Source: Allomuricauda sp. (GTDB taxonomy: Bacteria; Bacteroidota; Bacteroidia; Flavobacteriales; Flavobacteriaceae). From it: a stretch of DNA of 64,000 nt. The translations under genes and the position numbers were made by a program. The DNA is taken from the NCBI RefSeq assembly GCF_013911645.1, contig NZ_JACESV010000001.1, positions 806,001-870,000 on the forward strand, in the 5' to 3' direction. Below are positions 1 to 64,000 of the stretch, one piece after another (position 1 is the first letter of the stretch; every line of letters begins with the position of its first letter). The notes under the pieces are model-generated. The model was not told the origin of the DNA. It ran no database searches and saw only the letters and a list, made by a program, of their open reading frames with translations.

Positions 1-420
1 GTAGATGGCAGGGACGGACACCAAGTCGCCATCTATCAAGTGGAAAATAGATTGATTGCTTCCATGACCTTTGTTTTCCCCGATGGGCCTTTGACCGATG
101 CCGAAAGTATTGTACAGGAACAATTGGATGCATACAACAATAGGGATATCGAGGCTTTTGCCAATACTTATGCCAATACTATCGAGCTATATAATTTTCC
201 GCAATCGCTCAACCTAAAAGGTAAATCCAAACTTGCACAACAGTACGGTTCCTTTTTTGAAAATACACCGGATTTGCATTGTGAAATACAAAACAGAATC
301 GTAATCGGAAACAAGGTAATTGACCACGAATCCCTAACCATCAATGGAATGCTTGTAAAGGCCATTGCCATTTATGAAGTGGAAAATGGCGAAATTGCCA
401 AGGTTACATTCATCAAGTAA
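1..420 (+). CDS. SnoaL/NTF2-like (steroid delta-isomerase-like) protein, 5'-truncated by window edge
   Basis: Open frame continues to base 1 upstream of the listed GTG start; SnoaL-like motif LDAYNNRDIEAFANTYANTIELYNFP. Confidence 0.7.
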   Translation, partial: VDGRDGHQVAIYQVENRLIASMTFVFPDGPLTDAESIVQEQLDAYNNRDIEAFANTYANTIELYNFPQSLNLKGKSKLAQQYGSFFENTPDLHCEIQNRIVIGNKVIDHESLTINGMLVKAIAIYEVENGEIAKVTFIK

Positions 421-445
421 TTTAAACTAACTAAACCTCATAAAG

Positions 446-1777
446 ATGAAAAAAATACTTACACTCCTAGTGTTCACAATCACATCCATTGGTTTTTCCC
501 AAACCGATACCCGGATGTACGACATCATCAATTCCGTATCGGCAGATCGTATTGAAAGTGATGTGACCACCCTTGTTAATTTTGGTACAAGGCACACTTT
601 GAGCGATACCGTTTCACAAACCCGAGGAATTGGTGCCGCAAGAAGATGGATCAAGTCGGAGTTCGACAAAATTTCTTCTAATTGTGGAGATTGTTTGGAA
701 GTGTTTTATCAAAAAAACCTGATTGAAGAAGGGGATAATGCCCGAATAGTAAAAGATGTTGAAGTTGTAAACGTAGTAGCGATTCAGCGTGGAACCAAGT
801 TTCCGAACCGCTTTATTATTATGAGCGGTGATATTGATTCACGCGTAAGCAATCCAACCAATTACACTTCCGATTCTCCTGGAGCCAACGATAATGCCAG
901 CGGTATGGCGGGCACCATTGAAGCTTCGCGCGTGCTCTCCAAGTATAAATTTGAAAGCAGCATTATTTACGTTGGTCTTTCGGGTGAAGAGCAAGGACTG
1001 TATGGTGGAAAAGGTTTAGCTGCTTATGCCAAGGAAAAAGGCTGGGATATTGTGGGTATCCTCAATAATGATATGATTGGGAACATCACCGGAGTGGACG
1101 GTGTGGTGAGCAATAGGGATTTCAGGATTTTCTCGGAACCCGTTCCACCTACCGAAACCGAACAAGAGCGAAGAGCTAGACGTTTTTACGGTGGCGAAGT
1201 AGATGGTATTTCACGCCAATTGGCCAGATACGTGTACAAAACCACAAAGACCTATATGCCCGAAATGAACCCCATGATGATTTACCGACTGGACAGATTT
1301 GGGCGCGGTGGCCACCACAGACCTTTTAATGATGCGGGATACGCGGGCATTCGAATTATGGAGGCCCATGAGAATTACACACAGCAGCATCAAGATATTC
1401 GTGTGGAAGACGGCATCGCCTATGGTGATGTGTTGGAGCACGTAAATTTTGAATATGCCAAAAAACTCACGGCGGTCAATGCCATTAACCTAGCTTCTAT
1501 TGCGTGGGCTCCGCCAGCTCCCGAGACCGTAGAAATTGGTGGTATTGTAGAACCTAGTGCCAAACTAAAATGGAGCAAGGTAGATGGGGCTGTTGGCTAT
1601 AAAATCTATTGGAGGGACACCACCTCCCCCACTTGGGACAACTACAAATATGTGGGCGATGTTAGCGAACACACTTTGGAAGGCGTGGTTATTGACAATT
1701 ACTTCTTTGGAGTGGCCGCTGTTGGTAAGGATGGGCACGAAAGCCCAGTGGTTTTCCCAAATAAAGTTTTCAGGTAG
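446..1777 (+). CDS. M28 family zinc metallopeptidase, secreted, C-terminal fibronectin type III-like domain
   Basis: Signal peptide MKKILTLLVFTITSIGFSQ; metallopeptidase motifs SPGANDNASG, LSGEEQGLYGG, NNDMIGN; C-terminal PSAKLKWSKVDGAVGYKIYWRDT. Confidence 0.88.
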   Translation: MKKILTLLVFTITSIGFSQTDTRMYDIINSVSADRIESDVTTLVNFGTRHTLSDTVSQTRGIGAARRWIKSEFDKISSNCGDCLEVFYQKNLIEEGDNARIVKDVEVVNVVAIQRGTKFPNRFIIMSGDIDSRVSNPTNYTSDSPGANDNASGMAGTIEASRVLSKYKFESSIIYVGLSGEEQGLYGGKGLAAYAKEKGWDIVGILNNDMIGNITGVDGVVSNRDFRIFSEPVPPTETEQERRARRFYGGEVDGISRQLARYVYKTTKTYMPEMNPMMIYRLDRFGRGGHHRPFNDAGYAGIRIMEAHENYTQQHQDIRVEDGIAYGDVLEHVNFEYAKKLTAVNAINLASIAWAPPAPETVEIGGIVEPSAKLKWSKVDGAVGYKIYWRDTTSPTWDNYKYVGDVSEHTLEGVVIDNYFFGVAAVGKDGHESPVVFPNKVFR

Positions 1778-1970
1778 GGTGTTTGTTGTAATACATTCAA
1801 CGATTTAAATGTCATTCCTGCTGACCCCTGAGCGTAGTCGAAGGGAAGCAGGAATCCATCGAGTACGGAATGGCAAGTTTTCACAAAAAGAGGTATAGAA
1901 ACTGAATATACCGCGATGTAAGCATACGCCTGCAATTTAAACAGGGGCTATTTTTAACTAAACATAAAAT

Positions 1971-3581
1971 ATGAAGCAAAAATTTTTTCTAGTTTTCCTT
2001 TTGGGGCTGAGCATTGTATCTGCACAAAATTTTACTAAACAAGACACTTTAAGGGGCAGTATAACTCCAGAAAGGGAATGGTGGGATTTGAACTACTACC
2101 ACCTCAACGTGAAGGTGGAACCTTCCAATAAGTTTATCTCGGGGCACAATATTGTTCGGTACAAGGTTTTGGAAGCGGCCAAAATACTTCAAATTGACCT
2201 ACAAGAGCCCATGAAAATTGAATCTATCACACAAGACGGTAAAAAATTAAAATACACTTCTGTAGGAAACGCTCATTTCATCAAACTGAAGAAAAAACAG
2301 GTCCCCGGTGAATTCAACGAACTAAAAATAGCATACTCTGGGCATCCTAGAGAAGCGGTAAGAGCTCCATGGGACGGTGGGTTTTCATGGAAAGAAGATG
2401 CTAATGGCAACCCTTTTGTTGCTACATCGTGCCAAGGTTTGGGCGCCAGTGTTTGGTGGCCCAATAAAGACCACATGTACGACGAGGTGGACAGTATGCG
2501 CATTAGTGTCACCGTTCCCAAAGATCTTATGGATGTATCCAACGGACAATTGGAAAGCGTTGCCGACAAAGGCGATTTTAAAACCTATAACTGGGTGGTA
2601 AAGAATCCCATAAACAACTACGGTGTTAATGTTAATATTGGAAATTACAGGCACTTCAGCGAAAAATATGAAGGGGAAAACGGTCCTTTGCAACTGGATT
2701 ACTACGTCTTGCCCGAAAACTTGGAAAAAGCCAAAAAACAATTCGCCCAAACCCCAATGATGCTCAGAGCTTTTGAACATTGGTTTGGCCCCTACCCTTT
2801 TTACGAAGATGGCTTTAAATTGGTTGAAGTGCCTTATTTGGGCATGGAACACCAAAGTTCTGTTACCTATGGCAATAAATATGAAAATGGTTATTTGGGT
2901 CGGGATTTGTCGGGCACTGGTTGGGGCCTACAATTCGATTTTATCATTATCCACGAGGCAGGTCACGAATGGTTCGCCAACAACATTACCTACAAAGATA
3001 TTGCCGACATGTGGGTGCATGAAGGTTTTACGGCCTACTCCGAAAATCTGTACCTCGATTATCATTTTGGCAAAAAAGCATCTGCCGAGTACGTTATCGG
3101 AACCCGTAGCAACATCCAAAACGACATACCCATTATTGGGCCCTACGGAGTAAATCAAAAAGGTTCGGGGGATATGTATTACAAGGGTGCCAACATATTG
3201 CATACCCTGCGCCAATTGGTGGATGATGATGAAAAATGGCGTCAAATATTGCGAGGACTCAATAAAGATTTTTACCATCAAACGGTAACCACCAATCAAA
3301 TTGAAGATTATTTAAGTGAAAAATCGGATAAGGATCTATCCGCTTTCTTCAATCAATATTTGCGTACCACTATGATTCCTACCTTGGAATATAAACTTGA
3401 AGGAGAAACCATCAGTTTTAGGTATATGGACATTGTGGAGGGTTTTGATATGCCCATCAAAATAACTGTAGATGGTTCGGAAAAATGGATATTCCCTGAT
3501 GCTGAATGGCAAACAGAGGAACTAGAGGGGAGCAAGGTTGTTTTTGATGAAAATTTCTATATCGAAACGAAAAAAATCTAA
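1971..3581 (+). CDS. M1 family metallopeptidase (aminopeptidase N-like)
   Basis: HExxH motif in IIIHEAGHEWFANNITYKDIADMWVHEGF; GMEHQSSVTYG. Confidence 0.92.
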   Translation: MKQKFFLVFLLGLSIVSAQNFTKQDTLRGSITPEREWWDLNYYHLNVKVEPSNKFISGHNIVRYKVLEAAKILQIDLQEPMKIESITQDGKKLKYTSVGNAHFIKLKKKQVPGEFNELKIAYSGHPREAVRAPWDGGFSWKEDANGNPFVATSCQGLGASVWWPNKDHMYDEVDSMRISVTVPKDLMDVSNGQLESVADKGDFKTYNWVVKNPINNYGVNVNIGNYRHFSEKYEGENGPLQLDYYVLPENLEKAKKQFAQTPMMLRAFEHWFGPYPFYEDGFKLVEVPYLGMEHQSSVTYGNKYENGYLGRDLSGTGWGLQFDFIIIHEAGHEWFANNITYKDIADMWVHEGFTAYSENLYLDYHFGKKASAEYVIGTRSNIQNDIPIIGPYGVNQKGSGDMYYKGANILHTLRQLVDDDEKWRQILRGLNKDFYHQTVTTNQIEDYLSEKSDKDLSAFFNQYLRTTMIPTLEYKLEGETISFRYMDIVEGFDMPIKITVDGSEKWIFPDAEWQTEELEGSKVVFDENFYIETKKI

Positions 3582-3602
3582 TCCAAAAGACTTTGACAAA
3601 AC

Positions 3603-3634
3603 AAAAAGGCTCCGCATATTACGGAGCCTTTTTT
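3603..3634. terminator. Bidirectional intrinsic terminator
   Basis: aaaaaggctccg-catatta-cggagcctttttt between convergent genes. Confidence 0.85.
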
Positions 3635-3652
3635 ATTTGATTTATCAGTTGT

Positions 3653-6600
3653 TTAATTAAACTGTACCTGTGTCAGTGCAAAAGGGCTTCCACCTTCACC
3701 TTCAGCTTTGTAGGTAAGGTATAGCTTAGGTTGTACTCCATCGGTTTTTTCAATGGGTATTATAATAGCTCCTCCTTGGCCACTGAGACCATCAGGATTA
3801 AGTTGTCCTGTTCCGAGGACTTCGCCATCAGGAGCTCCAGCCCTTAACTCCATGGTATAACCTATACTTGGAGGCTCTTGCCATCCAACAATGGCCATCA
3901 ATCTACTTACACCTGTCAAATCTGTGTTTTCTATTTTCAACCATCCTTCGGCAGCGTTCAAAAGTTGCAACTGCATTCCACCAAAGGCCATGGCCTGCAT
4001 ACCCTCCGTAGGCGTGCCCTCTGGAAAAGTCATGGTATTACTGGCCAAAACAACCGTTTTTGAGCCTGTTAATGGCAACGCTTCCGCTGTACCTTGGTCG
4101 GTATAACTGGCTGTTAGTAAAAATACTTCTCCCTTCTCCTTTGCCTCTGGCTTTACTGTACCGGTTAAAGGGAGTGATGGTTGCTTATTGCCGCCACCTG
4201 TCAAGGACTGAATATACTGGGTAATCTGTCTAGCTTCCATTTGAGTGACATTAGGGTGGGCTGGCATTACCACTTCGCCCCAGACACCGGAACCACCTCC
4301 AATAATTTTAGCCATTAAATAGTTGGTTGCACCTCGGTCGCCCTTGTACTTCTCCGAAACTTCAAGATAGTTTGGTCCAATCGACGCCTCTTTTTCCTTG
4401 TGGCATGATTTGCAGTCTAAACTCTGGGTTAACGCTTTGCCCATTACAGCACCAGATACTTGCTGGTGGCCCAAATTCATGTTCACCTCATCCATACCGG
4501 AACGGTATTCTACCGAAACATAAACATTATCCTCATCAACTTCGCTATCCGCATCCGAAACCGAAACCTTGTATCCGATTGGTTGTCCCGGAATGTAAAA
4601 TGATGAATTCGCCTGGTCCAATTCAATATCCACTACAGGTCGCTCATTACCCGCAACTATAGTTTGGTCAAGGCTCGAAACTTCCTCGCCTGCTGTATCT
4701 TTAGCTATCACACTAAGTTTATAGGAACCTGCATCTTTGTACGTATACGTTAAAGTGGGTTCCGTGGTCTCCTGGGTAGTTCCATCTCCCAAATCCCAAA
4801 CATAACTCATGCTATCGCCTTCCCGATCGTGGGCTTCAACAGTGGCTGTAACGGTAAGTGGCAGTGAACCGGAATCGGTATCCACTATAAAATTGTCTAC
4901 TACAGGGGCTCGGTTACCTCCATTGTATTCAATATAGCTCAAACCACTGTCCGGGTTTGCAGAGAACCAACCACTTCCGTATTCCAATAGGTAAACGCGT
5001 CCATCGGGACTCATTTCCATATCAATCAAATTGCTTAATTCGATGTCTGGGGCAAAAGGTTCCATTTTGTTTACAGAACCATCTTCAAAAAGATGAACGG
5101 CCATCATCCAACCTCTCATCCAGTCATAAATGATTACTTTTCCATTGTAATAAGACGGTAAACCTCCGCCATTAGGGTATAAATCTGACCAATACGTGGG
5201 TCCTGCCATAGCGTTTCTTCCTCCCGAACCTGTTTGGGGGAAATCCTGGCTTTCTCCATAATGATAGTATGCATATGCTGGTTGGGCAGGGGGCAATTCT
5301 TTTAAACCTGTATTGTTTTTGGAGTCGTTGATTGGTTTCTCCGGATCGAAAAACCTTCCGGATTCCCCTGTTTCATAATTATACTTGCTATAGGCAAAAT
5401 TATCTCCGATAAACATGGGCCAACCGTAATTTCCGGGCTCACGGGCCTGGTTCATTTCATCATATCCTCTTGGGCCACGGGTTTCGAGACTGTCAACTCG
5501 TGCATCAGGTCCCACATCGCCCCAATACAAATATCCACGTTTTAAATCAACCGAAATCCTGTATGGGTTACGGTGTCCCATGGTATAAATCTCTGGTCGT
5601 GTTTTTTCTGTACCTACAGGGAAAAGGTTGCCTTCAGGTATATCGTAACTTCCATCTTCGTTGACTTTAATTCTAAGTATTTTACCACGAAGATCGTTGG
5701 TATTTGCAGAAGTACGTCTAGCATCAAATTGTTCCTTGCCCGGTATATCGTTCAAGGGTGCATATCCACTATTTACATATTTGGCCTCTTTGTCATCAAA
5801 AGGTGTTGAATTGTCCCCTGTTGATAGATATAGATTCCCATCTGGTCCAAAAGCAATAGATCCTCCTGTATGGCAGCATATTTCACGTTGGCTGTCTAAC
5901 TCAAGAATTACTTGCTCGGAATCCATATCAAAATTCCCATCCTTAAACTTAAAACGCGAAAGTCGATTTATCCAATTGTCGCCTGATGGAGCATAATACA
6001 GGTAAATCCAATTATTTTCCGAAAAATTTGGGTCTTTTTGAAGCCCCATCAGCCCTTGTTCAGCATTTACCCCTGGTGTTTCCAGTGTTTTATGGTATAC
6101 ATCCAAAAAGGCAACTTGGCTGATTTCTTTGGTCTCATCGGAATACAACATTACTTCTCCCCTACGCTGTGCAATCAACACATCATTGTTTGGTAGCACG
6201 GTCATTTCCGTAGGTTCAAAAAATTGTCCCGTAGACAATGTTACTTTACTGAAGCGGTCGGTCTCGGGTGGTATTTGGGATGTTGCCTTGGCATAATCCA
6301 ATTCAAGGTTTTTACCAATGGCATAGTTAATACCTCCAAGAACATGTTTTAGAAAGAGTTCCTCGGTATAACTTTCGTCCGTATGTCCTGCTGCAGTGTA
6401 AAACGCACGGCCACCATCAAATTCGTGATACCAGGCCATTGGATGGTATTCACCGTTTTCACCACCTTCGTAGGTTGACTCGTCCACGGTCATCAAAACA
6501 TTGATGCCATCGTAAATATTTTTGTAGTTGTACAATTCATCGCTACGGTGCCATACGGAATCTGTAAAAAATTCTGTAGATGGATGGTTTTTATCTTTTA

Positions 6601-7036
6601 TGATAAAATCCGCCTCAGGTGTTCCTGCCGGATGGCTCAAGAATTGAGCACCGACCAATTTGTTGTACCAGCCCCAATCGTACTCGGTATCGGCCGCTGC
6701 GTGAATGCCCACATAGCCTCCCCCTGCTTGAATGTAACGCTCAAAAGCTGCTTCTTCACGTGCATTGAGTACATTTCCTGTTGTACTTAAAAACACGATT
6801 GCGGAATACTTGGCCAAATTTTCGTCGGTAAATAATTGGCCGTTTGTTGTAGTGTCAACAACAAAATTGTTCTCTTGGCCCAATCTTTCAAGAGCCGCGA
6901 TTCCTGATGGGATAGAAGCATGTTTAAATGCCATTGTTTTTGAAAAAACCAAAAGCTTGGGCGGCCCTTGGCGTTTTTTCTCACACCCAACAAGAACAAA
7001 AAGTAGGCATAACGCCCCTAAAATGTAATTCTTCAT
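3653..7036 (-). CDS. ThuA domain / PQQ-type sugar (glucose/sorbosone) dehydrogenase / PKD / cytochrome c / C-terminal carbohydrate-binding-like lipoprotein
   Basis: Lipobox LFVLVGCEKK (start trimmed to internal ATG); ThuA-like N-terminus; LRGKILRIKVNEDGSYDIPEGNLF propeller; PKD VWDLGDGT; heme motif CKSCH. Confidence 0.88.
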   Translation of the reverse strand: MKNYILGALCLLFVLVGCEKKRQGPPKLLVFSKTMAFKHASIPSGIAALERLGQENNFVVDTTTNGQLFTDENLAKYSAIVFLSTTGNVLNAREEAAFERYIQAGGGYVGIHAAADTEYDWGWYNKLVGAQFLSHPAGTPEADFIIKDKNHPSTEFFTDSVWHRSDELYNYKNIYDGINVLMTVDESTYEGGENGEYHPMAWYHEFDGGRAFYTAAGHTDESYTEELFLKHVLGGINYAIGKNLELDYAKATSQIPPETDRFSKVTLSTGQFFEPTEMTVLPNNDVLIAQRRGEVMLYSDETKEISQVAFLDVYHKTLETPGVNAEQGLMGLQKDPNFSENNWIYLYYAPSGDNWINRLSRFKFKDGNFDMDSEQVILELDSQREICCHTGGSIAFGPDGNLYLSTGDNSTPFDDKEAKYVNSGYAPLNDIPGKEQFDARRTSANTNDLRGKILRIKVNEDGSYDIPEGNLFPVGTEKTRPEIYTMGHRNPYRISVDLKRGYLYWGDVGPDARVDSLETRGPRGYDEMNQAREPGNYGWPMFIGDNFAYSKYNYETGESGRFFDPEKPINDSKNNTGLKELPPAQPAYAYYHYGESQDFPQTGSGGRNAMAGPTYWSDLYPNGGGLPSYYNGKVIIYDWMRGWMMAVHLFEDGSVNKMEPFAPDIELSNLIDMEMSPDGRVYLLEYGSGWFSANPDSGLSYIEYNGGNRAPVVDNFIVDTDSGSLPLTVTATVEAHDREGDSMSYVWDLGDGTTQETTEPTLTYTYKDAGSYKLSVIAKDTAGEEVSSLDQTIVAGNERPVVDIELDQANSSFYIPGQPIGYKVSVSDADSEVDEDNVYVSVEYRSGMDEVNMNLGHQQVSGAVMGKALTQSLDCKSCHKEKEASIGPNYLEVSEKYKGDRGATNYLMAKIIGGGSGVWGEVVMPAHPNVTQMEARQITQYIQSLTGGGNKQPSLPLTGTVKPEAKEKGEVFLLTASYTDQGTAEALPLTGSKTVVLASNTMTFPEGTPTEGMQAMAFGGMQLQLLNAAEGWLKIENTDLTGVSRLMAIVGWQEPPSIGYTMELRAGAPDGEVLGTGQLNPDGLSGQGGAIIIPIEKTDGVQPKLYLTYKAEGEGGSPFALTQVQFN

Positions 7037-7259
7037 GTGCATTAATAATTGTTGTAAAATCTTAAAGTTTAGTTTTGGCAATTAGCTAATAGCTAACTAT
7101 GTGGCAATATAATTACTATTTTGGTGAAAACCGGCCTCTATTGTCTCAAATTGTAAAAATAAACGGATTCGTTGTAATTCAACGATATTATAACTCTGTT
7201 TCAATTGGTTTATCATGCCTTTTTACAAATTGAGGCACCACTTCCATAAATAGTCTTCA

Positions 7260-8543
7260 TTATTTGTCCCTACCGTACTTTTTGTGATAAATCCATGCTG
7301 CTACTCCCCCAACAAATGCAAAAGCGCTCAACATCCAGAATACATTTTGGTGTCCCAATTCCTCTCCGGGGTGTGCATCCAGCAGCATACCGTAGGCCGG
7401 ACCCGCAAAGACATCGGGGGTATAGCCGATCAAAGAGATGAGTCCGACAGCGGTTCCCGTTAATGCCAATGGTATTTTACCAACGTGCATTACTCCAAAA
7501 TACAGGGCCCGTATGCCATAAACCCCTGCCGCAATAACAACTACCGATATAAAAAACAAGAGTGTGGTTGTTGGGGCTATCACGCCACTGACAAAGAGCA
7601 ATCCTCCAATCAATGCCAAAACAAAGCTTACCACTAACAGCCATGTAATTTTCAATCTATCCGCTATCAAACCAAAAAGAATGCCTGTGGTAGGACGTAG
7701 AAATTGTAGCAGGGTTCCCACTTTGGCGGAATCCACTTGATTGTACAACATGACTTCTTCGGTATATTGCGAGATGATATCCGTAATCTTGTAACCTACA
7801 TAACCACACAGTATAATTACCATGAGCAACCAAACCGAAGGTAATTTAAGCACTTGTTTTATATCTTTCCAAGAAATGCGTTCGAGAATGATTTTCTGAT
7901 CACTTTCTGTGGTTTTCATGAAAAACCACACTAAAACCCCTACTAAAATAATAATGATGGAGGCTGTATATAGAACATAAGTGAACGCTTTTTTGCGGTC
8001 ATCAAGATTGGCAAGATCGGGAGACTCCGATAAAAAAAACGAAAAGACCACTACGCCCATCAAACTGAACAAGGCACCTGTTAGTCCTCGACCACCATCG
8101 AGAAAGCCAAAGGCTTTTCCTTGGGAATCGGTTCCTCCCCAAATTCTTGTGGCCTTGATCATGGGTGCCCAAAAAAGAAAAATAGTGGTAAAACCCCACC
8201 AACCGTATAATATTTGGAGTACCCAAAATGCTGGATAGTGAGCAAACACAAAGCCACCCAAAGCGGTCATCCATAAGGCAATGGCTATCAATTTTCGGGC
8301 TTGATATTTATCTGCCAAAGGTCCACCCAACACATAAGAAACCATAGCCACCAAACCGTACACCGAAAAGCAAAGCCCCAATTGAACATTGTCCAACTCC
8401 AAAACATCCAATACAGTGGGTCTAAAAACGCGCGGCAATACAAAAGGAAGGATAAAGATGGCCTCACCCGAAAGAATCAACAATAATAAATAGAACCAAC
8501 TTGGTTTTGTTTCGTTCAAAACTAGGATTTGGATAAAAGTCAC
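7260..8543 (-). CDS. MFS transporter
   Basis: About 12 hydrophobic segments; MFS motif GGPLADKYQARK after TM2. Confidence 0.88.
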   Translation of the reverse strand: MTFIQILVLNETKPSWFYLLLLILSGEAIFILPFVLPRVFRPTVLDVLELDNVQLGLCFSVYGLVAMVSYVLGGPLADKYQARKLIAIALWMTALGGFVFAHYPAFWVLQILYGWWGFTTIFLFWAPMIKATRIWGGTDSQGKAFGFLDGGRGLTGALFSLMGVVVFSFFLSESPDLANLDDRKKAFTYVLYTASIIIILVGVLVWFFMKTTESDQKIILERISWKDIKQVLKLPSVWLLMVIILCGYVGYKITDIISQYTEEVMLYNQVDSAKVGTLLQFLRPTTGILFGLIADRLKITWLLVVSFVLALIGGLLFVSGVIAPTTTLLFFISVVVIAAGVYGIRALYFGVMHVGKIPLALTGTAVGLISLIGYTPDVFAGPAYGMLLDAHPGEELGHQNVFWMLSAFAFVGGVAAWIYHKKYGRDK

Positions 8544-8619
8544 TAAAAAAACCGGAAAAACCCAAAAGCATGAAGAATAAAAAATCGGGTATCTTTAAGG
8601 TTTCTAAAATCGATCCTAA

Positions 8620-10027
8620 ATGATCCGACTACTTTTTTTATCTCTTATACCTATTATAATAAGCTGTAAAAAGGAGACCACCAACCATTTCGATTTGGCA
8701 ATCACCAATGCCCAGGTCATCCATCTGGAAACTGGAAAAGTTGAACACCAGAACATTTTTATTTCCAACGGTATAATCAAAGCGGTCGAAGCGGTTGGCT
8801 CAAGTAATTTTAAAGCTGATTCCACCATCGACGCCTCTGGAAAATATCTACTGCCCGGTTTTTGGGACAATCACATCCATTTACGTGGTGGGGACACTTT
8901 GATTGCAAACAACAAGAATTTTTTAAAATTATTTATTGCCAACGGCATTACCACGGTCCGTGATGCAGGTGGTGACCTTACCCATTCTGTTATGGAATGG
9001 AAAAACAAAATCGCTTCGGAAGAATTGACCGGCCCCACGATTTTTACTGCAGGACCTAAAATTGATGGCCCAAAAGCCACTTGGGCGGGCTCTTTGGAAG
9101 TTGAAACGGAAGAAGCTGTTGTACAGGCTTTGGATTCCCTTGAAGCCTTGAACGTAGACTTTGTAAAAATTTATGATAGCAGAATTTCTCCTAAAAACTA
9201 CCTAAAAGCTATCGAAGAAGCCAAAAAAAGGGGATTCACTGTATCGGGCCACATGCCGTTTACTGTTACTTTGGATGAAACCATTAATGCTGGGATGGAT
9301 GGCATTGAACACCTCTACTACATAATGAAGGGGAGTGCCGGCAATGAACTTGAGGTTACCAAAAAAATGAACAATGGCGAAATGGGCTTTTGGAACGCCA
9401 TGCCCGCTCTTTTGGACGCTTATTCGGATAGTACCGCGCAGGCGACTTTTAATAAATTAAAAGAAAACGATGTCTTTGTGGTGCCAACACTTCATATTGG
9501 AAAAACATTGAGTTATTTGGATGAGGTTGACCATACCAAGGACAAATACCTTAACTACATGGGCCAGGGAATAATCAAGACCTACCAAGGTAGAATCCGG
9601 TCAGCATTAAATTCATCAGAAGAAGCTAGGGAAAATCGTAAAAAAACTTGATACATTCTTTGGTAAATTGGCTAAATCACTTAACGATGCCGGTGTTCAG
9701 CTATTGGCCGGGTCGGATAGTGGTGCATTTAACTCCTACACATACCCCGGCATATCCTTGCACAAAGAATTACAGGTAATGGTGGAAAACGGAGTATCAC
9801 CATTGGATGCGCTTCGCACCTCAGCCTTTAACGGCGCCAAGTTTTTACATAAAACCGATGATTATGGAACTGTTTCCAAAGGAAAAGTATCAGACTTGGT
9901 TATTTTGGAAGCCAACCCTTTGGATGATATTGAAAACAGTCAAAAGATCTTTACAGTAATCAAAGGAACCCAAGTATTTTCCAAAAGTGAGTTACAAGAA
10001 TTATTGAAGAGTGCTGCAATTGAATAA
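8620..10027 (+). pseudogene. Amidohydrolase family lipoprotein, frameshifted
   Basis: ORF 8620-9651 (frame 1) and 9668-10027 (frame 2) are the two parts of one amidohydrolase (NHIHLRGGD, SGHMPF, LLAGSDSG); the frame changes at the A7 run at 9640-9646. Confidence 0.8.
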
Positions 10028-10123
10028 CATCGTTTTGAACTAACGCAATTCCTTTACACTAATTAAAGATCAAAGTATCATATTTTGGTATCTTTAGCAT
10101 TTCATTTTTTTTAAACCTATTAT

Positions 10124-10816
10124 ATGATCAAAAAATTAGCAACCCTATTTATCTTATTTGGATTATTAACTGTAAATGCACAACAACCCGGGGAGGATGA
10201 AATGGGTGCCTGGTACATGTATTTTGGCACCAACAAAGTTTCGGAACGCTTCAGTATTCATACCGAGGCCCAGTTCCGGTTTTACGAAACCACCAGCAAC
10301 TTTAACCAAATGCTTCTGCGAACCGGACTCAATTATCATATAAATCCAAATGCCATAGCTACGGCCGGTTATGGTTATATTGATACCGACAATACCTACT
10401 TTGAGCTCGAAGGCGAGGTCAACTCCAAAGAACATCGGATTTTTGAGCAGTTTATTCTAAAGAATAAAGTTTGGGAACTTCTATTTGAGCACCGTTACAG
10501 GTTAGAACAACGTTTCCTGGATTTTGGCGAAACCACCGAAACCCAACATAGGGCCCGCTACCGTATTCAGATGACCTTGCCTCTTACAGATACATTCTTC
10601 CTCAACTTTTATGATGAACTTTTTATTAACCTCCAGGATGATTTGTTCGGTCAAAACCGACTATACGGAGCTGTTGGCGTACACATTACGGAGAACAGTA
10701 GTGTACAGTTGGGATACCTGAGAAACCAGTTTGCAAATGCCGTTTACAACCGATTACAGTTCGGAGTTTTCTACAATCCGGATTTGAGGGGACTCTTCAA
10801 AAAGAAGAAACCTTAA
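10124..10816 (+). CDS. DUF2490 domain-containing outer membrane-like protein
   Basis: Signal peptide; alternating beta-strand pattern; FRFYETTSNFNQMLLRTGLNYHI; LEQRFLD. Confidence 0.75.
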   Translation: MIKKLATLFILFGLLTVNAQQPGEDEMGAWYMYFGTNKVSERFSIHTEAQFRFYETTSNFNQMLLRTGLNYHINPNAIATAGYGYIDTDNTYFELEGEVNSKEHRIFEQFILKNKVWELLFEHRYRLEQRFLDFGETTETQHRARYRIQMTLPLTDTFFLNFYDELFINLQDDLFGQNRLYGAVGVHITENSSVQLGYLRNQFANAVYNRLQFGVFYNPDLRGLFKKKKP

Positions 10817-10880
10817 AAATGTTTGACAGCAGTACATATTATCCCTAACTTATAGGCTAATCTTTAAAACAATCATTTTA

Positions 10881-11468
10881 ATGAAAAAAGTACAAATAAC
10901 AGTCTTGACGCTACTATTTATAACGGCCTTTAGCTGTAAACAAGCAAAAAAAGAAGCCCAAGAAACAACGGAGGAAGTCGAGGAAACCGTTGAACAAGTG
11001 GCAGAAAAAATCGACCCACAGGTCATTACTTTTGAAATGGAACCAAAAAGCGATAGCAACGTAAGTGGTGAAGTCGTTTTTACCCAAGATCAAGGAGAAG
11101 TAATCATGAGAGCTACCTTTTTAGGACTTGACGAAGGTGAGCATGCCATTCACCTGCACGAAAAGGCCGATTGTTCGTCTGCCGATGGAAAATCAACCGG
11201 AGGACACTGGAACCCAACTTTTGAAGAACACGGAAAATGGGGTTCGGAAGATGGTTACCACAAAGGTGATATTGGTAATTTTACCGCTGATGCCGATGGC
11301 AACGCCACCGTAGAATTTTCTACGGACGAATGGTGCATTGGTTGCGGCGATGAGAAAAAAGATATTTTGGGAAAAGCGGTAATCGTTCACCAAGGTGTTG
11401 ATGATTACACATCGCAACCCTCAGGTGCCGCAGGAGCAAGAATTGCCTGTACCGGCATCATTCAATAA
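10881..11468 (+). CDS. sodC: Cu/Zn superoxide dismutase family lipoprotein
   Basis: Metal-ligand motifs HLHEKADC, GGHWNP, HKGDIGN, VIVHQGVDDY; C-terminal GARIACTGII; lipobox FSCKQ. Confidence 0.9.
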   Translation: MKKVQITVLTLLFITAFSCKQAKKEAQETTEEVEETVEQVAEKIDPQVITFEMEPKSDSNVSGEVVFTQDQGEVIMRATFLGLDEGEHAIHLHEKADCSSADGKSTGGHWNPTFEEHGKWGSEDGYHKGDIGNFTADADGNATVEFSTDEWCIGCGDEKKDILGKAVIVHQGVDDYTSQPSGAAGARIACTGIIQ

Positions 11469-11490
11469 TATTGAAATAACAACAATGTAA

Positions 11491-11520
11491 AAAGCTGTCC
11501 AACCGGGCAGCTTTTTTTTT
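11491..11520 (+). terminator. Intrinsic terminator after sodC-like gene
   Basis: aagctgtccaaccgggcagctt followed by a T-run. Confidence 0.85.
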
Positions 11521-11574
11521 GTTGACCACCCTTTAAATATTGTCTAACTTGGACCTAAATTTAAAATAACCAGG

Positions 11575-12198
11575 ATGAAAAAATTTCAAATTGCTGTATT
11601 AAGCCTATTACTGGTAGCCGGTTTTAGCTGCAAGCAAACAAAAAAAGAAGAAGAAAAAACGAAAGAAACGGTTGCCAAGACCTATAGTATTGTAGAAGAT
11701 TCTACCAATGTTAGGTTTACTGCCTATAAAACAACAGATAAAGTTCCTGTTGGTGGAACTTTTCAAGAAGTTGAATTGACCTATACCTCTGGCGAAACAC
11801 CCGAGGAAACATTGGATGGCCTTAAATTTTCCATTCCAGTGAGCAGCCTTTTCACTAACGATACCACAAATACAAGAGATCCTAAAATCATCCGTTTCTT
11901 TTTTGATGTAATGGCAGAAACCCAATCCATAACCGGAACTTTTTCTTTTGATGAAAACAACAAGTGCTCCGTAAACCTAAGTATGAACGGAGTTTCCACT
12001 GATCTCCCAATGGAATATGAGATTACGGACGATAACCATGTGAATTTTTCCGGAGTAATGGATTTGAAAAAATGGAATGCCCTGGACGCATTGACATCAT
12101 TGAACAAAGCGTGCATGGATCTACACACTGGAGCTGATGGTGTGAGCAAAACTTGGGAAGATGTCGCTATCAAAGCATCTGTTTTGCTTAAACAATAA
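11575..12198 (+). CDS. YceI family lipoprotein
   Basis: YSIVEDSTNVRFTAYKTTDKVPVGGTFQEVEL; lipobox FSCKQ. Confidence 0.8.
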   Translation: MKKFQIAVLSLLLVAGFSCKQTKKEEEKTKETVAKTYSIVEDSTNVRFTAYKTTDKVPVGGTFQEVELTYTSGETPEETLDGLKFSIPVSSLFTNDTTNTRDPKIIRFFFDVMAETQSITGTFSFDENNKCSVNLSMNGVSTDLPMEYEITDDNHVNFSGVMDLKKWNALDALTSLNKACMDLHTGADGVSKTWEDVAIKASVLLKQ

Positions 12199-12229
12199 CA
12201 CCCAACCACACGTCCATCAAGATTTATGA

Positions 12230-12258
12230 AAAGAGCTGCCAAGAGCAGCTCTTTTTTT
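12230..12258 (+). terminator. Intrinsic terminator
   Basis: agagctgccaagagcagctcttttttt. Confidence 0.85.
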
Positions 12259-12278
12259 ATATATTTAACCAACTACAA

Positions 12279-12806
12279 ATGAATCTGGACAACCTCATAC
12301 AACAATATCAGAAAAAGGATAAAGTAGCTTTTGAGACTTTGTACAATATGTACGCTGAAAATATTTGTGGGGCAATCAATGTAATTGTGAAAGATTCTGA
12401 ACGCTCCCAAGAAATTTGTCAAGATGTCTTTATAAAAATTTGGGAGAAATCCGACCAGTACAATCCGTCCAAGGGACGCTTTTTTACATGGTTATTAAAC
12501 ATTGCACGGAATGCCGCTATAGATGAAGTGCGCTCAAAAGCCCATAAGAACAAAAAAAAGAACCTTCCCGTTGATTCCCTCGTAGGTATTTATGAAAACG
12601 ACGAGGATTTAAACAGTAAAATGGACACCATTGGCCTTCAATCTTTATTAAAAGGGTTGAAAGAAAAGTGCATTTTATTGATAGATATGCTTTATTTTAA
12701 GGGGTATACCCAGAAAGAAGCGGCCAAAGAGCTCAACACGCCAATTGGCACTATAAAAACAAGGATAAGAAGCTGTATTTCTAGCATTAGAAAAAATATG
12801 GCATAA
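12279..12806 (+). CDS. ECF-type RNA polymerase sigma factor
   Basis: Sigma70 region 2 ICQDVFIKIWEKSDQYNPSKGRFFTWLLNIARNAAIDEVRS; region 4 LYFKGYTQKEAAKELNTPIGTIKTRI. Confidence 0.92.
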   Translation: MNLDNLIQQYQKKDKVAFETLYNMYAENICGAINVIVKDSERSQEICQDVFIKIWEKSDQYNPSKGRFFTWLLNIARNAAIDEVRSKAHKNKKKNLPVDSLVGIYENDEDLNSKMDTIGLQSLLKGLKEKCILLIDMLYFKGYTQKEAAKELNTPIGTIKTRIRSCISSIRKNMA

Positions 12807-12808
12807 GC

Positions 12809-13606
12809 ATGGATGTAGAAGAATACATAGCGTCTGGAATATTGGAACTCTACGTTGCTGGAGCACTGTCCCCCGAAGAAAATTTGGAGGTGCAGCATTA
12901 TGCCATTCAGTACCCTGAAATCAGAAAGGAAATTGAAGCAATTGAAAGAGCTATCCTTGAAATTACCGAAGCCGCTTCGCCAAAAATGCCACAGGATGGG
13001 TTTGCCAAGATAAAAGCTGAAATAGATGATGTTATTCCATTTACTCCCCAAGCCACTTCAAGCAAGGGGACTCCGTGGAGAAGTTATTTAGGATGGGCAG
13101 CATCGGTACTATTGGCCATTGGTTTGTTCTGGATGTACACGGAAAATTCGAAGTTGAAATCTGAGATAGAGATTACCAATCAGGAAAAGCAAAGCTTGGA
13201 GGACGTTCTGTCCAACACCCAAGAAGAAATAACCCTTAAGGAAAGCCTATTGCAACAGCTTAGGGACAAAAACGTGACAGTGATCGCCCTTGGCGGACAA
13301 ACGGTATCCCCATCATCTTACGCAAAAGCCTACTGGAACAAAGAAGAAAACAAAGTGATTATTGATGGGCAAGGTCTGCCTGAACCACCAGATGGGTTCA
13401 CCTATCAGGTTTGGTCCCTGAAATTGGACCCGCTCACCCCTACCAGTATTGGTTTGCTGGATGATTTCGCATCACAGGACACCAAACTCTTTACCCTGGA
13501 AAATGCCAACGAATCCGAAGCCTTTGGAATTACTTTGGAGCCTGAAGGCGGTAGTGAAACGCCAACGCTGGAACAATTGTATACCTTGGGTGCGGTCGGT
13601 TCTTAA
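12809..13606 (+). CDS. Anti-sigma factor (RskA-like)
   Basis: Starts 2 bp after the sigma factor stop; YVAGALSPEENLEVQ; single TM; C-terminal FTYQVWSLKLDPLTPTSIGLL. Confidence 0.88.
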   Translation: MDVEEYIASGILELYVAGALSPEENLEVQHYAIQYPEIRKEIEAIERAILEITEAASPKMPQDGFAKIKAEIDDVIPFTPQATSSKGTPWRSYLGWAASVLLAIGLFWMYTENSKLKSEIEITNQEKQSLEDVLSNTQEEITLKESLLQQLRDKNVTVIALGGQTVSPSSYAKAYWNKEENKVIIDGQGLPEPPDGFTYQVWSLKLDPLTPTSIGLLDDFASQDTKLFTLENANESEAFGITLEPEGGSETPTLEQLYTLGAVGS

Positions 13607-13619
13607 AGCAGATTGCCTT

Positions 13620-14600
13620 CTAAAACCATTTTTTTCGCTTAAAAATGATAATGGAGATTACGGTAACAACCAACATTACCCCCAATAAGGTAAAATAGCC
13701 GTAGGGCCATTTTAATTCGGGCATATTTTCAAAGTTCATACCATAAATACCTGCCAAAAATGTAAGTGGGATAAACACTACCGAAAAAATGGTCAAGGTC
13801 TTCATAACTTCGTTCAATCGGTGTCCCTGTACACTAAAAAACAAGTTTATTTGGCTTTCCAGTTCCATAATATCGGAATCTATATCGGTAATCAATCCAT
13901 TGATCTGCTCCCTGAGTTCACTAAAATACTTAGTCTGAAATCCCTTTACCTCTACCCTTTCCAGTTTAACTATAATATCCCTAAGCCCATGTGACGCCTT
14001 TTTAAAATCTTGAATGATTGCCTTTTTTTGTTCCACTTCGAACATAAATTCCGGTGTAGGCTCACGTTTTACAATGGCGTCCAATGCGTTTTCCATTATC
14101 ACACTTTCCTCATATTTATCCTTATAGTTGTTTATCAAGGTTTCCAGAATAAAAAAGAGGAGGTAGTCCGCCCGTTTTTTTCTGATGATTCCCTTGTTTT
14201 CAAATATGCGTTGGCGAATCCAATCAAAATGGTCGCCCCGTTTTTCTTGTATGCACCAATTAAAATCCTTGGACACCACAAAATACATTTGTTCGGATTC
14301 CATACTATATCCTTCGGTTTTTAGGATTTGGGCAGCAATAAACAATTGGTCTTCCAATACAATGACCTTATTGCCCATTTTTGGATTCAACAACAATCGT
14401 AATAAAAAATCATCCAGGCCATTGCCACCAACCATTTGTCTAAACTCCTCCATATACTCCAACCCATAAGTGTTTACCCAGGTAATGGATTTATCCCCTT
14501 TGGACAGTAATAGATCTTCTTGCAAAGAGAATTTTCGATTATAGTAATTGTCCGGTGAGTAATTTATTACCCATGAATTTTCTTCAAATTCTGTTATCAT
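13620..14600 (-). CDS. corA: CorA family magnesium/cobalt transporter
   Basis: GMNFENMPELKWPYGYF (YGMNF motif) and two C-terminal TMs. Confidence 0.92.
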   Translation of the reverse strand: MITEFEENSWVINYSPDNYYNRKFSLQEDLLLSKGDKSITWVNTYGLEYMEEFRQMVGGNGLDDFLLRLLLNPKMGNKVIVLEDQLFIAAQILKTEGYSMESEQMYFVVSKDFNWCIQEKRGDHFDWIRQRIFENKGIIRKKRADYLLFFILETLINNYKDKYEESVIMENALDAIVKREPTPEFMFEVEQKKAIIQDFKKASHGLRDIIVKLERVEVKGFQTKYFSELREQINGLITDIDSDIMELESQINLFFSVQGHRLNEVMKTLTIFSVVFIPLTFLAGIYGMNFENMPELKWPYGYFTLLGVMLVVTVISIIIFKRKKWF

Positions 14601-14670
14601 GGCTTAAAAAGTGAAAGGGTTTATTCGTAGTTTAGGACTATAAGTTAATCCAAATTTACTAAGAACCATT

Positions 14671-15207
14671 ATGATTGACCCCATGTCCTTTAAATCCGAG
14701 ATTTTATTCACTATTGTCCTTCTGGCCATCATCATAGCCCTCAATTCGTTGAGCAAAAGGGCCATTAGGCGTTTTGGCAAAATCAGTTCCATTGATATGA
14801 ACAGCAGGAAAATTATTTTTTACTTGAGCAACTTGCTGTATTATCTAGTGGCGTTCATTGGGATTTCGTTGATCTGGGGTGTGAACTGGGAAGATTTTTC
14901 TGTGTTTATATCCTCCATTCTGGCCATTTTGGGAATTGGATTTGTGGCCCAATGGTCCATTTTGTCCAACTTAACGGCCAGTGTTATACTGTTTTTCAAT
15001 CATCCATTGCGTTTGGGCGACAGAATCCGCGTAATGGACAAAGATTTTGATTGGACGGGAAAAGTAGAGGATATCAGCGGTTTTTACCTTTTTATGCGCA
15101 CTGATGATGGCAAACAAATAACAATACCTACCAACTTGGTGATTCAAAAAGGAATAGAAATATTAAAAGAGGAAAAAACGGAACCCGACTTAAGTGCCGA
15201 TAAATAA
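14671..15207 (+). CDS. Small mechanosensitive ion channel (MscS family)
   Basis: TM segments plus MscS beta domain FFNHPLRLGDRIRVMDKDFDWTGKVEDISGFYLFMRTDDGKQITIPTNL. Confidence 0.88.
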   Translation: MIDPMSFKSEILFTIVLLAIIIALNSLSKRAIRRFGKISSIDMNSRKIIFYLSNLLYYLVAFIGISLIWGVNWEDFSVFISSILAILGIGFVAQWSILSNLTASVILFFNHPLRLGDRIRVMDKDFDWTGKVEDISGFYLFMRTDDGKQITIPTNLVIQKGIEILKEEKTEPDLSADK

Positions 15208-15299
15208 AACGCCATGGCTTTACAACCATGGCGCACCTAAAAACAACAACCAAGCCGAGACCATGGCGATCTCCAACCTAGGTTCTTAAAGGGTAAAGC

Positions 15300-16589
15300 T
15301 CAAAGACTGGCAATTTGAGCCTCTTTAATAGGCCCAAGTTCGTATGTTGCCCCCATTAGCTCTTGCTTTAATTCGCTTACTTTTTCTTTTTTGCCATTGG
15401 CCTTATAGATTTCTGCCGCTTGGTGAAGAATGGCCGGCTCATACGTAGCACCGATTACGTGCTTTTCTATAACCTCCATGGCTTTTTGTTCCTCTCCCAA
15501 ATAAAGTAAGCTATATGCCAACCATCCATAAGACTCTGGCGTAGGTCTGTTGTTCACTTCTTTCTGTGCCAGTTTAAATGCACTCTGTTCCACATCCATG
15601 CTCAATAAAAAATCTACATTATGGGCATTGTACATATCGCCATAATCTTTGTTGTTGCCCACAATCCTATAATAGCTGTCCAATGCTTGGACTTTGAGCA
15701 TATCATCATTTAAAAAGGAGGCCACTTCGGCTTTCAACAGGTAATATTCGGGAGATTTGTTCTTTTTCATGATGGAGTCCAATATCCGGAGGGCCTCGGT
15801 GCCATTTCTTTCGTGTGAGTATACTATCCAAGCTATACCTTTTTTGGCGTATGCATTTTGAGCATCTATCCGGAGCGCTCTTAGGTACAGCTTATAAGAA
15901 TCTTCAATTCGCCCAGCATGTCCATAAAAATCGGCAAGATTGGTGTAGGACCACAATAGCAAATCTTTGTTTTTTGATGATTCGGCCTTAGCCGTGGCCT
16001 TTTCCATAAATTGAATGGCCGTGTCCAAATCGCCTTTGTGATCGTTCCATTTTGCCACACGGATCAAATAGCCAAAGTCGGACATATTCTGGATGCTATC
16101 CAAATATTGGTTGGCCAAATCATAATTGCCCAATTCCATGTGCAGGTCAAACAGCAAACTCTGCGTTTCGTTTACGCCACTTCCCAAAACCCTGGCTTCC
16201 TTGGCTAATTGCAGTGCTTCTTTAAAACGGTGTTGGGAGATATAATTCCTGGCAAGAGCCCGCAAATATCCCGATTTGCCCACAGCAGCGATTTCCACGG
16301 CTTTTTTAAGGGATTGCTCGGCATCTTTTAAATATTTGATGTCACCCGTTCCTTTAAAAAAACGGCTGTATTCTCCAGCTACATTGCCCAAACTGAGCAA
16401 TTGTATACTATCGGATTTGATTTTGTTATCCCAAAGTTTAAAGTATTTGGATGTGGTCCTTACAGGTTCTGATGCCAAAAAGTGATCGTAATCCTGTCTA
16501 TTCGTTTTGAATTCAGTTTCTTCCTGCTGACACGACACCAAAAACAACAGGGCAAGCGGCAAAAAGATATATTGTATTGTAGTTTTCAT
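15300..16589 (-). CDS. Tetratricopeptide-repeat lipoprotein
   Basis: Lipobox LLFLVSCQQE (start trimmed); TPR helices. Confidence 0.78.
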   Translation of the reverse strand: MKTTIQYIFLPLALLFLVSCQQEETEFKTNRQDYDHFLASEPVRTTSKYFKLWDNKIKSDSIQLLSLGNVAGEYSRFFKGTGDIKYLKDAEQSLKKAVEIAAVGKSGYLRALARNYISQHRFKEALQLAKEARVLGSGVNETQSLLFDLHMELGNYDLANQYLDSIQNMSDFGYLIRVAKWNDHKGDLDTAIQFMEKATAKAESSKNKDLLLWSYTNLADFYGHAGRIEDSYKLYLRALRIDAQNAYAKKGIAWIVYSHERNGTEALRILDSIMKKNKSPEYYLLKAEVASFLNDDMLKVQALDSYYRIVGNNKDYGDMYNAHNVDFLLSMDVEQSAFKLAQKEVNNRPTPESYGWLAYSLLYLGEEQKAMEVIEKHVIGATYEPAILHQAAEIYKANGKKEKVSELKQELMGATYELGPIKEAQIASL

Positions 16590-16654
16590 TTTGTTGTTGT
16601 TTTTAATTAAAAAAGGGGAAGGAAAGTTTCCTTCCCCCATCCCTTTCATAGCAA

Positions 16655-17392
16655 TTACTCGGGTGCTCCCAAATAGGGAAATGTAGTTGAAATATTGGCC
16701 GTAAGCCCAACACCATCAGATGTTAGCCTTGGCAAATCGGCCATACCATCGTCATCAAGATCTTGACCACTAAACCGGTCACCTTCCATACCTCCGAAGA
16801 ACAAAATCAGCGATACATCAATAATGTCATCGTTTGGGTGTCTTCCTGTTAGAGCCACCTCATCCCCGTCGGGCACCAACACATTGCCATCGCCATCAAG
16901 GTCGGTGCCTGGATTAAAATATGTTGTAGGAAGATCTGGAGCTACTTCCAAAACGTCTGCCGCCAAAACAGTAGTCAAGGTTGCGGCATCCAATCCTAGA
17001 ATATTGTTCTCATAATTCACATCTGCAGGGTCCAATCCCAGTTTAAGGGCGTAAACGTCGTGGTATTGCTCCAATCTGGCTTGAAATCCTGCTTGGAAGG
17101 TGGCTGCCATTTCCGAAGGAATTGTGGTGTTGTGGGCATCTTTAACGCTTGCCTCACCTTCCATATCAAAACTCAATGTGGTATTTATTCCTGGGCGACC
17201 AAGGTGGTCTACCTGTGCAAATGTTCCTGTAAAATCGGCTCCCATCATATCGTCGTCGTCCATCATATCATCATCCATCATCATATCATCGTCCATCATC
17301 ATGTCGGCTCCGTTGTCATCATTGCTGCAGCCAACCACTAGGCCTAAGCTAAGCACAAGGGCTGTTATGTAAATTGATTGTCTTAGTTTCAT
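16655..17392 (-). CDS. DUF4331-like lipoprotein (C-terminal half of family) with Met/Asp-rich N-terminus
   Basis: Lipobox GLVVGCSNDD; MMMDDDMMMDDDMMDDDDMM; FAQVDHLGRPGINTTL resembles the DUF4331 GRPAINT motif. Confidence 0.7.
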   Translation of the reverse strand: MKLRQSIYITALVLSLGLVVGCSNDDNGADMMMDDDMMMDDDMMDDDDMMGADFTGTFAQVDHLGRPGINTTLSFDMEGEASVKDAHNTTIPSEMAATFQAGFQARLEQYHDVYALKLGLDPADVNYENNILGLDAATLTTVLAADVLEVAPDLPTTYFNPGTDLDGDGNVLVPDGDEVALTGRHPNDDIIDVSLILFFGGMEGDRFSGQDLDDDGMADLPRLTSDGVGLTANISTTFPYLGAPE

Positions 17393-17411
17393 AATATCTG
17401 TTTAAAGTTTC

Positions 17412-18104
17412 TTATTGTTTTCTGTTTGTAGTCACCCAAGTTTTATATACTGAAAGTCCAAGGGCGTTCGTAGCTGTTGGTACTCCCAACATGCTGTTTG
17501 GAATTTCCACTACAATGGAAAGTGTATTGGCACCATCAAAAGTGTCTGCAGCTTCTTCTGGGGGCAAAAACCCTCCTGGAGCGGAATCCGTCTCAGGAGA
17601 TATCACTGCATTGAACTGGAAAAAGTCAAAAAAGAATGGGTCTTGTCTGGGCCCGGCAAAAAGTAATACTCCATCCGAGGTTGTTTCTACAATGGCGGTA
17701 GCACCAGAAATCTCCACATCACCCAAAGCGGCATCGGTATACACTTCGCTGCTCAAACCTGTTTGAGAAGGAGCCGTTGGACCAAAAAAGTACATTCTAC
17801 CGTCTCTTGCGATGGCTTGGATCACTTGGTCTTCTACCAAATCCCCATCCAAATCAATATTGATTTCGGTAAGTACATCCTCGTCAAAAGTTCCGTAAGC
17901 CAACTCGGGCAATACATTGGATTGCAGGTCTACCACAAATACGGTATTGTCCGACCCCTCGCTGGGTTCAAAAGCATAAAAATCGGCAATGTCCGCAGTG
18001 GTTCCAGCCGAAGAGGGCGCATCTATATGGTCTGCAGCAACCAATACTGTAGCTGCAATTACCAAGGCGCCTAAGCCTAATAGGTATTTCGTTGTTTTTT
18101 TCAT
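17412..18104 (-). CDS. DUF4331 family protein (N-terminal half of family)
   Basis: Signal peptide followed by ADHIDAPSSAGTTADIADFYAFEPSEGSDNTVFVVDLQ. Confidence 0.78.
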   Translation of the reverse strand: MKKTTKYLLGLGALVIAATVLVAADHIDAPSSAGTTADIADFYAFEPSEGSDNTVFVVDLQSNVLPELAYGTFDEDVLTEINIDLDGDLVEDQVIQAIARDGRMYFFGPTAPSQTGLSSEVYTDAALGDVEISGATAIVETTSDGVLLFAGPRQDPFFFDFFQFNAVISPETDSAPGGFLPPEEAADTFDGANTLSIVVEIPNSMLGVPTATNALGLSVYKTWVTTNRKQ

Positions 18105-18269
18105 GTTACTTGTTTTAAAGTTTCGTTCACCCCTACCTACGGAACCTTTTAGAGGGTGGTTTGGTTTTAAAATGTTAAAATTGTCTTAATGTAATTTTAA
18201 TGAAGTACTCGTCCCTAGATCAAAAAAAGTCGGATAATTTGTTTTACTTTGGCTAGTCAATTCATTAAA

Positions 18270-19460
18270 ATGAACCCTTCTGCCTCTGGATGGATTAATA
18301 AGTTTGGTCACCTTGTAGACCAAGAGTCTTCTAAATTTAAAGACTTTAACAGCCTGTACAGGGAACTCAAAGCAAATGGCTTTATTTACGGCGTGCATTT
18401 AAATATATCTTCCTTTATTGAGGTGGAACACACCTTGAGCGAAGATGAAATTGCCAAGATCAACTTGCTCACCGCTTTATATTTTACCTATACTTTTGAA
18501 GTGGGGAAAACGGATTTCGAAGCATTTGTAAACAAAGTGTTCGAGTACTATCAGTCTTTGAATGTTAGCAAGGTTTCTTTCCTTAATAGAATATTGAGCG
18601 GTTCCAAAACGGAGTCCCAACTTGAAAAATTGATTGATTCCAGAATCTATTTAAGCGACAATACTTTTAGCAGGGCATTGGGAAATAGCCTGACCAATTC
18701 CTTGCTGTATGTTGACATCCTTATATTTATGGTTTACCTCCGAGGCAATAGGGACATGATGGAACATGCCCGACTTTTGGAGTACGTGACCATCAACATT
18801 GTTTACCATGCGCTCAACTCCAAAGAGACCCACGAATCTGATGAGAAATTGATTCAATTATTGGGTTCATCCCTAACCTATGTCGACCTCGACAAAACAA
18901 AATTTATTGGAAATTTTTCCGATTTATTGACCCAAAATTTTACCGAAAATGAAAAGGATTATTTTTTGGATATGGCCTGCTTGACGATCTGGGAAGACAA
19001 GGCTTTGGACTACACCGAAACGGACTATATTTTTGGTTTGGGAAAGGACCTTGGAAAGTCTAAAAAAGAGGTGGAATTTGAGTTGGGATTTGTTGCGGAT
19101 TTCTTTGAAAAAAACAAGGACAAAATTGCCTATCTGAACAGCAAAAATTTGGCCGTTCAGTTTTACGATGGTATGTCCAAAAATGTGAGCAAACTTATTC
19201 TTAGAAATAGCAAAAGATTAAAAAAGGAGCTCACCCAAAGTAGGGAGTTGGTCGCGCTTTTATCCAAGTCCACGGTCAAGGATTTAAATGCTGAAGAGAA
19301 GAAAAAAGTACAAAATCAATTGCTCGATATTTTTAAGAGTATTCCCTCTTTGGCTATTTTTATGTTGCCCGGCGGTGCGATTCTTCTGCCTATTTTTATT
19401 AAATTGATTCCGAAGTTGCTTCCCTCTGCTTTTGATGATAACCGGGTGGAAGAAAAATAG
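18270..19460 (+). CDS. LETM1-related protein
   Basis: C-terminal IPSLAIFMLPGGAILLPIFIKLIPKLLPSAF resembles the LETM1 membrane/core segment; start MNPSASGW preferred over the listed TTG. Confidence 0.75.
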   Translation: MNPSASGWINKFGHLVDQESSKFKDFNSLYRELKANGFIYGVHLNISSFIEVEHTLSEDEIAKINLLTALYFTYTFEVGKTDFEAFVNKVFEYYQSLNVSKVSFLNRILSGSKTESQLEKLIDSRIYLSDNTFSRALGNSLTNSLLYVDILIFMVYLRGNRDMMEHARLLEYVTINIVYHALNSKETHESDEKLIQLLGSSLTYVDLDKTKFIGNFSDLLTQNFTENEKDYFLDMACLTIWEDKALDYTETDYIFGLGKDLGKSKKEVEFELGFVADFFEKNKDKIAYLNSKNLAVQFYDGMSKNVSKLILRNSKRLKKELTQSRELVALLSKSTVKDLNAEEKKKVQNQLLDIFKSIPSLAIFMLPGGAILLPIFIKLIPKLLPSAFDDNRVEEK

Positions 19461-19550
19461 CGTTTTTTACCTAAAAAAGCCACTATAAGAAATATTTATA
19501 GTTAGTTTTATAAATATTTTAATATTTGATAACCAGCTATTTAAATATTG

Positions 19551-20306
19551 TTATTCTAACCATAACTTAAAGTCCCTGACACGCTCTCTACTTACAATAA
19601 TATCATGCTCATTAAATCGGTTCAGCTTGATTTGAAGCCTTGAATTTGAGTATGAAATGATGTCTCCTATGTGGTTGATGTTCACGTAGAACTTTCGGCT
19701 CACCCTAAAAAATGTCTGAGGTTCCAACTCCTCCTCCAACTGTTCCAAAGTAGTGTCCAACAAATAATTTCTTCCATCCGAAGTTGCCGCATAGGTTCCT
19801 TTGTTTTCGCTATAAAAACATTCCACATCATCGGCGTTTATAATTTTTAAATGTTGCCCCACCTTGGCCGTAAATCGTTTTTTGTATTCCCTCTCCAAAG
19901 GGTTGATCAAAAGATTTTTTATGTCGTTAAAATCAATCGGTATTCTTCGATTTTCGGGCTTAAAATTTCGGTACTTTTTCACCGCACTTTCCAGCTCCTC
20001 TTCGTCTATTGGTTTCAGTAAATAATCAATGCTATTTAACTTAAAAGCTTGGAGCGCATATTCGTCATAAGCGGTGGTAAAAATGATGGCACTTTTTACC
20101 TCGATCGCATCAAAAATTTCGAACGAAAGCCCATCGGATAATTGAATGTCCAAAAAGATTAAATCGGGGTGGGGATTATCTTGAAACCAAGCAATGGAAT
20201 CTTCAACGGAATGCAACATGGTGGAGACCTCAATTTGCAATTCCGAAAGCAATCTGGACAATCGTCTTGCCGCTGGTTTTTCGTCTTCAATGATCAGGAC
20301 ATTCAT
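19551..20306 (-). CDS. LytTR family response regulator
   Basis: Receiver domain (LIIEDEKPAARRLSRLL, DLIFLDIQLSDG) and LytTR domain (FFRVSRKFYVNINHI). Confidence 0.94.
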   Translation of the reverse strand: MNVLIIEDEKPAARRLSRLLSELQIEVSTMLHSVEDSIAWFQDNPHPDLIFLDIQLSDGLSFEIFDAIEVKSAIIFTTAYDEYALQAFKLNSIDYLLKPIDEEELESAVKKYRNFKPENRRIPIDFNDIKNLLINPLEREYKKRFTAKVGQHLKIINADDVECFYSENKGTYAATSDGRNYLLDTTLEQLEEELEPQTFFRVSRKFYVNINHIGDIISYSNSRLQIKLNRFNEHDIIVSRERVRDFKLWLE

Positions 20307-20391
20307 TTTTACGTTAATTGTTTTTTGGTTAGATACTTTATTGCCTACTGCTCTCTAAAATATAACAACTGACTTTCTACCTATTGTTTTC

Positions 20392-20727
20392 TTATCTGTA
20401 TTTATCAACATCATCTTTGTCCTCATCCATATATTTTCGAATCTGTCTTTCTTCCCATTTTTTGAAAAAAGTGAGCCTGTGTCGCGATACAATGATTGAA
20501 TGGACGGCCAAAATCACTCCCCAAATCAGGATGTTGGCATTGATCCAATCGTAGTAATAGGATTCCTTTGGAAATGTCTCGGGTAAGAAGGACGTCAGAA
20601 CACCCAATTTGAGCAACAACAAAGTACCATTTACGATAACAAATATGCCGATATGCCTATAATAGCCTTTGAGTTCCTGAACTCGTTTTTTAGCGGCCTC
20701 CCTGGCCATGTCTCTGTCTGTCATCAT
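20392..20727 (-). CDS. 2TM domain protein (divergent member)
   Basis: AKKRVQELKGYYRHIGIFVIVN ... KKWEERQIRKYMDED; two TM helices. Confidence 0.88.
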   Translation of the reverse strand: MMTDRDMAREAAKKRVQELKGYYRHIGIFVIVNGTLLLLKLGVLTSFLPETFPKESYYYDWINANILIWGVILAVHSIIVSRHRLTFFKKWEERQIRKYMDEDKDDVDKYR

Positions 20728-20728
20728 T

Positions 20729-21034
20729 TTACTTGTACTTGTTCATTTCCTCTTTGTCCTCATCCATATATTTTTGGATTTGACGCTCTTCCCAATCCTT
20801 GCCCAACAAGGGGTTGAACCCAAAGGTTCTGGATGCATGGAACAACACTCCCACCCCCCAAGCTACCAATGTGATAAAATGTTCCCATTGCCAAAAACTA
20901 TCTGACCTTAGGGAGATATTGATCAAAATAAAGGTGTTTATTACCACATAAATGGCCAAGTGTATATAAAAGCCTTTTAGTTCTTCAACCCTTTTCTTGG
21001 CTTTATTGTATTTTTCCTTATTAAAGTTTTCCAT
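20729..21034 (-). CDS. 2TM domain protein
   Basis: AKKRVEELKGFYIHLAIYVVIN ... FNPLLGKDWEERQIQKYMDED. Confidence 0.9.
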   Translation of the reverse strand: MENFNKEKYNKAKKRVEELKGFYIHLAIYVVINTFILINISLRSDSFWQWEHFITLVAWGVGVLFHASRTFGFNPLLGKDWEERQIQKYMDEDKEEMNKYK

Positions 21035-21036
21035 GA

Positions 21037-21339
21037 TTATTTCCATTTATTGTTCTGTTCTTCATCGCGCATAATCTTCTCTATCTTGCGCTTTTCCCAT
21101 TGTTTTCCAAAAAAAGGGTTAAGATCAAAAGTTTTAATGGCATGAAAAACAATACCGATACCCCACCCAAAAGCGGCCCACAAAAACCACATATAGCCAA
21201 AACCGGTGGTAAAATAATTGATCAGTGCCAATCCTGATATCACTAAAACATAGGAAGTCAGGTTTCCGTAAAACTTTTTAAGCTCGTCCACGCGCTCTCT
21301 TGCCCGCATGTACTTATTTTCTTTATCGGTATTTTCCAT
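21037..21339 (-). CDS. 2TM domain protein
   Basis: ARERVDELKKFYGNLTSYV ... LNPFFGKQWEKRKIEKIMRDE; start trimmed to MENTDKENKY. Confidence 0.9.
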   Translation of the reverse strand: MENTDKENKYMRARERVDELKKFYGNLTSYVLVISGLALINYFTTGFGYMWFLWAAFGWGIGIVFHAIKTFDLNPFFGKQWEKRKIEKIMRDEEQNNKWK

Positions 21340-21383
21340 GGTATTCGTATTTGATGTGATGTTGCAGTTAAAAATACTCATTA

Positions 21384-21662
21384 TTAAAATTCTTTATCGT
21401 TCATAAGTTCCTGAATCTTACGCTCTTCCCATTCTTTTCCAAAAAGGGGATTGTGTCCGTAAGCCGACATCCAGTGACCTATTAGTCCAAGTCCCCATCC
21501 CACGGCCGGAAAAATAATCCATGGGAAACTTGTAGTGCTATAATTGAGATATCCCAGTAAAGGAATCACAATTAGGTAAGCTGTAAGATTGTAGTAAAAA
21601 GATTTGATGCATTCCACCCTTTCCTTGGCTTTGGCATATCGAAGTTCTGTTGCGTTTTCCAT
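21384..21662 (-). CDS. 2TM domain protein
   Basis: AKERVECIKSFYYNLTAYLIV ... HNPLFGKEWEERKIQELMND. Confidence 0.9.
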   Translation of the reverse strand: MENATELRYAKAKERVECIKSFYYNLTAYLIVIPLLGYLNYSTTSFPWIIFPAVGWGLGLIGHWMSAYGHNPLFGKEWEERKIQELMNDKEF

Positions 21663-21693
21663 GACTGTTCGTTTTTGATTTTTGATTACACTG

Positions 21694-21764
21694 CTAAATT
21701 CGGTATAGCAACTCCCTTAATGAAAAATGAATTTCTGAACTGTGCATTTATTGGGATGAATTGT
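21694..21764 (-). promoter_or_regulatory. Candidate LytTR operator and promoter for the 2TM-LytTR operon
   Basis: Minus strand ACAATTCAT-N12-ACAGTTCAG, then 33 nt, then GAATTTAG. Confidence 0.6.
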
Positions 21765-21859
21765 AGTGTTGGGGTTTAGGGTTTGGGAGAGCAAGCAAAA
21801 AGGTTTGATGAAAACAACATAAAACCATTTTAATTGAACTTGAGCTTAGCTAGCCAAAG

Positions 21860-21926
21860 GGTTCTCGACTGCTCCTTCGACTGTCTGCCCGTGCGACTGG
21901 CGGGCGCTCAGGATGACAGCTCGAAC
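21860..21926. repeat. Nested palindromic intergenic repeat
   Basis: Minus strand: CTCGAGC..TGTCATCCTGAGCG[CCCGCCAGTCGCACGGGCAG]ACAGTCGAAGG..AGCAGTCGAGAACC. Confidence 0.6.
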
Positions 21927-21961
21927 TGACATCCGACATCCGACATCCGACATCCAAATTC
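21927..21961 (-). repeat. Solo heptanucleotide array abutting the histidine kinase stop codon
   Basis: TGACATC CGACATC CGACATC CGACATC CAAATTC (+ strand); last base is the first base of the stop codon complement cta. Confidence 0.8.
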
Positions 21962-23289
21962 TAAAAATCATCCTTATCCATAAGCTCCCTGATCTTGCGC
22001 TCTTCCCAGCGCTTGCCCCAAAGTGGGTTATAGCCGAAGGCTTCCATTCCATGCACAAGCACACCGAACCCCCAGCCGAATGTTGGAAAAAATGCCCAGA
22101 GAAAATCCGTTGTTCTAAAATTGAGCCACCACAAAAAGGGAATCACAATACAATAGGCCATAAGGTTGCCGTAAAAGTCCTTAATTGCCTTTACCCGTTC
22201 TTTGGCCTTTACGTACCGTTTTTCTTCGATATAGCTCTCTTGGGTCTCCAATATGGTATATTTTTGGGTGAGCATGGGCAGAGACACACTAAAATCCGTT
22301 TCTGTTTTTTTAACGACCATTTCGCGGTCGGTTAAAATACGGTAGCGTTGCTTTATATTCTGTAATCCGACCCCGCTGCTTTTTTTCACCACTTGTTTTT
22401 CTTGAAGGTTATTGCTCACGACCAACATGCCTTGTTGTTCAAAAACTTTGATGTGCAATGGCCTTGATGAAGTGACCACATTATGTTTTACGGCATTTTC
22501 CAGCAATAGTTGTAGGGACAGCGGCACAATTTTAGCTTCAGGTTGGGAACAGCTATCCGGAATATCGAAGATGATACTGTCCTCAAAACGCATCTTTAGA
22601 AGTCTTACGTAAGTTCTGGCGAACTTCAGTTCTTCATCCACGGTAACCAAGTCCTTATTTTTCTGCTCCAGCACATACCTATAAACTTTGGACAGTGATG
22701 TTGTAAAGTTTTGGGCCTGATGTGGGTCTTCATCTATCAAACTTGTTAAAACATTGAGGCTGTTGAACAAAAAATGGGGGTCCAACTGGTTTTTTAAAGC
22801 ATCGAAACGGGCAGATGCCGACCCTGCTATGATCTTCTGTTCTTTTACCTGCTTCTCTTTGTAATATTTATAGTAATAAGCAGCATAGAACAAAATGGCC
22901 ACTGCCATGGAAATCAAAAAAGAGCTCACATAATACTCCATGCGCTCTTCTGCCAAAAATTGATCTATTGATTTTTGATATACCAGCACCACCAGAACAA
23001 ATCTGGAAATACCAATTCCGATAATCGAGGCTATAACATTTCCCAGAAAACCATAGCCTATATATTTTTTCGTAAAAAGCTGTTTATCATACTTCCGCAT
23101 CAAAATGATAAAGGAAGCAGAGTTGAGCATATAAATAATCACGGAAAAAACCATACTCTCCCAAAACTCTGTCCAAAGCTCTTGAAAAGTAAGGTCCCAC
23201 CCCTTAACAAAAAAAATAATGAGCAAGACCATGTAAATGGCCACCCCCACTAAAAACGCCCTTACAAGTTCCCTTATTAAGAGTTTCAT
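21961..23289 (-). CDS. LytS-like sensor histidine kinase with C-terminal 2TM domain
   Basis: His_kinase motif LDPHFLFNSLNVLTSLI; ATPase SGVGLQNIKQRYRIL; C-terminal YVKAKERVKAIKDFYGNLMAY ... YNPLWGKRWEERKIRELMDKDDF. Confidence 0.93.
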   Translation of the reverse strand: MKLLIRELVRAFLVGVAIYMVLLIIFFVKGWDLTFQELWTEFWESMVFSVIIYMLNSASFIILMRKYDKQLFTKKYIGYGFLGNVIASIIGIGISRFVLVVLVYQKSIDQFLAEERMEYYVSSFLISMAVAILFYAAYYYKYYKEKQVKEQKIIAGSASARFDALKNQLDPHFLFNSLNVLTSLIDEDPHQAQNFTTSLSKVYRYVLEQKNKDLVTVDEELKFARTYVRLLKMRFEDSIIFDIPDSCSQPEAKIVPLSLQLLLENAVKHNVVTSSRPLHIKVFEQQGMLVVSNNLQEKQVVKKSSGVGLQNIKQRYRILTDREMVVKKTETDFSVSLPMLTQKYTILETQESYIEEKRYVKAKERVKAIKDFYGNLMAYCIVIPFLWWLNFRTTDFLWAFFPTFGWGFGVLVHGMEAFGYNPLWGKRWEERKIRELMDKDDF

Positions 23290-23295
23290 ACTTTT

Positions 23296-23919
23296 CTATT
23301 TACCACAGTTTGCCAAAACCTCTTTCGCTCTTTCTTCTCCCCAAGTAGGGTAAAACGGTGTTTCGGATTTAAAGGTAGCAAAAAGTTCCAAGGCTCTTTC
23401 CACATCTTTACAATATGGTGTGGTGTCCTTGCCAAAGTATTTTGCCGACCCCATGTCCCACTCTGCCTTGGAGAGTATAACCCGGGGGTTGTTTGGGGCC
23501 AGTTCCAATGCTTTTTGATAGAGTTGTGCATTTTTTTGTGACAGGGTCATCCCATAAGTGGCACCATCAAAAGCAATCCAAGCTGTATTAATGAGTGCTT
23601 CTTGGATCAATATCTCAGGGTTGTTCGGTGAAATAGCTTTGGCCACATCTATAAATTCTTTGGCTTTTTCGAGCTGTTTGCTCAGTTTTTCTTCATCCTT
23701 TTCTCCAAATGAGATTATCGTGTTTATTTGAGAAGCATAATAATAAGGTAACCACTTGTCCGGTTCCGTAGTTGCTATTCGTTCGAACATGTTGGATGCT
23801 TCCACTACCTTTTGGTTTTGCCATAATTCAAATGCCTTTTCCATACCCTTTGCGTAGCGGTCTTGTGCGTTAACAAAGGTGGCTCCCATTAATAACATTG
23901 ATAAAATCAGATTCTTCAT
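23296..23919 (-). CDS. TPR-like periplasmic protein, first gene of the kinase operon
   Basis: Signal peptide MKNLILSMLLMGATFVNAQ; helical repeats; 6 bp before the kinase gene. Confidence 0.75.
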   Translation of the reverse strand: MKNLILSMLLMGATFVNAQDRYAKGMEKAFELWQNQKVVEASNMFERIATTEPDKWLPYYYASQINTIISFGEKDEEKLSKQLEKAKEFIDVAKAISPNNPEILIQEALINTAWIAFDGATYGMTLSQKNAQLYQKALELAPNNPRVILSKAEWDMGSAKYFGKDTTPYCKDVERALELFATFKSETPFYPTWGEERAKEVLANCGK

Positions 23920-23971
23920 GACTGTCGTTTTTTTTATGCTCAGCTTAACTGCGCATTGATTATTGATACCA

Positions 23972-24044
23972 CAAAAATGAACCAGGAACCAAAACTTTAA
24001 AAAGAAGGATTACCGAACTGTAAACATTCGAGGATGAACTGTAA
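23972..24044 (-). promoter_or_regulatory. Candidate LytTR operator and promoter for the TPR-kinase operon
   Basis: Minus strand ACAGTTCAT-N12-ACAGTTCGG, then 33 nt, then CATTTTTG. Confidence 0.65.
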
Positions 24045-24102
24045 GGTATGCAAGCTTTAATTTTTACTTTAGCTGTTCGGTTCCAAAAAATTAAAGCAAT
24101 CC

Positions 24103-24714
24103 ATGTACATTCCACCTCACTACAACAATCAAAACATTGAAGAAATCAAGGATTTCTTGAGGAACAATAGTTTTGGCATATTGATCAACATTGTAGACGA
24201 CAAACCATGGGGCACCCATATTCCTTTGGAACTGGAAACCGACGAAAACGGAAATGATATTTTGGTGGGCCACATTGCCAAAGCCAATCCTCAATGGAAA
24301 AATTTTACGGACAAAACAGAAGTTCTGTGCATTTTTAATGGTCCGCATGCCTATGTTTCATCTTCTTGGTATAAAGAGGAAGAAGTGCCTACTTGGAACT
24401 ATATAGCAGTACATGTGTACGGAAATCTAAAGGTTTTAACCGAAGAAGAGACCATGCAATCCATGCACCGACTGGTAGATAAGTACGAGAAAGTCTCCAA
24501 AAACCCGATTTCCCTTAAAAACTTATCCCCAAAAACCTTGCGCCAAGTAAAAGGAGTGGTGGGTTTTAAAGTGCAAGTATCGGATATACAGGCTACCTAC
24601 AAGCTATCCCAGACCCAAGCCAATGATCACCATAAAATAATATCAGAACTTGAGGAAATTCCAGACCCGGGAAGTCGAGGTATTGCCCAGCACATGAAAG
24701 GCAAAGCCACTTAG
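24103..24714 (+). CDS. FMN-binding negative transcriptional regulator (PaiB-like)
   Basis: MYIPPHYNNQNIEEIKDFLRNNSFGILI; THIPLELE; WNYIAVHVYG. Confidence 0.88.
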   Translation: MYIPPHYNNQNIEEIKDFLRNNSFGILINIVDDKPWGTHIPLELETDENGNDILVGHIAKANPQWKNFTDKTEVLCIFNGPHAYVSSSWYKEEEVPTWNYIAVHVYGNLKVLTEEETMQSMHRLVDKYEKVSKNPISLKNLSPKTLRQVKGVVGFKVQVSDIQATYKLSQTQANDHHKIISELEEIPDPGSRGIAQHMKGKAT

Positions 24715-24717
24715 TGG

Positions 24718-26556
24718 CTATTCTATATCTTGAAAATTGGTATCCGCCCAATTGGAATACCTCGGGTTCTCAACATGCATGATCCAAATTTCGTCTTGGT
24801 ACTTGCCCTTCATTTTTGATTGATATGCAGCGTATGCCATTTCATTTTCTTCATATTTTGCCAAATACACATAATTGAGACCGTTATCCGGGTTCCTGAA
24901 GTATTGTGCCTGCAATCCCTTGCTTTTCAATTCTTTCATAAAGTTTTTTAGGTAGGTCTCATTTTTGAAAACGTTGGCCACAATATAGTGCCCTTGCCCT
25001 ACTCCTTCAAGGTCAATGTATTTTTCAATGGGCTTAAACGCACCTCCATGAAAAGTTCCTTCACTTTTCTTATTGGATTGTTTGTTTACGGATTTGGAAT
25101 TATCCACAAGAGCAGCTTGCGCTGTAGAAGCTTCAATTTCATTGTAAACAGAGTCCAAATCCTTGTTGTCCGCCAAATATAGTTTTTGGGCCTTGGTCTC
25201 AATATCGGGAATCTCATCCCCATTGTGCCTTTTCACGATTCGCATAACCATCTCAAAGCGTTTTTCCATTTCTTGTTCCCTGCCCTGTTTCATGGAATCT
25301 ATTTTGTAAAGGAGGTCATCAATTACAGCGTAGCTATCTTCTTGCTGCTCCTGCAATTGTGCTACGCGCTCTTCCCAATAGGCTCTGTCCTCTTTATTGG
25401 AGGGACGCAGAGTGGTTTCTACATCCAACTTGCCATGTTGCTTTGCTTTTGCGGTTTCATCACTTGCTTCAGCGACAGCCGTATTTTCAACCTTCTTTTT
25501 CTCTTCATCGTCGTTGGAAACGAATGTGTTTTTGGAAAGATTGGGAACAAAAGAATAAGCAATTGAAATTTCGTGGGTTACACCAAGGTTGGCAATGTTG
25601 CTGTTCAAGCTTTTTTCAAAATTATAGCCAAAGGACAATCGTTGGTTCAAATTGAATCCAGTACCGGCCGATGCACCATAAAATTGGTCGTATCCACCTT
25701 GAATCCAACCCAATTTGGGAAGATCCAAAATAATCCCTCCTCCAAAGATAGGGTCTTCGCTCCCTTCAAATCGTGCTCGTGCCAGGGGCATTAATCTCCC
25801 ATCCTCAAAAACACCTCTTCCATTTTCCAACTCTTTAACAAACTGTACGTGACCTGAAAAAGTTTTTTGGTTTAGGTTGCTCAGGGATTTTCCTGACTTT
25901 AAATTATAATCCACCAAATTTTGGGCGAACACTCCAAAGTCGAATTTGCCCAAACTAAGGTTAAGTCCTGGCTGGAACGATATTACAGAACTTTCCTCAG
26001 CTTCCATCAAAATGGGATCTCCTCCCTGAGTTACCGCTCTACTAGGATCATAGCCTGTTACATAGTAAGGGATATTCACCCCAAAGGTTAAGCTACTCTC
26101 TTCTCCCAACGGGATACCGTGGGAATAATTGGCCATGACACCTAAATTGGAAATGACCCCTTCTTGCTGGTTATATAAGCTGAACCCAAGTCCAACCCTA
26201 TCGTTCAATCTACCGCTGTAACTCAAAAAGTAGTTCTGGCGGTTGTTTTCGAAATCAGCACTTTGACTGCGATGGAAAAAGTTGATGTACGATTTATCCT
26301 CCCGTATTGATGAAAAGGTAGGATTGATCAGAAATCGGTTGAACTTCAACAAATTCTGAAATGGTACATCGTAACTAACATAGGGGTTGCTTTCTTCTTG
26401 GGCCTGTAACGGGAAACCCAGAAAAACAAAAATCAATAACGCATAAACATAGCGTTCAAATTGGGGCGGAAATGTGATTTGGGGGAACGGGGGTAGTTTT
26501 ATCTCCATAGCCGATTGGGATTTGTAGGTTAATATTCCTGATTGGGACAGGACCAT
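24718..26556 (-). CDS. PorP/SprF family type IX secretion-associated membrane protein with C-terminal SPOR-like region
   Basis: SYDVPFQNLLKFNRFLINPTFSSIREDKSYINFFHRSQ; QPGLNLSLGKFDFGVFAQNL; HYIVANVFKNETYLKNFMKELKSKGLQAQYF. Confidence 0.88.
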   Translation of the reverse strand: MVLSQSGILTYKSQSAMEIKLPPFPQITFPPQFERYVYALLIFVFLGFPLQAQEESNPYVSYDVPFQNLLKFNRFLINPTFSSIREDKSYINFFHRSQSADFENNRQNYFLSYSGRLNDRVGLGFSLYNQQEGVISNLGVMANYSHGIPLGEESSLTFGVNIPYYVTGYDPSRAVTQGGDPILMEAEESSVISFQPGLNLSLGKFDFGVFAQNLVDYNLKSGKSLSNLNQKTFSGHVQFVKELENGRGVFEDGRLMPLARARFEGSEDPIFGGGIILDLPKLGWIQGGYDQFYGASAGTGFNLNQRLSFGYNFEKSLNSNIANLGVTHEISIAYSFVPNLSKNTFVSNDDEEKKKVENTAVAEASDETAKAKQHGKLDVETTLRPSNKEDRAYWEERVAQLQEQQEDSYAVIDDLLYKIDSMKQGREQEMEKRFEMVMRIVKRHNGDEIPDIETKAQKLYLADNKDLDSVYNEIEASTAQAALVDNSKSVNKQSNKKSEGTFHGGAFKPIEKYIDLEGVGQGHYIVANVFKNETYLKNFMKELKSKGLQAQYFRNPDNGLNYVYLAKYEENEMAYAAYQSKMKGKYQDEIWIMHVENPRYSNWADTNFQDIE

Positions 26557-26780
26557 ATGTTTTTGATAGTCTCATTCGCAAGATTTGGGACTTGTAAGAA
26601 TTTTATGACTAATTATAATGTAAATCTACATATTTTATCGTCCAACAGGTAATTTTTTCGTTGAACGGTCTATTGAATTGATAGATAAGCAGTTTGAATT
26701 CATAAAAATTGAATTTCAGTTTATAAAATGTTCTGGAATTAAATTTATTTTTGACAATAAAATTCAAAATATTCCCCAAC

Positions 26781-27260
26781 ATGGATGCGTCTTTTACCAT
26801 TGTTCCCTATTCTGAAACTTATAAAGATGCTTTTAGGAGCCTGAACGAGGAATGGATTACCAAATATTTTCAGATGGAGGAAATGGACCGTGTTGCGCTC
26901 CACCATCCCAAAGAATATATTTTGGACAAAGGCGGGTATATTGCGGTAGCTTTAATAAATGGAGAACCGGTGGGAGTTTGCGCTTTAATTCCTTGCCAAT
27001 ATGCCGGTTATGATTTTGAACTTTCTAAAATGGGCGTCTCCCCCAAAGCGCAAGGCAAAGGTATAGGCAAATTGTTGGGACAGCACATTATTGATAAAGC
27101 CAAAGGGTTGGGAGCCCAAAAAATATTTTTGGAGAGCAATCGAAAATTGGCCCCGGCCCTATCGCTTTACAAAAAATTAGGTTTTAAGGAAATGACCAAA
27201 ATTTCGTCACCTTATGCCCGTAGCGATATTCAAATGGAATTAACAATAACCTCTGCCTAG
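26781..27260 (+). CDS. GNAT family N-acetyltransferase
   Basis: LSKMGVSPKAQGKGIGKLLGQHIIDKAKGLGAQKIFLESN. Confidence 0.9.
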   Translation: MDASFTIVPYSETYKDAFRSLNEEWITKYFQMEEMDRVALHHPKEYILDKGGYIAVALINGEPVGVCALIPCQYAGYDFELSKMGVSPKAQGKGIGKLLGQHIIDKAKGLGAQKIFLESNRKLAPALSLYKKLGFKEMTKISSPYARSDIQMELTITSA

Positions 27261-27378
27261 TACTGCACATGCCAGGTTTGTACCTGTCTTACATTTTTGT
27301 AAGGTTTTAAACGACCACCTATTTACTATATCGTTAAAAATGAGTATCTTATAGTGTCAAACCTTAAACCTCATTGTC

Positions 27379-27801
27379 ATGGCTCTAATAAAATCGCTCA
27401 ATAAATGGGCAAATGCCCGTACTTATCTCCTCTTGGACTTGATCAGAGTTATGCTTGGTATCATCTTTTTTGTCAAGGGAATCGAGTTTATGACCAATTT
27501 CACAGAAATGGAGCGAATGGCACGTCCTTTTGAAGGGGTGCCAGGGGGCATGTTCATTCTGCATTATATAGCTCCTGCTCATTTTGTTGGTGGTATTCTT
27601 ATCGTTGTAGGATTGCTGACTAGATGGGCCTGTATTGCACAGCTACCCATACTTTTGGGTGCCGTTCTTACTAATTTCTTGGGCGAGATGGACACCAACA
27701 ACCTTATGTTGGCCACCATTGTTTTATTAGCTACCCTCTTCTTTATTGTTTATGGTTCCGGGAAACATTCTGTGGATTATTACCTTAAAATGCAGCAATA
27801 G
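27379..27801 (+). CDS. DoxX family membrane protein
   Basis: RVMLGIIFFVKGIEF; four TM segments; HFVGGILIVVGLLTRWA. Confidence 0.8.
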   Translation: MALIKSLNKWANARTYLLLDLIRVMLGIIFFVKGIEFMTNFTEMERMARPFEGVPGGMFILHYIAPAHFVGGILIVVGLLTRWACIAQLPILLGAVLTNFLGEMDTNNLMLATIVLLATLFFIVYGSGKHSVDYYLKMQQ

Positions 27802-27802
27802 T

Positions 27803-29965
27803 CTATAAATTGTCCAGTTGGTTGCTCTTGCCATCCGAGCTTATCGTCCAGAAAAATCCAACAAAGAAGAAACTGTCGGCCGGGGGGGTAATTGCTCTTC
27901 TATTGAATACTCCGTTGGCATCCGGAACTTCTGCATATTGATAATTGCTCACATTATTGAAACTCAAAAGGTTGCTCACCGAGAAGTATAAAATCTTTTG
28001 TTGATCAATAAGATAGGCCCAATTGAAGCTGAGATTATTGTAAGACTTTGTCTTTTCCGTCATAAAACCAGATGTATTGGGGTTGTGGTACGGCCTGCCG
28101 GAACCGTACGAATAAGAAAGTCCGACTTGCGACCTTAGCTTATCCACCCAATATTTGGTAACCAACGATACATTATGTTTTGGCGCAAAGTTCGGAGTGG
28201 CTTTCTCAGGAAAGTTTCGATAGTTCCGTTCAGTATCCAAAAAGGAATACGAGAACCAATAATCCAAATTCTCAATGCTCTTACTATCCCTCCAAAAAAC
28301 ATCGACGCCCTTGGCATACCCGCCTCCCGAATTGGTGTAATTGGAATTGAACTGTGGCGCATCCGTATCATATTTGACCAACTGGTCATAATCCTTATAA
28401 TAGGCCTCAGTCCTAAAAGTTTTTCCATTATTGATGTATTGGTAATTGAGGATATAGTGAGATGCTTTTTCCATGTCCAAATTTTGCGTGAACTTAACCA
28501 CTTCGGTAAGCGGTCTCTGATAAAAATCGCCATAGGCCAAAGAAAACTGCCCGTCCTCTCCCGGTTTATAGGCCAAAGACACCCTTGGCGATATTGTAAA
28601 CCCATCCAGCAAGCTGCTGTGCACTCCCCGGATACCCAGCTTCATGGCGAACTTGTTGCTCAAGAATATATCTGATTCTGCAAAAGCGGCCCATAAACCA
28701 TCATTATAACCACTATTGAACTCATCCACATCAACATCGGTATAGGTTTCATCATAATTGGTATTGAAATACTCTGTCCCAAAACTCAAATCATACCGAT
28801 TACTAAAATTTTTACGTGCCTTTATCTTGATATGTGATGAAGTTTCTTTAGCATCGACCTTGTCTTCCTGTATACCAATATCATTGGTGTCCCATGCAAT
28901 AGAAGCCCCAGAGGTGAGACTCCAATCGTTAGCAAAAAAGTATTTGTAAGATGAATTAAAATATAGGTTGTTGTTCTTTAAACGGAACTGTACATAATCA
29001 TCAAAATTGATGTCCTCCTGTTCAATATCCAGATTGGAATGGTTGAATCCCGTGTACAGTTTAAACATACTCTTTTCACCTTTGCTTCTAAAAACCGCTT
29101 CCCCAGAAATGGATTCGTACGGGCTGTTCCAACGAACACCTTGGGTGGATGGAATCAAAGCCTCATAAGGGGCAAGATTCATGTAAGATGTATTGATGCT
29201 GAGCGATTGGTCGCCCCAAATCTTTGTATGCCCCACTCCACCCCCAACACTCATTATGGAGATATCCGTTTTCTCCTGTAACGGCACATCCGTAGTGTTC
29301 AACAAAAGCACACTGGACAATGCCTGTCCATACTCTGCCGAATATCCTCCCGTGCTAAAAGAAATCCCTTTAAAAAGAAATGGTGAAAATCTACCGCGGG
29401 TCGGTGTATTATTGGGTGTAGCGTTGAACGGTTGAAAAACACGTAGCCCGTCTATAAAAACCTGGGTCTCTCCTGCCGTACCCCCACGAACGAACAAACG
29501 ACCGTCCTCGTTTACCGTTGTGGTTCCAGGTAGTGTTTGCAAAGCAGCCACAAAATCGCCCGCAGCCCCTGCTGTGGTAACAATATCCAACGGTTTCAGC
29601 ACAGACACCTTGGAATTATCTCCTGCCTCAAAGGTTCCCGCGGTCAAAGTAACGCCCGACAACGAATTGACGGACTCCATCAATTTAATATGTAAATCCT
29701 TAAAATAGGAAACATCTCCTGCCTCGTAATGTGGTTCGTAGGACAACATGGAAACAACCAGGGTCTGCATTCCCTCTTCAGTTGTCTCAAAGCTAAAATT
29801 ACCGTCGGCATCCGATGAGGCGCCATCGTAAGTTCCTTCCAAATAAATGTTGGCACCTTCGATGGGGTTGTTTTTGGCATCGGTAACTTTTCCATTGATG
29901 GTCTGCTGTGCAAAAACAACTCCGGTACTTAATAATAATGTAATTAGATTGATGATGATTTTCAT
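27803..29965 (-). CDS. TonB-dependent receptor with N-terminal carboxypeptidase-like regulatory domain
   Basis: INGKVTDAKNNPIEGANIYLEGT; plug domain ALQTLPGTTTVNEDGRLFVRGG; beta-barrel C-terminus. Confidence 0.93.
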   Translation of the reverse strand: MKIIINLITLLLSTGVVFAQQTINGKVTDAKNNPIEGANIYLEGTYDGASSDADGNFSFETTEEGMQTLVVSMLSYEPHYEAGDVSYFKDLHIKLMESVNSLSGVTLTAGTFEAGDNSKVSVLKPLDIVTTAGAAGDFVAALQTLPGTTTVNEDGRLFVRGGTAGETQVFIDGLRVFQPFNATPNNTPTRGRFSPFLFKGISFSTGGYSAEYGQALSSVLLLNTTDVPLQEKTDISIMSVGGGVGHTKIWGDQSLSINTSYMNLAPYEALIPSTQGVRWNSPYESISGEAVFRSKGEKSMFKLYTGFNHSNLDIEQEDINFDDYVQFRLKNNNLYFNSSYKYFFANDWSLTSGASIAWDTNDIGIQEDKVDAKETSSHIKIKARKNFSNRYDLSFGTEYFNTNYDETYTDVDVDEFNSGYNDGLWAAFAESDIFLSNKFAMKLGIRGVHSSLLDGFTISPRVSLAYKPGEDGQFSLAYGDFYQRPLTEVVKFTQNLDMEKASHYILNYQYINNGKTFRTEAYYKDYDQLVKYDTDAPQFNSNYTNSGGGYAKGVDVFWRDSKSIENLDYWFSYSFLDTERNYRNFPEKATPNFAPKHNVSLVTKYWVDKLRSQVGLSYSYGSGRPYHNPNTSGFMTEKTKSYNNLSFNWAYLIDQQKILYFSVSNLLSFNNVSNYQYAEVPDANGVFNRRAITPPADSFFFVGFFWTISSDGKSNQLDNL

Positions 29966-29989
29966 GACTGATCGTTTTGATTGATGCCA

Positions 29990-30060
29990 CAAAATTGCTC
30001 TTGAACACCTTACCAAACGAAAAGGAAATACTCAATTGTAGTTTTTTATTGCTGAATTGA
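29990..30060 (-). promoter_or_regulatory. Candidate LytTR operator and promoter for the TonB-dependent receptor
   Basis: Minus strand TCAATTCAG-N12-ACAATTGAG, then 33 nt, then CAATTTTG; leader shared with the kinase operon. Confidence 0.55.
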
Positions 30061-30177
30061 ATTACAGTTTTCACTTTGCAGTTCACTCCATAAAATCAAC
30101 ATTTCGGTAGGTTGAAATTTTTATAGACGGTCTTCTTTCTGAATTTTGGAGTAGACAAAACATCAAATACAAATAGT

Positions 30178-30597
30178 ATGAAAACTGTTACACTAGCTTT
30201 AAGCTTCCTCTTTGTAAGCATCATTGCCATGGCGCAAGAAAAAACCAACGTAGCTATTACCGTTACCATTGACAATGTAACCAGTGATGAAGGAAAAGTA
30301 CTTGCCAGCCTGCACACCACCGAAACTTTTATGAAAGGCCCAGGCATACAAAACTTGGAAAGTACCATTGAAAACGGAAAAGTAATCCTGAAGTTCAACA
30401 AGGTAGCACCAGGCACCTATGCCATAATGGCCCTGCACGATGCCAACGAAAACAACCGAATGGATTACCAGTCCAACGGAATGCCAAAGGAAAGCTACGG
30501 GATGTCCGGCAACGAAATGACCATGGGCCCACCGGATTTTAAAAGTGCCCAGTTTACCGTTGGCGATGAGGATTTGGAAATGAACATCCGGTTTTAA
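30178..30597 (+). CDS. DUF2141 domain-containing protein
   Basis: KVLASLHTTETFMK ... APGTYAIMALHDANENNRMDYQSNGMPKESYGMSGN. Confidence 0.9.
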   Translation: MKTVTLALSFLFVSIIAMAQEKTNVAITVTIDNVTSDEGKVLASLHTTETFMKGPGIQNLESTIENGKVILKFNKVAPGTYAIMALHDANENNRMDYQSNGMPKESYGMSGNEMTMGPPDFKSAQFTVGDEDLEMNIRF

Positions 30598-30622
30598 TCA
30601 AAAAACAACAGTCAATTATTAG

Positions 30623-30780
30623 AAGAGCCCGTCTAAAAAGCTTGTAGCCTGTCAGTTCGAGCGCAGTAGAGAACCTAAATAACGTTGATAATCAATGGGT
30701 TTCGACTTTAGTTTATCCTGAGAAGTCGAAGGGCTCAACCTGACAAAGTCAAAATTTTGTTGCTTTTTAGACGGACTCTT
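30623..30780. repeat. MITE-like palindromic element with 19-bp terminal inverted repeats
   Basis: aagagcccgtctaaaaagc ... gctttttagacggactctt (18/19 complementary). Confidence 0.7.
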
Positions 30781-30874
30781 AGCTTTAATACAATCTGCGC
30801 CTTTTAGGATTCTTTCTTTTCTATAGACTAACCTAATGGTTTTTTATACTTTTATGCCCTAAACCTATAATTGA

Positions 30875-31816
30875 ATGACCATTACCCAGCTTCAATATGT
30901 GCTGGCTGTTGCCGAGCACAAGAACTTTACCCTTGCCGCAGAAAAGAGTTTTGTTACCCAACCCACCTTGAGCATGCAGGTACAAAAGTTGGAGGACGAA
31001 CTCGATGTCCTCATTTTTGACAGGGGCAAAAAACCCATCACCATTACCGAAGTAGGGGAAAAAATTGTGGCCCAGGCAAAGAACATTGTGGCCGAAGCAG
31101 AACGAATCAAGGATATTGTTGATCAAGATAAAGGGTATGTTGGGGGAGATTACACCTTGGGGATAATACCAACTGTAATGCCCACACTGCTCCCCATGTT
31201 CCTAAATGCTTTTATAAAAAAATATCCCAAGGTTAACCTCATCATCAAGGAACAATCCACCCAAACTATGATCAAAAATATTATGGATGGGCATTTGGAT
31301 GCTGGAATAGCCGCAACACCGCTAGAAATTGAGTTTATCAAAGAACGCCCATTATATTATGAACCTTTTGTAGGTTACGTCCCAAAAAATCATAGGCTGG
31401 CATCAGAAAATGAAATATCTACGGATGATCTGGATGTAAACGATATTCTTTTGTTGCAGGATGGCCATTGCTTTCGAGAAGGGGTAATCAACCTTTGCAA
31501 AGCCTCCAAAAACCGACATGGTGACCATTTTAAAATTGAGAGTGGAAGTTTTGAGACCTTGGTCAGTTTAGCGGATGAAGGCATGGGAATGACCCTATTG
31601 CCCTACTTGAATACCCTACACTTGGAAGAGGACAAGAGAACTAACCTAAAATCCTTCCAAAAACCTACTCCGGCACGTGAAATAAGTTTGATTTACCATA
31701 AAAGCGAACTGAAAATACAAATTACGGATGCTCTCAGAGAGGTAATCTCCAGTATTGTTCGTGGAGCAATTGCTTTTCAGGATGTGAAAATAATAAGCCC
31801 CTTGGCCAAAAATTAA
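30875..31816 (+). CDS. oxyR: LysR family regulator, OxyR-like
   Basis: LysR HTH; LQDGHCFREGVINLC keeps the two OxyR redox cysteines 9 residues apart. Confidence 0.87.
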   Translation: MTITQLQYVLAVAEHKNFTLAAEKSFVTQPTLSMQVQKLEDELDVLIFDRGKKPITITEVGEKIVAQAKNIVAEAERIKDIVDQDKGYVGGDYTLGIIPTVMPTLLPMFLNAFIKKYPKVNLIIKEQSTQTMIKNIMDGHLDAGIAATPLEIEFIKERPLYYEPFVGYVPKNHRLASENEISTDDLDVNDILLLQDGHCFREGVINLCKASKNRHGDHFKIESGSFETLVSLADEGMGMTLLPYLNTLHLEEDKRTNLKSFQKPTPAREISLIYHKSELKIQITDALREVISSIVRGAIAFQDVKIISPLAKN

Positions 31817-31817
31817 A

Positions 31818-31839
31818 AGAGCCGCTTTTTAGCGGCTCT
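31818..31839. terminator. Bidirectional intrinsic terminator
   Basis: agagccgctttttagcggctct. Confidence 0.8.
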
Positions 31840-31849
31840 TAGTTAGTGT

Positions 31850-32047
31850 TTATACTTTTAATAATACTAATGTTGATTGTAACTCTGGCTTGTCCACAAG
31901 ATAAAATTGCAACCAGATTCTAAGCTCTTCCACTTCACTTGGCAATAATCTAGAAATAGCTTTCTGAAGTTCCCTAGCAAAGAGTTTAACATCAAAACTC
32001 ACCTTTTGAAGGATTGTTTTGGTGTAATCTAACATAGCTCTAGGCAT
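31850..32047 (-). CDS. Small conserved-looking helical protein
   Basis: 65 aa ORF filling a clean intergenic gap; MPRAMLDYTKTILQKVSFDVKLFARELQKAI. Confidence 0.5.
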   Translation of the reverse strand: MPRAMLDYTKTILQKVSFDVKLFARELQKAISRLLPSEVEELRIWLQFYLVDKPELQSTLVLLKV

Positions 32048-32168
32048 AATAATTTGATTAAATTGAATGTAAAAGGTTGTGTTCTAAATTAGTGAAAAAC
32101 ACGTTTAAAAAACCTAAGTTTCAGTTAAAAAATGAATATCTTGTTGTTAAAATTGACCAAGGGCGTAT

Positions 32169-33452
32169 ATGAACCAACCACAAACAAAAACATCTAACCC
32201 ACTGTTTTTCAAGGTTTTTATTATCATTTTTTTGTTGACAGGATGTAGTCCCATCAAAAAAACACTGAACTCGAATATTGAGAGCGACAACCTGAAAAAT
32301 TCTTTCCATGGCCTTGTAATTATTGATGCCAATACTAAAAAAGAGATCTATGATCACAATGGCGACAAATACTTTACCCCTGCCAGCAACACAAAGATTG
32401 TAACTTTATATACAGGTCTAAAGTTACTTCCCAAATACATTCCCACCCTAAAATATAAAGTGACCCAAGACACGATATTTATTGAAGGTACCGGTGACCC
32501 ATCATGGCTGCACCCCTATTTTAAGGACAGCACAGCAATAGCTTGGTTAAAAAATCAGGAAACCATTGCCCTTTACACCAAAAATCACAGCGAACCCCGT
32601 TATGGGCCCGGTTGGGCCTGGGAAGATTACGACACTTATTTTTCGCCCGAAAAATCCACTTTGCCCCTTTATGGCAACGTAGCTACCATTTCCAACAACA
32701 ATGGATTGGAAGTTTCTCCAAAAACATTCTTCCATAAAACCATAATCAAGGACACCACTTTTAAAAGAAAAGAATTCCACAACAAGTTTTATATCTCTTC
32801 TACGGAACAGGACACTTTGGAAATTCCTTTTATGGCCAGTGAAAATTTGACCAAAGAATTACTTGAGACAGCCCTTGGGAAAAAAATTGCTTTGACCCCA
32901 CATTTTCCATCTGGAGAGAAGCAAACCTTGTATGGAATAGAAACCGACTCTATTTTTAAGCGTATGCTTTTTAAGAGCGATAACTTTTTGGCAGAACAAT
33001 TATTAATAGCGGCCTCGGCAACACTATCCGATACCTTGAGCACCGAAAAAGCCATAGATTTTATGTTGAACAATCATTTAAAGGACTTGGAACATCAACC
33101 GCGCTGGGTAGATGGGTCCGGACTTTCCCGTTATAATTTGTTTACGCCCCGTTCCTTTGTTCAAATTCTTCAAAAACTATATGAAGAAGTACAGGAAGAA
33201 CGTCTTTTTGGGATATTTCCGATGTGGGGACCCAACAATACGGTCCAAGAATGGGAAGACCACACAACGGAGCCGTTCCTATTTGCCAAATCGGGCTCCG
33301 TGGGCAACAACTATAATTTGAGCGGCTACGTGAAGACCAAATCGGGCAAATTGCTCATCTTTAGTTTTATGAACAATCATTTTCGGGTGCCATCATCAGA
33401 AATAAGGGAAACCATGTATACTACCTTAAAGAATCTCTACGAAAACTACTGA
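32169..33452 (+). CDS. dacB: D-alanyl-D-alanine carboxypeptidase/endopeptidase (PBP4-like)
   Basis: SxxK motif TPASNTKIVTLYTGL; KSDNFLAEQLL; WVDGSGLSRYNLFTP; AKSGSVGN. Confidence 0.88.
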   Translation: MNQPQTKTSNPLFFKVFIIIFLLTGCSPIKKTLNSNIESDNLKNSFHGLVIIDANTKKEIYDHNGDKYFTPASNTKIVTLYTGLKLLPKYIPTLKYKVTQDTIFIEGTGDPSWLHPYFKDSTAIAWLKNQETIALYTKNHSEPRYGPGWAWEDYDTYFSPEKSTLPLYGNVATISNNNGLEVSPKTFFHKTIIKDTTFKRKEFHNKFYISSTEQDTLEIPFMASENLTKELLETALGKKIALTPHFPSGEKQTLYGIETDSIFKRMLFKSDNFLAEQLLIAASATLSDTLSTEKAIDFMLNNHLKDLEHQPRWVDGSGLSRYNLFTPRSFVQILQKLYEEVQEERLFGIFPMWGPNNTVQEWEDHTTEPFLFAKSGSVGNNYNLSGYVKTKSGKLLIFSFMNNHFRVPSSEIRETMYTTLKNLYENY

Positions 33453-34033
33453 TGCATAATTCCCTGCACTTGGGCGTATTGCAATAGCATTATAGTCTTG
33501 GCATCTTTTATTTCACCGTTTTGCATCATGGCAATCGCTTTTTTAAAATCCAGCTCCAACACCTCAATGTTTTCGGTTTCATCCGCTGCGCCACCGCCCT
33601 CACTTACTTTCATGGCATCTTTATACTCACCAACAAAAAAATGAAGAATCTCAGTAACCGAACCGGGTGACATGTAGGCTTCAAAAACCTTTTCCACCTT
33701 ATCAATTTTATAACCCGTCTCCTCCTCTACTTCCATTTTTATCGTTTCCTCAGCATTTCCCTTCTCCAAAAGTCCCGCACATACCTCGATCATCATCCCA
33801 TCATCATTACCGTTCACATAGGTGGGCATACGAAACTGTTTGGTAAGCACAACCTTTCTTTTTTCAACATTATAAAGAAGTATCGCAGCACCATTGCCAC
33901 GGTCATATGCTTCGCGGATTTGCTTTTCCCAAACACCATCGTCCCGTAAATATTCAAAAGTGATTTTTTCTAGGGAATACCAGTTGTCTGATAGCAGTTC
34001 CCGTTGTATGTTTCTGATTCTGTTGCTAGCCAA
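33446..34033 (-). CDS. nudK: NUDIX hydrolase, GDP-mannose pyrophosphatase NudK-like
   Basis: Nudix box CAGLLEKGNAEETIKMEVEEETGY; KQFRMPTYVNGN. Confidence 0.85.
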   Translation of the reverse strand: MASNRIRNIQRELLSDNWYSLEKITFEYLRDDGVWEKQIREAYDRGNGAAILLYNVEKRKVVLTKQFRMPTYVNGNDDGMMIEVCAGLLEKGNAEETIKMEVEEETGYKIDKVEKVFEAYMSPGSVTEILHFFVGEYKDAMKVSEGGGAADETENIEVLELDFKKAIAMMQNGEIKDAKTIMLLQYAQVQGIMHQ

Positions 34034-34163
34034 AATGAATAAGTTTTGGTTAAATATACAAGCTTATCCACTTATCACTCTGAATTACTGCAATCACTTT
34101 TGACATCAATATTATTATGTCGATATTTATGTTTTTTGATGAAAACCGACCAAACCCAATATT

Positions 34164-35720
34164 ATGCGTAACTCCTTACTCCTTCTGTTACTTTTTGCCA
34201 TTCTGATAAGTTGTGATACCAAAACAGAAAAAAAACTGCCTCGAATAGCCATTGCAGGACTGGGGATTGAATCCAGTACGTTTTCGCCCGCCCTTACGCA
34301 TGAAGAAGCATTCCATCCCAAAATTGGAGATTCCATATTTAACCGCTACTCTTTTATGGATACAGATTCTTCCTTGAGAAAACGAGCCGAATGGGTTCCC
34401 ACTTTAGTGGGAAAATCATTGCCCGGGGGAACCGTAACTCGAGAAGCTTACGAATCCTTGGTGGGCAAAACATTAAAAATGTTGGAAGAAAATAAGCCTT
34501 ACGATGGGCTTTTCTTTGACATTCATGGAGCCATGAGCGTTGTTGGACTAGATGACCCAGAAGGAGACCTCATCAAACGTATTCGAGAAGTTGTGGGAAC
34601 CGACGTATTGATTTCGACCTCCATGGATCTCCATGGCAATGTTTCCAAACGATTGGCACAACATTCCGATTTGATTACTTGTTACAGAATGGCTCCACAC
34701 GAAGATGCCACCGAATCGCGCAAAAGAGCCGTGAAAAACTTGGTGTCACGATTAGAAAACGGAAAAGGCAAACCCAAATACAAAGCTTGGGTTCCCATAC
34801 CGATTTTATTACCCGGCGAAAAAACAAGCACACGAGTAGAACCCGGAAAAAGTCTTTACGCCAAAGTGCCCGAAGTGGAGCAAAAAGAAGGCGTAATCGA
34901 TGCCGCTATCTGGATTGGCTACGCTTGGGCCGATGAACCCCGAAACCATGCCGTGGTCATGGTTACAGGAGATAATAAAGACCAAGTAACCGAAGGAGTT
35001 GAAAAATTGGCTAATAGTTTTTGGGATGTCCGCGAAGAATTTGAGTTCGTAGCCCCCACAAAATCCTACGAAGAAGCATTGGAACTTGCTTTGGCGAGTG
35101 ACAAAAAACCATTTATGTTGAGTGATATGGGCGACAACCCCACCGCTGGTGGCGCAGGTGATGTTACTTGGACATTGACGGAGCTTTTAAAAAGGGAGGA
35201 GTTTCATACAGTAGGTGGCAAATCCTTGATTTACGCCTCTATTCCCGGGCCTAAATTGGTGGAACAAGCTATGCAAGTTGGCGTTGGCGGAGAAGTCAGT
35301 GCTCCTGTTGGTGCCGATATTGACGATAGATATGCCCCACCCCTTATGCTAACGGGAGAAGTTACTGCCATAAAACATGGCGATGTTCATGCAGAAACCG
35401 AGGTTGTGGTACGAGTGGACAATGCCCATGTTATTGTGACCAAAAAGAGGAAACCCTACCACAGAAAATCTGACTTTACCAATTTGGGACTTGTTCCCAG
35501 TGAAACGGATATTATAGTAGTTAAAATTGGGTATTTGGTTCCAGAACTTTATAATATGCGAGGGGATTGGGTCATGGCCTTGACCCCAGGTGGCGTGGAC
35601 CAAGATTTGGAACGTTTGGGCCATAAAAGAATTATTAGACCCATGTTCCCATACGACCCCGACATGGAGCGCCCCGACCTTTCTGCCCGATTGATCAAGG
35701 CTTCGGATGAACTGGACTAA
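34164..35720 (+). CDS. M81 family metallopeptidase (MlrC-like) lipoprotein
   Basis: RIAIAGLGIESSTFSPALTHEEAF; GLFFDIHGAM; TSMDLHGNVS; DMGDNPTAGGAGD; lipobox LLFAILISCDT. Confidence 0.88.
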   Translation: MRNSLLLLLLFAILISCDTKTEKKLPRIAIAGLGIESSTFSPALTHEEAFHPKIGDSIFNRYSFMDTDSSLRKRAEWVPTLVGKSLPGGTVTREAYESLVGKTLKMLEENKPYDGLFFDIHGAMSVVGLDDPEGDLIKRIREVVGTDVLISTSMDLHGNVSKRLAQHSDLITCYRMAPHEDATESRKRAVKNLVSRLENGKGKPKYKAWVPIPILLPGEKTSTRVEPGKSLYAKVPEVEQKEGVIDAAIWIGYAWADEPRNHAVVMVTGDNKDQVTEGVEKLANSFWDVREEFEFVAPTKSYEEALELALASDKKPFMLSDMGDNPTAGGAGDVTWTLTELLKREEFHTVGGKSLIYASIPGPKLVEQAMQVGVGGEVSAPVGADIDDRYAPPLMLTGEVTAIKHGDVHAETEVVVRVDNAHVIVTKKRKPYHRKSDFTNLGLVPSETDIIVVKIGYLVPELYNMRGDWVMALTPGGVDQDLERLGHKRIIRPMFPYDPDMERPDLSARLIKASDELD

Positions 35721-36370
35721 ACAGTTACGGCTTGATTTAAATATTGCCGAAAGGGAAGCATTTCCTTGTAAACGGCAACGATTTTTTCTTTGAAATCAGG
35801 ATTCAGCACGTCTGCTTTTGTCAGTTTGTACTCCACCGCGAAGGTTTTGTTGCGCAACAATTCAATATGCGGATGGTCGTTGGAAAACCCTTTGGGGGAT
35901 GACACCAATTTCTCGTCCTCATATAAGCCGCCAAACATTTTTTTGAAGGATGGTTTGTCCAGAATCTGCTGCAATTCCTCACCATTATAATCAATGGCAT
36001 CTCGGATACTGCGAAGCGTTTTGGAGTCAGGTCGCCATCGACCGCCTGCCAACAAGCAATGTTTTAGTCCAATTTCAATATAAAAATCGGCGGAATTGGG
36101 CGCTTTGTCCAACCCTGCACCCAAATGGTCTTTGTAGATAGGTTTATTCGGATGGAACATTAAATTATTATTGATTCTGTTGATGCCCTTTTTGCCTGGA
36201 GTTGGGTAATAATCGTCATGGAGTTGTACCATGGTCAAATCCAAATCATCCAACCAAGCGATAAAATCGTTGCGAAGGGATTTGTACCATTTGCGGTTCG
36301 CATCCATCCATTCTTTGTTATTGTTCTTTTGAAGTTCTTCTAGAAAATGGAACAGGTCGTTGAAATTCAT
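35717..36370 (-). CDS. DUF2461 (TIGR02453) family protein
   Basis: LHFLEELQKNNNKEWMDANRKWYKSLRNDF; NRDIRF-like region NRINNNLMFHPNKPIYKDHLGAG. Confidence 0.88.
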   Translation of the reverse strand: MNFNDLFHFLEELQKNNNKEWMDANRKWYKSLRNDFIAWLDDLDLTMVQLHDDYYPTPGKKGINRINNNLMFHPNKPIYKDHLGAGLDKAPNSADFYIEIGLKHCLLAGGRWRPDSKTLRSIRDAIDYNGEELQQILDKPSFKKMFGGLYEDEKLVSSPKGFSNDHPHIELLRNKTFAVEYKLTKADVLNPDFKEKIVAVYKEMLPFRQYLNQAVTV

Positions 36371-36440
36371 GGATTGTTCGGTGTTGGATGTTTGATGCTC
36401 GGTGTTTGGTGTTCGGTGTTCGGTGTTCGGTGTTTGATGT
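36371..36440. repeat. Left heptanucleotide array of the four-helix-bundle cassette
   Basis: 10 in-phase heptads: GGATTGT TCGGTGT TGGATGT TTGATGC TCGGTGT TTGGTGT TCGGTGT TCGGTGT TCGGTGT TTGATGT. Confidence 0.9.
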
Positions 36441-36463
36441 TAAGGGTCTTTAATGATGTGAAG

Positions 36464-36826
36464 CTATATCTTGTTTCGAAAAGCTATAATCATGTTCATT
36501 AACTTGAAACAACAATCATATAATTTTTCAAATTCCTTATCGGAAATATACGCTCTATTACTAGCCTTATACAAACAAGTCACCACTTCTGCCAGTGAAC
36601 GTACAGAATAACCCAGAAACTTTCTCAACTCAGGCTTTGACTGAACAATGGAACCTTCAGAAATATTAAGGGCCACCGAATCTGCTGCTCGACAGATTTG
36701 GGATGATAAGTTATATGTTTCTTTTTTGGGAAAATCATTGGTAATCAAGTTTATTTGTTCTCCCAAATTCATGGCATCCTGCCATATATGTAGTCTTTCA
36801 AATTTAAACTTTGTTTTTCCAACCAT
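36464..36826 (-). CDS. Four helix bundle protein (23S rRNA IVS-protein family, PF05635-like)
   Basis: MVGKTKFKFERLHIWQDAMNLGEQINLITNDFPKKETYNLSSQICRAADSVALNISEGS; family signature LxxW..A..L and SxSxxxNIxEG-like; start trimmed from 36871. Confidence 0.9.
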   Translation of the reverse strand: MVGKTKFKFERLHIWQDAMNLGEQINLITNDFPKKETYNLSSQICRAADSVALNISEGSIVQSKPELRKFLGYSVRSLAEVVTCLYKASNRAYISDKEFEKLYDCCFKLMNMIIAFRNKI

Positions 36827-36843
36827 ATAACAATTGACATTCT

Positions 36844-36878
36844 GCATCAAGCACCTAACATCCGGCTTCAAGCAACTT
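36844..36878. repeat. Degenerate heptad array just upstream of the four-helix gene
   Basis: GCATCAA GCACCTA ACATCCG GCTTCAA GCAACTT. Confidence 0.65.
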
Positions 36879-36918
36879 AAAATCTATTATCAATACTTAC
36901 TTTTATTCTTTTGGAATT

Positions 36919-36981
36919 GAGCTTCCAAGCTCAGACTTCTGACTTCTGACTTCGGACATCCAACACCCAACACCCGACATC
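36919..36981. repeat. Right heptanucleotide array of the four-helix-bundle cassette
   Basis: GAGCTTC CAAGCTC AGACTTC TGACTTC TGACTTC GGACATC CAACACC CAACACC CGACATC; last base is the first base of the next gene's stop complement cta. Confidence 0.88.
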
Positions 36982-37781
36982 TAAAACCTATTATCCCCAT
37001 CCAACAAATCGCCGATACCGCCCAAAATGCTACCTTCTCCCTTGTCTTTTCCGCCACCTCTCGGTGCAGCGGCCCAAACTCGGCTGGCCAACCTACTGAA
37101 CGGCAAGGATTGAATATAAACGGTTCCCGGACCACGTAGCGTAGCAAAGAAAAGTCCTTCCCCGCCAAAAACAGTATTTTTAATGCCGCCCACAAACTCA
37201 ATATCATAATCCACAGTTTGGGAAAAACCAACAATACAGCCTGTATCCACTTTTAAGGTCTCTCCAGGTGCCAATGTTTTTTTCGCCATGGTTCCACCAG
37301 CGTGCACAAAGGCCATTCCGTCACCTTCCAGCTTTTGCATAATAAAGCCTTCGCCTCCAAAAAACCCACGGCCCAAGCGTTTGGAGAACTCAATGCCCAC
37401 GGAAACACCTTTAGCGGCACAAAGGAATGCATCCTTTTGGCAAATAAACTTGCCGCCTTTTTCGGAGAGATCTATGGGGACAATTTTACCTGGATAAGGC
37501 GAAGCAAAGCTCACAAGTTTTTTACCTTGACCAATGTTCAAGAAAGCGGTCATAAAAAGGCTCTCGCCCGTGAGCATTCGTTTACCTGCGGAGAACAATT
37601 TGCCCAATACCCCAGTATCTTGGTTGGAACCGTCCCCGAAGATGGTATCCATTTTAATATCGGTATCCATCATCATGAAACTGCCGGCTTCGGCAACAAC
37701 GGCTTCTTGTGGGTCCAGTTCTATTTCCACATATTGCATTTCTTCGCCGTAAATGTGGTAGTCTATTTCGTGTGCGTTCAT
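36981..37781 (-). CDS. TIGR00266 / AIM24 family protein
   Basis: [63 protein letters not shown]. Confidence 0.9.
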
Positions 37782-37854
37782 TATGTATTGATGTTTTTTG
37801 ATTTCTATTTATATGTTGATGGATAGGTGGATTTGTTACAGTTCTTTTCAACCT

Positions 37855-38625
37855 TTATTCCTTGACTAACAATCTAAGCTTTTTGATAGTTAGAATAATA
37901 CCATAAGCACTTGCAATATATATGATAACGCCTAAAATCATTGGAGAATCTGATACTCCATAAAATTCCAGTTTGGTAATACTGGCTGAAATGTTATGAA
38001 TGATATGAACCAAAATAATCAACCATAGTGATTTGGTTAGATAATAAATATAGTTATATACAAGGCCTATCAAAAAATAAGCGAATAAGCCTTCCATACT
38101 TAAATGCATCATTGAAAAAAGCAATGCGGTAGCCACCATGCTAAAGTAGAAGCCATACCTTTTCAATAATGAATTGAAAATAAGATATCTAAATAATATT
38201 TCCTCCAAAACTGGGGCTACCAAAATTGATAGGATAGTTGAAACTGTTATATAAGCTCCTTTTTGAAATGGTATTTCCCAAGCTAAAAACCGAAACTCCC
38301 CATTTACTAAGTTTCTCCAAAATGGAACATCAACTAGAGTTTGAAAAATAAATAAGAAAACGGATAAGAAGATACATTGTATAACTATACTGTATCGTAT
38401 TTTATCGTTATTAATAAACCACTTTATTTTTAAAAGTTTAAAGGAAAGTAATATTCCAGCAAGATATATTATTGGAAAAGAGGAAACTAATACTATGCCT
38501 TCCGCTTCATAGGAGAAAAAGTTTAAAGAATTCAAAACATACCAAAGCATTGCTGATATGAAATTCATTAAAACCAATAAAGCTATAAAGTAGAAAAGAA
38601 CGAGATGTCTTCTTATGAAGTGCAC
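37855..38625 (-). CDS. CPBP family intramembrane metalloprotease
   Basis: APVLEEILFRYLIFNSLLKRYG and SMMHLSMEG in a multi-TM protein. Confidence 0.85.
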   Translation of the reverse strand: MHFIRRHLVLFYFIALLVLMNFISAMLWYVLNSLNFFSYEAEGIVLVSSFPIIYLAGILLSFKLLKIKWFINNDKIRYSIVIQCIFLSVFLFIFQTLVDVPFWRNLVNGEFRFLAWEIPFQKGAYITVSTILSILVAPVLEEILFRYLIFNSLLKRYGFYFSMVATALLFSMMHLSMEGLFAYFLIGLVYNYIYYLTKSLWLIILVHIIHNISASITKLEFYGVSDSPMILGVIIYIASAYGIILTIKKLRLLVKE

Positions 38626-38643
38626 TGTAAAAGTCTTATAACA

Positions 38644-39099
38644 TTATTCTTTCACCTTCACCGTCCACTCAAAATGAAAGGTGGATACCTCTACCCCATC
38701 TTGGTTCACCCCAACCGATTTCATCCAGCAGGTCTCTCCTTCCCCATTCTCAACAGTTTTTTGAATGGCATCAGCGATTAATCCGCCATCCTCGCAAGTA
38801 AATGTGATTTTCCCCGTAGCTTTTTTTGTAAAGGTGGCCTTGTTGTTGGCCACGAGCATGGAGATTTTCTTTCCACTCTTTTGGATTTCGTTCATTACCA
38901 ATGCACCCGTACTTAGCTCAGCAGCCATCCCCTGCACGGCCCAAAACATGGATTTAAACGGATTTTGATTCACCCATTTATACTTTACCGAGGTGATTGC
39001 CTTTTTGTCATCAATATACTTAAGCCTTACCCCACACCACCATGCAGAAGGAAGTTTCATAAATGTAAACGTATTGATTTTACTGGGTGTAAGTGCCAT
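38644..39099 (-). CDS. DUF4442 domain protein (hotdog thioesterase-like)
   Basis: NQNPFKSMFWAVQGMAAELSTGALVM. Confidence 0.8.
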   Translation of the reverse strand: MALTPSKINTFTFMKLPSAWWCGVRLKYIDDKKAITSVKYKWVNQNPFKSMFWAVQGMAAELSTGALVMNEIQKSGKKISMLVANNKATFTKKATGKITFTCEDGGLIADAIQKTVENGEGETCWMKSVGVNQDGVEVSTFHFEWTVKVKE

Positions 39100-39268
39100 A
39101 TCCTGTATTTATAATCGCCTAAAAATAGGTAAAAAGATGATATATATTATTGTTAATTTTATGTTAAATTATAGTACTTTGTTTTGCATAGTACCATCTT
39201 TTGGATATATATTTGTATCGTAAGCTAATAGGTTAACCCCTTTACAATCAAAAAACATCAATCAGAAA

Positions 39269-39751
39269 ATGGCAACTACAATCACCAAACACGAACGAAA
39301 TTTATCCGCAATCATCCATGCGTCCATGTTCTCGAAGTACTTTATCCCCTTTGGGAATTTTATACTTCCCCTGATCCTATGGACCGCCAATAAAAAGCAA
39401 CATGAGTTTGTGGATTATAATGGTAAACAAGCACTTAATTTTCAAATTAGCATGTTACTCTATTCCATTGTAGCAGGTTTGATCACTATTCCATTCTTTA
39501 TTGGGTTTTGGCCAGACCTGTTCGATTGGAACTTTTTTGGGTTCCACGACTTGAGCGATTTGAACAATCTGAACTTTCATATAGATAGTGACGATTTTAG
39601 ATTGGGACGACTTATTTGGCCCGTAGGAATATCTGGTTTTTTGCAGGTTGCCTTGGGCATTGTGAACATTGTTTTCACCATTTTGGCCACCATCAGAACC
39701 AATGAAGGGGAATATTTTAAATATCCATTCACCATAAAATTCATCAAATAA
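39269..39751 (+). CDS. DUF4870 domain-containing membrane protein
   Basis: FGNFILPLILWTANKKQHEFVDYNGKQALNFQISMLLY. Confidence 0.88.
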   Translation: MATTITKHERNLSAIIHASMFSKYFIPFGNFILPLILWTANKKQHEFVDYNGKQALNFQISMLLYSIVAGLITIPFFIGFWPDLFDWNFFGFHDLSDLNNLNFHIDSDDFRLGRLIWPVGISGFLQVALGIVNIVFTILATIRTNEGEYFKYPFTIKFIK

Positions 39752-39790
39752 TATATATATAAGGAGCTTAATCACCTCCGCCATAATCAT

Positions 39791-39952
39791 CATCAATCAA
39801 AAAAATCGGAGTTTAACCATCAATCAAAAAACGAAAAAAATCAACCTGCCCTGAGCGCAGTCGAAGGGTCAATCATCAATCAAAAAACCGTTTCCACTCC
39901 CCTGCCCAATTCGGGGGAATGGAGTGGAAACGTTGCCAAACAAAGTTTGGCA
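39791..39952. repeat. Intergenic block: catcaatcaaaaaa direct repeats, CTGAGCGCAGTCGAAG repeat, two perfect hairpins
   Basis: catcaatcaaaaaa at 39791, 39819, 39874; cgtttccactcc/ggagtggaaacg 39889-39932; tgccaaac-aaa-gtttggca 39934-39952. Confidence 0.75.
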
Positions 39953-39992
39953 GAACAAAAACGAACAGTTAATTTAATAGAACCATGAAGTT

Positions 39993-40322
39993 ATGAACAT
40001 AGAAAACACAAAAGCACAGATGCGCAAGGGGGTTCTGGAGTATTGCATTCTGTCCATCCTTAAGGATGACGACAAGTATGCCTCAGAAATTCTGGGAGCC
40101 TTAAAGGACGCTAAGATGTTAGTAGTGGAAGGTACCATATACCCTTTGCTCACAAGGCTAAAGAACGCGGGATTGCTCAACTACCGTTGGGAAGAGTCCA
40201 CATCGGGGCCGCCCCGTAAATATTATGCCCTCACGGAAACAGGCCAGTTGTTCCTAAACGAACTCAATGGCACCTGGGACGAACTTAGAAACGCAGTCAA
40301 TCTGGTAACCAACACAAAATAA
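39993..40322 (+). CDS. PadR family transcriptional regulator
   Basis: RKGVLEYCILSILKDDDKYASEILGALKDAKMLVVEGTIYPLLTRLKNAGLL. Confidence 0.94.
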   Translation: MNIENTKAQMRKGVLEYCILSILKDDDKYASEILGALKDAKMLVVEGTIYPLLTRLKNAGLLNYRWEESTSGPPRKYYALTETGQLFLNELNGTWDELRNAVNLVTNTK

Positions 40323-40331
40323 AATCAAAAA

Positions 40332-42053
40332 ATGAACAAGACAGTAAATATAAATTTAGCAAATACGCTCTTCCATATAGACGACGATGCGTATAACAAG
40401 CTGAGACGGTACTTGGAATCCATAAAACGTTCCTTTTCAGGTACCAAGGGAAGCGATGAAATTATTGCCGATATAGAAGCTAGGATTGCCGAGCTCTTCC
40501 TCGAGAAAATGGAGAACGAACGGCAAGTGATCACGCATAAGGAAGTAGACCAGGTAATCGATGTTATGGGGCAGCCCGAAGATTACATGGTGGACGAGGA
40601 CATTTTTGAGGACGAACCCAAAAAGGCCTATGCAGAATCCACAGGGAAAGGCAAAAAACTGTACAGGGACATAGACCATAAATATATTGGTGGTGTATGT
40701 GCCGGTCTGGAGCATTACTTGGGCATAGACGCGCTATGGGTTAGACTCATATTCATTCTATTGGCCGTATTCACCAGTGGTTTTGGACTTATCGCCTATA
40801 TCCTACTTTGGATTTTGGTGCCCGAAGCCGCAACAACCTCCCAAAAATTGGATATGCGGGGGGAGCCCGTCAACATCAGCAATATAGAACGCAAAGTTAA
40901 AGAGGGGTTTGATGATGTTGCGGAAAAAGTAAAAAGTGTTGACTACGATAAAGTGGGCAACAAGGTCAAAAGCAGCTCCAAGACCTTTTTTGATACCATC
41001 GGGGACATTATTCTGTTCCTCTTTAAGGTATTCGGCAAGTTCATAGGCATTTTGTTGATCATCATCGGTGCATCTACATTGGTAGGATTGTTCTTTGGAC
41101 TGTTCACCGTGGGCATGTTCGATGCAGTACATGTACCTGGAATAGATTTTTATGAGATCGTCAACACCTCTGGAGCACCGGTTTGGGTGGTATCCATCTT
41201 ATTGTTCTTTGCCGTAGGGATTCCGTTCTTCTTCCTGTTATATTTAGGTTTGAAGATATTGGTGAACAACCTTAAATCCATCGGAAACATTGCCAAATTC
41301 TCCCTGTTGGGCCTTTGGTTGATTTCCGTAGGACTGTTGATTGTATTTGGAATACGCCAAGCTGCTGAGTTCTCTTATACTGGAAGTGTAAACGATAGGA
41401 CCGAACCGGCTTTGGAAATTCCTTCCGACACCTTGATTATTACAATGAAAGATGCTTACATGGAATATGACAGGGATGATATTCATTTTGGAAGGATGAC
41501 CTTTGGTTATGATGAAAATGACAACCGTGTGCTGATGTCCGACGAAGTCGATATCAAAATCAGAAAGTCGGATACCGATTCCATCAGCATTAATATTAGA
41601 AAAGATGCAGATGGTAGCTCTACTCCAGCAGCCCGTGACCGTGCAAGGAACATTGAATATACCTACACGGTTGATGGCAATGAAATTGTACTGGACAAAT
41701 ATCTGACCACCGAGACATCTAACAAAGCTAGAAACCAAGAAGTGACCATTACCATTTATGTTCCAGAAAATATGACGGTATATTTTGATGATTCCACAAG
41801 CAGATACATTGGGCGGGGAATTGACAATGACCAAGGGTTTTACAGAAGTGGTATGGCAGGGCAACACTGGTTGATGGGTGATGACGGAGAGTTGCAATGT
41901 TTGGATTGCCCAGAAGACGATGACGAGGATAGAGATGGTAACGGTAAAATCATCATCAATGAAGATGGCATTGACATCGACATTAAAGACAATCAAGATT
42001 CCTTTGAGATGAAGATCAACGAGGATGGGGTAAAAGTCAAAGCAAAAAACTAG
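40332..42053 (+). CDS. PspC domain-containing envelope-stress protein
   Basis: KKLYRDIDHKYIGGVCAGLEHYLGIDALWVRLIFILLAVF; multiple TMs. Confidence 0.92.
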   Translation: MNKTVNINLANTLFHIDDDAYNKLRRYLESIKRSFSGTKGSDEIIADIEARIAELFLEKMENERQVITHKEVDQVIDVMGQPEDYMVDEDIFEDEPKKAYAESTGKGKKLYRDIDHKYIGGVCAGLEHYLGIDALWVRLIFILLAVFTSGFGLIAYILLWILVPEAATTSQKLDMRGEPVNISNIERKVKEGFDDVAEKVKSVDYDKVGNKVKSSSKTFFDTIGDIILFLFKVFGKFIGILLIIIGASTLVGLFFGLFTVGMFDAVHVPGIDFYEIVNTSGAPVWVVSILLFFAVGIPFFFLLYLGLKILVNNLKSIGNIAKFSLLGLWLISVGLLIVFGIRQAAEFSYTGSVNDRTEPALEIPSDTLIITMKDAYMEYDRDDIHFGRMTFGYDENDNRVLMSDEVDIKIRKSDTDSISINIRKDADGSSTPAARDRARNIEYTYTVDGNEIVLDKYLTTETSNKARNQEVTITIYVPENMTVYFDDSTSRYIGRGIDNDQGFYRSGMAGQHWLMGDDGELQCLDCPEDDDEDRDGNGKIIINEDGIDIDIKDNQDSFEMKINEDGVKVKAKN

Positions 42054-42090
42054 ACAGGCCAGTACCCTGTAATCCTATAAAAAAATCGAC

Positions 42091-42693
42091 ATGATAAAGT
42101 TTATTTTATTACCCATAATTCTGTTCAGTCTCATTGCAGTACCGTCCTGCAAAGCACAAGACAATTCTTCTTCCGGGAACAAAGATGTTGTAAAAGAAGA
42201 GAGATCTATCCCACCTTTTAACAGTTTGATTGTTACGACAGGAGGAAACATCTATCTGCACCCTACTTCGGCAACCAAATTGCAGTTGAAAGGCAAAAAA
42301 AGTTGTGTGGAAAAGATCGATGCCGACGTTTCATCAAAAGCCTTGCACATTTCGAGCAAGGACAACCACTCAGACAACTGCCATGTCGAAATCCATATTG
42401 GGACTCCAAATTTTGATGATATTCAGTTAAGTGGAGGCGGGTCGCTCAAAATAGAGGATGGTTTTGCCCCAATAGAAATTCTCAAATGCACTGTAAAAAG
42501 TGGAGGAAATCTTGAAATGGCATCAACACCTGTCGATTCCCTGTTCGCCATCGTCTACGGAGGTGGAAAAATAACCGCACAAGTCGGCACACTCCTTAAC
42601 GGCACAGTAAAGGATGGAGGAACTATTTTTTATACAGGTAAACCTATAATCAAGTCGGATCTATCAAATGGTGGTGTAATAAAACGCAGATAA
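42091..42693 (+). CDS. DUF2807 / GIN domain lipoprotein
   Basis: RSIPPFNSLIVTTGGNIYLHP; DDIQLSGGGSLKIED. Confidence 0.8.
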   Translation: MIKFILLPIILFSLIAVPSCKAQDNSSSGNKDVVKEERSIPPFNSLIVTTGGNIYLHPTSATKLQLKGKKSCVEKIDADVSSKALHISSKDNHSDNCHVEIHIGTPNFDDIQLSGGGSLKIEDGFAPIEILKCTVKSGGNLEMASTPVDSLFAIVYGGGKITAQVGTLLNGTVKDGGTIFYTGKPIIKSDLSNGGVIKRR

Positions 42694-42721
42694 ATAAAGG
42701 AAAAGGCATAAACCAAAAATT

Positions 42722-42792
42722 ACAATTGGGGAACGATTTTCTACAATTGGGCATTTTTAAATTCCAATAACACATACAAAACAGGACATTTA
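42722..42792 (+). promoter_or_regulatory. Candidate LytTR operator and promoter for the downstream GIN gene
   Basis: ACAATTGGG-N12-ACAATTGGG, then 33 nt, then GACATTTA. Confidence 0.45.
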
Positions 42793-42902
42793 AGCTGATT
42801 AATTTCAGTATCGATCACAACTAAATCATAAATCAATCAATAATAGATGCCCAGTCTAGCTGAGAGATACTCAACCAAGCTGAGCATAAAAAAACAACAA
42901 TC

Positions 42903-43625
42903 ATGACAACACTAGCAAGATTAGCAATCGCCGCACTCCTATCTCTCTTTGCATCCTCATGCATGATGGATATGAACTTCGGCAATGGAAAAACAGGCAA
43001 CGGCGAAATCGTAGAAGAAAGCCGTGATGTAAAAGAGGATTTTGACATCGTATCCGCTTCCGAAGGAATTGATGTATTCGTAACGCAAGGCTCCGATTTC
43101 AACATTTCGGTAGAGGCAGATGAGAACATTATTGACCTTATCGGAACCGATATTAAGGATGGAAGACTTAAAATCCATGCCATTGAAAACATTGGAAGAG
43201 CCACCAAGAACGTTTATGTGACCCTACCAGAAATTACGGCATTGGAGAGTTCCAGTGGTGCCGACCTTATCGCCCAAAATGTGATAAAGGCAGAAAACAT
43301 TGAACTTGACTCTAGTAGTGGTGCCGATCTACATGTAGAGGTTGTGGCGGGCGAAGTATCTGCAGATGCCAGCAGCGGTGCCGACATCAAGGTTTCTGGT
43401 CAGGCAGATGCACTGTTTGCCGACGCCAGTAGCGGTTCGGATATTAAAGCACAAGACCTGATCGTAAAAAGATGTAACGCAGATGCCAGCAGTGGTGCCG
43501 ATATTTCCGTAAATGTTTCGGAATCCTTGGTGGCAGACGCAAGCAGCGGAGCGGATATTAAATATACAGGCGAGGCAAGTGTGCAGACCAAAAAATCCGT
43601 TTCGGGAAGCGTTCGTAAATATTAA
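42903..43625 (+). CDS. Head GIN domain-containing (DUF2807) protein with ASSGAD repeats
   Basis: FDIVSASEGIDVFVTQGSDFNISVEADENIID; repeated DASSGADIK. Confidence 0.9.
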   Translation: MTTLARLAIAALLSLFASSCMMDMNFGNGKTGNGEIVEESRDVKEDFDIVSASEGIDVFVTQGSDFNISVEADENIIDLIGTDIKDGRLKIHAIENIGRATKNVYVTLPEITALESSSGADLIAQNVIKAENIELDSSSGADLHVEVVAGEVSADASSGADIKVSGQADALFADASSGSDIKAQDLIVKRCNADASSGADISVNVSESLVADASSGADIKYTGEASVQTKKSVSGSVRKY

Positions 43626-43646
43626 TCCAATTCCCTTTACATATGC

Positions 43647-43680
43647 AAAGGCCCGCTTAATTTTAGGTGGGCTTTTGTTT
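43647..43680 (+). terminator. Intrinsic terminator
   Basis: aaaggcccgc...gtgggcttttgttt. Confidence 0.75.
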
Positions 43681-43733
43681 ATAATATGTTTGTATGAAGC
43701 CCTATATTAGCAAGACGCAATTATGGAAAACTC

Positions 43734-44744
43734 ATGCAGATAACTTTAAAAAAGTACACACTTCAACTAGCCCACACTTTCACCATTTCCAGAGAATCCA
43801 GGGATGAACAGGACACCCTTATCGTTTGTTTGTCGCTTAATGGGCAAACAGGTTATGGCGAAGCCACATCCAACCCCTATTATAAAATAACCATTGAGGG
43901 GATGATGGCCGAAATAGAAGCTGTAAGAAATCAAATTGAAGGGTACACCTTTGAAACACCTGAGAACTTTTACGAGCATTTAGAGTCCCTCAACCTCCAT
44001 AAATTTACCCTTTGCGCCTTGGATTTGGCGGCAAACGACCTTTATGGAAAACTAAAAGGAAAACCCCTTTACGAAATTTGGGGCACCAATACGGACAAGT
44101 ACCCCATCACCAATTACACCATTGGTATTGATACCATCGAGAAAATGGTGGCCAAACTCCAAAAAAAACCTTGGCCCGTTTACAAAATTAAGTTGGGAAC
44201 CTCCGACGATGTTGCCATTGTACGCGAACTCAGAAAACATACGAACAGTATTTTTCGAATTGATGCCAATTGTGCATGGGGTCCAGAAGAAACTATTAAA
44301 AATGCCCCTTTATTAAAAGAACTGGGGGTAGAATTTTTGGAACAGCCGTTGAAGGCCGATAATTGGGAGGGAATGGCCATGGTTAAAGAGCAATCCGCAC
44401 TTCCCATTATTGCCGATGAAAGCTGCATTGTGGAAAGCGATGTAGAACAATGTGGCCCTTATTTTCATGGTATCAATATTAAATTGACAAAATGTGGAGG
44501 ATTGACACCTGCCAGGCGTATGATCAAAAAAGGTAAGGAATTGGGGCTGCAACTCATGGTCGGATGTATGACGGAATCTACCGTTGGAATTTCTGCCATT
44601 GCCCAACTTTTGCCCCAGCTTGATTATGTGGACATGGATGGTGCCATGCTCCTAAAAGGTGATATTGCAAAAGGCGTGGAGATTTTGGAAAACGGTAAAG
44701 TAATTTTTCCTGAACTACCAGGAAGCGGAATAGAACTGCTATAA
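43734..44744 (+). CDS. Dipeptide epimerase (enolase superfamily, L-Ala-D/L-Glu epimerase-like)
   Basis: KIKLGTSDD (KxK), IFRIDANCAW, EFLEQPL, ADESC, INIKLTKCGGLTPA, VGCMTEST. Confidence 0.9.
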   Translation: MQITLKKYTLQLAHTFTISRESRDEQDTLIVCLSLNGQTGYGEATSNPYYKITIEGMMAEIEAVRNQIEGYTFETPENFYEHLESLNLHKFTLCALDLAANDLYGKLKGKPLYEIWGTNTDKYPITNYTIGIDTIEKMVAKLQKKPWPVYKIKLGTSDDVAIVRELRKHTNSIFRIDANCAWGPEETIKNAPLLKELGVEFLEQPLKADNWEGMAMVKEQSALPIIADESCIVESDVEQCGPYFHGINIKLTKCGGLTPARRMIKKGKELGLQLMVGCMTESTVGISAIAQLLPQLDYVDMDGAMLLKGDIAKGVEILENGKVIFPELPGSGIELL

Positions 44745-45790
44745 TGGCTTACCAAATTCAAAGTATACCCGATAGAGAGATATTGATTGATGGTAAACCA
44801 CATTTATATTTTGGGGGCACCTCCTATTTAGGTTTACAAAACTACGCCCCTTTCAAGGAGCTGTACTTAAAAAATGTCTCCAAGTATGGAATGCATTATG
44901 GTGCTTCCAGAAAATCCAATGTAAAACTGGGTGTTTACGAAGAAGCTGAAAATTATTTGGCTAACTGGGCGGGCAGTGAACGTTGTTTGACCATGTCCAG
45001 CGGTTATTTGGCGGCACAATTGGTGGTTCAGACCCTAATAGAGAAAGGACATACCGTAATTGCCGCACCATATGCCCATGCCGCACTTTGCACCAGTAGG
45101 ATAATTAAAACCAAAGGTTGGGAGGAATTGGAGCAGCTGGTATCAAAAGAAATTGCCAAAAACCAACTGATGCCCGTTGTACTTTTTGACACTATTGATT
45201 TTTCGGGTGAACAATTTCCAAATTTCAAAAGTTTAAGGAACCTCTCTTTGGATAAGGTGATTTTAATCGGAGACGATTCCCATGGCATCGGAATCGTGGG
45301 CGACAACGGAAATGGTTGTTATCGTATGCTCAAAGCTCTTCAACCCGCCAAACTTATGGTTTGTTGTTCGTTGGGCAAGGCATTGGGCATACAGGCAGGG
45401 GCTGTTTTTGGCGCTAAAGAGGACATACAAATGTTGGAATCCACTCCTTTTTATGGAGGGGCAAGCCCTGCATCTCCTGCTTTTATGGCAACGCTATTGG
45501 ATGCCAAAGAAATATATTCGGAGCGCTTGGAAAAACTTAGGGACAACTACCGTTATTTTAAATCCATACTAGAAACACCGTCCTTTTTCACCCATATGGA
45601 AGGACATCCCACTTTTGAATTCCAAAATACAGAGGTGGTATCATCTTTAAACAAAAGTGGTTTTGTTTTTACCAATTTCAATTATCCTGATGACAATGGC
45701 CCTATTGTGAGCCGTTTTGTATGGAGCGCTTATCATAAAAAAGAGGATGTGCTACAATTGGCCAATTGTTTGAACACCCTCTTGGGTTGA
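44744..45790 (+). CDS. PLP-dependent aminotransferase class I/II (KBL/AONS-like)
   Basis: GDDSHGIGIVG; PLP-lysine motif CCSLGKALGIQAG; TAATG overlap with the epimerase gene. Confidence 0.88.
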   Translation: MAYQIQSIPDREILIDGKPHLYFGGTSYLGLQNYAPFKELYLKNVSKYGMHYGASRKSNVKLGVYEEAENYLANWAGSERCLTMSSGYLAAQLVVQTLIEKGHTVIAAPYAHAALCTSRIIKTKGWEELEQLVSKEIAKNQLMPVVLFDTIDFSGEQFPNFKSLRNLSLDKVILIGDDSHGIGIVGDNGNGCYRMLKALQPAKLMVCCSLGKALGIQAGAVFGAKEDIQMLESTPFYGGASPASPAFMATLLDAKEIYSERLEKLRDNYRYFKSILETPSFFTHMEGHPTFEFQNTEVVSSLNKSGFVFTNFNYPDDNGPIVSRFVWSAYHKKEDVLQLANCLNTLLG

Positions 45791-45850
45791 TCATTATATC
45801 TCATAAATTGGTTATTTTGCAAGCATTAAATAAAGTAACATTATTATTTT

Positions 45851-47053
45851 ATGAAGTTTCCATCTTTCCAAAATAATAGGGTTTACCTGTTTTTGTTGGT
45901 TGTCCTTATTTTTTCAGCCTGTAAAACAGAGCAAAGCACAGAGCCAAATAAGGTAGATCAAATGATTTCTTCCGTTCGGGAAACCTATGCCCCGGATAAG
46001 CGAGTGGCTCTTTTTGACATTCAATCAAAAGAAAATGTCAAAGGATATACCTTAACGGGCAAAACCAATCTTCCCGATGCTCTGGATGCCCTGCATCAAG
46101 AATTGGAGTCCCAACAAATTGCTTATTCGGATAGTATTGAAGTGCTCCCTGCCTCTGACTTGGAAGGTAAAATTTATGGTGTCATCAAACTTTCGGTGGC
46201 CAATTTAAGGTCTAACCCTTCGCATTCGGCCGAAATGGTTACGCAAGGGACTATGGGAATGCCCATCAATGTGTATCAAAAAGAAAGAAACTGGTATCAA
46301 ATACAAACCCCGGACAACTACTTGGGATGGGTGGATAGCGGCGGTATCGAGGTAATGAACAAAGCTGAGTTTGACGCATGGCAAGCTTCAGAAAAATTGA
46401 TCTATACAAGCACTTATGGTAAATCCCATTCGAAAGCGGACGCAACTTCAGAGGTAGTTTCTGATGTTGTAGCCGGAAACATTTTCAGTCTAATGGCAGA
46501 TGAAGACAATTTTTACCAGGTAAAATACCCTGATGGAAGAAATGCTTTTGTATCCAAATCAGAGGCATTGCCCTATATGGATTGGAAATCCACATTGCCC
46601 TTTTCCATGGAAGCTTTGGTCAAGACCTCCAAAACCATGATCGGTGTACCATATTTGTGGGGAGGGACTTCTACAAAAGGTGTTGATTGCAGTGGTTTTA
46701 CCAAAACCGTTTATTTTATGAATGGGATCATTATACCTCGTGATGCGTCTCAACAGATACATGAAGGGATTTTGGTAGATGACTCAAAGGAGTTTGACAA
46801 GCTCGTTCCAGGGGATTTGCTCTTTTTTGGAAGAAAAGCCACAGAATCAAGTCCAGAACGGGTTGTCCATGTGGGGATGTGGATTGGAAACAACGAATTC
46901 ATTCACTCAGCGGGCAATGTCCATATTAGTAGTATGGATAAAAACGCCGAAAATTTTGATGCATACAATTACAACCGCTACCTACGTACCAAGCGAATTT
47001 TAAATGAAACGGGGGAAGGGTTATTGTACCTGACCAAGGAGAATGTTTTTTAA
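45851..47053 (+). CDS. SH3 and NlpC/P60 (C40) family peptidase lipoprotein
   Basis: GVPYLWGGTSTKGVDCSGFTKTVYFMNGIIIPRDASQQ; HVGMWIGNNEFIHSAG. Confidence 0.92.
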   Translation: MKFPSFQNNRVYLFLLVVLIFSACKTEQSTEPNKVDQMISSVRETYAPDKRVALFDIQSKENVKGYTLTGKTNLPDALDALHQELESQQIAYSDSIEVLPASDLEGKIYGVIKLSVANLRSNPSHSAEMVTQGTMGMPINVYQKERNWYQIQTPDNYLGWVDSGGIEVMNKAEFDAWQASEKLIYTSTYGKSHSKADATSEVVSDVVAGNIFSLMADEDNFYQVKYPDGRNAFVSKSEALPYMDWKSTLPFSMEALVKTSKTMIGVPYLWGGTSTKGVDCSGFTKTVYFMNGIIIPRDASQQIHEGILVDDSKEFDKLVPGDLLFFGRKATESSPERVVHVGMWIGNNEFIHSAGNVHISSMDKNAENFDAYNYNRYLRTKRILNETGEGLLYLTKENVF

Positions 47054-47075
47054 TATTGTATGAACCTATAAATAT

Positions 47076-47103
47076 AAAGGCCATCCAAATTGGATGGCCT
47101 TTA
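47076..47103. terminator. Intrinsic terminator between convergent genes
   Basis: aaaggccatccaaattggatggccttt. Confidence 0.8.
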
Positions 47104-47126
47104 ATTTTTATGATAAACGTGTTAAT

Positions 47127-48518
47127 TTATTGATCCCACCAAAGTGGCTTATGAATGCTGTCGTCTCCTCCAAATTGACGCTGTACCGCATCATTATAAT
47201 TGGTTTCATTGTTAAAGGCTTCGTTATCCGGATAACTTAATCTTAAAGGTACCTCAACACCATTCGGTGAGACCATGATATCAGGAAAGCCCGTTCTTCT
47301 CCATTCGGCCCAAGCTTCATAACCGAACATAAACAAATGAACCCAACGTTGAGTGGCTATTTGTTCTATAGCCATAGAATCATCATAGGTGACCCCAGGT
47401 TGCGCCAAAAATTCTGCTGCACCGTCCGTGCTTCCTGTCCATTGCAATATGGATTGCTCGACTGCCATCTCATAATAAGAAGCTGCATCTCCAGCTATCC
47501 AACTTCTTTCAGGAGTGGCAGCTTCTGCCATTGCAAAAAGGATTTGGGCATAAGTAAGCAAATGAACAGGGGCGTCCTGCGCATAAATAGCATCTCCCAA
47601 CAACGAATATTCTTCTGTTCCAATATTCTCCTCTTCACCGAAAAGCAATCCAATATATTCCCCCGAGTTTCTCGTCAAGTTTCCATAAACTGGAAGTCTG
47701 GGGTCATCAACGGGCTGCATTTCTGCAACCAGATTTTCTGTAAGGGCCCACCATTCCCTATTTTGGTTCACAATTTGTCCGTACCAATAGTTTTGGTTGT
47801 TGGCTTCTGCCAAATGCTGAAACACAAGATTATCGTCATTTGACTCCAAAACGCCATCTTCCATAGCATCATTGAATTCCGCTTGGGCTACGGCAGGTGC
47901 AACTTCCGAAAGACGGAGGGCCATAAGCATTCTAATGGAGTTCGCCAGTTTACGCCATTTTTCCATGTCTCCATTATAAATAATGTCATTGGCTATGCTA
48001 CCGCTTTCAATTAGATCTACAGCTTCCTTTAGTTCTGCAAACAAATCTTCATAAATGGATTCCTGTAAGTCATACACTGGGGTGAAATTATCAACTCCCT
48101 GTAATGCTTCTTTGTAGGGAACATCTCCCCATCGGTCGGTTATATTCCAAAAATAATAGGCTTTTAGAATCTTGGCCACCGCAATTTGATTGTTTACGGG
48201 CCCATCGTTACCATTGAGTTCCTCGGAATTCAAAACTGCTTCCAAATCTGCCAATGGACCATAATACCATCCATAAAAACTGGTACTCTGTTCAGGGTAA
48301 AGGGAAGCACCTACGTATTGGGTCTCGGCCAAGTACTGTGCCATAAATTCTCCTTGTGGGGATGAACTCAAACCTGGCAGTGAAAGTTGTGCCTGGGCAA
48401 TAAGCTGTGTTCCCGATGCCTGATTCGGAAGGTTGGGGTTCTGATTGATATCCTCATCAAAATCGCTGCAACTTACCCCTAAAAAAGCTGACAAAACTAT
48501 TATATATATCTTCTTCAT
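47127..48518 (-). CDS. SusD/RagB family nutrient-binding outer membrane lipoprotein
   Basis: Lipobox LGVSCSDFDEDINQNPNLP; AYYFWNITDRWGDVPYKEALQG. Confidence 0.92.
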   Translation of the reverse strand: MKKIYIIVLSAFLGVSCSDFDEDINQNPNLPNQASGTQLIAQAQLSLPGLSSSPQGEFMAQYLAETQYVGASLYPEQSTSFYGWYYGPLADLEAVLNSEELNGNDGPVNNQIAVAKILKAYYFWNITDRWGDVPYKEALQGVDNFTPVYDLQESIYEDLFAELKEAVDLIESGSIANDIIYNGDMEKWRKLANSIRMLMALRLSEVAPAVAQAEFNDAMEDGVLESNDDNLVFQHLAEANNQNYWYGQIVNQNREWWALTENLVAEMQPVDDPRLPVYGNLTRNSGEYIGLLFGEEENIGTEEYSLLGDAIYAQDAPVHLLTYAQILFAMAEAATPERSWIAGDAASYYEMAVEQSILQWTGSTDGAAEFLAQPGVTYDDSMAIEQIATQRWVHLFMFGYEAWAEWRRTGFPDIMVSPNGVEVPLRLSYPDNEAFNNETNYNDAVQRQFGGDDSIHKPLWWDQ

Positions 48519-48529
48519 CTTATATCCTT

Positions 48530-51500
48530 TTAAAATGTTACGTTTAGGTTAAGACCATACGATCTTACCGAAGGTAATTGGCCTGACTCGTACCAACTTA
48601 TGGACTGGGCCCCTGTTGAAATCTCTGATGGGTTTATGCCCCTTGGAGCTTTTTGCCAAATCATGTAGGGGTTTCTCGCTATAAATGAAAGGCTCATTGT
48701 TTTAAAAGGTAATTTATTCATAATCTTATCACCCAAGTTATATTGAACCCTTACCTCCCTTAATTTTATAAAGGATGCATCATACAACCATTCCTCATAA
48801 ATTCTTCTACCGACCACATTTCTATAATAGGAACGGGCGTCCACATATGCTGTTACTTCCTCCCCTGTCAATTCAGAAATCCCGGTGACCTTAACCCCGC
48901 CCCCATCTTCAACGGCATCCCTCACGTTCATACCGTTATCATTTGTGGCTACTGTCAAGGCATCTTGGCCTGTTCTTACGGACAACATTTTTGATCTACT
49001 GAAGAACTGTCCTCCACCTTGGAAATCAATCATTGCTGCAATATTGAATTGGCCTATCCTAAAATTATTTTGAATTCCTCCGTTAAAATCTGGCAATACC
49101 GAACCAAAGTCGTGCGTGGCATCGGTATACAACGGCATGTTATCATCACCAAGTAATATCATCCCCGTAGCTTCATCCCTTTCATACGCTTGCCCTACCA
49201 AACTACCGAACGGCTTTCCTTCGTAGGAGTTCAAATAACTTGTAACGCTTGAGTAGGTAGTGGAATCGTAGGTATAAACATCTATGCCCGGTGCGAGTTC
49301 CACAACTTCACTTTCATTTTTATTGATGTTAAAGGTAAAATCCCATGAAAAGAAGTTGGATCTAATGGGGTTGGCATTTACCGATAGTTCAAAACCATTG
49401 TTCTGAATCAAACCTGCATTGATGATACTGGAATTATACCCACTGGTTCCTGAAACATCCAAACTTATAATCTGATCCTTGTTCTTTTGCTCATAATAAG
49501 TAAAGTCAAAGCCCAATCGATTTTTGAAAAAATCCAATTCAATTCCTGCCTCAAAAGAATTTGAAAAAGAAGGTTTTATATTGGGATTGTTCAAATTGTC
49601 CGGCACATACAGTGTATTTATGCCATTGTACACTGTTCCCACACCATAAACGGTACTGGTCTGATACGGATTCAAATCTGATCCTGCCTGCGCATAACTG
49701 GCCCTGATCTTACCGAACGACAACGGTTCCCAATTCAACAATTCACTAAAAACAATACTTCCTGATAAAGAAGGATACCAATATGAATTATTATCCTCTG
49801 GCAATGCGGACGAATTATCGTTTCGTATGGATGCATCTATAAAATAAGTTCCATCGTATCCGAATGAAACCAAACTATACAAGCTACGTATTTGTTTTTC
49901 CAAAAGATAAGAAGTGGTATTGGGTCTATCTATTGATGCATCAATATTGTAGAAGCCTGGTGTTGAAAGTCCGCCGACCGTGCTCATTGAGAGATACGAA
50001 TAACGTCGGTCATATATATTGCCACCTATACTGCCATCAAAAGAAAAATCTCCCCATGACTTTTTGTATTGTGCCAAAAATTCGTAATTGAACTCCCTGT
50101 TCTGATATTTTCCAACGGAATAGGAAGGAACTCTCCTACCGCCAAAAGCCGATCTATTTTCTATGTTTTGGGTATACATATCCGAACGGATGAATCCACT
50201 GACTTCCAATTCCGGTAAAATCTTGTACGAAATGCCTATATCTCCAAAGAAACGATCTCGTCTATCGTTGCTGTTGTTTTCATAAACTTCAAAATAAGGG
50301 TTGTTCCAATAGAGCGGATCAAAATCAGAAATCTGGCCGGATTCTGAATCTGGACGGCTCAAGTTCCAATGTAAAAATGTCCCGTCATCGTATTGATAAT
50401 CCCTCAATCTATTCATATCCAAATTACGCTGGAACCATTGTACCATGTAACTTGCCCCATATTCGGAACCTTGGCCTGGACGCTGGCCTTCATTTCTGGC
50501 ATAGTTCATATTGCTGGAAACAGTTACCTTTTCATTCAAGTTTAAACTTGCACTCAAACCAATGTTATTTCTATTGAGATATGTATTTGGGACAACGCCT
50601 TCAATACGTGTGTCATTTGCGCTTAGGCGGAAAGATGTATTCTCATTTCCTCCGGTAACGGACACACTATTGTTGTAGGTTGCACCTGTCCTGTAATAAT
50701 CTTTAACATTGTTGGGCTGTGGCACAAATGGCCTAAGTTGCCCATATTCAGGATCCTGAGGATAGAAACTGAAAACATGGCGAACAGGAGTACCGTCCAT
50801 TAAAGGCCCCCAACTTTCATCTACACTCATATCTACAAATGGTTGGCCATTATCCAGTACTCTAAAGGTCTGACTGGAACCGCCCCCGTACATATTTTGT
50901 AAGGGGATAAAATTATATGTGGATTCCAATGAAACAGAAGATGAAATCTGTACATTAACGTCTTTGACTCCTTTTTTGCCCTTTTTGGTAGTAATCATTA
51001 TAACCCCGAACTGCCCCCTGATTCCATACAATGCAGAAGCAGCTGGCCCTTTCAATACATTCACAGATTCAATATCTGCTGGGTTGATGTCCTGCGCAAG
51101 GTTTCCATAATCCGCTTGGTCACTCCCAGAGAAATTAGCGTTGGAAATTGGGGTTCCATCAATAACAATTAACGGTTGGTCTCCTCCACTAATGGAGTTC
51201 ACACCTCTAATTTTGATTTTCTGGGTACCTCCCATACTAGCCCCGGAAGCTCCAGTTACCTGTACCCCGGCAACTCGTCCGGAAAGGGATCCCAAAACAT
51301 TTTGCTCATTGGTCAAATTAAAATTATCTCCATCGACCTCTTGTGTAGCATAACCCAGCGACTTTTTATCCCTCGAAATGCCCAAAGCAGTAACCACAAC
51401 CTCCCCCAATTGTTCTGCATCTTCTTCCAAAGACACATTGATAGTCGTTTGAGTACCTACGGTAACTTCTTTTGGTTTCATTCCCAAATAAGAAAATCTC

Positions 51501-51697
51501 AAGATCTGCCCGCTAGAGGCGCTAATGGAATAGTTTCCATCAAAATCTGTAGTTGTTCCGGTGTTTGTGCCACTTACCACAATGGTCACGCCGGGCAAAG
51601 GTGTACCCGAAGTATCGGACACTGTACCAGTAACGGTCTGACCAAATGCAGCAACACAAGAAAACACTGCAATAATTGTCAAATAAATGTTTCTCAT
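48530..51697 (-). CDS. SusC/RagA family TonB-linked outer membrane protein
   Basis: VTGTVSDTSGTPLPGVTIVVSGTNTGTTTDFDGNYSI; plug IKIRGVNSISGGDQPLIVIDGTPI; DIESVNVLKGPAASALYGIRG. Confidence 0.96.
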   Translation of the reverse strand: MRNIYLTIIAVFSCVAAFGQTVTGTVSDTSGTPLPGVTIVVSGTNTGTTTDFDGNYSISASSGQILRFSYLGMKPKEVTVGTQTTINVSLEEDAEQLGEVVVTALGISRDKKSLGYATQEVDGDNFNLTNEQNVLGSLSGRVAGVQVTGASGASMGGTQKIKIRGVNSISGGDQPLIVIDGTPISNANFSGSDQADYGNLAQDINPADIESVNVLKGPAASALYGIRGQFGVIMITTKKGKKGVKDVNVQISSSVSLESTYNFIPLQNMYGGGSSQTFRVLDNGQPFVDMSVDESWGPLMDGTPVRHVFSFYPQDPEYGQLRPFVPQPNNVKDYYRTGATYNNSVSVTGGNENTSFRLSANDTRIEGVVPNTYLNRNNIGLSASLNLNEKVTVSSNMNYARNEGQRPGQGSEYGASYMVQWFQRNLDMNRLRDYQYDDGTFLHWNLSRPDSESGQISDFDPLYWNNPYFEVYENNSNDRRDRFFGDIGISYKILPELEVSGFIRSDMYTQNIENRSAFGGRRVPSYSVGKYQNREFNYEFLAQYKKSWGDFSFDGSIGGNIYDRRYSYLSMSTVGGLSTPGFYNIDASIDRPNTTSYLLEKQIRSLYSLVSFGYDGTYFIDASIRNDNSSALPEDNNSYWYPSLSGSIVFSELLNWEPLSFGKIRASYAQAGSDLNPYQTSTVYGVGTVYNGINTLYVPDNLNNPNIKPSFSNSFEAGIELDFFKNRLGFDFTYYEQKNKDQIISLDVSGTSGYNSSIINAGLIQNNGFELSVNANPIRSNFFSWDFTFNINKNESEVVELAPGIDVYTYDSTTYSSVTSYLNSYEGKPFGSLVGQAYERDEATGMILLGDDNMPLYTDATHDFGSVLPDFNGGIQNNFRIGQFNIAAMIDFQGGGQFFSRSKMLSVRTGQDALTVATNDNGMNVRDAVEDGGGVKVTGISELTGEEVTAYVDARSYYRNVVGRRIYEEWLYDASFIKLREVRVQYNLGDKIMNKLPFKTMSLSFIARNPYMIWQKAPRGINPSEISTGAQSISWYESGQLPSVRSYGLNLNVTF

Positions 51698-51991
51698 TAC
51701 TAAAGTTTGTGTTAATAGACCCGAAATTTGTTTAATTTTTTTTACAAATCAAACATTTAATCCAAAAAATGTTTAATTCATAAATATTAACTCCATTCAG
51801 TCAATAATTTTTAAATCCTTGGCAAACCTTTTAAAAAATACGTTTTTTTACCAGACTTTTTAGTGTAAAAAAATTCTCCTCCATAGCACTTTAGCTTGAC
51901 AAAATATTAACATTTTGAGTCTAAATTCTTAATTTTTACAAAAATTATTGCTATCTTTTAAATATTCTAACACTTTTAAAAGTAGAGCATT

Positions 51992-52435
51992 ATGAAAAAA
52001 TCAGTTTTACTTTTCACTATTATTCTTGTTTTCTTGCTTACAGGAAGTTTTAATGGACAAAAACCCAACAGTCCTACTATTGAAGGTACTTGGGAACTAC
52101 AAAGTTTTTATAACTATGACGGAGAAAATGTTATAGATACCATAATAAAATCTGATGGTTACAGACAGGTTAAAATGTATTCCAAAGAAAAGATTATGTG
52201 GACCCGATATGTACCGGACGACCCTAACGGTAGATTTGGCTATGGTTCATACAAAATAACGGACAGCTCATTGATCGAGGTAATTGAGTATGGTGACGAC
52301 GAGATGATGAAAGCTCTGGATACCATGCGAAACTTCACTTTTGAGCTCATCTTAAAAGAAAATACATTCAGCCAAATTACAGTTGACTCGGATGGCAACA
52401 GAACTTTTTCAGAAAATTACAAGCGGATTGATTGA
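51992..52435 (+). CDS. Secreted lipocalin-like hypothetical protein
   Basis: Signal peptide; IEGTWELQSFYNYDGENV. Confidence 0.65.
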   Translation: MKKSVLLFTIILVFLLTGSFNGQKPNSPTIEGTWELQSFYNYDGENVIDTIIKSDGYRQVKMYSKEKIMWTRYVPDDPNGRFGYGSYKITDSSLIEVIEYGDDEMMKALDTMRNFTFELILKENTFSQITVDSDGNRTFSENYKRID

Positions 52436-52449
52436 GTTACAATCAACAA

Positions 52450-52486
52450 AAAAGGCACTGAAGTTTCAGTGCCTTTTAAATTTTTA
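52450..52486. terminator. Intrinsic terminator between convergent genes
   Basis: aaaaggcactgaagtttcagtgccttttaaattttt. Confidence 0.85.
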
Positions 52487-52500
52487 GTACAAACTACTAC

Positions 52501-53469
52501 TTATGATGCCAATACTTCTTTGCTCTCTACCGAAGCCAAGTAACGCTCTGCATCCAAAGCGGCCATACATCCAGTTCCTGCAGCAGTAACCGCCTGTCGG
52601 TATATTTTATCCTGCGCATCGCCACTGGCAAAAACACCTGGTTTGTTTGTTTTGGTAGATTTTGGCTGAGTAATAATGTAGCCTGTTTCGTCCATATCCA
52701 ATTGTCCCTTAAATATATCGGTATTAGGTTTATGCCCAATGGCGATAAACAATCCTGTAACTGGTATTTCTTCTTTCTCACCAGTTTGATTGTTCACCAC
52801 ACGAACACCTTCCACAACCTGTTCTCCCAAAACTTCATCTATTTCGGTATTGTATCGGATTTCAATATTGTCCAAACTATTTACACGATGCTGCATGGCT
52901 TTGGAAGCCCGCATGTAGTCTTTACGAACCAACATGGTCACTTTTGTGCATATATTGGCTAAATAGGATGCTTCCTCTGCCGCAGTATCCCCAGCTCCCA
53001 CAATGGCCACATCCTGACCTTTATAGAAAAAACCGTCGCAAACCGCACAGGCCGATACTCCACCGCCCCTTAGTCGCTGCTCGCTTGGTATATTCAAGTA
53101 CTTGGCGGAAGCTCCTGTTGAGATTATCACGGTTTCAGCTTCCAATTGGGTGGAATCGTCGACTGTAATTTTATGTATTCCACCAACCTCATCACTAAGT
53201 TCCACAGCGGTTACCATACCAATTCTCACCTCGGTACCAAACCTTTCTGCCTGCTGTTGCAACTGCATCATCATGGTTGGGCCATCGATACCTTCTGGAT
53301 AGCCTGGGAAATTATCCACTTCGGTAGTAGTGGTCAATTGCCCACCGGGCTCCATTCCGGTGTACATTACTGGTTTTAAATCTGCCCTAGAGGCATAAAT
53401 GGCCGCGGTATAACCGGCTGGTCCTGATCCAATGATCAATGTTTTGATTCTTTCCACTTGTTCTGACAT
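52501..53469 (-). CDS. trxB: Thioredoxin-disulfide reductase
   Basis: GSGPAGYTAAIYASRADLKPVMYTGMEPGGQLTTTTEVDNFPG; redox motif CAVCDGFFY. Confidence 0.95.
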   Translation of the reverse strand: MSEQVERIKTLIIGSGPAGYTAAIYASRADLKPVMYTGMEPGGQLTTTTEVDNFPGYPEGIDGPTMMMQLQQQAERFGTEVRIGMVTAVELSDEVGGIHKITVDDSTQLEAETVIISTGASAKYLNIPSEQRLRGGGVSACAVCDGFFYKGQDVAIVGAGDTAAEEASYLANICTKVTMLVRKDYMRASKAMQHRVNSLDNIEIRYNTEIDEVLGEQVVEGVRVVNNQTGEKEEIPVTGLFIAIGHKPNTDIFKGQLDMDETGYIITQPKSTKTNKPGVFASGDAQDKIYRQAVTAAGTGCMAALDAERYLASVESKEVLAS

Positions 53470-53611
53470 AAATCTTCTTCCTGAAATGTTACTTTACAAA
53501 AGTAGGTTTTTTGTCCAAAACCTTACACCATGCCGTTTTTATGTTTTCTTAAAAGATGTGAACAATTGTGAATGATTCGACTCTTTGCCGTATTTTAAAT
53601 CTTTCCCAAAT

Positions 53612-53639
53612 AAAAAGGAGCCGTAAAAACGGCTCCTTT
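53612..53639 (-). terminator. Intrinsic terminator (minus strand)
   Basis: ggagccgtttttacggctccttttta on the minus strand. Confidence 0.7.
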
Positions 53640-53850
53640 CCGAAAAAGTAGGTCAAATTTATGGGAACATAATTTGATCTTAGAAAACCGTTACAACCAA
53701 GGGGCTCAACCTCAAAAACCCCTTGGAGCAACGTAAACCTTGTTATAAATAAGATATTAGGTAAAGAACACATAGTACCCTATAATCACCCCATCCTATT
53801 CTTAAGGTTTTAACTCAAGCTGTAAAGCTTTGCGTTAACTGGAACAAACA
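53640..53850 (-). ncRNA. Candidate structured ncRNA or long 3'UTR between rimK-like gene and trxB
   Basis: Several stem-loops followed by a minus-strand terminator; no convincing ORF. Confidence 0.25.
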
Positions 53851-54017
53851 TACTATTGTCCTTTGATTTGGAAGGGGTACAATTAACCAATGGGGCTTCT
53901 CCGTTTACGGATGCCCGTTTTCAATTTATATTTGGATTTTTGGAGCCTTGTGTAGGAAAATATATCTAAAAATAGATAATTATTTGAATTTCAAATAATT
54001 GAGTAAAATCAGTGGCC

Positions 54018-55388
54018 TTATTGCTTATATTTCAATTTTTTCTCGATAGTCTCTATCATCACATTGGCAATATCCTTTCCCGTAGTATTTTCAATTCCTT
54101 GAAGCCCCGGTGAAGAATTCACCTCCAAAAGCAAGGGGCCTTTGTTAGACCGGATAAGGTCAACCCCTGCAACATCCAAATTAAAGACCTTTGCAGATTT
54201 AATGGCCAATTTTCGCTCCTCTGGGGTTATCTTAACTTTTGATGCTGCCCCACCTTGGTGGATATTGGCCCTAAACTCTCCTTTTTCTGCAGTACGTTGC
54301 ATGGAGGCCACCACTTTTCCGTTCACTACAAAACAACGAATATCGTGCCCGTTGGCTTCTTTGATGAACTCTTGTACCAAAATGTTGGTCTGTACACTTT
54401 TAAAAGCGTTGATCACACTCTCCGCCGCTTTATTGGTTTCGGCCAAGACCACCCCTTTTCCTTGGGTGCTCTCCAACAATTTAATTATGAGCGGGGCTCC
54501 ACTTACCATACGAATAAGGTCTTTGGTATCCATCGGGGATTTGGCAAAGCCCGTAGTGGGTATATGAATATCGTTTTTGGAGAACAATTGTGATGCAAAA
54601 AGCTTGTCCCTAGATCTACCAATGGAGTCAGCAGAGTTTAAACAATACACCCCCAATGTATCAAACTGCCTTAAAAGAGCACAACCGTAAAAAGTAACGG
54701 CGGGTTTAATTCTTGGAATCACGGCATCGAACTTATCCAAAATGTTTCCGCCACGGTATCTAATCTCGGGAGTTGCGGCATCCAATTTCATGTAAACGTG
54801 CTCCACATTCAAAAAAACCACTTTATGGCCCCGCATCTCGCCTGCCTCAATAATTCTTTTGTTGCTGTACAGGTTTGGGTTACTGGCCAACAACCCCAAT
54901 CGAAGTCCTTTTTTCTCCGTAGTGAAGGGTTGGTACTTTTGCTCAAGGTCCTCATCGGAAATATCTCCCTGCACAAAACTTTGGGATGGGTCTACCAAAT
55001 ATCGTCCATTGATCGCCTCACGACCAAGCAACATTCGATACTCCATGGTGTCTCTATTGGCCAGGGTAAGTTCAATTTCATAGACATTGCCCGAAATATT
55101 TACATTGGTCTTGATTACGGGACGTTCCTCTGCAATGCCTTGCGAACTTTTTACGCTACGCACATCGACCAACTTGGCCTGACACAAGATGGATATACTT
55201 CTATTGTCTTGAACCGGGTTTACCTCAAAACGTACCCATTCTTCGAGGCCTTTGTTAAAAATTTTAATCTTACTGGCTTGAATGGATGATGTTTTTGCTC
55301 CGGAATCTACTCTGGCCTTTATGGCCGGAATTCTCAAATCATCAAACTGGCACCATTCTTCGCTGCCCAAAATTTTAAAATCGTTCAA
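54018..55388 (-). CDS. rimK: RimB-like (retropepsin-like) domain fused to RimK-type ATP-grasp glutamate ligase
   Basis: N-term [23 protein letters not shown]-term ATP-grasp [52 protein letters not shown]. Confidence 0.9.
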
Positions 55389-55401
55389 AACAAATATGTA
55401 T

Positions 55402-56187
55402 TTAACTAATTAATCGCATAATGAACAGGTCCACAACCTCGACCAAAATCAAGATAATAATAATCCACTCAAGCCTGCTACTTTCCCTATGGTCCATAAT
55501 ATTCATGAACAGACTGAGGTTTTCCTTGATCACATTGCCCTGTTCCTTTATATTTCGGTACCTTTCCTTTAGGTCAAAGATTTGTTTTAAACCTTTGTCC
55601 AATCGGTCGAGCTCCAAATCTTCCCAAACTACTTCGTGGGAATCAAAAATATAGAGGTTTTCGGAAATTTGATTGTTAATGTTCAATACTTTGGCGATAT
55701 GTTTTTTCAACTTTTTCCCTCCTATGTCCAACTTTCCTTTTTGCTCCAAATATGTGGTATGCTGTCGGGTTTCTTTCATGGCCTCTTCCGATAGTCCCTC
55801 AAAATAATCCAGGGCCACAGATTGCGACAAATGCAACAATGCCAAACGAATGCCTTCTACATTGGATTCTGGCAATATTACCTTATCATGGTCAATGATT
55901 GCTTCTTCCTGATCGTTCACCAATTCCATATCCATGGTTTCAGTGATGTAGGATTCCTTCCATTCCTTGCCAAAAGGCTTGATTTCGCCCAAAAGTTGGC
56001 TTATGTCCGCCTCACTGTATCCAAAAAAGGATATAACACCGTATCTGAAGACATAAAGGTAACGTGATGCATCGGAATAAAAAAGTTCATCCCTATCACC
56101 ATAAACAAGTTCCTTGACCAAAGCTTTCCTGCAAGCTGGGATATTGATACTCGCTGCCAAGTGCAGAGCCATTGCCTTTGATTCCAT
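55402..56187 (-). CDS. RMD1/DUF155 family protein
   Basis: [27 protein letters not shown]-terminal [19 protein letters not shown]. Confidence 0.85.
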
Positions 56188-56217
56188 TTTGGTAAGCTAT
56201 TAATATGATTAAAACCA

Positions 56218-56336
56218 GTCAGTTCGAATTTTTTCCTTTAGGAAAAAGTACCTGCCTGCCGGTGGCAGGTCGAGAACAAGGTCTATTTCTCGATACATTT
56301 TTTTGAACTTAGGTTCAAAAAACCACTCGAAATGAC
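56218..56336. repeat. Nested palindromic intergenic repeat
   Basis: gtcagttcga...acctgcctgccggtggcaggt cgagaac...actcgaaatgac. Confidence 0.6.
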
Positions 56337-56368
56337 CACTTTTTGGCAAAATGTGTTTCGAGTTAACA

Positions 56369-56677
56369 TTATTCTTCTTCCGAAGCCTCAAGCTCATCGG
56401 TATCCAAATCTGAGTCTTCGCTATCATCGTTGTCCGAATCATCAAAATCCTCCATGGCCATCACCAAACGTTTGCTAACTTTTACCAAATAGGCGGTGTC
56501 TTCGGTACGGACCTCAACACACTCAACTACCTCATTATTGGCGTTCCGGTAGGTAACAATGTCATCATCATCGTATCCATCGGGAAATTTTTCCACAAGA
56601 AGATTGAGCATGTTTTTATCCAACTTTTTGTAGTCTACTATCACTCGTTTTAAAACTGGTATTTGTCCTTTTCTCAT
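56369..56677 (-). CDS. Small conserved-looking protein with acidic C-terminal tail
   Basis: MRKGQIPVLKRVIVDYKKLDKNMLNLLVEKFPDGYDDDDIVTYRN; 2 bp downstream of the DHS-like gene. Confidence 0.7.
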   Translation of the reverse strand: MRKGQIPVLKRVIVDYKKLDKNMLNLLVEKFPDGYDDDDIVTYRNANNEVVECVEVRTEDTAYLVKVSKRLVMAMEDFDDSDNDDSEDSDLDTDELEASEEE

Positions 56678-56679
56678 GG

Positions 56680-57654
56680 CTACATGTCTAATAGATAAGC
56701 AAAAATCAAAGGCGCCACAATGGTCGCATCCGATTCTACAATAAATTTGGGTGTGTCAATATCCAATTTGCCCCAAGTGATTTTCTCGTTGGGAACGGCT
56801 CCGGAGTATGACCCGTAACTTGTAGTGGAATCACTGATTTGGCAAAAATAGCTCCAAAATGGCGTTTCTGTCTGTTCCAAGTCTTGATAGAGCATCGGTA
56901 CCACACAAATAGGGAAATCTCCTGCGATACCTCCACCAATTTGGAAGAACCCAATACCGTTTTCCGAGTTTTTCTGATACCAATCGGCCAAAAAAGTCAT
57001 ATACTCAATACCGGATTTTACGGTACTGGCCTTAAGTTCGCCTTTGATCACGTAGCTGGCAAAAATGTTACCCATGGTGCTATCTTCCCAACCGGGGACC
57101 ACAATGGGCAAGTTTTTTTCTGCTGCCGCATACATCCAAGAATCCTTTATGTCTATTTCGTAGTACTGCTCCAAAACACCCGAAAGCAGGAGTTTGTACA
57201 TAAACTCATGCGGAAAATAACGCTCTCCATTGGCCTCTGCCTCTTTCCAAATGTCGTAAATGTGTTTTTGCAGCCTTCTAAAGGCTTCTTCTTCGGGAAT
57301 GCAGGTGTCAGTTACTCGGTTTAGACCTTTTTCCAAAAGGTCCCACTCTTCTTGTGGGGTCAAATCCCTGTAGTTGGGCACTCTTTTGTAGTGGGAGTGT
57401 GCTACCAGGTTCATTAAATCCTCTTCGAGATTGGCCCCTGTGCAAGATATAATATGAACTTTATCAGTACGGATCATTTCCGCAAATATTTTGCCCAATT
57501 CGGCCGTACTCATCGCCCCAGCCAAGGAAACCAACATTTTGGACCCCTTGTTCAATTGCTCTTCGTAGCCTTTGGCCGCATCCACCAAAGCGGCAGAGTT
57601 AAAGTGCAAAAAGTATTTTTGTATAAATTGTGATATTTCTCCTTTGTTACTCAT
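56680..57654 (-). CDS. Deoxyhypusine synthase family protein (possible polyamine-forming enzyme)
   Basis: LAGAMSTAELGKIFAEMI; SCTGANLEEDLMNLVAHSHY; KITWGKL includes the DHS WGK lysine motif. Confidence 0.88.
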   Translation of the reverse strand: MSNKGEISQFIQKYFLHFNSAALVDAAKGYEEQLNKGSKMLVSLAGAMSTAELGKIFAEMIRTDKVHIISCTGANLEEDLMNLVAHSHYKRVPNYRDLTPQEEWDLLEKGLNRVTDTCIPEEEAFRRLQKHIYDIWKEAEANGERYFPHEFMYKLLLSGVLEQYYEIDIKDSWMYAAAEKNLPIVVPGWEDSTMGNIFASYVIKGELKASTVKSGIEYMTFLADWYQKNSENGIGFFQIGGGIAGDFPICVVPMLYQDLEQTETPFWSYFCQISDSTTSYGSYSGAVPNEKITWGKLDIDTPKFIVESDATIVAPLIFAYLLDM

Positions 57655-57707
57655 TGTAATTACTATGTTTTTGGAATTTTCGAAGACTGTGTAGTTGCTT
57701 CAAATCT

Positions 57708-58580
57708 TTATTCCGTGAAATCGTTGTTTTCTGAAAATTTATAGCTCAACATTTTGTAGTAGAGCTTTGCTGCCAAGAAATCTGATGATTTATCGACATC
57801 ATTTGGACACAATTCCACAATATCGAAACCAACAACATTCTTTTCATTAAAAACTCTTCGTAAAAATTCAAGGGTTTCGTACCACAAGAGTCCGCCTGGC
57901 TCCGGTGTTCCGGTTGATGGCAATATGGATGGGTCGAAAGCATCCAAATCAAAAGTGATGTACACATTGTCCGTCATTAAATCGAGGGCGGAATCCATCC
58001 AAAAATCATCGGAAACCATTTCGTGGGCAAAGAACACCTTGTCCCTGTCCATCACCAAGGTCTCGGCATGATCCATACTGCGAATACCTACTTGTACCAA
58101 ATTTGTGGTCTCGTTGGCTTCATATAAGGCACAGGCATGATTGTATTTAGTGCCTCCATATTCTTTGCGCAAATCGGCATGTGCATCAATCTGAAGCACG
58201 GTAAAATCTTCAAAACATTCGTTGAAAGCTCTTATGGCCCCAATGGAAATGGAATGCTCCCCTCCTATCATGGTCACCAATTTGTTCCGGTTGATGTACT
58301 CTTTAACGGTTTTGTGTACCGCTGCTACCATGGTTTCGGGCGATGCAAAATCTTCTATGGCATCCGCCAAGTAAACCCCTTGTTTATAAACTTCGCTATC
58401 CGTTTCAATATCGTAAACCTCCATATTTTCCGAGGCTTCCAAAAAGGCTTCGGGACCTTTGTCCGCACCTTTTCCCCAAGTACTCGTACCATCATAAGGT
58501 ACTGGCAACAATACTACTTTGGCTTTTTCGGCCGTGCCGTATTCTTTTGGAATACCGGCGTATGTTCTTTCTGTTTTCAT
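57708..58580 (-). CDS. speB: Agmatinase
   Basis: Ureohydrolase motifs GGEHSISIGAIRA, DAHADLR, FDLDAFDPS; start trimmed to MKTERTYAG. Confidence 0.9.
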   Translation of the reverse strand: MKTERTYAGIPKEYGTAEKAKVVLLPVPYDGTSTWGKGADKGPEAFLEASENMEVYDIETDSEVYKQGVYLADAIEDFASPETMVAAVHKTVKEYINRNKLVTMIGGEHSISIGAIRAFNECFEDFTVLQIDAHADLRKEYGGTKYNHACALYEANETTNLVQVGIRSMDHAETLVMDRDKVFFAHEMVSDDFWMDSALDLMTDNVYITFDLDAFDPSILPSTGTPEPGGLLWYETLEFLRRVFNEKNVVGFDIVELCPNDVDKSSDFLAAKLYYKMLSYKFSENNDFTE

Positions 58581-58599
58581 TTTTTTTATAATTCCTTTT

Positions 58600-60054
58600 T
58601 CAATTTTTGCTTGGTACTGATAAATCATTGGCTTTCACCATAACATCAGTAGGTTTTGAGTTTCCGTATCCCAATATGGACAAAAACTCATCAGCTGTTT
58701 GTTGCTCTGCAAATACCGATGTTTTTATATTCCCCTCCTCATCTTTGTCAATGAGAATATGCTTAGGATGGGGAATCAAGCAATGTTGCAATCCGCCAAA
58801 ACCTCCTATGGTTTCTTGGTAAGCACCTGTATTGAAAAATCCAATGTAAAGGGGTTTGTCCTTTCTATATTTGGGAAGATAAATGGCATTCATGTGTTGC
58901 TCCGAGTTATAATAATCATCGCTATCACAGGTAAGTCCTCCCAGAAGAATACGTTCATATTCATCGTTCCAACGGTTTATGGCCAGCATAATAAACCTTT
59001 TGCTAATGGCCCAAGAATCTGGCATGGTGGTTATAAAAGATGAGTTGATCATGTTCCACTTTTCACGATCGTTCTGTTGTTTTTGGTAGAGTACCTCGTA
59101 AATGTTTCCACCACTCTCCCCAACGGTGAAGCTTCCAAATTCGGTGAAAATATTTGGGGGCTCCACGCCTGCTTCTTCACATGCCTGGGCAATTTGATGG
59201 GTAATCTCGTCTACCATATATTCATAATCGTATTCAAAGGCCAAGGAGTTCTTGATTGGAAACCCGCCACCAATGTTCAGGCTATCCAATGTTGGACACA
59301 CTTTTTTTAGGTTGATGTAGACCTTTAAGCACTTTAAAAGTTCGTTCCAGTAGTATGCCGTATCCCGTATTCCCGTATTGATGAAGAAATGAAGCATCTT
59401 CAACTCAACTTGTTTATTGGGTTTTATGGATTGATTGAAAAAAGGCACTATGTTTTTATAGCCGATACCCAATCTAGAGGTATAAAACTCAAACTTGGGC
59501 TCTTCTTCGGAGGCAATTCGGATTCCGATCTGGAATTTTCCATCAATTACTTCGCCCAACAAATTAATTTCCTCGTAATTATCAATTATCGGGATGCAGT
59601 TTCGATGGCCTCCATTAATCAACTTCGCAATGTTTTGGATGTATTGATCCCTTTTAAAACCATTACAGATCACATAGGTATCTTTTGTGATTTTGCCAGC
59701 ACGCTTCAAATGCTCAACAATATTGATATCAAAAGCCGATGAAGTCTCAATATGAATGTCATTTTTAAGGGCTTCATTCAAAACATGCTCAAAATGTGAG
59801 CTTTTGGTACAATAACAATAATGGTATTTGCCTGGATAGTTATGATTTTTGATAGCTGTGTTGAACCATCCCTTCGCCCTTTGGATATTCTCGGATATTT
59901 TGGGCAAATAGGTAAATTTTAAAGGTGTTCCGTAGCGTTGCACCAAACCATAAAGGTCTATTCCGTGAAACTGTAATTTATTGTCTTCCAACTGAAATTC
60001 CTTTTGGGGAAAATCATAGGTCTGCTCGATTAAATCGATGTATTTCGTTTTCAT
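58600..60054 (-). CDS. speA: Arginine decarboxylase
   Basis: GLVQRYGTPLKFTYL; YCTKSSHFEHVL; LNIGGGFP; FNTGAYQETIGGFGG; adjacent to agmatinase. Confidence 0.9.
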   Translation of the reverse strand: MKTKYIDLIEQTYDFPQKEFQLEDNKLQFHGIDLYGLVQRYGTPLKFTYLPKISENIQRAKGWFNTAIKNHNYPGKYHYCYCTKSSHFEHVLNEALKNDIHIETSSAFDINIVEHLKRAGKITKDTYVICNGFKRDQYIQNIAKLINGGHRNCIPIIDNYEEINLLGEVIDGKFQIGIRIASEEEPKFEFYTSRLGIGYKNIVPFFNQSIKPNKQVELKMLHFFINTGIRDTAYYWNELLKCLKVYINLKKVCPTLDSLNIGGGFPIKNSLAFEYDYEYMVDEITHQIAQACEEAGVEPPNIFTEFGSFTVGESGGNIYEVLYQKQQNDREKWNMINSSFITTMPDSWAISKRFIMLAINRWNDEYERILLGGLTCDSDDYYNSEQHMNAIYLPKYRKDKPLYIGFFNTGAYQETIGGFGGLQHCLIPHPKHILIDKDEEGNIKTSVFAEQQTADEFLSILGYGNSKPTDVMVKANDLSVPSKN

Positions 60055-60177
60055 TTAAATTTCGTAATTATATTATAAGATATTAATAAAATAGGAGGTC
60101 TGGAAATATATACTTCTCAGATACGAAATTCAAAAATGGTATATGGTACAAAGTAAGGGGTCCGTGAAAAATCACGG

Positions 60178-60330
60178 TCAATATGATATAGCTCTTCGAA
60201 AGTCAGCCCGTATATCCGGTGTCTTGATCTTAAGACGGCTTTTTGGGTAGACTTTCTTATCCCCAAAAGCCCGAACATGAAAAAAGTCTTCAAAGCTTAT
60301 AGGCAATGCGTCCATATTCGGTGGACTCAT
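60178..60330 (-). CDS. Candidate 50-aa leader/uORF in the speA 5' leader
   Basis: MSPPNMDALPISFEDFFHVRAFGDKKVYPKSRLKIKTPDIRADFRRAISY*; promoter-like sequence ends just before the ATG; below the track cutoff. Confidence 0.4.
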   Translation of the reverse strand: MSPPNMDALPISFEDFFHVRAFGDKKVYPKSRLKIKTPDIRADFRRAISY

Positions 60331-60338
60331 TTATGGGG

Positions 60339-60367
60339 CAAACATAACTAAAAATCCAATACTGCAA
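60339..60367 (-). promoter_or_regulatory. Bacteroidota-type promoter for the speA transcript
   Basis: Minus strand TTG-N18-TATGTTTG (consensus TTG-N19-TAnnTTTG). Confidence 0.55.
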
Positions 60368-60456
60368 CTTTTTTTACAATTTTTTTTATTGGGTATATTT
60401 TTTTGAATATCAATGTTTTACATCAAAAAAAGGAAAATAAAAGTAATTGTAAACGA

Positions 60457-60491
60457 AAGCTGGCCAGTAAAAAACATCTACTGACCAGCTT
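60457..60491. terminator. Intrinsic terminator downstream of the molybdopterin dehydrogenase gene
   Basis: aagctggccagta...tactgaccagctt (12/13). Confidence 0.65.
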
Positions 60492-60516
60492 CTCTCTATT
60501 ATTTAAATCAATGTGA

Positions 60517-62721
60517 TTAACCTACTAACGGCGGTTTGTCATTAATGAAAGGTTGTTTGTAGAAACGTCTTCCTTTTGCTTTGTACAATGCATTGGATAA
60601 TGCGGCTATGGCAGGTGGTAAGGAAGGCTCTCCCAAACCAGTTGGGTCTATTCCATTGTCCACAAAGAATACTTCAATATTTTTTGGTGCTTCGGAATTG
60701 CGCATGAGACGATAGGTATCAAAATTTGATTGCTCTGGTTTACCCTCCTCGAAAGTCAACGCACTGTACATTGAGTGGCCAATACCATCTACTATCCCAC
60801 CTTCAATCTGGTTTTTTGCAGCCAATGGATTAATTACGATACCGCAATCCACGGCACAGGTCACTTTACTAACTCTTGGTATATCGCCGCCGCCATTTTC
60901 CAATTCCAATACTTGGGCTACATAGGAATTATGACAATAATATGCTGCTACACCTCGGGATTCGCCTGTTTCGGTGTCCCAATTGGATTTTTCCTTGACA
61001 AGTTTCAGCACTCCCGCATAACGTTCTGGGTCATAATCATTTTTCTCTGGGTCGCCCACAGGATTGTTTATGGCTCTATCGAAAAGCTCCAAACGAAATT
61101 CCAATGGGTCTTTGCCTGCTGCTTCTGCCACCTCATCCATAAAGGCTTGTTCGGCCCCTGCAATAAAGTTGGAACGTGGTGCTCTCCATGCTCCAGTGGT
61201 CACATTGGTTTCCAAGCTGTGCTTTTCAGCCAAATAGTTGTCCACGGCTCCTGCAGGAAAACGGTTTTCAAAGATAAGGTCATCGTTGGTACCTGCTCCG
61301 CGCACATGCCAAGCAATCAGGTTTCCGTTCTCGTCCAAGCCCGCTTTATATTTTACTTTGTAAGAGGGTCGGTAGGTACCTTGGGTCATATCATCCTCCC
61401 TAGAGTACACCAATTTCACCGGAGCATTCATTTTTTGGGAAATCGTGGCTGCCTCCACTGCAAAAGTTCCATATAAGCGACGGCCAAAACCTCCGCCCAT
61501 ACGGGTCATCATTACATCAATCTTTTCTGCTGGCATACCTAATCTGGATACCAATGTCTGTTCTAAAAATTCAGGAGTCTGTATTGGACCCAACAATTCT
61601 GCCTTTTCTGGGGTAACGTGCGCAAAAAAGTTCATGGGCTCCATGGTATTATGGGCCAAATAGGGTGCTGAATAGGTACTTTCAACAATTTTTGCCGCTT
61701 TTTTGAAAGCTGCCTCCACATCTCCATCCTTTCTTGCTGGTTCTTCTTGGGGTTTTTCCAAAAGTGATGCAAGCGCTTCTTCATGGTAAGAGGTACTTTC
61801 CAATTTAGATACCTCTTCCCACTCTACATTCAATGCTTTCTTGGCCTGCATACATTCCCATGTACTGTTGCCTACAATGGCGACCAGTTCTGGGATAGCA
61901 CCTCCATCCGACCATTGTTTTTCTACATCTTCGGGATATGCCTCAAAGTGAAAAACATCTTTTATTCCGGGCATGGACTTTACCGATTCTGCATTCATGC
62001 TCTTGAATTTCATACCAAAAGCAGGCGGGTGCACGATCATGGCGGTAAGCATCCCGTCTTTATACACATCCAATCCAAAAAGTGGTTTACCGGTAACTAT
62101 CTTTTTACCATCCACATTTTTCTTATCCGTACCTATAATAGAGAAGTTACCATTGTCTTTTAACTGTACCTCTTCGGGCACTTCAATACCGGTTGCAGCG
62201 GACGCCATATCTCCATAGCCTGCGGAATTTCCGCTTGCTTCGTGGGTCAGCACACCATCTTTCGTGGTAATTTCATCTGCCGAAACGCCCCAAGCCTGTG
62301 CGGCTGCTTCTTTCAACATGTGTTTTGCAGTGGCTCCTGCCATTCGTAAACTTTCCCATCCTTGTCTGATGGACTGACTACCACCGGCCAATTGCCGTGT
62401 GAAAATATCTGTGTTCAGTGGTGCTTGTTCCACTAATACATTTTTCCAAGCCACGTCTAGCTCTTCGGCTACAATCATGGGCATGGATGTTTTAACGTTT
62501 TGACCGATTTCAGGGTTGGGCGACATGATAGTCACCATACCATTATCCCCTACTTTGAGAAAACCGTTGAGTTCGAACCACTCATCGGGCAGGCTATTTA
62601 CCTGCTCAGGTGTCATTTTACAAGAAGCCAACCAGCTAAACCCAATAACAAGTCCACCACTGGCCAATCCTGTATTCCTAATGAAGGCACGTCGTCCTAT
62701 TTTTGTCTTTACAAGTGTCAT
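60517..62721 (-). CDS. Xanthine dehydrogenase/isoquinoline 1-oxidoreductase-type molybdopterin-binding subunit, Tat-exported
   Basis: Twin-arginine start MTLVKTKIGRRAFIRNTGLASGGLVIGFSWLASC; MTRMGGGFGRRL; VTTGAWRAPRSNF; GLGEPSLPP. Confidence 0.92.
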   Translation of the reverse strand: MTLVKTKIGRRAFIRNTGLASGGLVIGFSWLASCKMTPEQVNSLPDEWFELNGFLKVGDNGMVTIMSPNPEIGQNVKTSMPMIVAEELDVAWKNVLVEQAPLNTDIFTRQLAGGSQSIRQGWESLRMAGATAKHMLKEAAAQAWGVSADEITTKDGVLTHEASGNSAGYGDMASAATGIEVPEEVQLKDNGNFSIIGTDKKNVDGKKIVTGKPLFGLDVYKDGMLTAMIVHPPAFGMKFKSMNAESVKSMPGIKDVFHFEAYPEDVEKQWSDGGAIPELVAIVGNSTWECMQAKKALNVEWEEVSKLESTSYHEEALASLLEKPQEEPARKDGDVEAAFKKAAKIVESTYSAPYLAHNTMEPMNFFAHVTPEKAELLGPIQTPEFLEQTLVSRLGMPAEKIDVMMTRMGGGFGRRLYGTFAVEAATISQKMNAPVKLVYSREDDMTQGTYRPSYKVKYKAGLDENGNLIAWHVRGAGTNDDLIFENRFPAGAVDNYLAEKHSLETNVTTGAWRAPRSNFIAGAEQAFMDEVAEAAGKDPLEFRLELFDRAINNPVGDPEKNDYDPERYAGVLKLVKEKSNWDTETGESRGVAAYYCHNSYVAQVLELENGGGDIPRVSKVTCAVDCGIVINPLAAKNQIEGGIVDGIGHSMYSALTFEEGKPEQSNFDTYRLMRNSEAPKNIEVFFVDNGIDPTGLGEPSLPPAIAALSNALYKAKGRRFYKQPFINDKPPLVG

Positions 62722-62738
62722 GATCCTAGTTTTATGGG

Positions 62739-63194
62739 TTATGATTTGGCCGCTAGTTTCACGGCTTTTTTGATTCTTGTGTATGTTCCACAACGGCAGA
62801 TATTGCCGTTCATGGCCATTTCAATTTCTTCGTCTGTAGGATTTGGATTTTTCTCCAGAAGTGCGGAAGCTGTCATAATTTGACCTGCTTGACAGTACCC
62901 GCATTGGGGCACATCAACTTCCAACCAAGCTTTTTGAACTGGGTGATCACCCTCTTTGGATAATCCTTCAATAGTTGTTATTTCTTGGTTACCCACCGAT
63001 GATACGGTTAGCATACAAGCTCTTGTTGCCGTACCATCTAAATGAATGGTGCAGGCGCCGCATTGCGCTATTCCGCATCCGTATTTTGTTCCAACCAAGT
63101 TTAAGTGGTCTCTTAAAACCCAGAGTACCGGTGTAGACGGGTCCACATCGACCTCCTGTTTTGTTCCGTTGATGTTAAGTGTAAATTTCGCCAT
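62739..63194 (-). CDS. (2Fe-2S)-binding subunit of the molybdopterin dehydrogenase
   Basis: [34 protein letters not shown]. Confidence 0.95.
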
Positions 63195-63375
63195 GATGTT
63201 GATTAATTCCTTTGAAGTTAATTATTTCTTGCAACAAATCGAACCGTAAACTCAAACATCTGTTAAAAATTAACATTGTTTTTAGGTTTTTTGAGATTAC
63301 TTAAAATCAGTATAAATAAGGAGCGGTGATTCTTATTCTGAATAAGAAAAACAATTCCCGATATATTGACCGAAC

Positions 63376-64000
63376 TCAGTATTTCAATCGGGCAAAAACT
63401 GGAAGGTGGTCTGATGGGTAGCGTGCATCCTTGGAGTCACTGAGAATAGCACTTTTTAACACCTCGAGTTCATCAGAAACGAAAATATAATCTATTCTGC
63501 GTTTTACGGGCTTGTTGAACTCAAACCCATTAAAGGTTCCTTCTGGACCAAAGGCATTCGCACCAGCAGCAATGTGGGTATCCGCCATTTCCGTCAATAT
63601 AACTTGCACACCTGGACTATTGCTTTCCAAGTTGAAATCTCCAGTAACCACTACTGGGTAGCCTTCGGTATTCAACTCCTTGATTTTTTCAAGGATGAGC
63701 TTGGAACTTTCCTCGCGTGCCTTTACCCCGACATGATCAAAATGCGTATTGAACACCATAAATTTGACACCATCACTTTTGTTTTTAAAAATTCCGTAAG
63801 TGCAAGTTCGGGGCAAAGCAGCATCCCATCCTTTTGATGGTTTTTCAGGGGTAAGGGATAGCCAAAACGTGGATTCTTCCAAGAGCTCAACCCGTTCCGC
63901 ATTGTAGAAAACGGCCGTGTGTTCCCCTCTCTCATCACCATAATCGCGGCCTACTCCGAAATAGGCATAGTCCTCCAAACCTTCATCAATTTCTTTGACC
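63376..64000 (-). CDS. Endonuclease/exonuclease/phosphatase family protein, truncated at window end
   Basis: FNTHFDHVG; VVTGDFNLESNSPG; RRIDYIFVS; YPSDHLPV; frame stays open to base 64000. Confidence 0.9.
   Translation of the reverse strand, partial: VKEIDEGLEDYAYFGVGRDYGDERGEHTAVFYNAERVELLEESTFWLSLTPEKPSKGWDAALPRTCTYGIFKNKSDGVKFMVFNTHFDHVGVKAREESSKLILEKIKELNTEGYPVVVTGDFNLESNSPGVQVILTEMADTHIAAGANAFGPEGTFNGFEFNKPVKRRIDYIFVSDELEVLKSAILSDSKDARYPSDHLPVFARLKY

Follow-up and report, generated by a model that had tools for sequence, protein, structure and literature searches.

Heptameric repeats behind a histidine kinase gene of Allomuricauda sp. and heptad-periodic arms around IVP/S23p genes of Bacteroidota

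A tandem array of heptads directly behind the stop codon of a sensor histidine kinase gene was analysed in a 64,000-nt stretch of the Allomuricauda sp. genome (hereafter the window) and in related genomes. The array, which lies in the 3' untranslated part of the kinase gene, is probably a slipping VNTR; it has its heptad character in common with the arms of IVP/S23p cassettes and is not a remnant of such a cassette. The PF05635 (IVP/S23p) genes of Bacteroidota sit between operon genes and are enclosed by mutually complementary arms of period 7.

The array behind the kinase gene

The kinase gene and the gap behind it carry the following features:

21961..23289, minus strand: gene of a sensor histidine kinase with a C-terminal 2TM domain (PF06580 and PF13239), whose stop codon precedes the array
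21927..21961, minus strand: heptad array TA[GAATTTG][GATGTCG]x3[GATGTCA], recognised from the sequence, by TRF and from the copy-number difference among relatives
21864..21926, minus strand: REP-like palindromes (GTCAGTTCGAG...GCAGTCGAGA, holding two more, one inside the other) joined to the final heptad, delimited in an alignment of four relatives
21765..21790, minus strand: a second array, degenerate and rich in C (sense CCCAAACCCTAAACCCCAACACT), which adjoins the conserved block lying upstream of the next 2TM gene; it was seen in the sequence, and relatives have perfect period-7 arrays in the same position

The sequence and coordinates of the array given in the initial annotation were correct, and the heptads follow from the kinase stop TAG (21963-21961) on the minus strand. 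TRF delimited the repeat at 21928-21955 (period 7, 4.0 copies, 100% matches). The stop-touching unit, GAATTTG, is a poorer match to GRWGTY (5 of 6 positions), and therefore the clean array begins 6 nt past the kinase stop, in the near-stop position characteristic of heptameric SSRs; like these, it consists of a 7-nt tandem unit in non-coding DNA. Scans of the array revealed neither a terminator-like site nor an Rfam match, and RNA folding of the region was nothing unusual (z -0.34). A role as a back-up stop codon was considered and rejected, since no reading frame of a GATGTCG array contains a stop.

The array is far beyond chance. In the same genome (G000), the pattern (GRWGTYN)3 has 50 matches, while the same pattern read backwards has none. 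In the gaps behind the kinase and AIM24 genes of 30 relatives each, where genes were called with our own codon-usage caller, 39 arrays of period 7 were detected and 3 with any other period between 4 and 12; for 73 named kinase gaps of Flavobacteriaceae, the majority from Flagellimonas/Allomuricauda, the corresponding numbers were 23 and 1. No array at all was present in 32 of the 60 orthologous kinase and AIM24 gaps. A bulk autocorrelation of 300 kb showed no peak at period 7, the arrays being rare. They are also unevenly spread over the genome: the region G000:C2:1-300000 is free of GRWGTYN arrays and of period-7 arrays between genes, although there are about 17 array sites in the genome. Some intergenic stretches are composite (L039-L056, e.g., L045 5800-6400), with several families of short-word repeats in succession, namely GRWGTYN, GCAGTNN, octads of the AATAACYC type and CTTGANN, along with a repeated TTTTGACACTAATTTCACGAATCATCACGAA block.

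The array differs in length between close relatives at the same place. The allele of G017 is two units (14 nt) shorter than that of G000, the kinase genes of the two differing at 27 of 1326 nt. Depending on the species, the unit directly behind the kinase is GATGTCG, GGTGTCG, GATGTCA or TCAGTTA, and the variants GATGTCG, GGTGTCG and GATGTCA are homogenised per species at this one site. Comparison of the alleles thus shows a slipping heptameric VNTR, in which units are gained, lost and homogenised. The kinase proteins of G000 and G017 are 100% identical and their AIM24 proteins 95% identical, while the values for G000 and G004 are 93% and 99%, respectively; this contrast suggests recombination between species.

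The REP-like palindromes are nested, each in the centre of another, to different depths (L061, L062, L063): G012 has the outer one only, G004 has a second inside the outer, and G000 and G017 have a third inside the second. At the far edge of the gap, all 16 arrays found have a C-rich sense strand, and the unit differs from species to species (CCCTTGA, CCCTCAA, CCCTAAA, CACCCTT and others).

Placement and strand polarity of heptad arrays

The arrays are not random relative to stop codons: 11 of the 22 in the same genome lie within 25 nt of a stop on the sense strand, and none of the 22 within 25 nt of the gene on the far side. Random placement of each array in its own gap put a mean of 1.8 near an edge, and none of 20,000 trials reached 12. 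Among relatives, 25 of 48 scorable arrays are within 25 nt of an edge (22 of them at stops) versus 9.6 under the null model, in a set that is less independent, since the kinase and AIM24 loci appear in it repeatedly and orthologous gaps do not amount to independent observations.

The initial annotation had proposed that the kinase array and the right array of the 36.4-37.0 kb cassette, at the stop of AIM24/TIGR00266, share one register relative to the stop codon. The latter array indeed reads TA[GATGTCG], and the common register is confined to these two window sites. It is not a general rule, as the 11 near-stop arrays of the genome start at -2, -2, -1, 5, 6, 7, 7, 9, 9, 11 and 25 nt relative to the stop and use 5 of the 7 possible phases.

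A second heptad family, GGGTKRA, has the opposite orientation and points away from start codons. It prefers the start edge in 9 of 10 mixed gaps, versus 12 of 46 for GRWGTYN (Fisher p = 3e-4), the ratios of stop-edge to start-edge arrays being 1:9 and 34:12, respectively. Most such arrays of the genus, including that of the kinase, lie at the outer edge of protected sequence, with the G-richer strand reading away from the gene.

The reading of the array as a VNTR draws on the 14-nt difference between G000 and G017, the near-exclusive period of 7, the edge placement, the C-rich polarity of the far edge and the Xanthomonas parallel described below. Slippage would be the generator of the array, purifying selection would exclude arrays from genes and from the conserved blocks upstream of them, and transcription that continues past the end of the gene would give rise to the strand polarity. 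Slippage alone, however, explains neither the polarity nor why the period is 7 and not 6 or 8. Together with protection of the coding sequence it may account for most of the array, with the polarity possibly coming from exiting transcription and any function being putative.

The recurrence of arrays at the same gap edge with different units could reflect selection for function. One could propose that the array is a working element of the 3' UTR, such as a site of transcription termination or RNA-protein binding or an insulator that separates transcription units, with a sequence free to change provided that its period, position and strand composition are preserved. The constancy of place and strand polarity while units change, and the opposite edge preferences of GRWGTYN and GGGTKRA, are consistent with such a role, but the array-free state of more than half of the orthologous gaps, the ordinary fold and the lack of any terminator-like site or Rfam match make it rather unlikely.

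IVP/S23p cassettes and their relation to the kinase array

The second locus of interest in the window is a cassette with a four-helix-bundle gene:

36981..37781, minus strand: AIM24/TIGR00266 gene upstream of the IVP cassette
36933..36988, minus strand: heptad arm behind the AIM24/TIGR00266 stop, the 5' arm of the cassette, recognised by sequence and pairing
36464..36871, minus strand: IVP/S23p four-helix-bundle gene (PF05635, by family match), a relative of XCC0516 (PDB 2gsc)
36380..36442, plus strand: inverted heptad arm beside the DUF2461 start, the 3' arm of the cassette, complementary to the 5' arm (-37.5 kcal/mol)
35717..36370, minus strand: DUF2461 gene downstream of the IVP cassette

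To our knowledge, the S23p/IVP protein has no known function. The arms of the window cassette, which holds a PF05635 reading frame, are of the GRWGTYN type; against their pairing energy of -37.5 kcal/mol, shuffled sequences already reach -30.4, owing to the richness of the arms in GT and AC. When the surroundings of 38 IVP genes were searched for strict period-7 repeats, perfect arrays turned up at two loci only, besides one run of N, because the heptads there are degenerate. The periodicity is evident from sequence identity at a lag of 7, which amounts to 0.40 on the upstream side of IVP genes and 0.44 on the downstream side, with most other lags at about 0.28 and echoes at lags 14 and 21; in a phylum set of 30 genomes the lag-7 values are 0.38 and 0.40.

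Within the genus (n = 36), IVP arms pair with their own partner at a mean of -23.1 kcal/mol versus -12.5 kcal/mol with foreign partners (permutation p = 5e-5), and the corresponding energies for the 30 genomes of the phylum are -26.5 and -16.2 kcal/mol (p = 5e-5); such duplex energies express what could pair, not what pairs in the cell. For 200 control genes, own and foreign partners gave -13.87 and -13.85, and the lag-7 excess was absent. The IVP loci behind these results are the window cassette (36380-36988), L031-L038, L150-L179 and L341-L370.

The junction between fadB and fadA (L371-L400, fadA oriented, with the junction upstream of position ~1500) occurs in three states. It is empty in nine genomes (gap of 1-15 nt), ORF-less in ten genomes (40-85 nt, with several strong hairpins) and filled in another ten, where a gap of 424-529 nt holds an IVP gene between paired arms. 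The mean hairpin z over the eleven ORF-less gaps scored is -2.2, and that of G018 reaches -4.7 with a lag-7 identity of 0.62. The sequence of the IVP arms differs between lineages, and the pairing is kept. The fadB-fadA cassettes have the architecture of 23S rRNA intervening sequences (IVS), here in mRNA operons; no published account of it was found in a search that reached few subscription papers. In the genome of the window, at G000:C1:796776-798726, fadA has an IVP gene on either side.

As a speculative generalisation, of low probability, the IVP/S23p genes of Bacteroidota might be an mRNA-borne intervening-sequence family, in which a four-helix ORF occupies the loop of a heptad-periodic stem inserted just behind operon stop codons, with empty, ORF-less and ORF-bearing alleles, and solo arrays might arise from this process as unpaired products or mark its landing sites.

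The link between heptads and four-helix genes proposed in the initial annotation holds in a different form, in that IVP genes are bordered by degenerate period-7 arms. The suggestion that the kinase array is a footprint of a lost four-helix gene proved unsupported. Among the orthologous kinase gaps of the relatives examined, no PF05635 ORF and no intact cassette was detected; G022, in which heptad arrays are present and a PF05635 match is absent, is a genome of the kind expected to contradict the proposal. Kinase-gap arms pair no better with their own partners than with foreign ones (-8.1 vs -8.5 kcal/mol, n = 32, p = 0.77), those of G000 pair worse than shuffles (-9.9 vs -13.9), and AIM24 gaps without IVP gave a similar result (-15.0 vs -14.6, n = 23, p = 0.32). 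The number of arrays and that of IVP genes are weakly correlated over 37 genomes (rho 0.37, p = 0.02, uncorrected for kinship).

The array could still be imagined as the relic or a half-copy of some IVS-like element, one that formerly carried an IVP gene or was able to carry one, given the heptad-periodic arms of IVP cassettes, the ORF-less hairpin versions at the fadB-fadA junction and the GRWGTYN arms of the window's own cassette. Against this, IVP is absent from every kinase gap examined, own-partner pairing is lacking and arrays occur in G022 without PF05635; the relic reading is disfavoured and appears improbable. Solo arrays have no complementary partner arm, which the scar of an IVP element should have retained; the kinase array is therefore classed as a gene-edge heptameric VNTR that resembles the IVP cassettes in character without being a remnant of one. 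Least probable of all is that slippage multiplied the leading heptad (GATGTCA) of a REP-like palindrome once it had landed behind the stop: all four units of G012 equal the palindrome's leading ATGTCAG and the arrays of G000, G004 and G017 finish at one and the same array-palindrome joint, but most arrays have no such palindrome beside them and other palindrome copies have no array.

Comparison with known repeats and intervening sequences

Heptamers have been reported to be over-represented among bacterial SSRs. The GGGAATC repeats of Xanthomonas and GGGGA(C/T)T repeats of Nostoc are found on the coding strand within 0-50 nt after a stop, or on the non-coding strand just ahead of an ORF, and convergent heptamer pairs were described in Xanthomonas (PMC4692102). 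The arrays reported here share with them the period of 7, intergenic location, placement at edges, heterogeneous units and change of length between relatives, as well as, with Xanthomonas, convergent pairs. Unlike these G-tract, quadruplex-capable heptamers, GATGTCG has no run of three G and cannot form a quadruplex, and the units vary from gap to gap and from species to species. Xanthomonas campestris has convergent pairs of GGGAATC heptads as well as a PF05635 protein, XCC0516.

TAACTGA heptamers are known from Beggiatoaceae, Cyanobacteria and some Bacteroidetes, the latter also having mixed heptamer assemblages (PMC4679880). They too are intergenic with 7-nt indels between relatives, and G007 has their reverse complement, TCAGTTA, as the unit of its kinase gap; unlike the arrays described here, TAACTGA is one fixed word located mostly just upstream of start codons. 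The kinase array therefore belongs to a known kind, the intergenic heptameric SSR, and differs in its non-quadruplex, non-fixed unit.

In the 23S rRNA IVS of Coxiella and Leptospira, S23p lies in a loop formed by the pairing of complementary terminal sequences (PMC4990558). The IVP cassettes resemble them in having the same protein family in a loop that complementary arms close, and in occurring both with an ORF and without one, but are located between protein genes instead of interrupting a helix of 23S rRNA, and have arms of heptad periodicity. Unlike the IVS, the kinase array has no complementary partner.

Altogether, the edge-and-strand rule published for quadruplex-forming heptamers also holds for non-quadruplex heptamers with a species-variable unit, and thus cannot depend on a quadruplex or on one word. 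With IVP genes found in complementary heptad stems at operon junctions throughout the phylum, along with empty and ORF-less alleles at one site, it becomes testable whether S23p elements move and whether they are excised as RNA, a long-standing question.

What the first reader, a model, noticed from the sequence alone, without database searches (positions are those of the whole stretch)
36371..36981. Four-helix-bundle gene bracketed by inverted arrays of 7-bp repeats: candidate undescribed mobile or RNA-forming element
The sequence shows 10 in-phase heptads at 36371-36440 (TCGGTGT/TTGATGT type) and 9 at 36919-36981 (CAACACC/GGACATC/TGACTTC type). A short degenerate block of 5 heptads lies at 36844-36878. 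The right-hand units are reverse complements of the left-hand ones (left rc: acatccaacaccgaacac; right: acatccaacacccaacac), so the arrays could pair into a long imperfect stem enclosing the gene. The gene belongs to the 23S rRNA IVS-protein/four-helix-bundle family. Established knowledge: some family members are encoded inside 23S rRNA intervening sequences that are also bounded by complementary stems, and a related fold (Avd) works with DGR reverse transcriptases. Here the cassette is outside rRNA and has no transposase. It fills exactly the space between the stop codon of a TIGR00266 gene and the start codon of a DUF2461 gene. Inference: a self-contained heptad-repeat element that either moves using a host or trans-encoded enzyme, or makes a structured RNA bound by the helical bundle.
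Basis: partly seen in the sequence, partly recalled or inferred. Interest (0 to 1): 0.92.

Follow-up and report, generated by a model that had tools for sequence, protein, structure and literature searches.

The report
Pentamer-protein gene between five-heptad inverted arrays
A small bacterial gene family of unknown function (the '23S rRNA intervening sequence protein', a five-membered ring in its solved relatives) turns out, in very different bacteria, to sit between two mirror-image arrays of about five 7-letter DNA repeats whose sequence is private to each copy, pointing to an undescribed kind of self-recognising genetic element and a possible answer to what this family does.

Summary
The heptads lie at the stated coordinates and are the two strongest period-7 signals in the window. 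I tested 267 PF05635/TIGR02436 loci, chosen by protein match and not by flanks: same genus, Bacteroidota, other phyla, viral contigs, plasmids. 86% carry significant 7-bp (sometimes 8-bp) arrays, against about 1% of ordinary intergenic regions. The two arms are inverted. They share a unit private to the locus and the same period (7/7 127, 8/8 20, mixed 2), and they change together at orthologous sites. About five units per arm is the mode; solved relatives are five-chain rings. Two tests weigh against a selected RNA stem: shuffling heptad order in one arm does not reduce pairing, and there is no G·U excess. I favour two inverted arrays of one recognition motif (DNA-level, end/operator-like) bound by the gene's own pentamer, one heptad per subunit. 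Binding, strand and mobility are inferred, not shown. RT is absent from most gene-rich relatives, against a DGR-like mechanism. I found no description of this link in the held literature; heptameric repeats and the protein family are each known.

The parts
36371..36440 (+). 3' arm of the element (downstream of the gene, which is on -): ten heptads TCGGTGT/TTGATGT; abuts the DUF2461 start codon
   Evidence: pairs best with the inner block 36844-36878
36467..36826 (-). four-helix-bundle (IVP) gene, 120 aa, ATG start; PF05635 / TIGR02436
   Evidence: AF2 model pLDDT 95.6 and TM 0.92 to 2gsc
36844..36878 (-). 5' arm proper: five degenerate heptads (TTGATGC, TAGGTGC, GGATGTT type on the coding strand); this is the 5' arm in relatives G004 and G017
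36919..36981 (-). outer nine-heptad array (GGTGTTG / GATGTCC / GAAGTCA on the coding strand), an addition seen in this genome and absent in G004/G017; overlaps the AIM24 stop codon by one base
36984..37781 (-). upstream neighbour, AIM24 / TIGR00266 family
35717..36370 (-). downstream neighbour, DUF2461
21928..21955 (+). solo heptad array (GACATCC)4 just 3' of a histidine-kinase gene, no four-helix gene; related unit

Best explanation
The gene and its two arrays form one small self-recognising element. SHOWN: in most PF05635/TIGR02436 loci tested, from many bacterial phyla, the gene lies between two inverted arrays of about five 7-nt (sometimes 8-nt) units. The unit is specific to the locus but common to its two arms, carries a G-containing core (AG/GG) at a fixed phase, reads inward at both ends, and changes at both arms together. 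INFERRED: the arrays are binding sites of the gene's own product. The product is a ring of five four-helix bundles (as in solved relatives), so one heptad meets one subunit and five heptads fill a ring. Because both arms show the same motif in inverted orientation, and because neither heptad order nor wobble pairing matters, recognition probably acts on DNA (terminal-inverted-repeat- or operator-like) rather than on a folded transcript. The likely consequence is a nearly neutral, slowly spreading element kept in the gaps of operons, with gene-less arm pairs as derivatives or remnants. The ORF-bearing 23S rRNA intervening sequences would be relatives that landed in an rRNA gene.
For: Genus plus phylum set of 66 loci against 1083 control ORFs: inverted pairing 27.8 vs 18.0 (p 2e-30), period 7 p 4e-22 / 3e-25, control periods and direct orientation not significant. 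Independent named set, 78 loci: period 7 best of 4-12 in 66 and 63 arms, own-arm pairing z 23.3. Viral plus plasmid set, 36 loci: z 16.0. Arrays in about 1% of ordinary intergenic regions vs 229/267 loci. Period agreement of arms, Fisher 7e-23, with about 12 changes on the protein tree. Arms at the same genomic site match their own partner better than the partner from another species, permutation p<1/2000; strongest where the protein subfamily differs at the same site. Mode of five: RG chains at spacing 7 in 98 non-redundant loci, upstream n4/n5/n6 = 12/22/15, reverse-complemented downstream 12/25/4; median 5.0 units. Homopentamer: 2gsc and 2rld have 5 chains each; toroid stated in PMC4990558. 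Structural kinship to Avd in DGR RNPs. Inward polarity: AG 91 vs CT 7 upstream, 83 vs 9 downstream. Heptad order irrelevant; no G.U excess. Protein and unit similarity correlate across different contexts (Mantel r 0.15).
Against: No binding data. Five units per arm is a mode, not a rule (3-16 seen; this locus has ten and nine in its long arrays). Some loci (14%) lack detectable arrays, and a few have both arrays in one orientation. Gene-less arrays occur in genomes without any PF05635 gene (G022 at the AIM24 site), so the arrays do not need the protein to persist. No recent transposition was found, and contexts are largely vertically kept. The protein-unit correlation across contexts is weak and partly confounded by relatedness and base composition.
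Confidence: 0.45

Rival explanations
1. RNA-level intervening sequence: the two arms pair in the operon transcript into a long imperfect stem that encloses the gene and is cut by RNase III, as in 23S rRNA IVSs; the protein binds or ignores this RNA.
For: Same protein family as 23S IVS ORFs; operon gaps with co-directional upstream gene in 139/146; RNA duplex energy own -33.5 vs swapped -25.0 kcal/mol; one locus lies between two tRNA genes; RNase III excision of the Coxiella IVS.
Against: Heptad order in one arm can be shuffled without loss of pairing (24.8 vs 25.05, p 0.90); mismatches show no G.U excess over A.C (146 vs 185); the fixed AG/GG core and the count of about five are not needed for a stem.
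Confidence: 0.22
2. Mutational by-product: 7-bp tandem repeats grow by polymerase slippage, and the two arms are kept alike by hairpin template switching or gene conversion, without any role for the protein.
For: Heptameric repeats are over-represented in bacteria and slippage has been proposed (PMC4692102); gene-less hairpins and perfect recent expansions exist, for example (ACACCAA)12 in G034.
Against: Does not predict why 86% of PF05635 loci but about 1% of other gaps have arrays, why the mode is five with a drop at six, or why the core and inward polarity are constant across phyla.
Confidence: 0.18
3. TRAP-like autoregulation: the pentamer wraps the upstream array of its own mRNA (five G-containing heptads) and controls translation or termination; the downstream array is the competing antisense strand.
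For: Upstream arm close to the start codon, G core at a fixed spacing, about five units, and a pentamer.
Against: The downstream arm carries the motif on the antisense strand and shows the five-unit mode even more sharply, which a sense-RNA binder does not explain.
Confidence: 0.1
4. Retroelement: the protein works like Avd with a reverse transcriptase supplied in trans.
For: Fold kinship to Avd, TM 0.71-0.76.
Against: 28 of 41 same-genus genomes have no RVT_1 hit, including those with 8-13 PF05635 genes such as G034, G012, G039, G033, G035.
Confidence: 0.03

Closest known systems
23S rRNA intervening sequences (IVS) with S23p/IVP ORF (Leptospira, Coxiella, Brucella)
   Same: Encode a member of the same protein family, bounded by complementary sequence, small (0.4-0.6 kb), sporadic, no transposase
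   Different: Here between protein genes of operons (or tRNA genes), not in rRNA; arms are arrays of about five heptads with a locus-specific unit; pairing is by motif, not by register
RAYT/REPIN (REP-associated tyrosine transposase with dispersed REP hairpins)
   Same: Gene flanked by inverted repeats, with gene-less copies of the repeat pair elsewhere (comparison from general knowledge)
   Different: No transposase; every gene copy has its own unit; gene-less pairs are rare in the genomes sampled
Heptameric simple repeats: cyanobacterial STRR, Xanthomonas GGGAATC and Nostoc GGGGA(C/T)T, Beggiatoaceae TAACTGA
   Same: Intergenic 7-bp tandem repeats, few units per array, in Xanthomonas about 70 inverted pairs (PMC4692102)
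   Different: No link to this protein family in the passages of those papers that were read; here the arrays are tied to PF05635 genes
Avd of diversity-generating retroelements
   Same: Four-helix-bundle fold that is part of a ribonucleoprotein
   Different: No reverse transcriptase nearby or, in most of the relatives, anywhere in the genome
TRAP (trp RNA-binding attenuation protein)
   Same: Ring protein and evenly spaced NAG-type repeats, one per subunit (works-like comparison, from general knowledge)
   Different: Unrelated fold; 7-nt spacing; the array is duplicated in inverse orientation on the other side of the gene

Membership tests
PF05635 / TIGR02436 (IVP, four helix bundle) | HMM score above curated cut-off | tested here: met
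   103.7 vs 33.8 bits; 97.9 vs 24 bits
PF05635 / TIGR02436 (IVP, four helix bundle) | four-helix-bundle fold of 2gsc/2rld | tested here: met
   AF2 pLDDT 95.6, TM 0.92 / 0.80
PF05635 / TIGR02436 (IVP, four helix bundle) | homopentamer | not testable with these tools
   inferred from relatives: five chains in each of 2gsc and 2rld, PMC4990558
23S rRNA IVS element | located inside a 23S (or 16S) rRNA helix | tested here: not met
   between AIM24 and DUF2461; no rRNA match in the window
23S rRNA IVS element | bounded by complementary sequences | tested here: inconclusive
   inverted arms yes, register-specific complementarity no
23S rRNA IVS element | excised from transcript by RNase III | not testable with these tools
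   needs RNA
DGR (Avd) | reverse transcriptase in the cassette or genome | tested here: not met
   no RT in the cassette; 28/41 relatives have none in the genome. The window's own genome does hold two RVT_1 matches elsewhere (C2:556927, C2:558420)
RAYT/REPIN | gene for a tyrosine (Y1) transposase | tested here: not met
   only PF05635 in the cassette
RAYT/REPIN | gene-less hairpins of the same repeat dispersed in the genome | tested here: inconclusive
   present at AIM24 and fadJ-thiolase sites and upstream of a GntR gene, but about 1% of gaps
classical transposon / IS | near-identical copies at several sites of one genome | tested here: not met
   8 copies in the genome, all with different units; no pair above 70% protein identity in truly different contexts
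classical transposon / IS | target-site duplication | not tested
   arms abut stop and start codons and turn over fast, so edges are not sharp enough
heptameric SSR (STRR-like) | 7-bp intergenic tandem repeats | tested here: met

The most novel reading that the evidence does not exclude
PF05635/TIGR02436 genes are the core of a pan-bacterial class of self-recognising elements in which a pentameric ring reads five consecutive heptads, one per subunit, at each of two inverted ends. Each lineage and locus has its own heptad 'address' that co-evolves with its protein. Many unexplained heptameric repeats of bacteria (STRR, GGGAATC and the like) are ends or gene-less derivatives of this class, and 23S rRNA IVSs are its rRNA-resident members.
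Probability: 0.35. Interest if true: 0.93.

Novelty: categorically new. Interest (0 to 1): 0.87.

Why it matters
S23p/IVP proteins have no known function (stated in PMC4990558), and heptameric repeats have been reported in several bacteria without an explanation. The coupling found here gives both a testable role: what the ring binds, with which stoichiometry, and whether the protein carries the code for the unit. It would also give an origin for ORF-bearing 23S rRNA intervening sequences, a caution that IVP genes found in CRISPR or metabolic operons may be insertions rather than functional partners, and a natural set of many protein-repeat pairs for learning sequence-specific recognition by a ring protein.

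Tried and rejected
Strict tandem-repeat counting showed only near-perfect arrays and missed most arms; replaced by a likelihood segment test. RNA stem as the selected feature: wobble test and heptad-order test did not support it. RT in trans: contradicted. Chance or general intergenic property: rejected. Recent transposition: looked for high-identity proteins in different contexts, none real (the apparent ones involve L029 at a contig end). A first consensus-based unit counter was too strict (19% of arms) and was dropped in favour. The literature searches for a link between the protein family and repeats gave no paper; the library is open access only.

Full report
OBSERVATION. The gene between them is PF05635/TIGR02436, on the same strand as both neighbours, and the cassette fills the gap from the AIM24 stop to the DUF2461 start.

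FIRST GENERALISATION. The same genome has eight PF05635 genes. By eye all eight have short-period arrays on both sides with complementary units, but with a different unit, and sometimes another period, at each locus. Same-locus flank pairing exceeded cross-locus pairing for most of them; L001 did not by this measure.

STATISTICS. Three sets of loci were taken by protein match alone. (a) 66 loci of the genus and phylum against 1083 control ORFs of the same kinds of genome: inverted pairing 27.8 vs 18.0 (Mann-Whitney p 2e-30), period-7 score p 4e-22 and 3e-25, while other periods and direct orientation were not different. (b) 78 of 80 loci from named organisms of many genera, with some MAGs labelled Opitutae, Chloroflexota, Atribacterota, Cloacimonadota, Endomicrobiales and Syntrophobacterales: 7 was the best of periods 4-12 in 66 upstream and 63 downstream arms, own-arm pairing permutation z 23.3. 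(c) 36 non-redundant loci from viral contigs and from plasmids of Cyanobacteriota, Gemmatimonadota and Azospirillum: z 16.0, period 7 dominant, units from AT-rich to GC-rich. Overall 229 of 267 loci (86%) have a significant array. In 400-kb samples of four genomes only 0-4 of about 170 intergenic regions have one. Genomes without any PF05635 gene gave 0 of 184 and 1 of 170.

ANATOMY. Oriented to the gene, the upstream array has the G-rich unit and the downstream array its complement: in-phase AG cores in 91 vs CT in 7 upstream arms, and 83 vs 9 for the reverse complement of the downstream arm. So the same motif reads inward at both ends. The commonest unit has an AG core (AGWANTR or AGWWTTG in the logos), with GG in G-rich genomes. 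In-phase chains exist at spacing 7 and hardly at 4-6 or 9-12. Chain lengths do not fall off steadily but peak at five: in 98 loci below 60% protein identity, n4/n5/n6 = 12/22/15 upstream and 12/25/4 downstream for RG cores. The likelihood segments have a median of 5.0 units in the named set. Solved relatives have five chains and the Xanthomonas protein is described as a homopentameric toroid (PMC4990558). The window protein models with pLDDT 95.6 and matches 2gsc at TM 0.92 and Avd of DGRs at 0.71-0.76. One heptad per subunit is my inference.

ARMS CHANGE TOGETHER. 147 loci fall into 21 shared genomic contexts and 23 singletons. Within a context an arm matches its own partner better than the partner from another species (permutation p below 1/2000 overall). 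The effect is carried by sites where different protein subfamilies sit in the same place: fadJ-thiolase, thiolase-acyl-CoA dehydrogenase, and a third site that looks like the trp operon (gene names here from reading the translations, not from a family search). Unit length also agrees between arms, 7/7 127, 8/8 20, 8/7 2, 7/8 0 (Fisher 7e-23), although the octad state changes about twelve times on the protein tree. Across different contexts, protein similarity and unit similarity correlate weakly (Mantel r 0.15). In the closest case, the subfamily of this window and its 60%-identical relatives in the third context share units of the form GNWGTYC (by eye).

SITES WITH AND WITHOUT THE GENE. At AIM24-DUF2461 the gene is present only in the window's genome, G004 and G017; the other 23 of 26 readable genomes have 48-289 nt, many with gene-less heptad arms. 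At fadJ-thiolase 13 of 30 genomes hold a cassette of 427-449 nt, others keep only a small hairpin of heptads or octads, and one has a gap of four bases. A GntR gene in G105 has a gene-less hairpin upstream. Elsewhere the gene lies between cas10 and cmr3, between cas6 and cas4, and between two tRNA genes.

DISCRIMINATING TESTS. The arms can form RNA duplexes (own -33.5 vs swapped -25.0 kcal/mol). But permuting the heptads of one arm leaves the match unchanged (24.80 vs 25.05), and mismatches do not prefer G.U over A.C (146 vs 185). The arms therefore look like two arrays of one motif rather than two halves of a selected stem. Reverse transcriptases are missing in most relatives rich in the gene.

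MECHANISM. I commit to recognition of both arrays by the gene's own pentamer, most likely as DNA (0.45). An IVS-like RNA stem (0.22), slippage with hairpin-mediated homogenisation (0.18) and TRAP-like autoregulation (0.10) remain. What the binding achieves (end recognition of a slowly moving element, self-limitation, or retention in operons) is not shown.

KNOWN OR NEW. The protein family, 23S IVSs with an IVP ORF, and heptameric repeats in Xanthomonas (186 arrays, about 70 inverted pairs), Nostoc and Beggiatoaceae are known (PMC4990558, PMC4692102, PMC4679880). A link between them was not found in the open-access library, so I rate the architecture as new. Subscription literature could not be searched. 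If 23S IVSs prove to have the same arms, 'new variant of a known kind' would be the better label.

LIMITS. Related loci are not independent, which I reduced by 60-80% protein clustering and by three separate sets. Some phylum labels rest on MAGs and may be misbinned. Rows of the genus search were cut, and no 23S IVS, Leptospira, Coxiella or Xanthomonas locus could be fetched.

Noticed in passing
window 21928-21955: Solo array (GACATCC)4 directly 3' of a histidine-kinase gene. Similar solo or mosaic arrays lie 3' of stop codons elsewhere in the genome (L013, L020, L021, L022), with several unit types side by side.
   Followed up: partly
window 21860-21925; loops in L087, L089, L090, L095, L097, L099, L101, L103, L104: A dispersed REP-like repeat (TGTCATTCTGAACGAAGTGAAGAATCTC type) sits beside the solo array and in the loops of gene-less heptad hairpins at the AIM24 site.
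   Followed up: no
window 20729-22064: A run of three small paralogous membrane-type ORFs whose sequence also forms the C-terminal part of the adjacent histidine kinase (21961-23289).
   Followed up: no
L414, L417 (cyanobacterial plasmids): The four-helix gene lies inside CRISPR operons (cas6-cas4, cas10-cmr3) with 7- or 8-bp arms. Reported CRISPR association of IVP may be operon insertion.
   Followed up: partly
L034, L037, L041, L046, L047, L196, L198, L199, L201, L221, L233: A subfamily (MHRFKDL...) with 8-bp instead of 7-bp units on both arms.
   Followed up: partly
G034 AIM24 site (L111): Gene-less site with six GGATGTC and twelve ACACCAA units about 100 bp apart, apparently a recent expansion of the same unit classes as at the window locus.
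   Followed up: no
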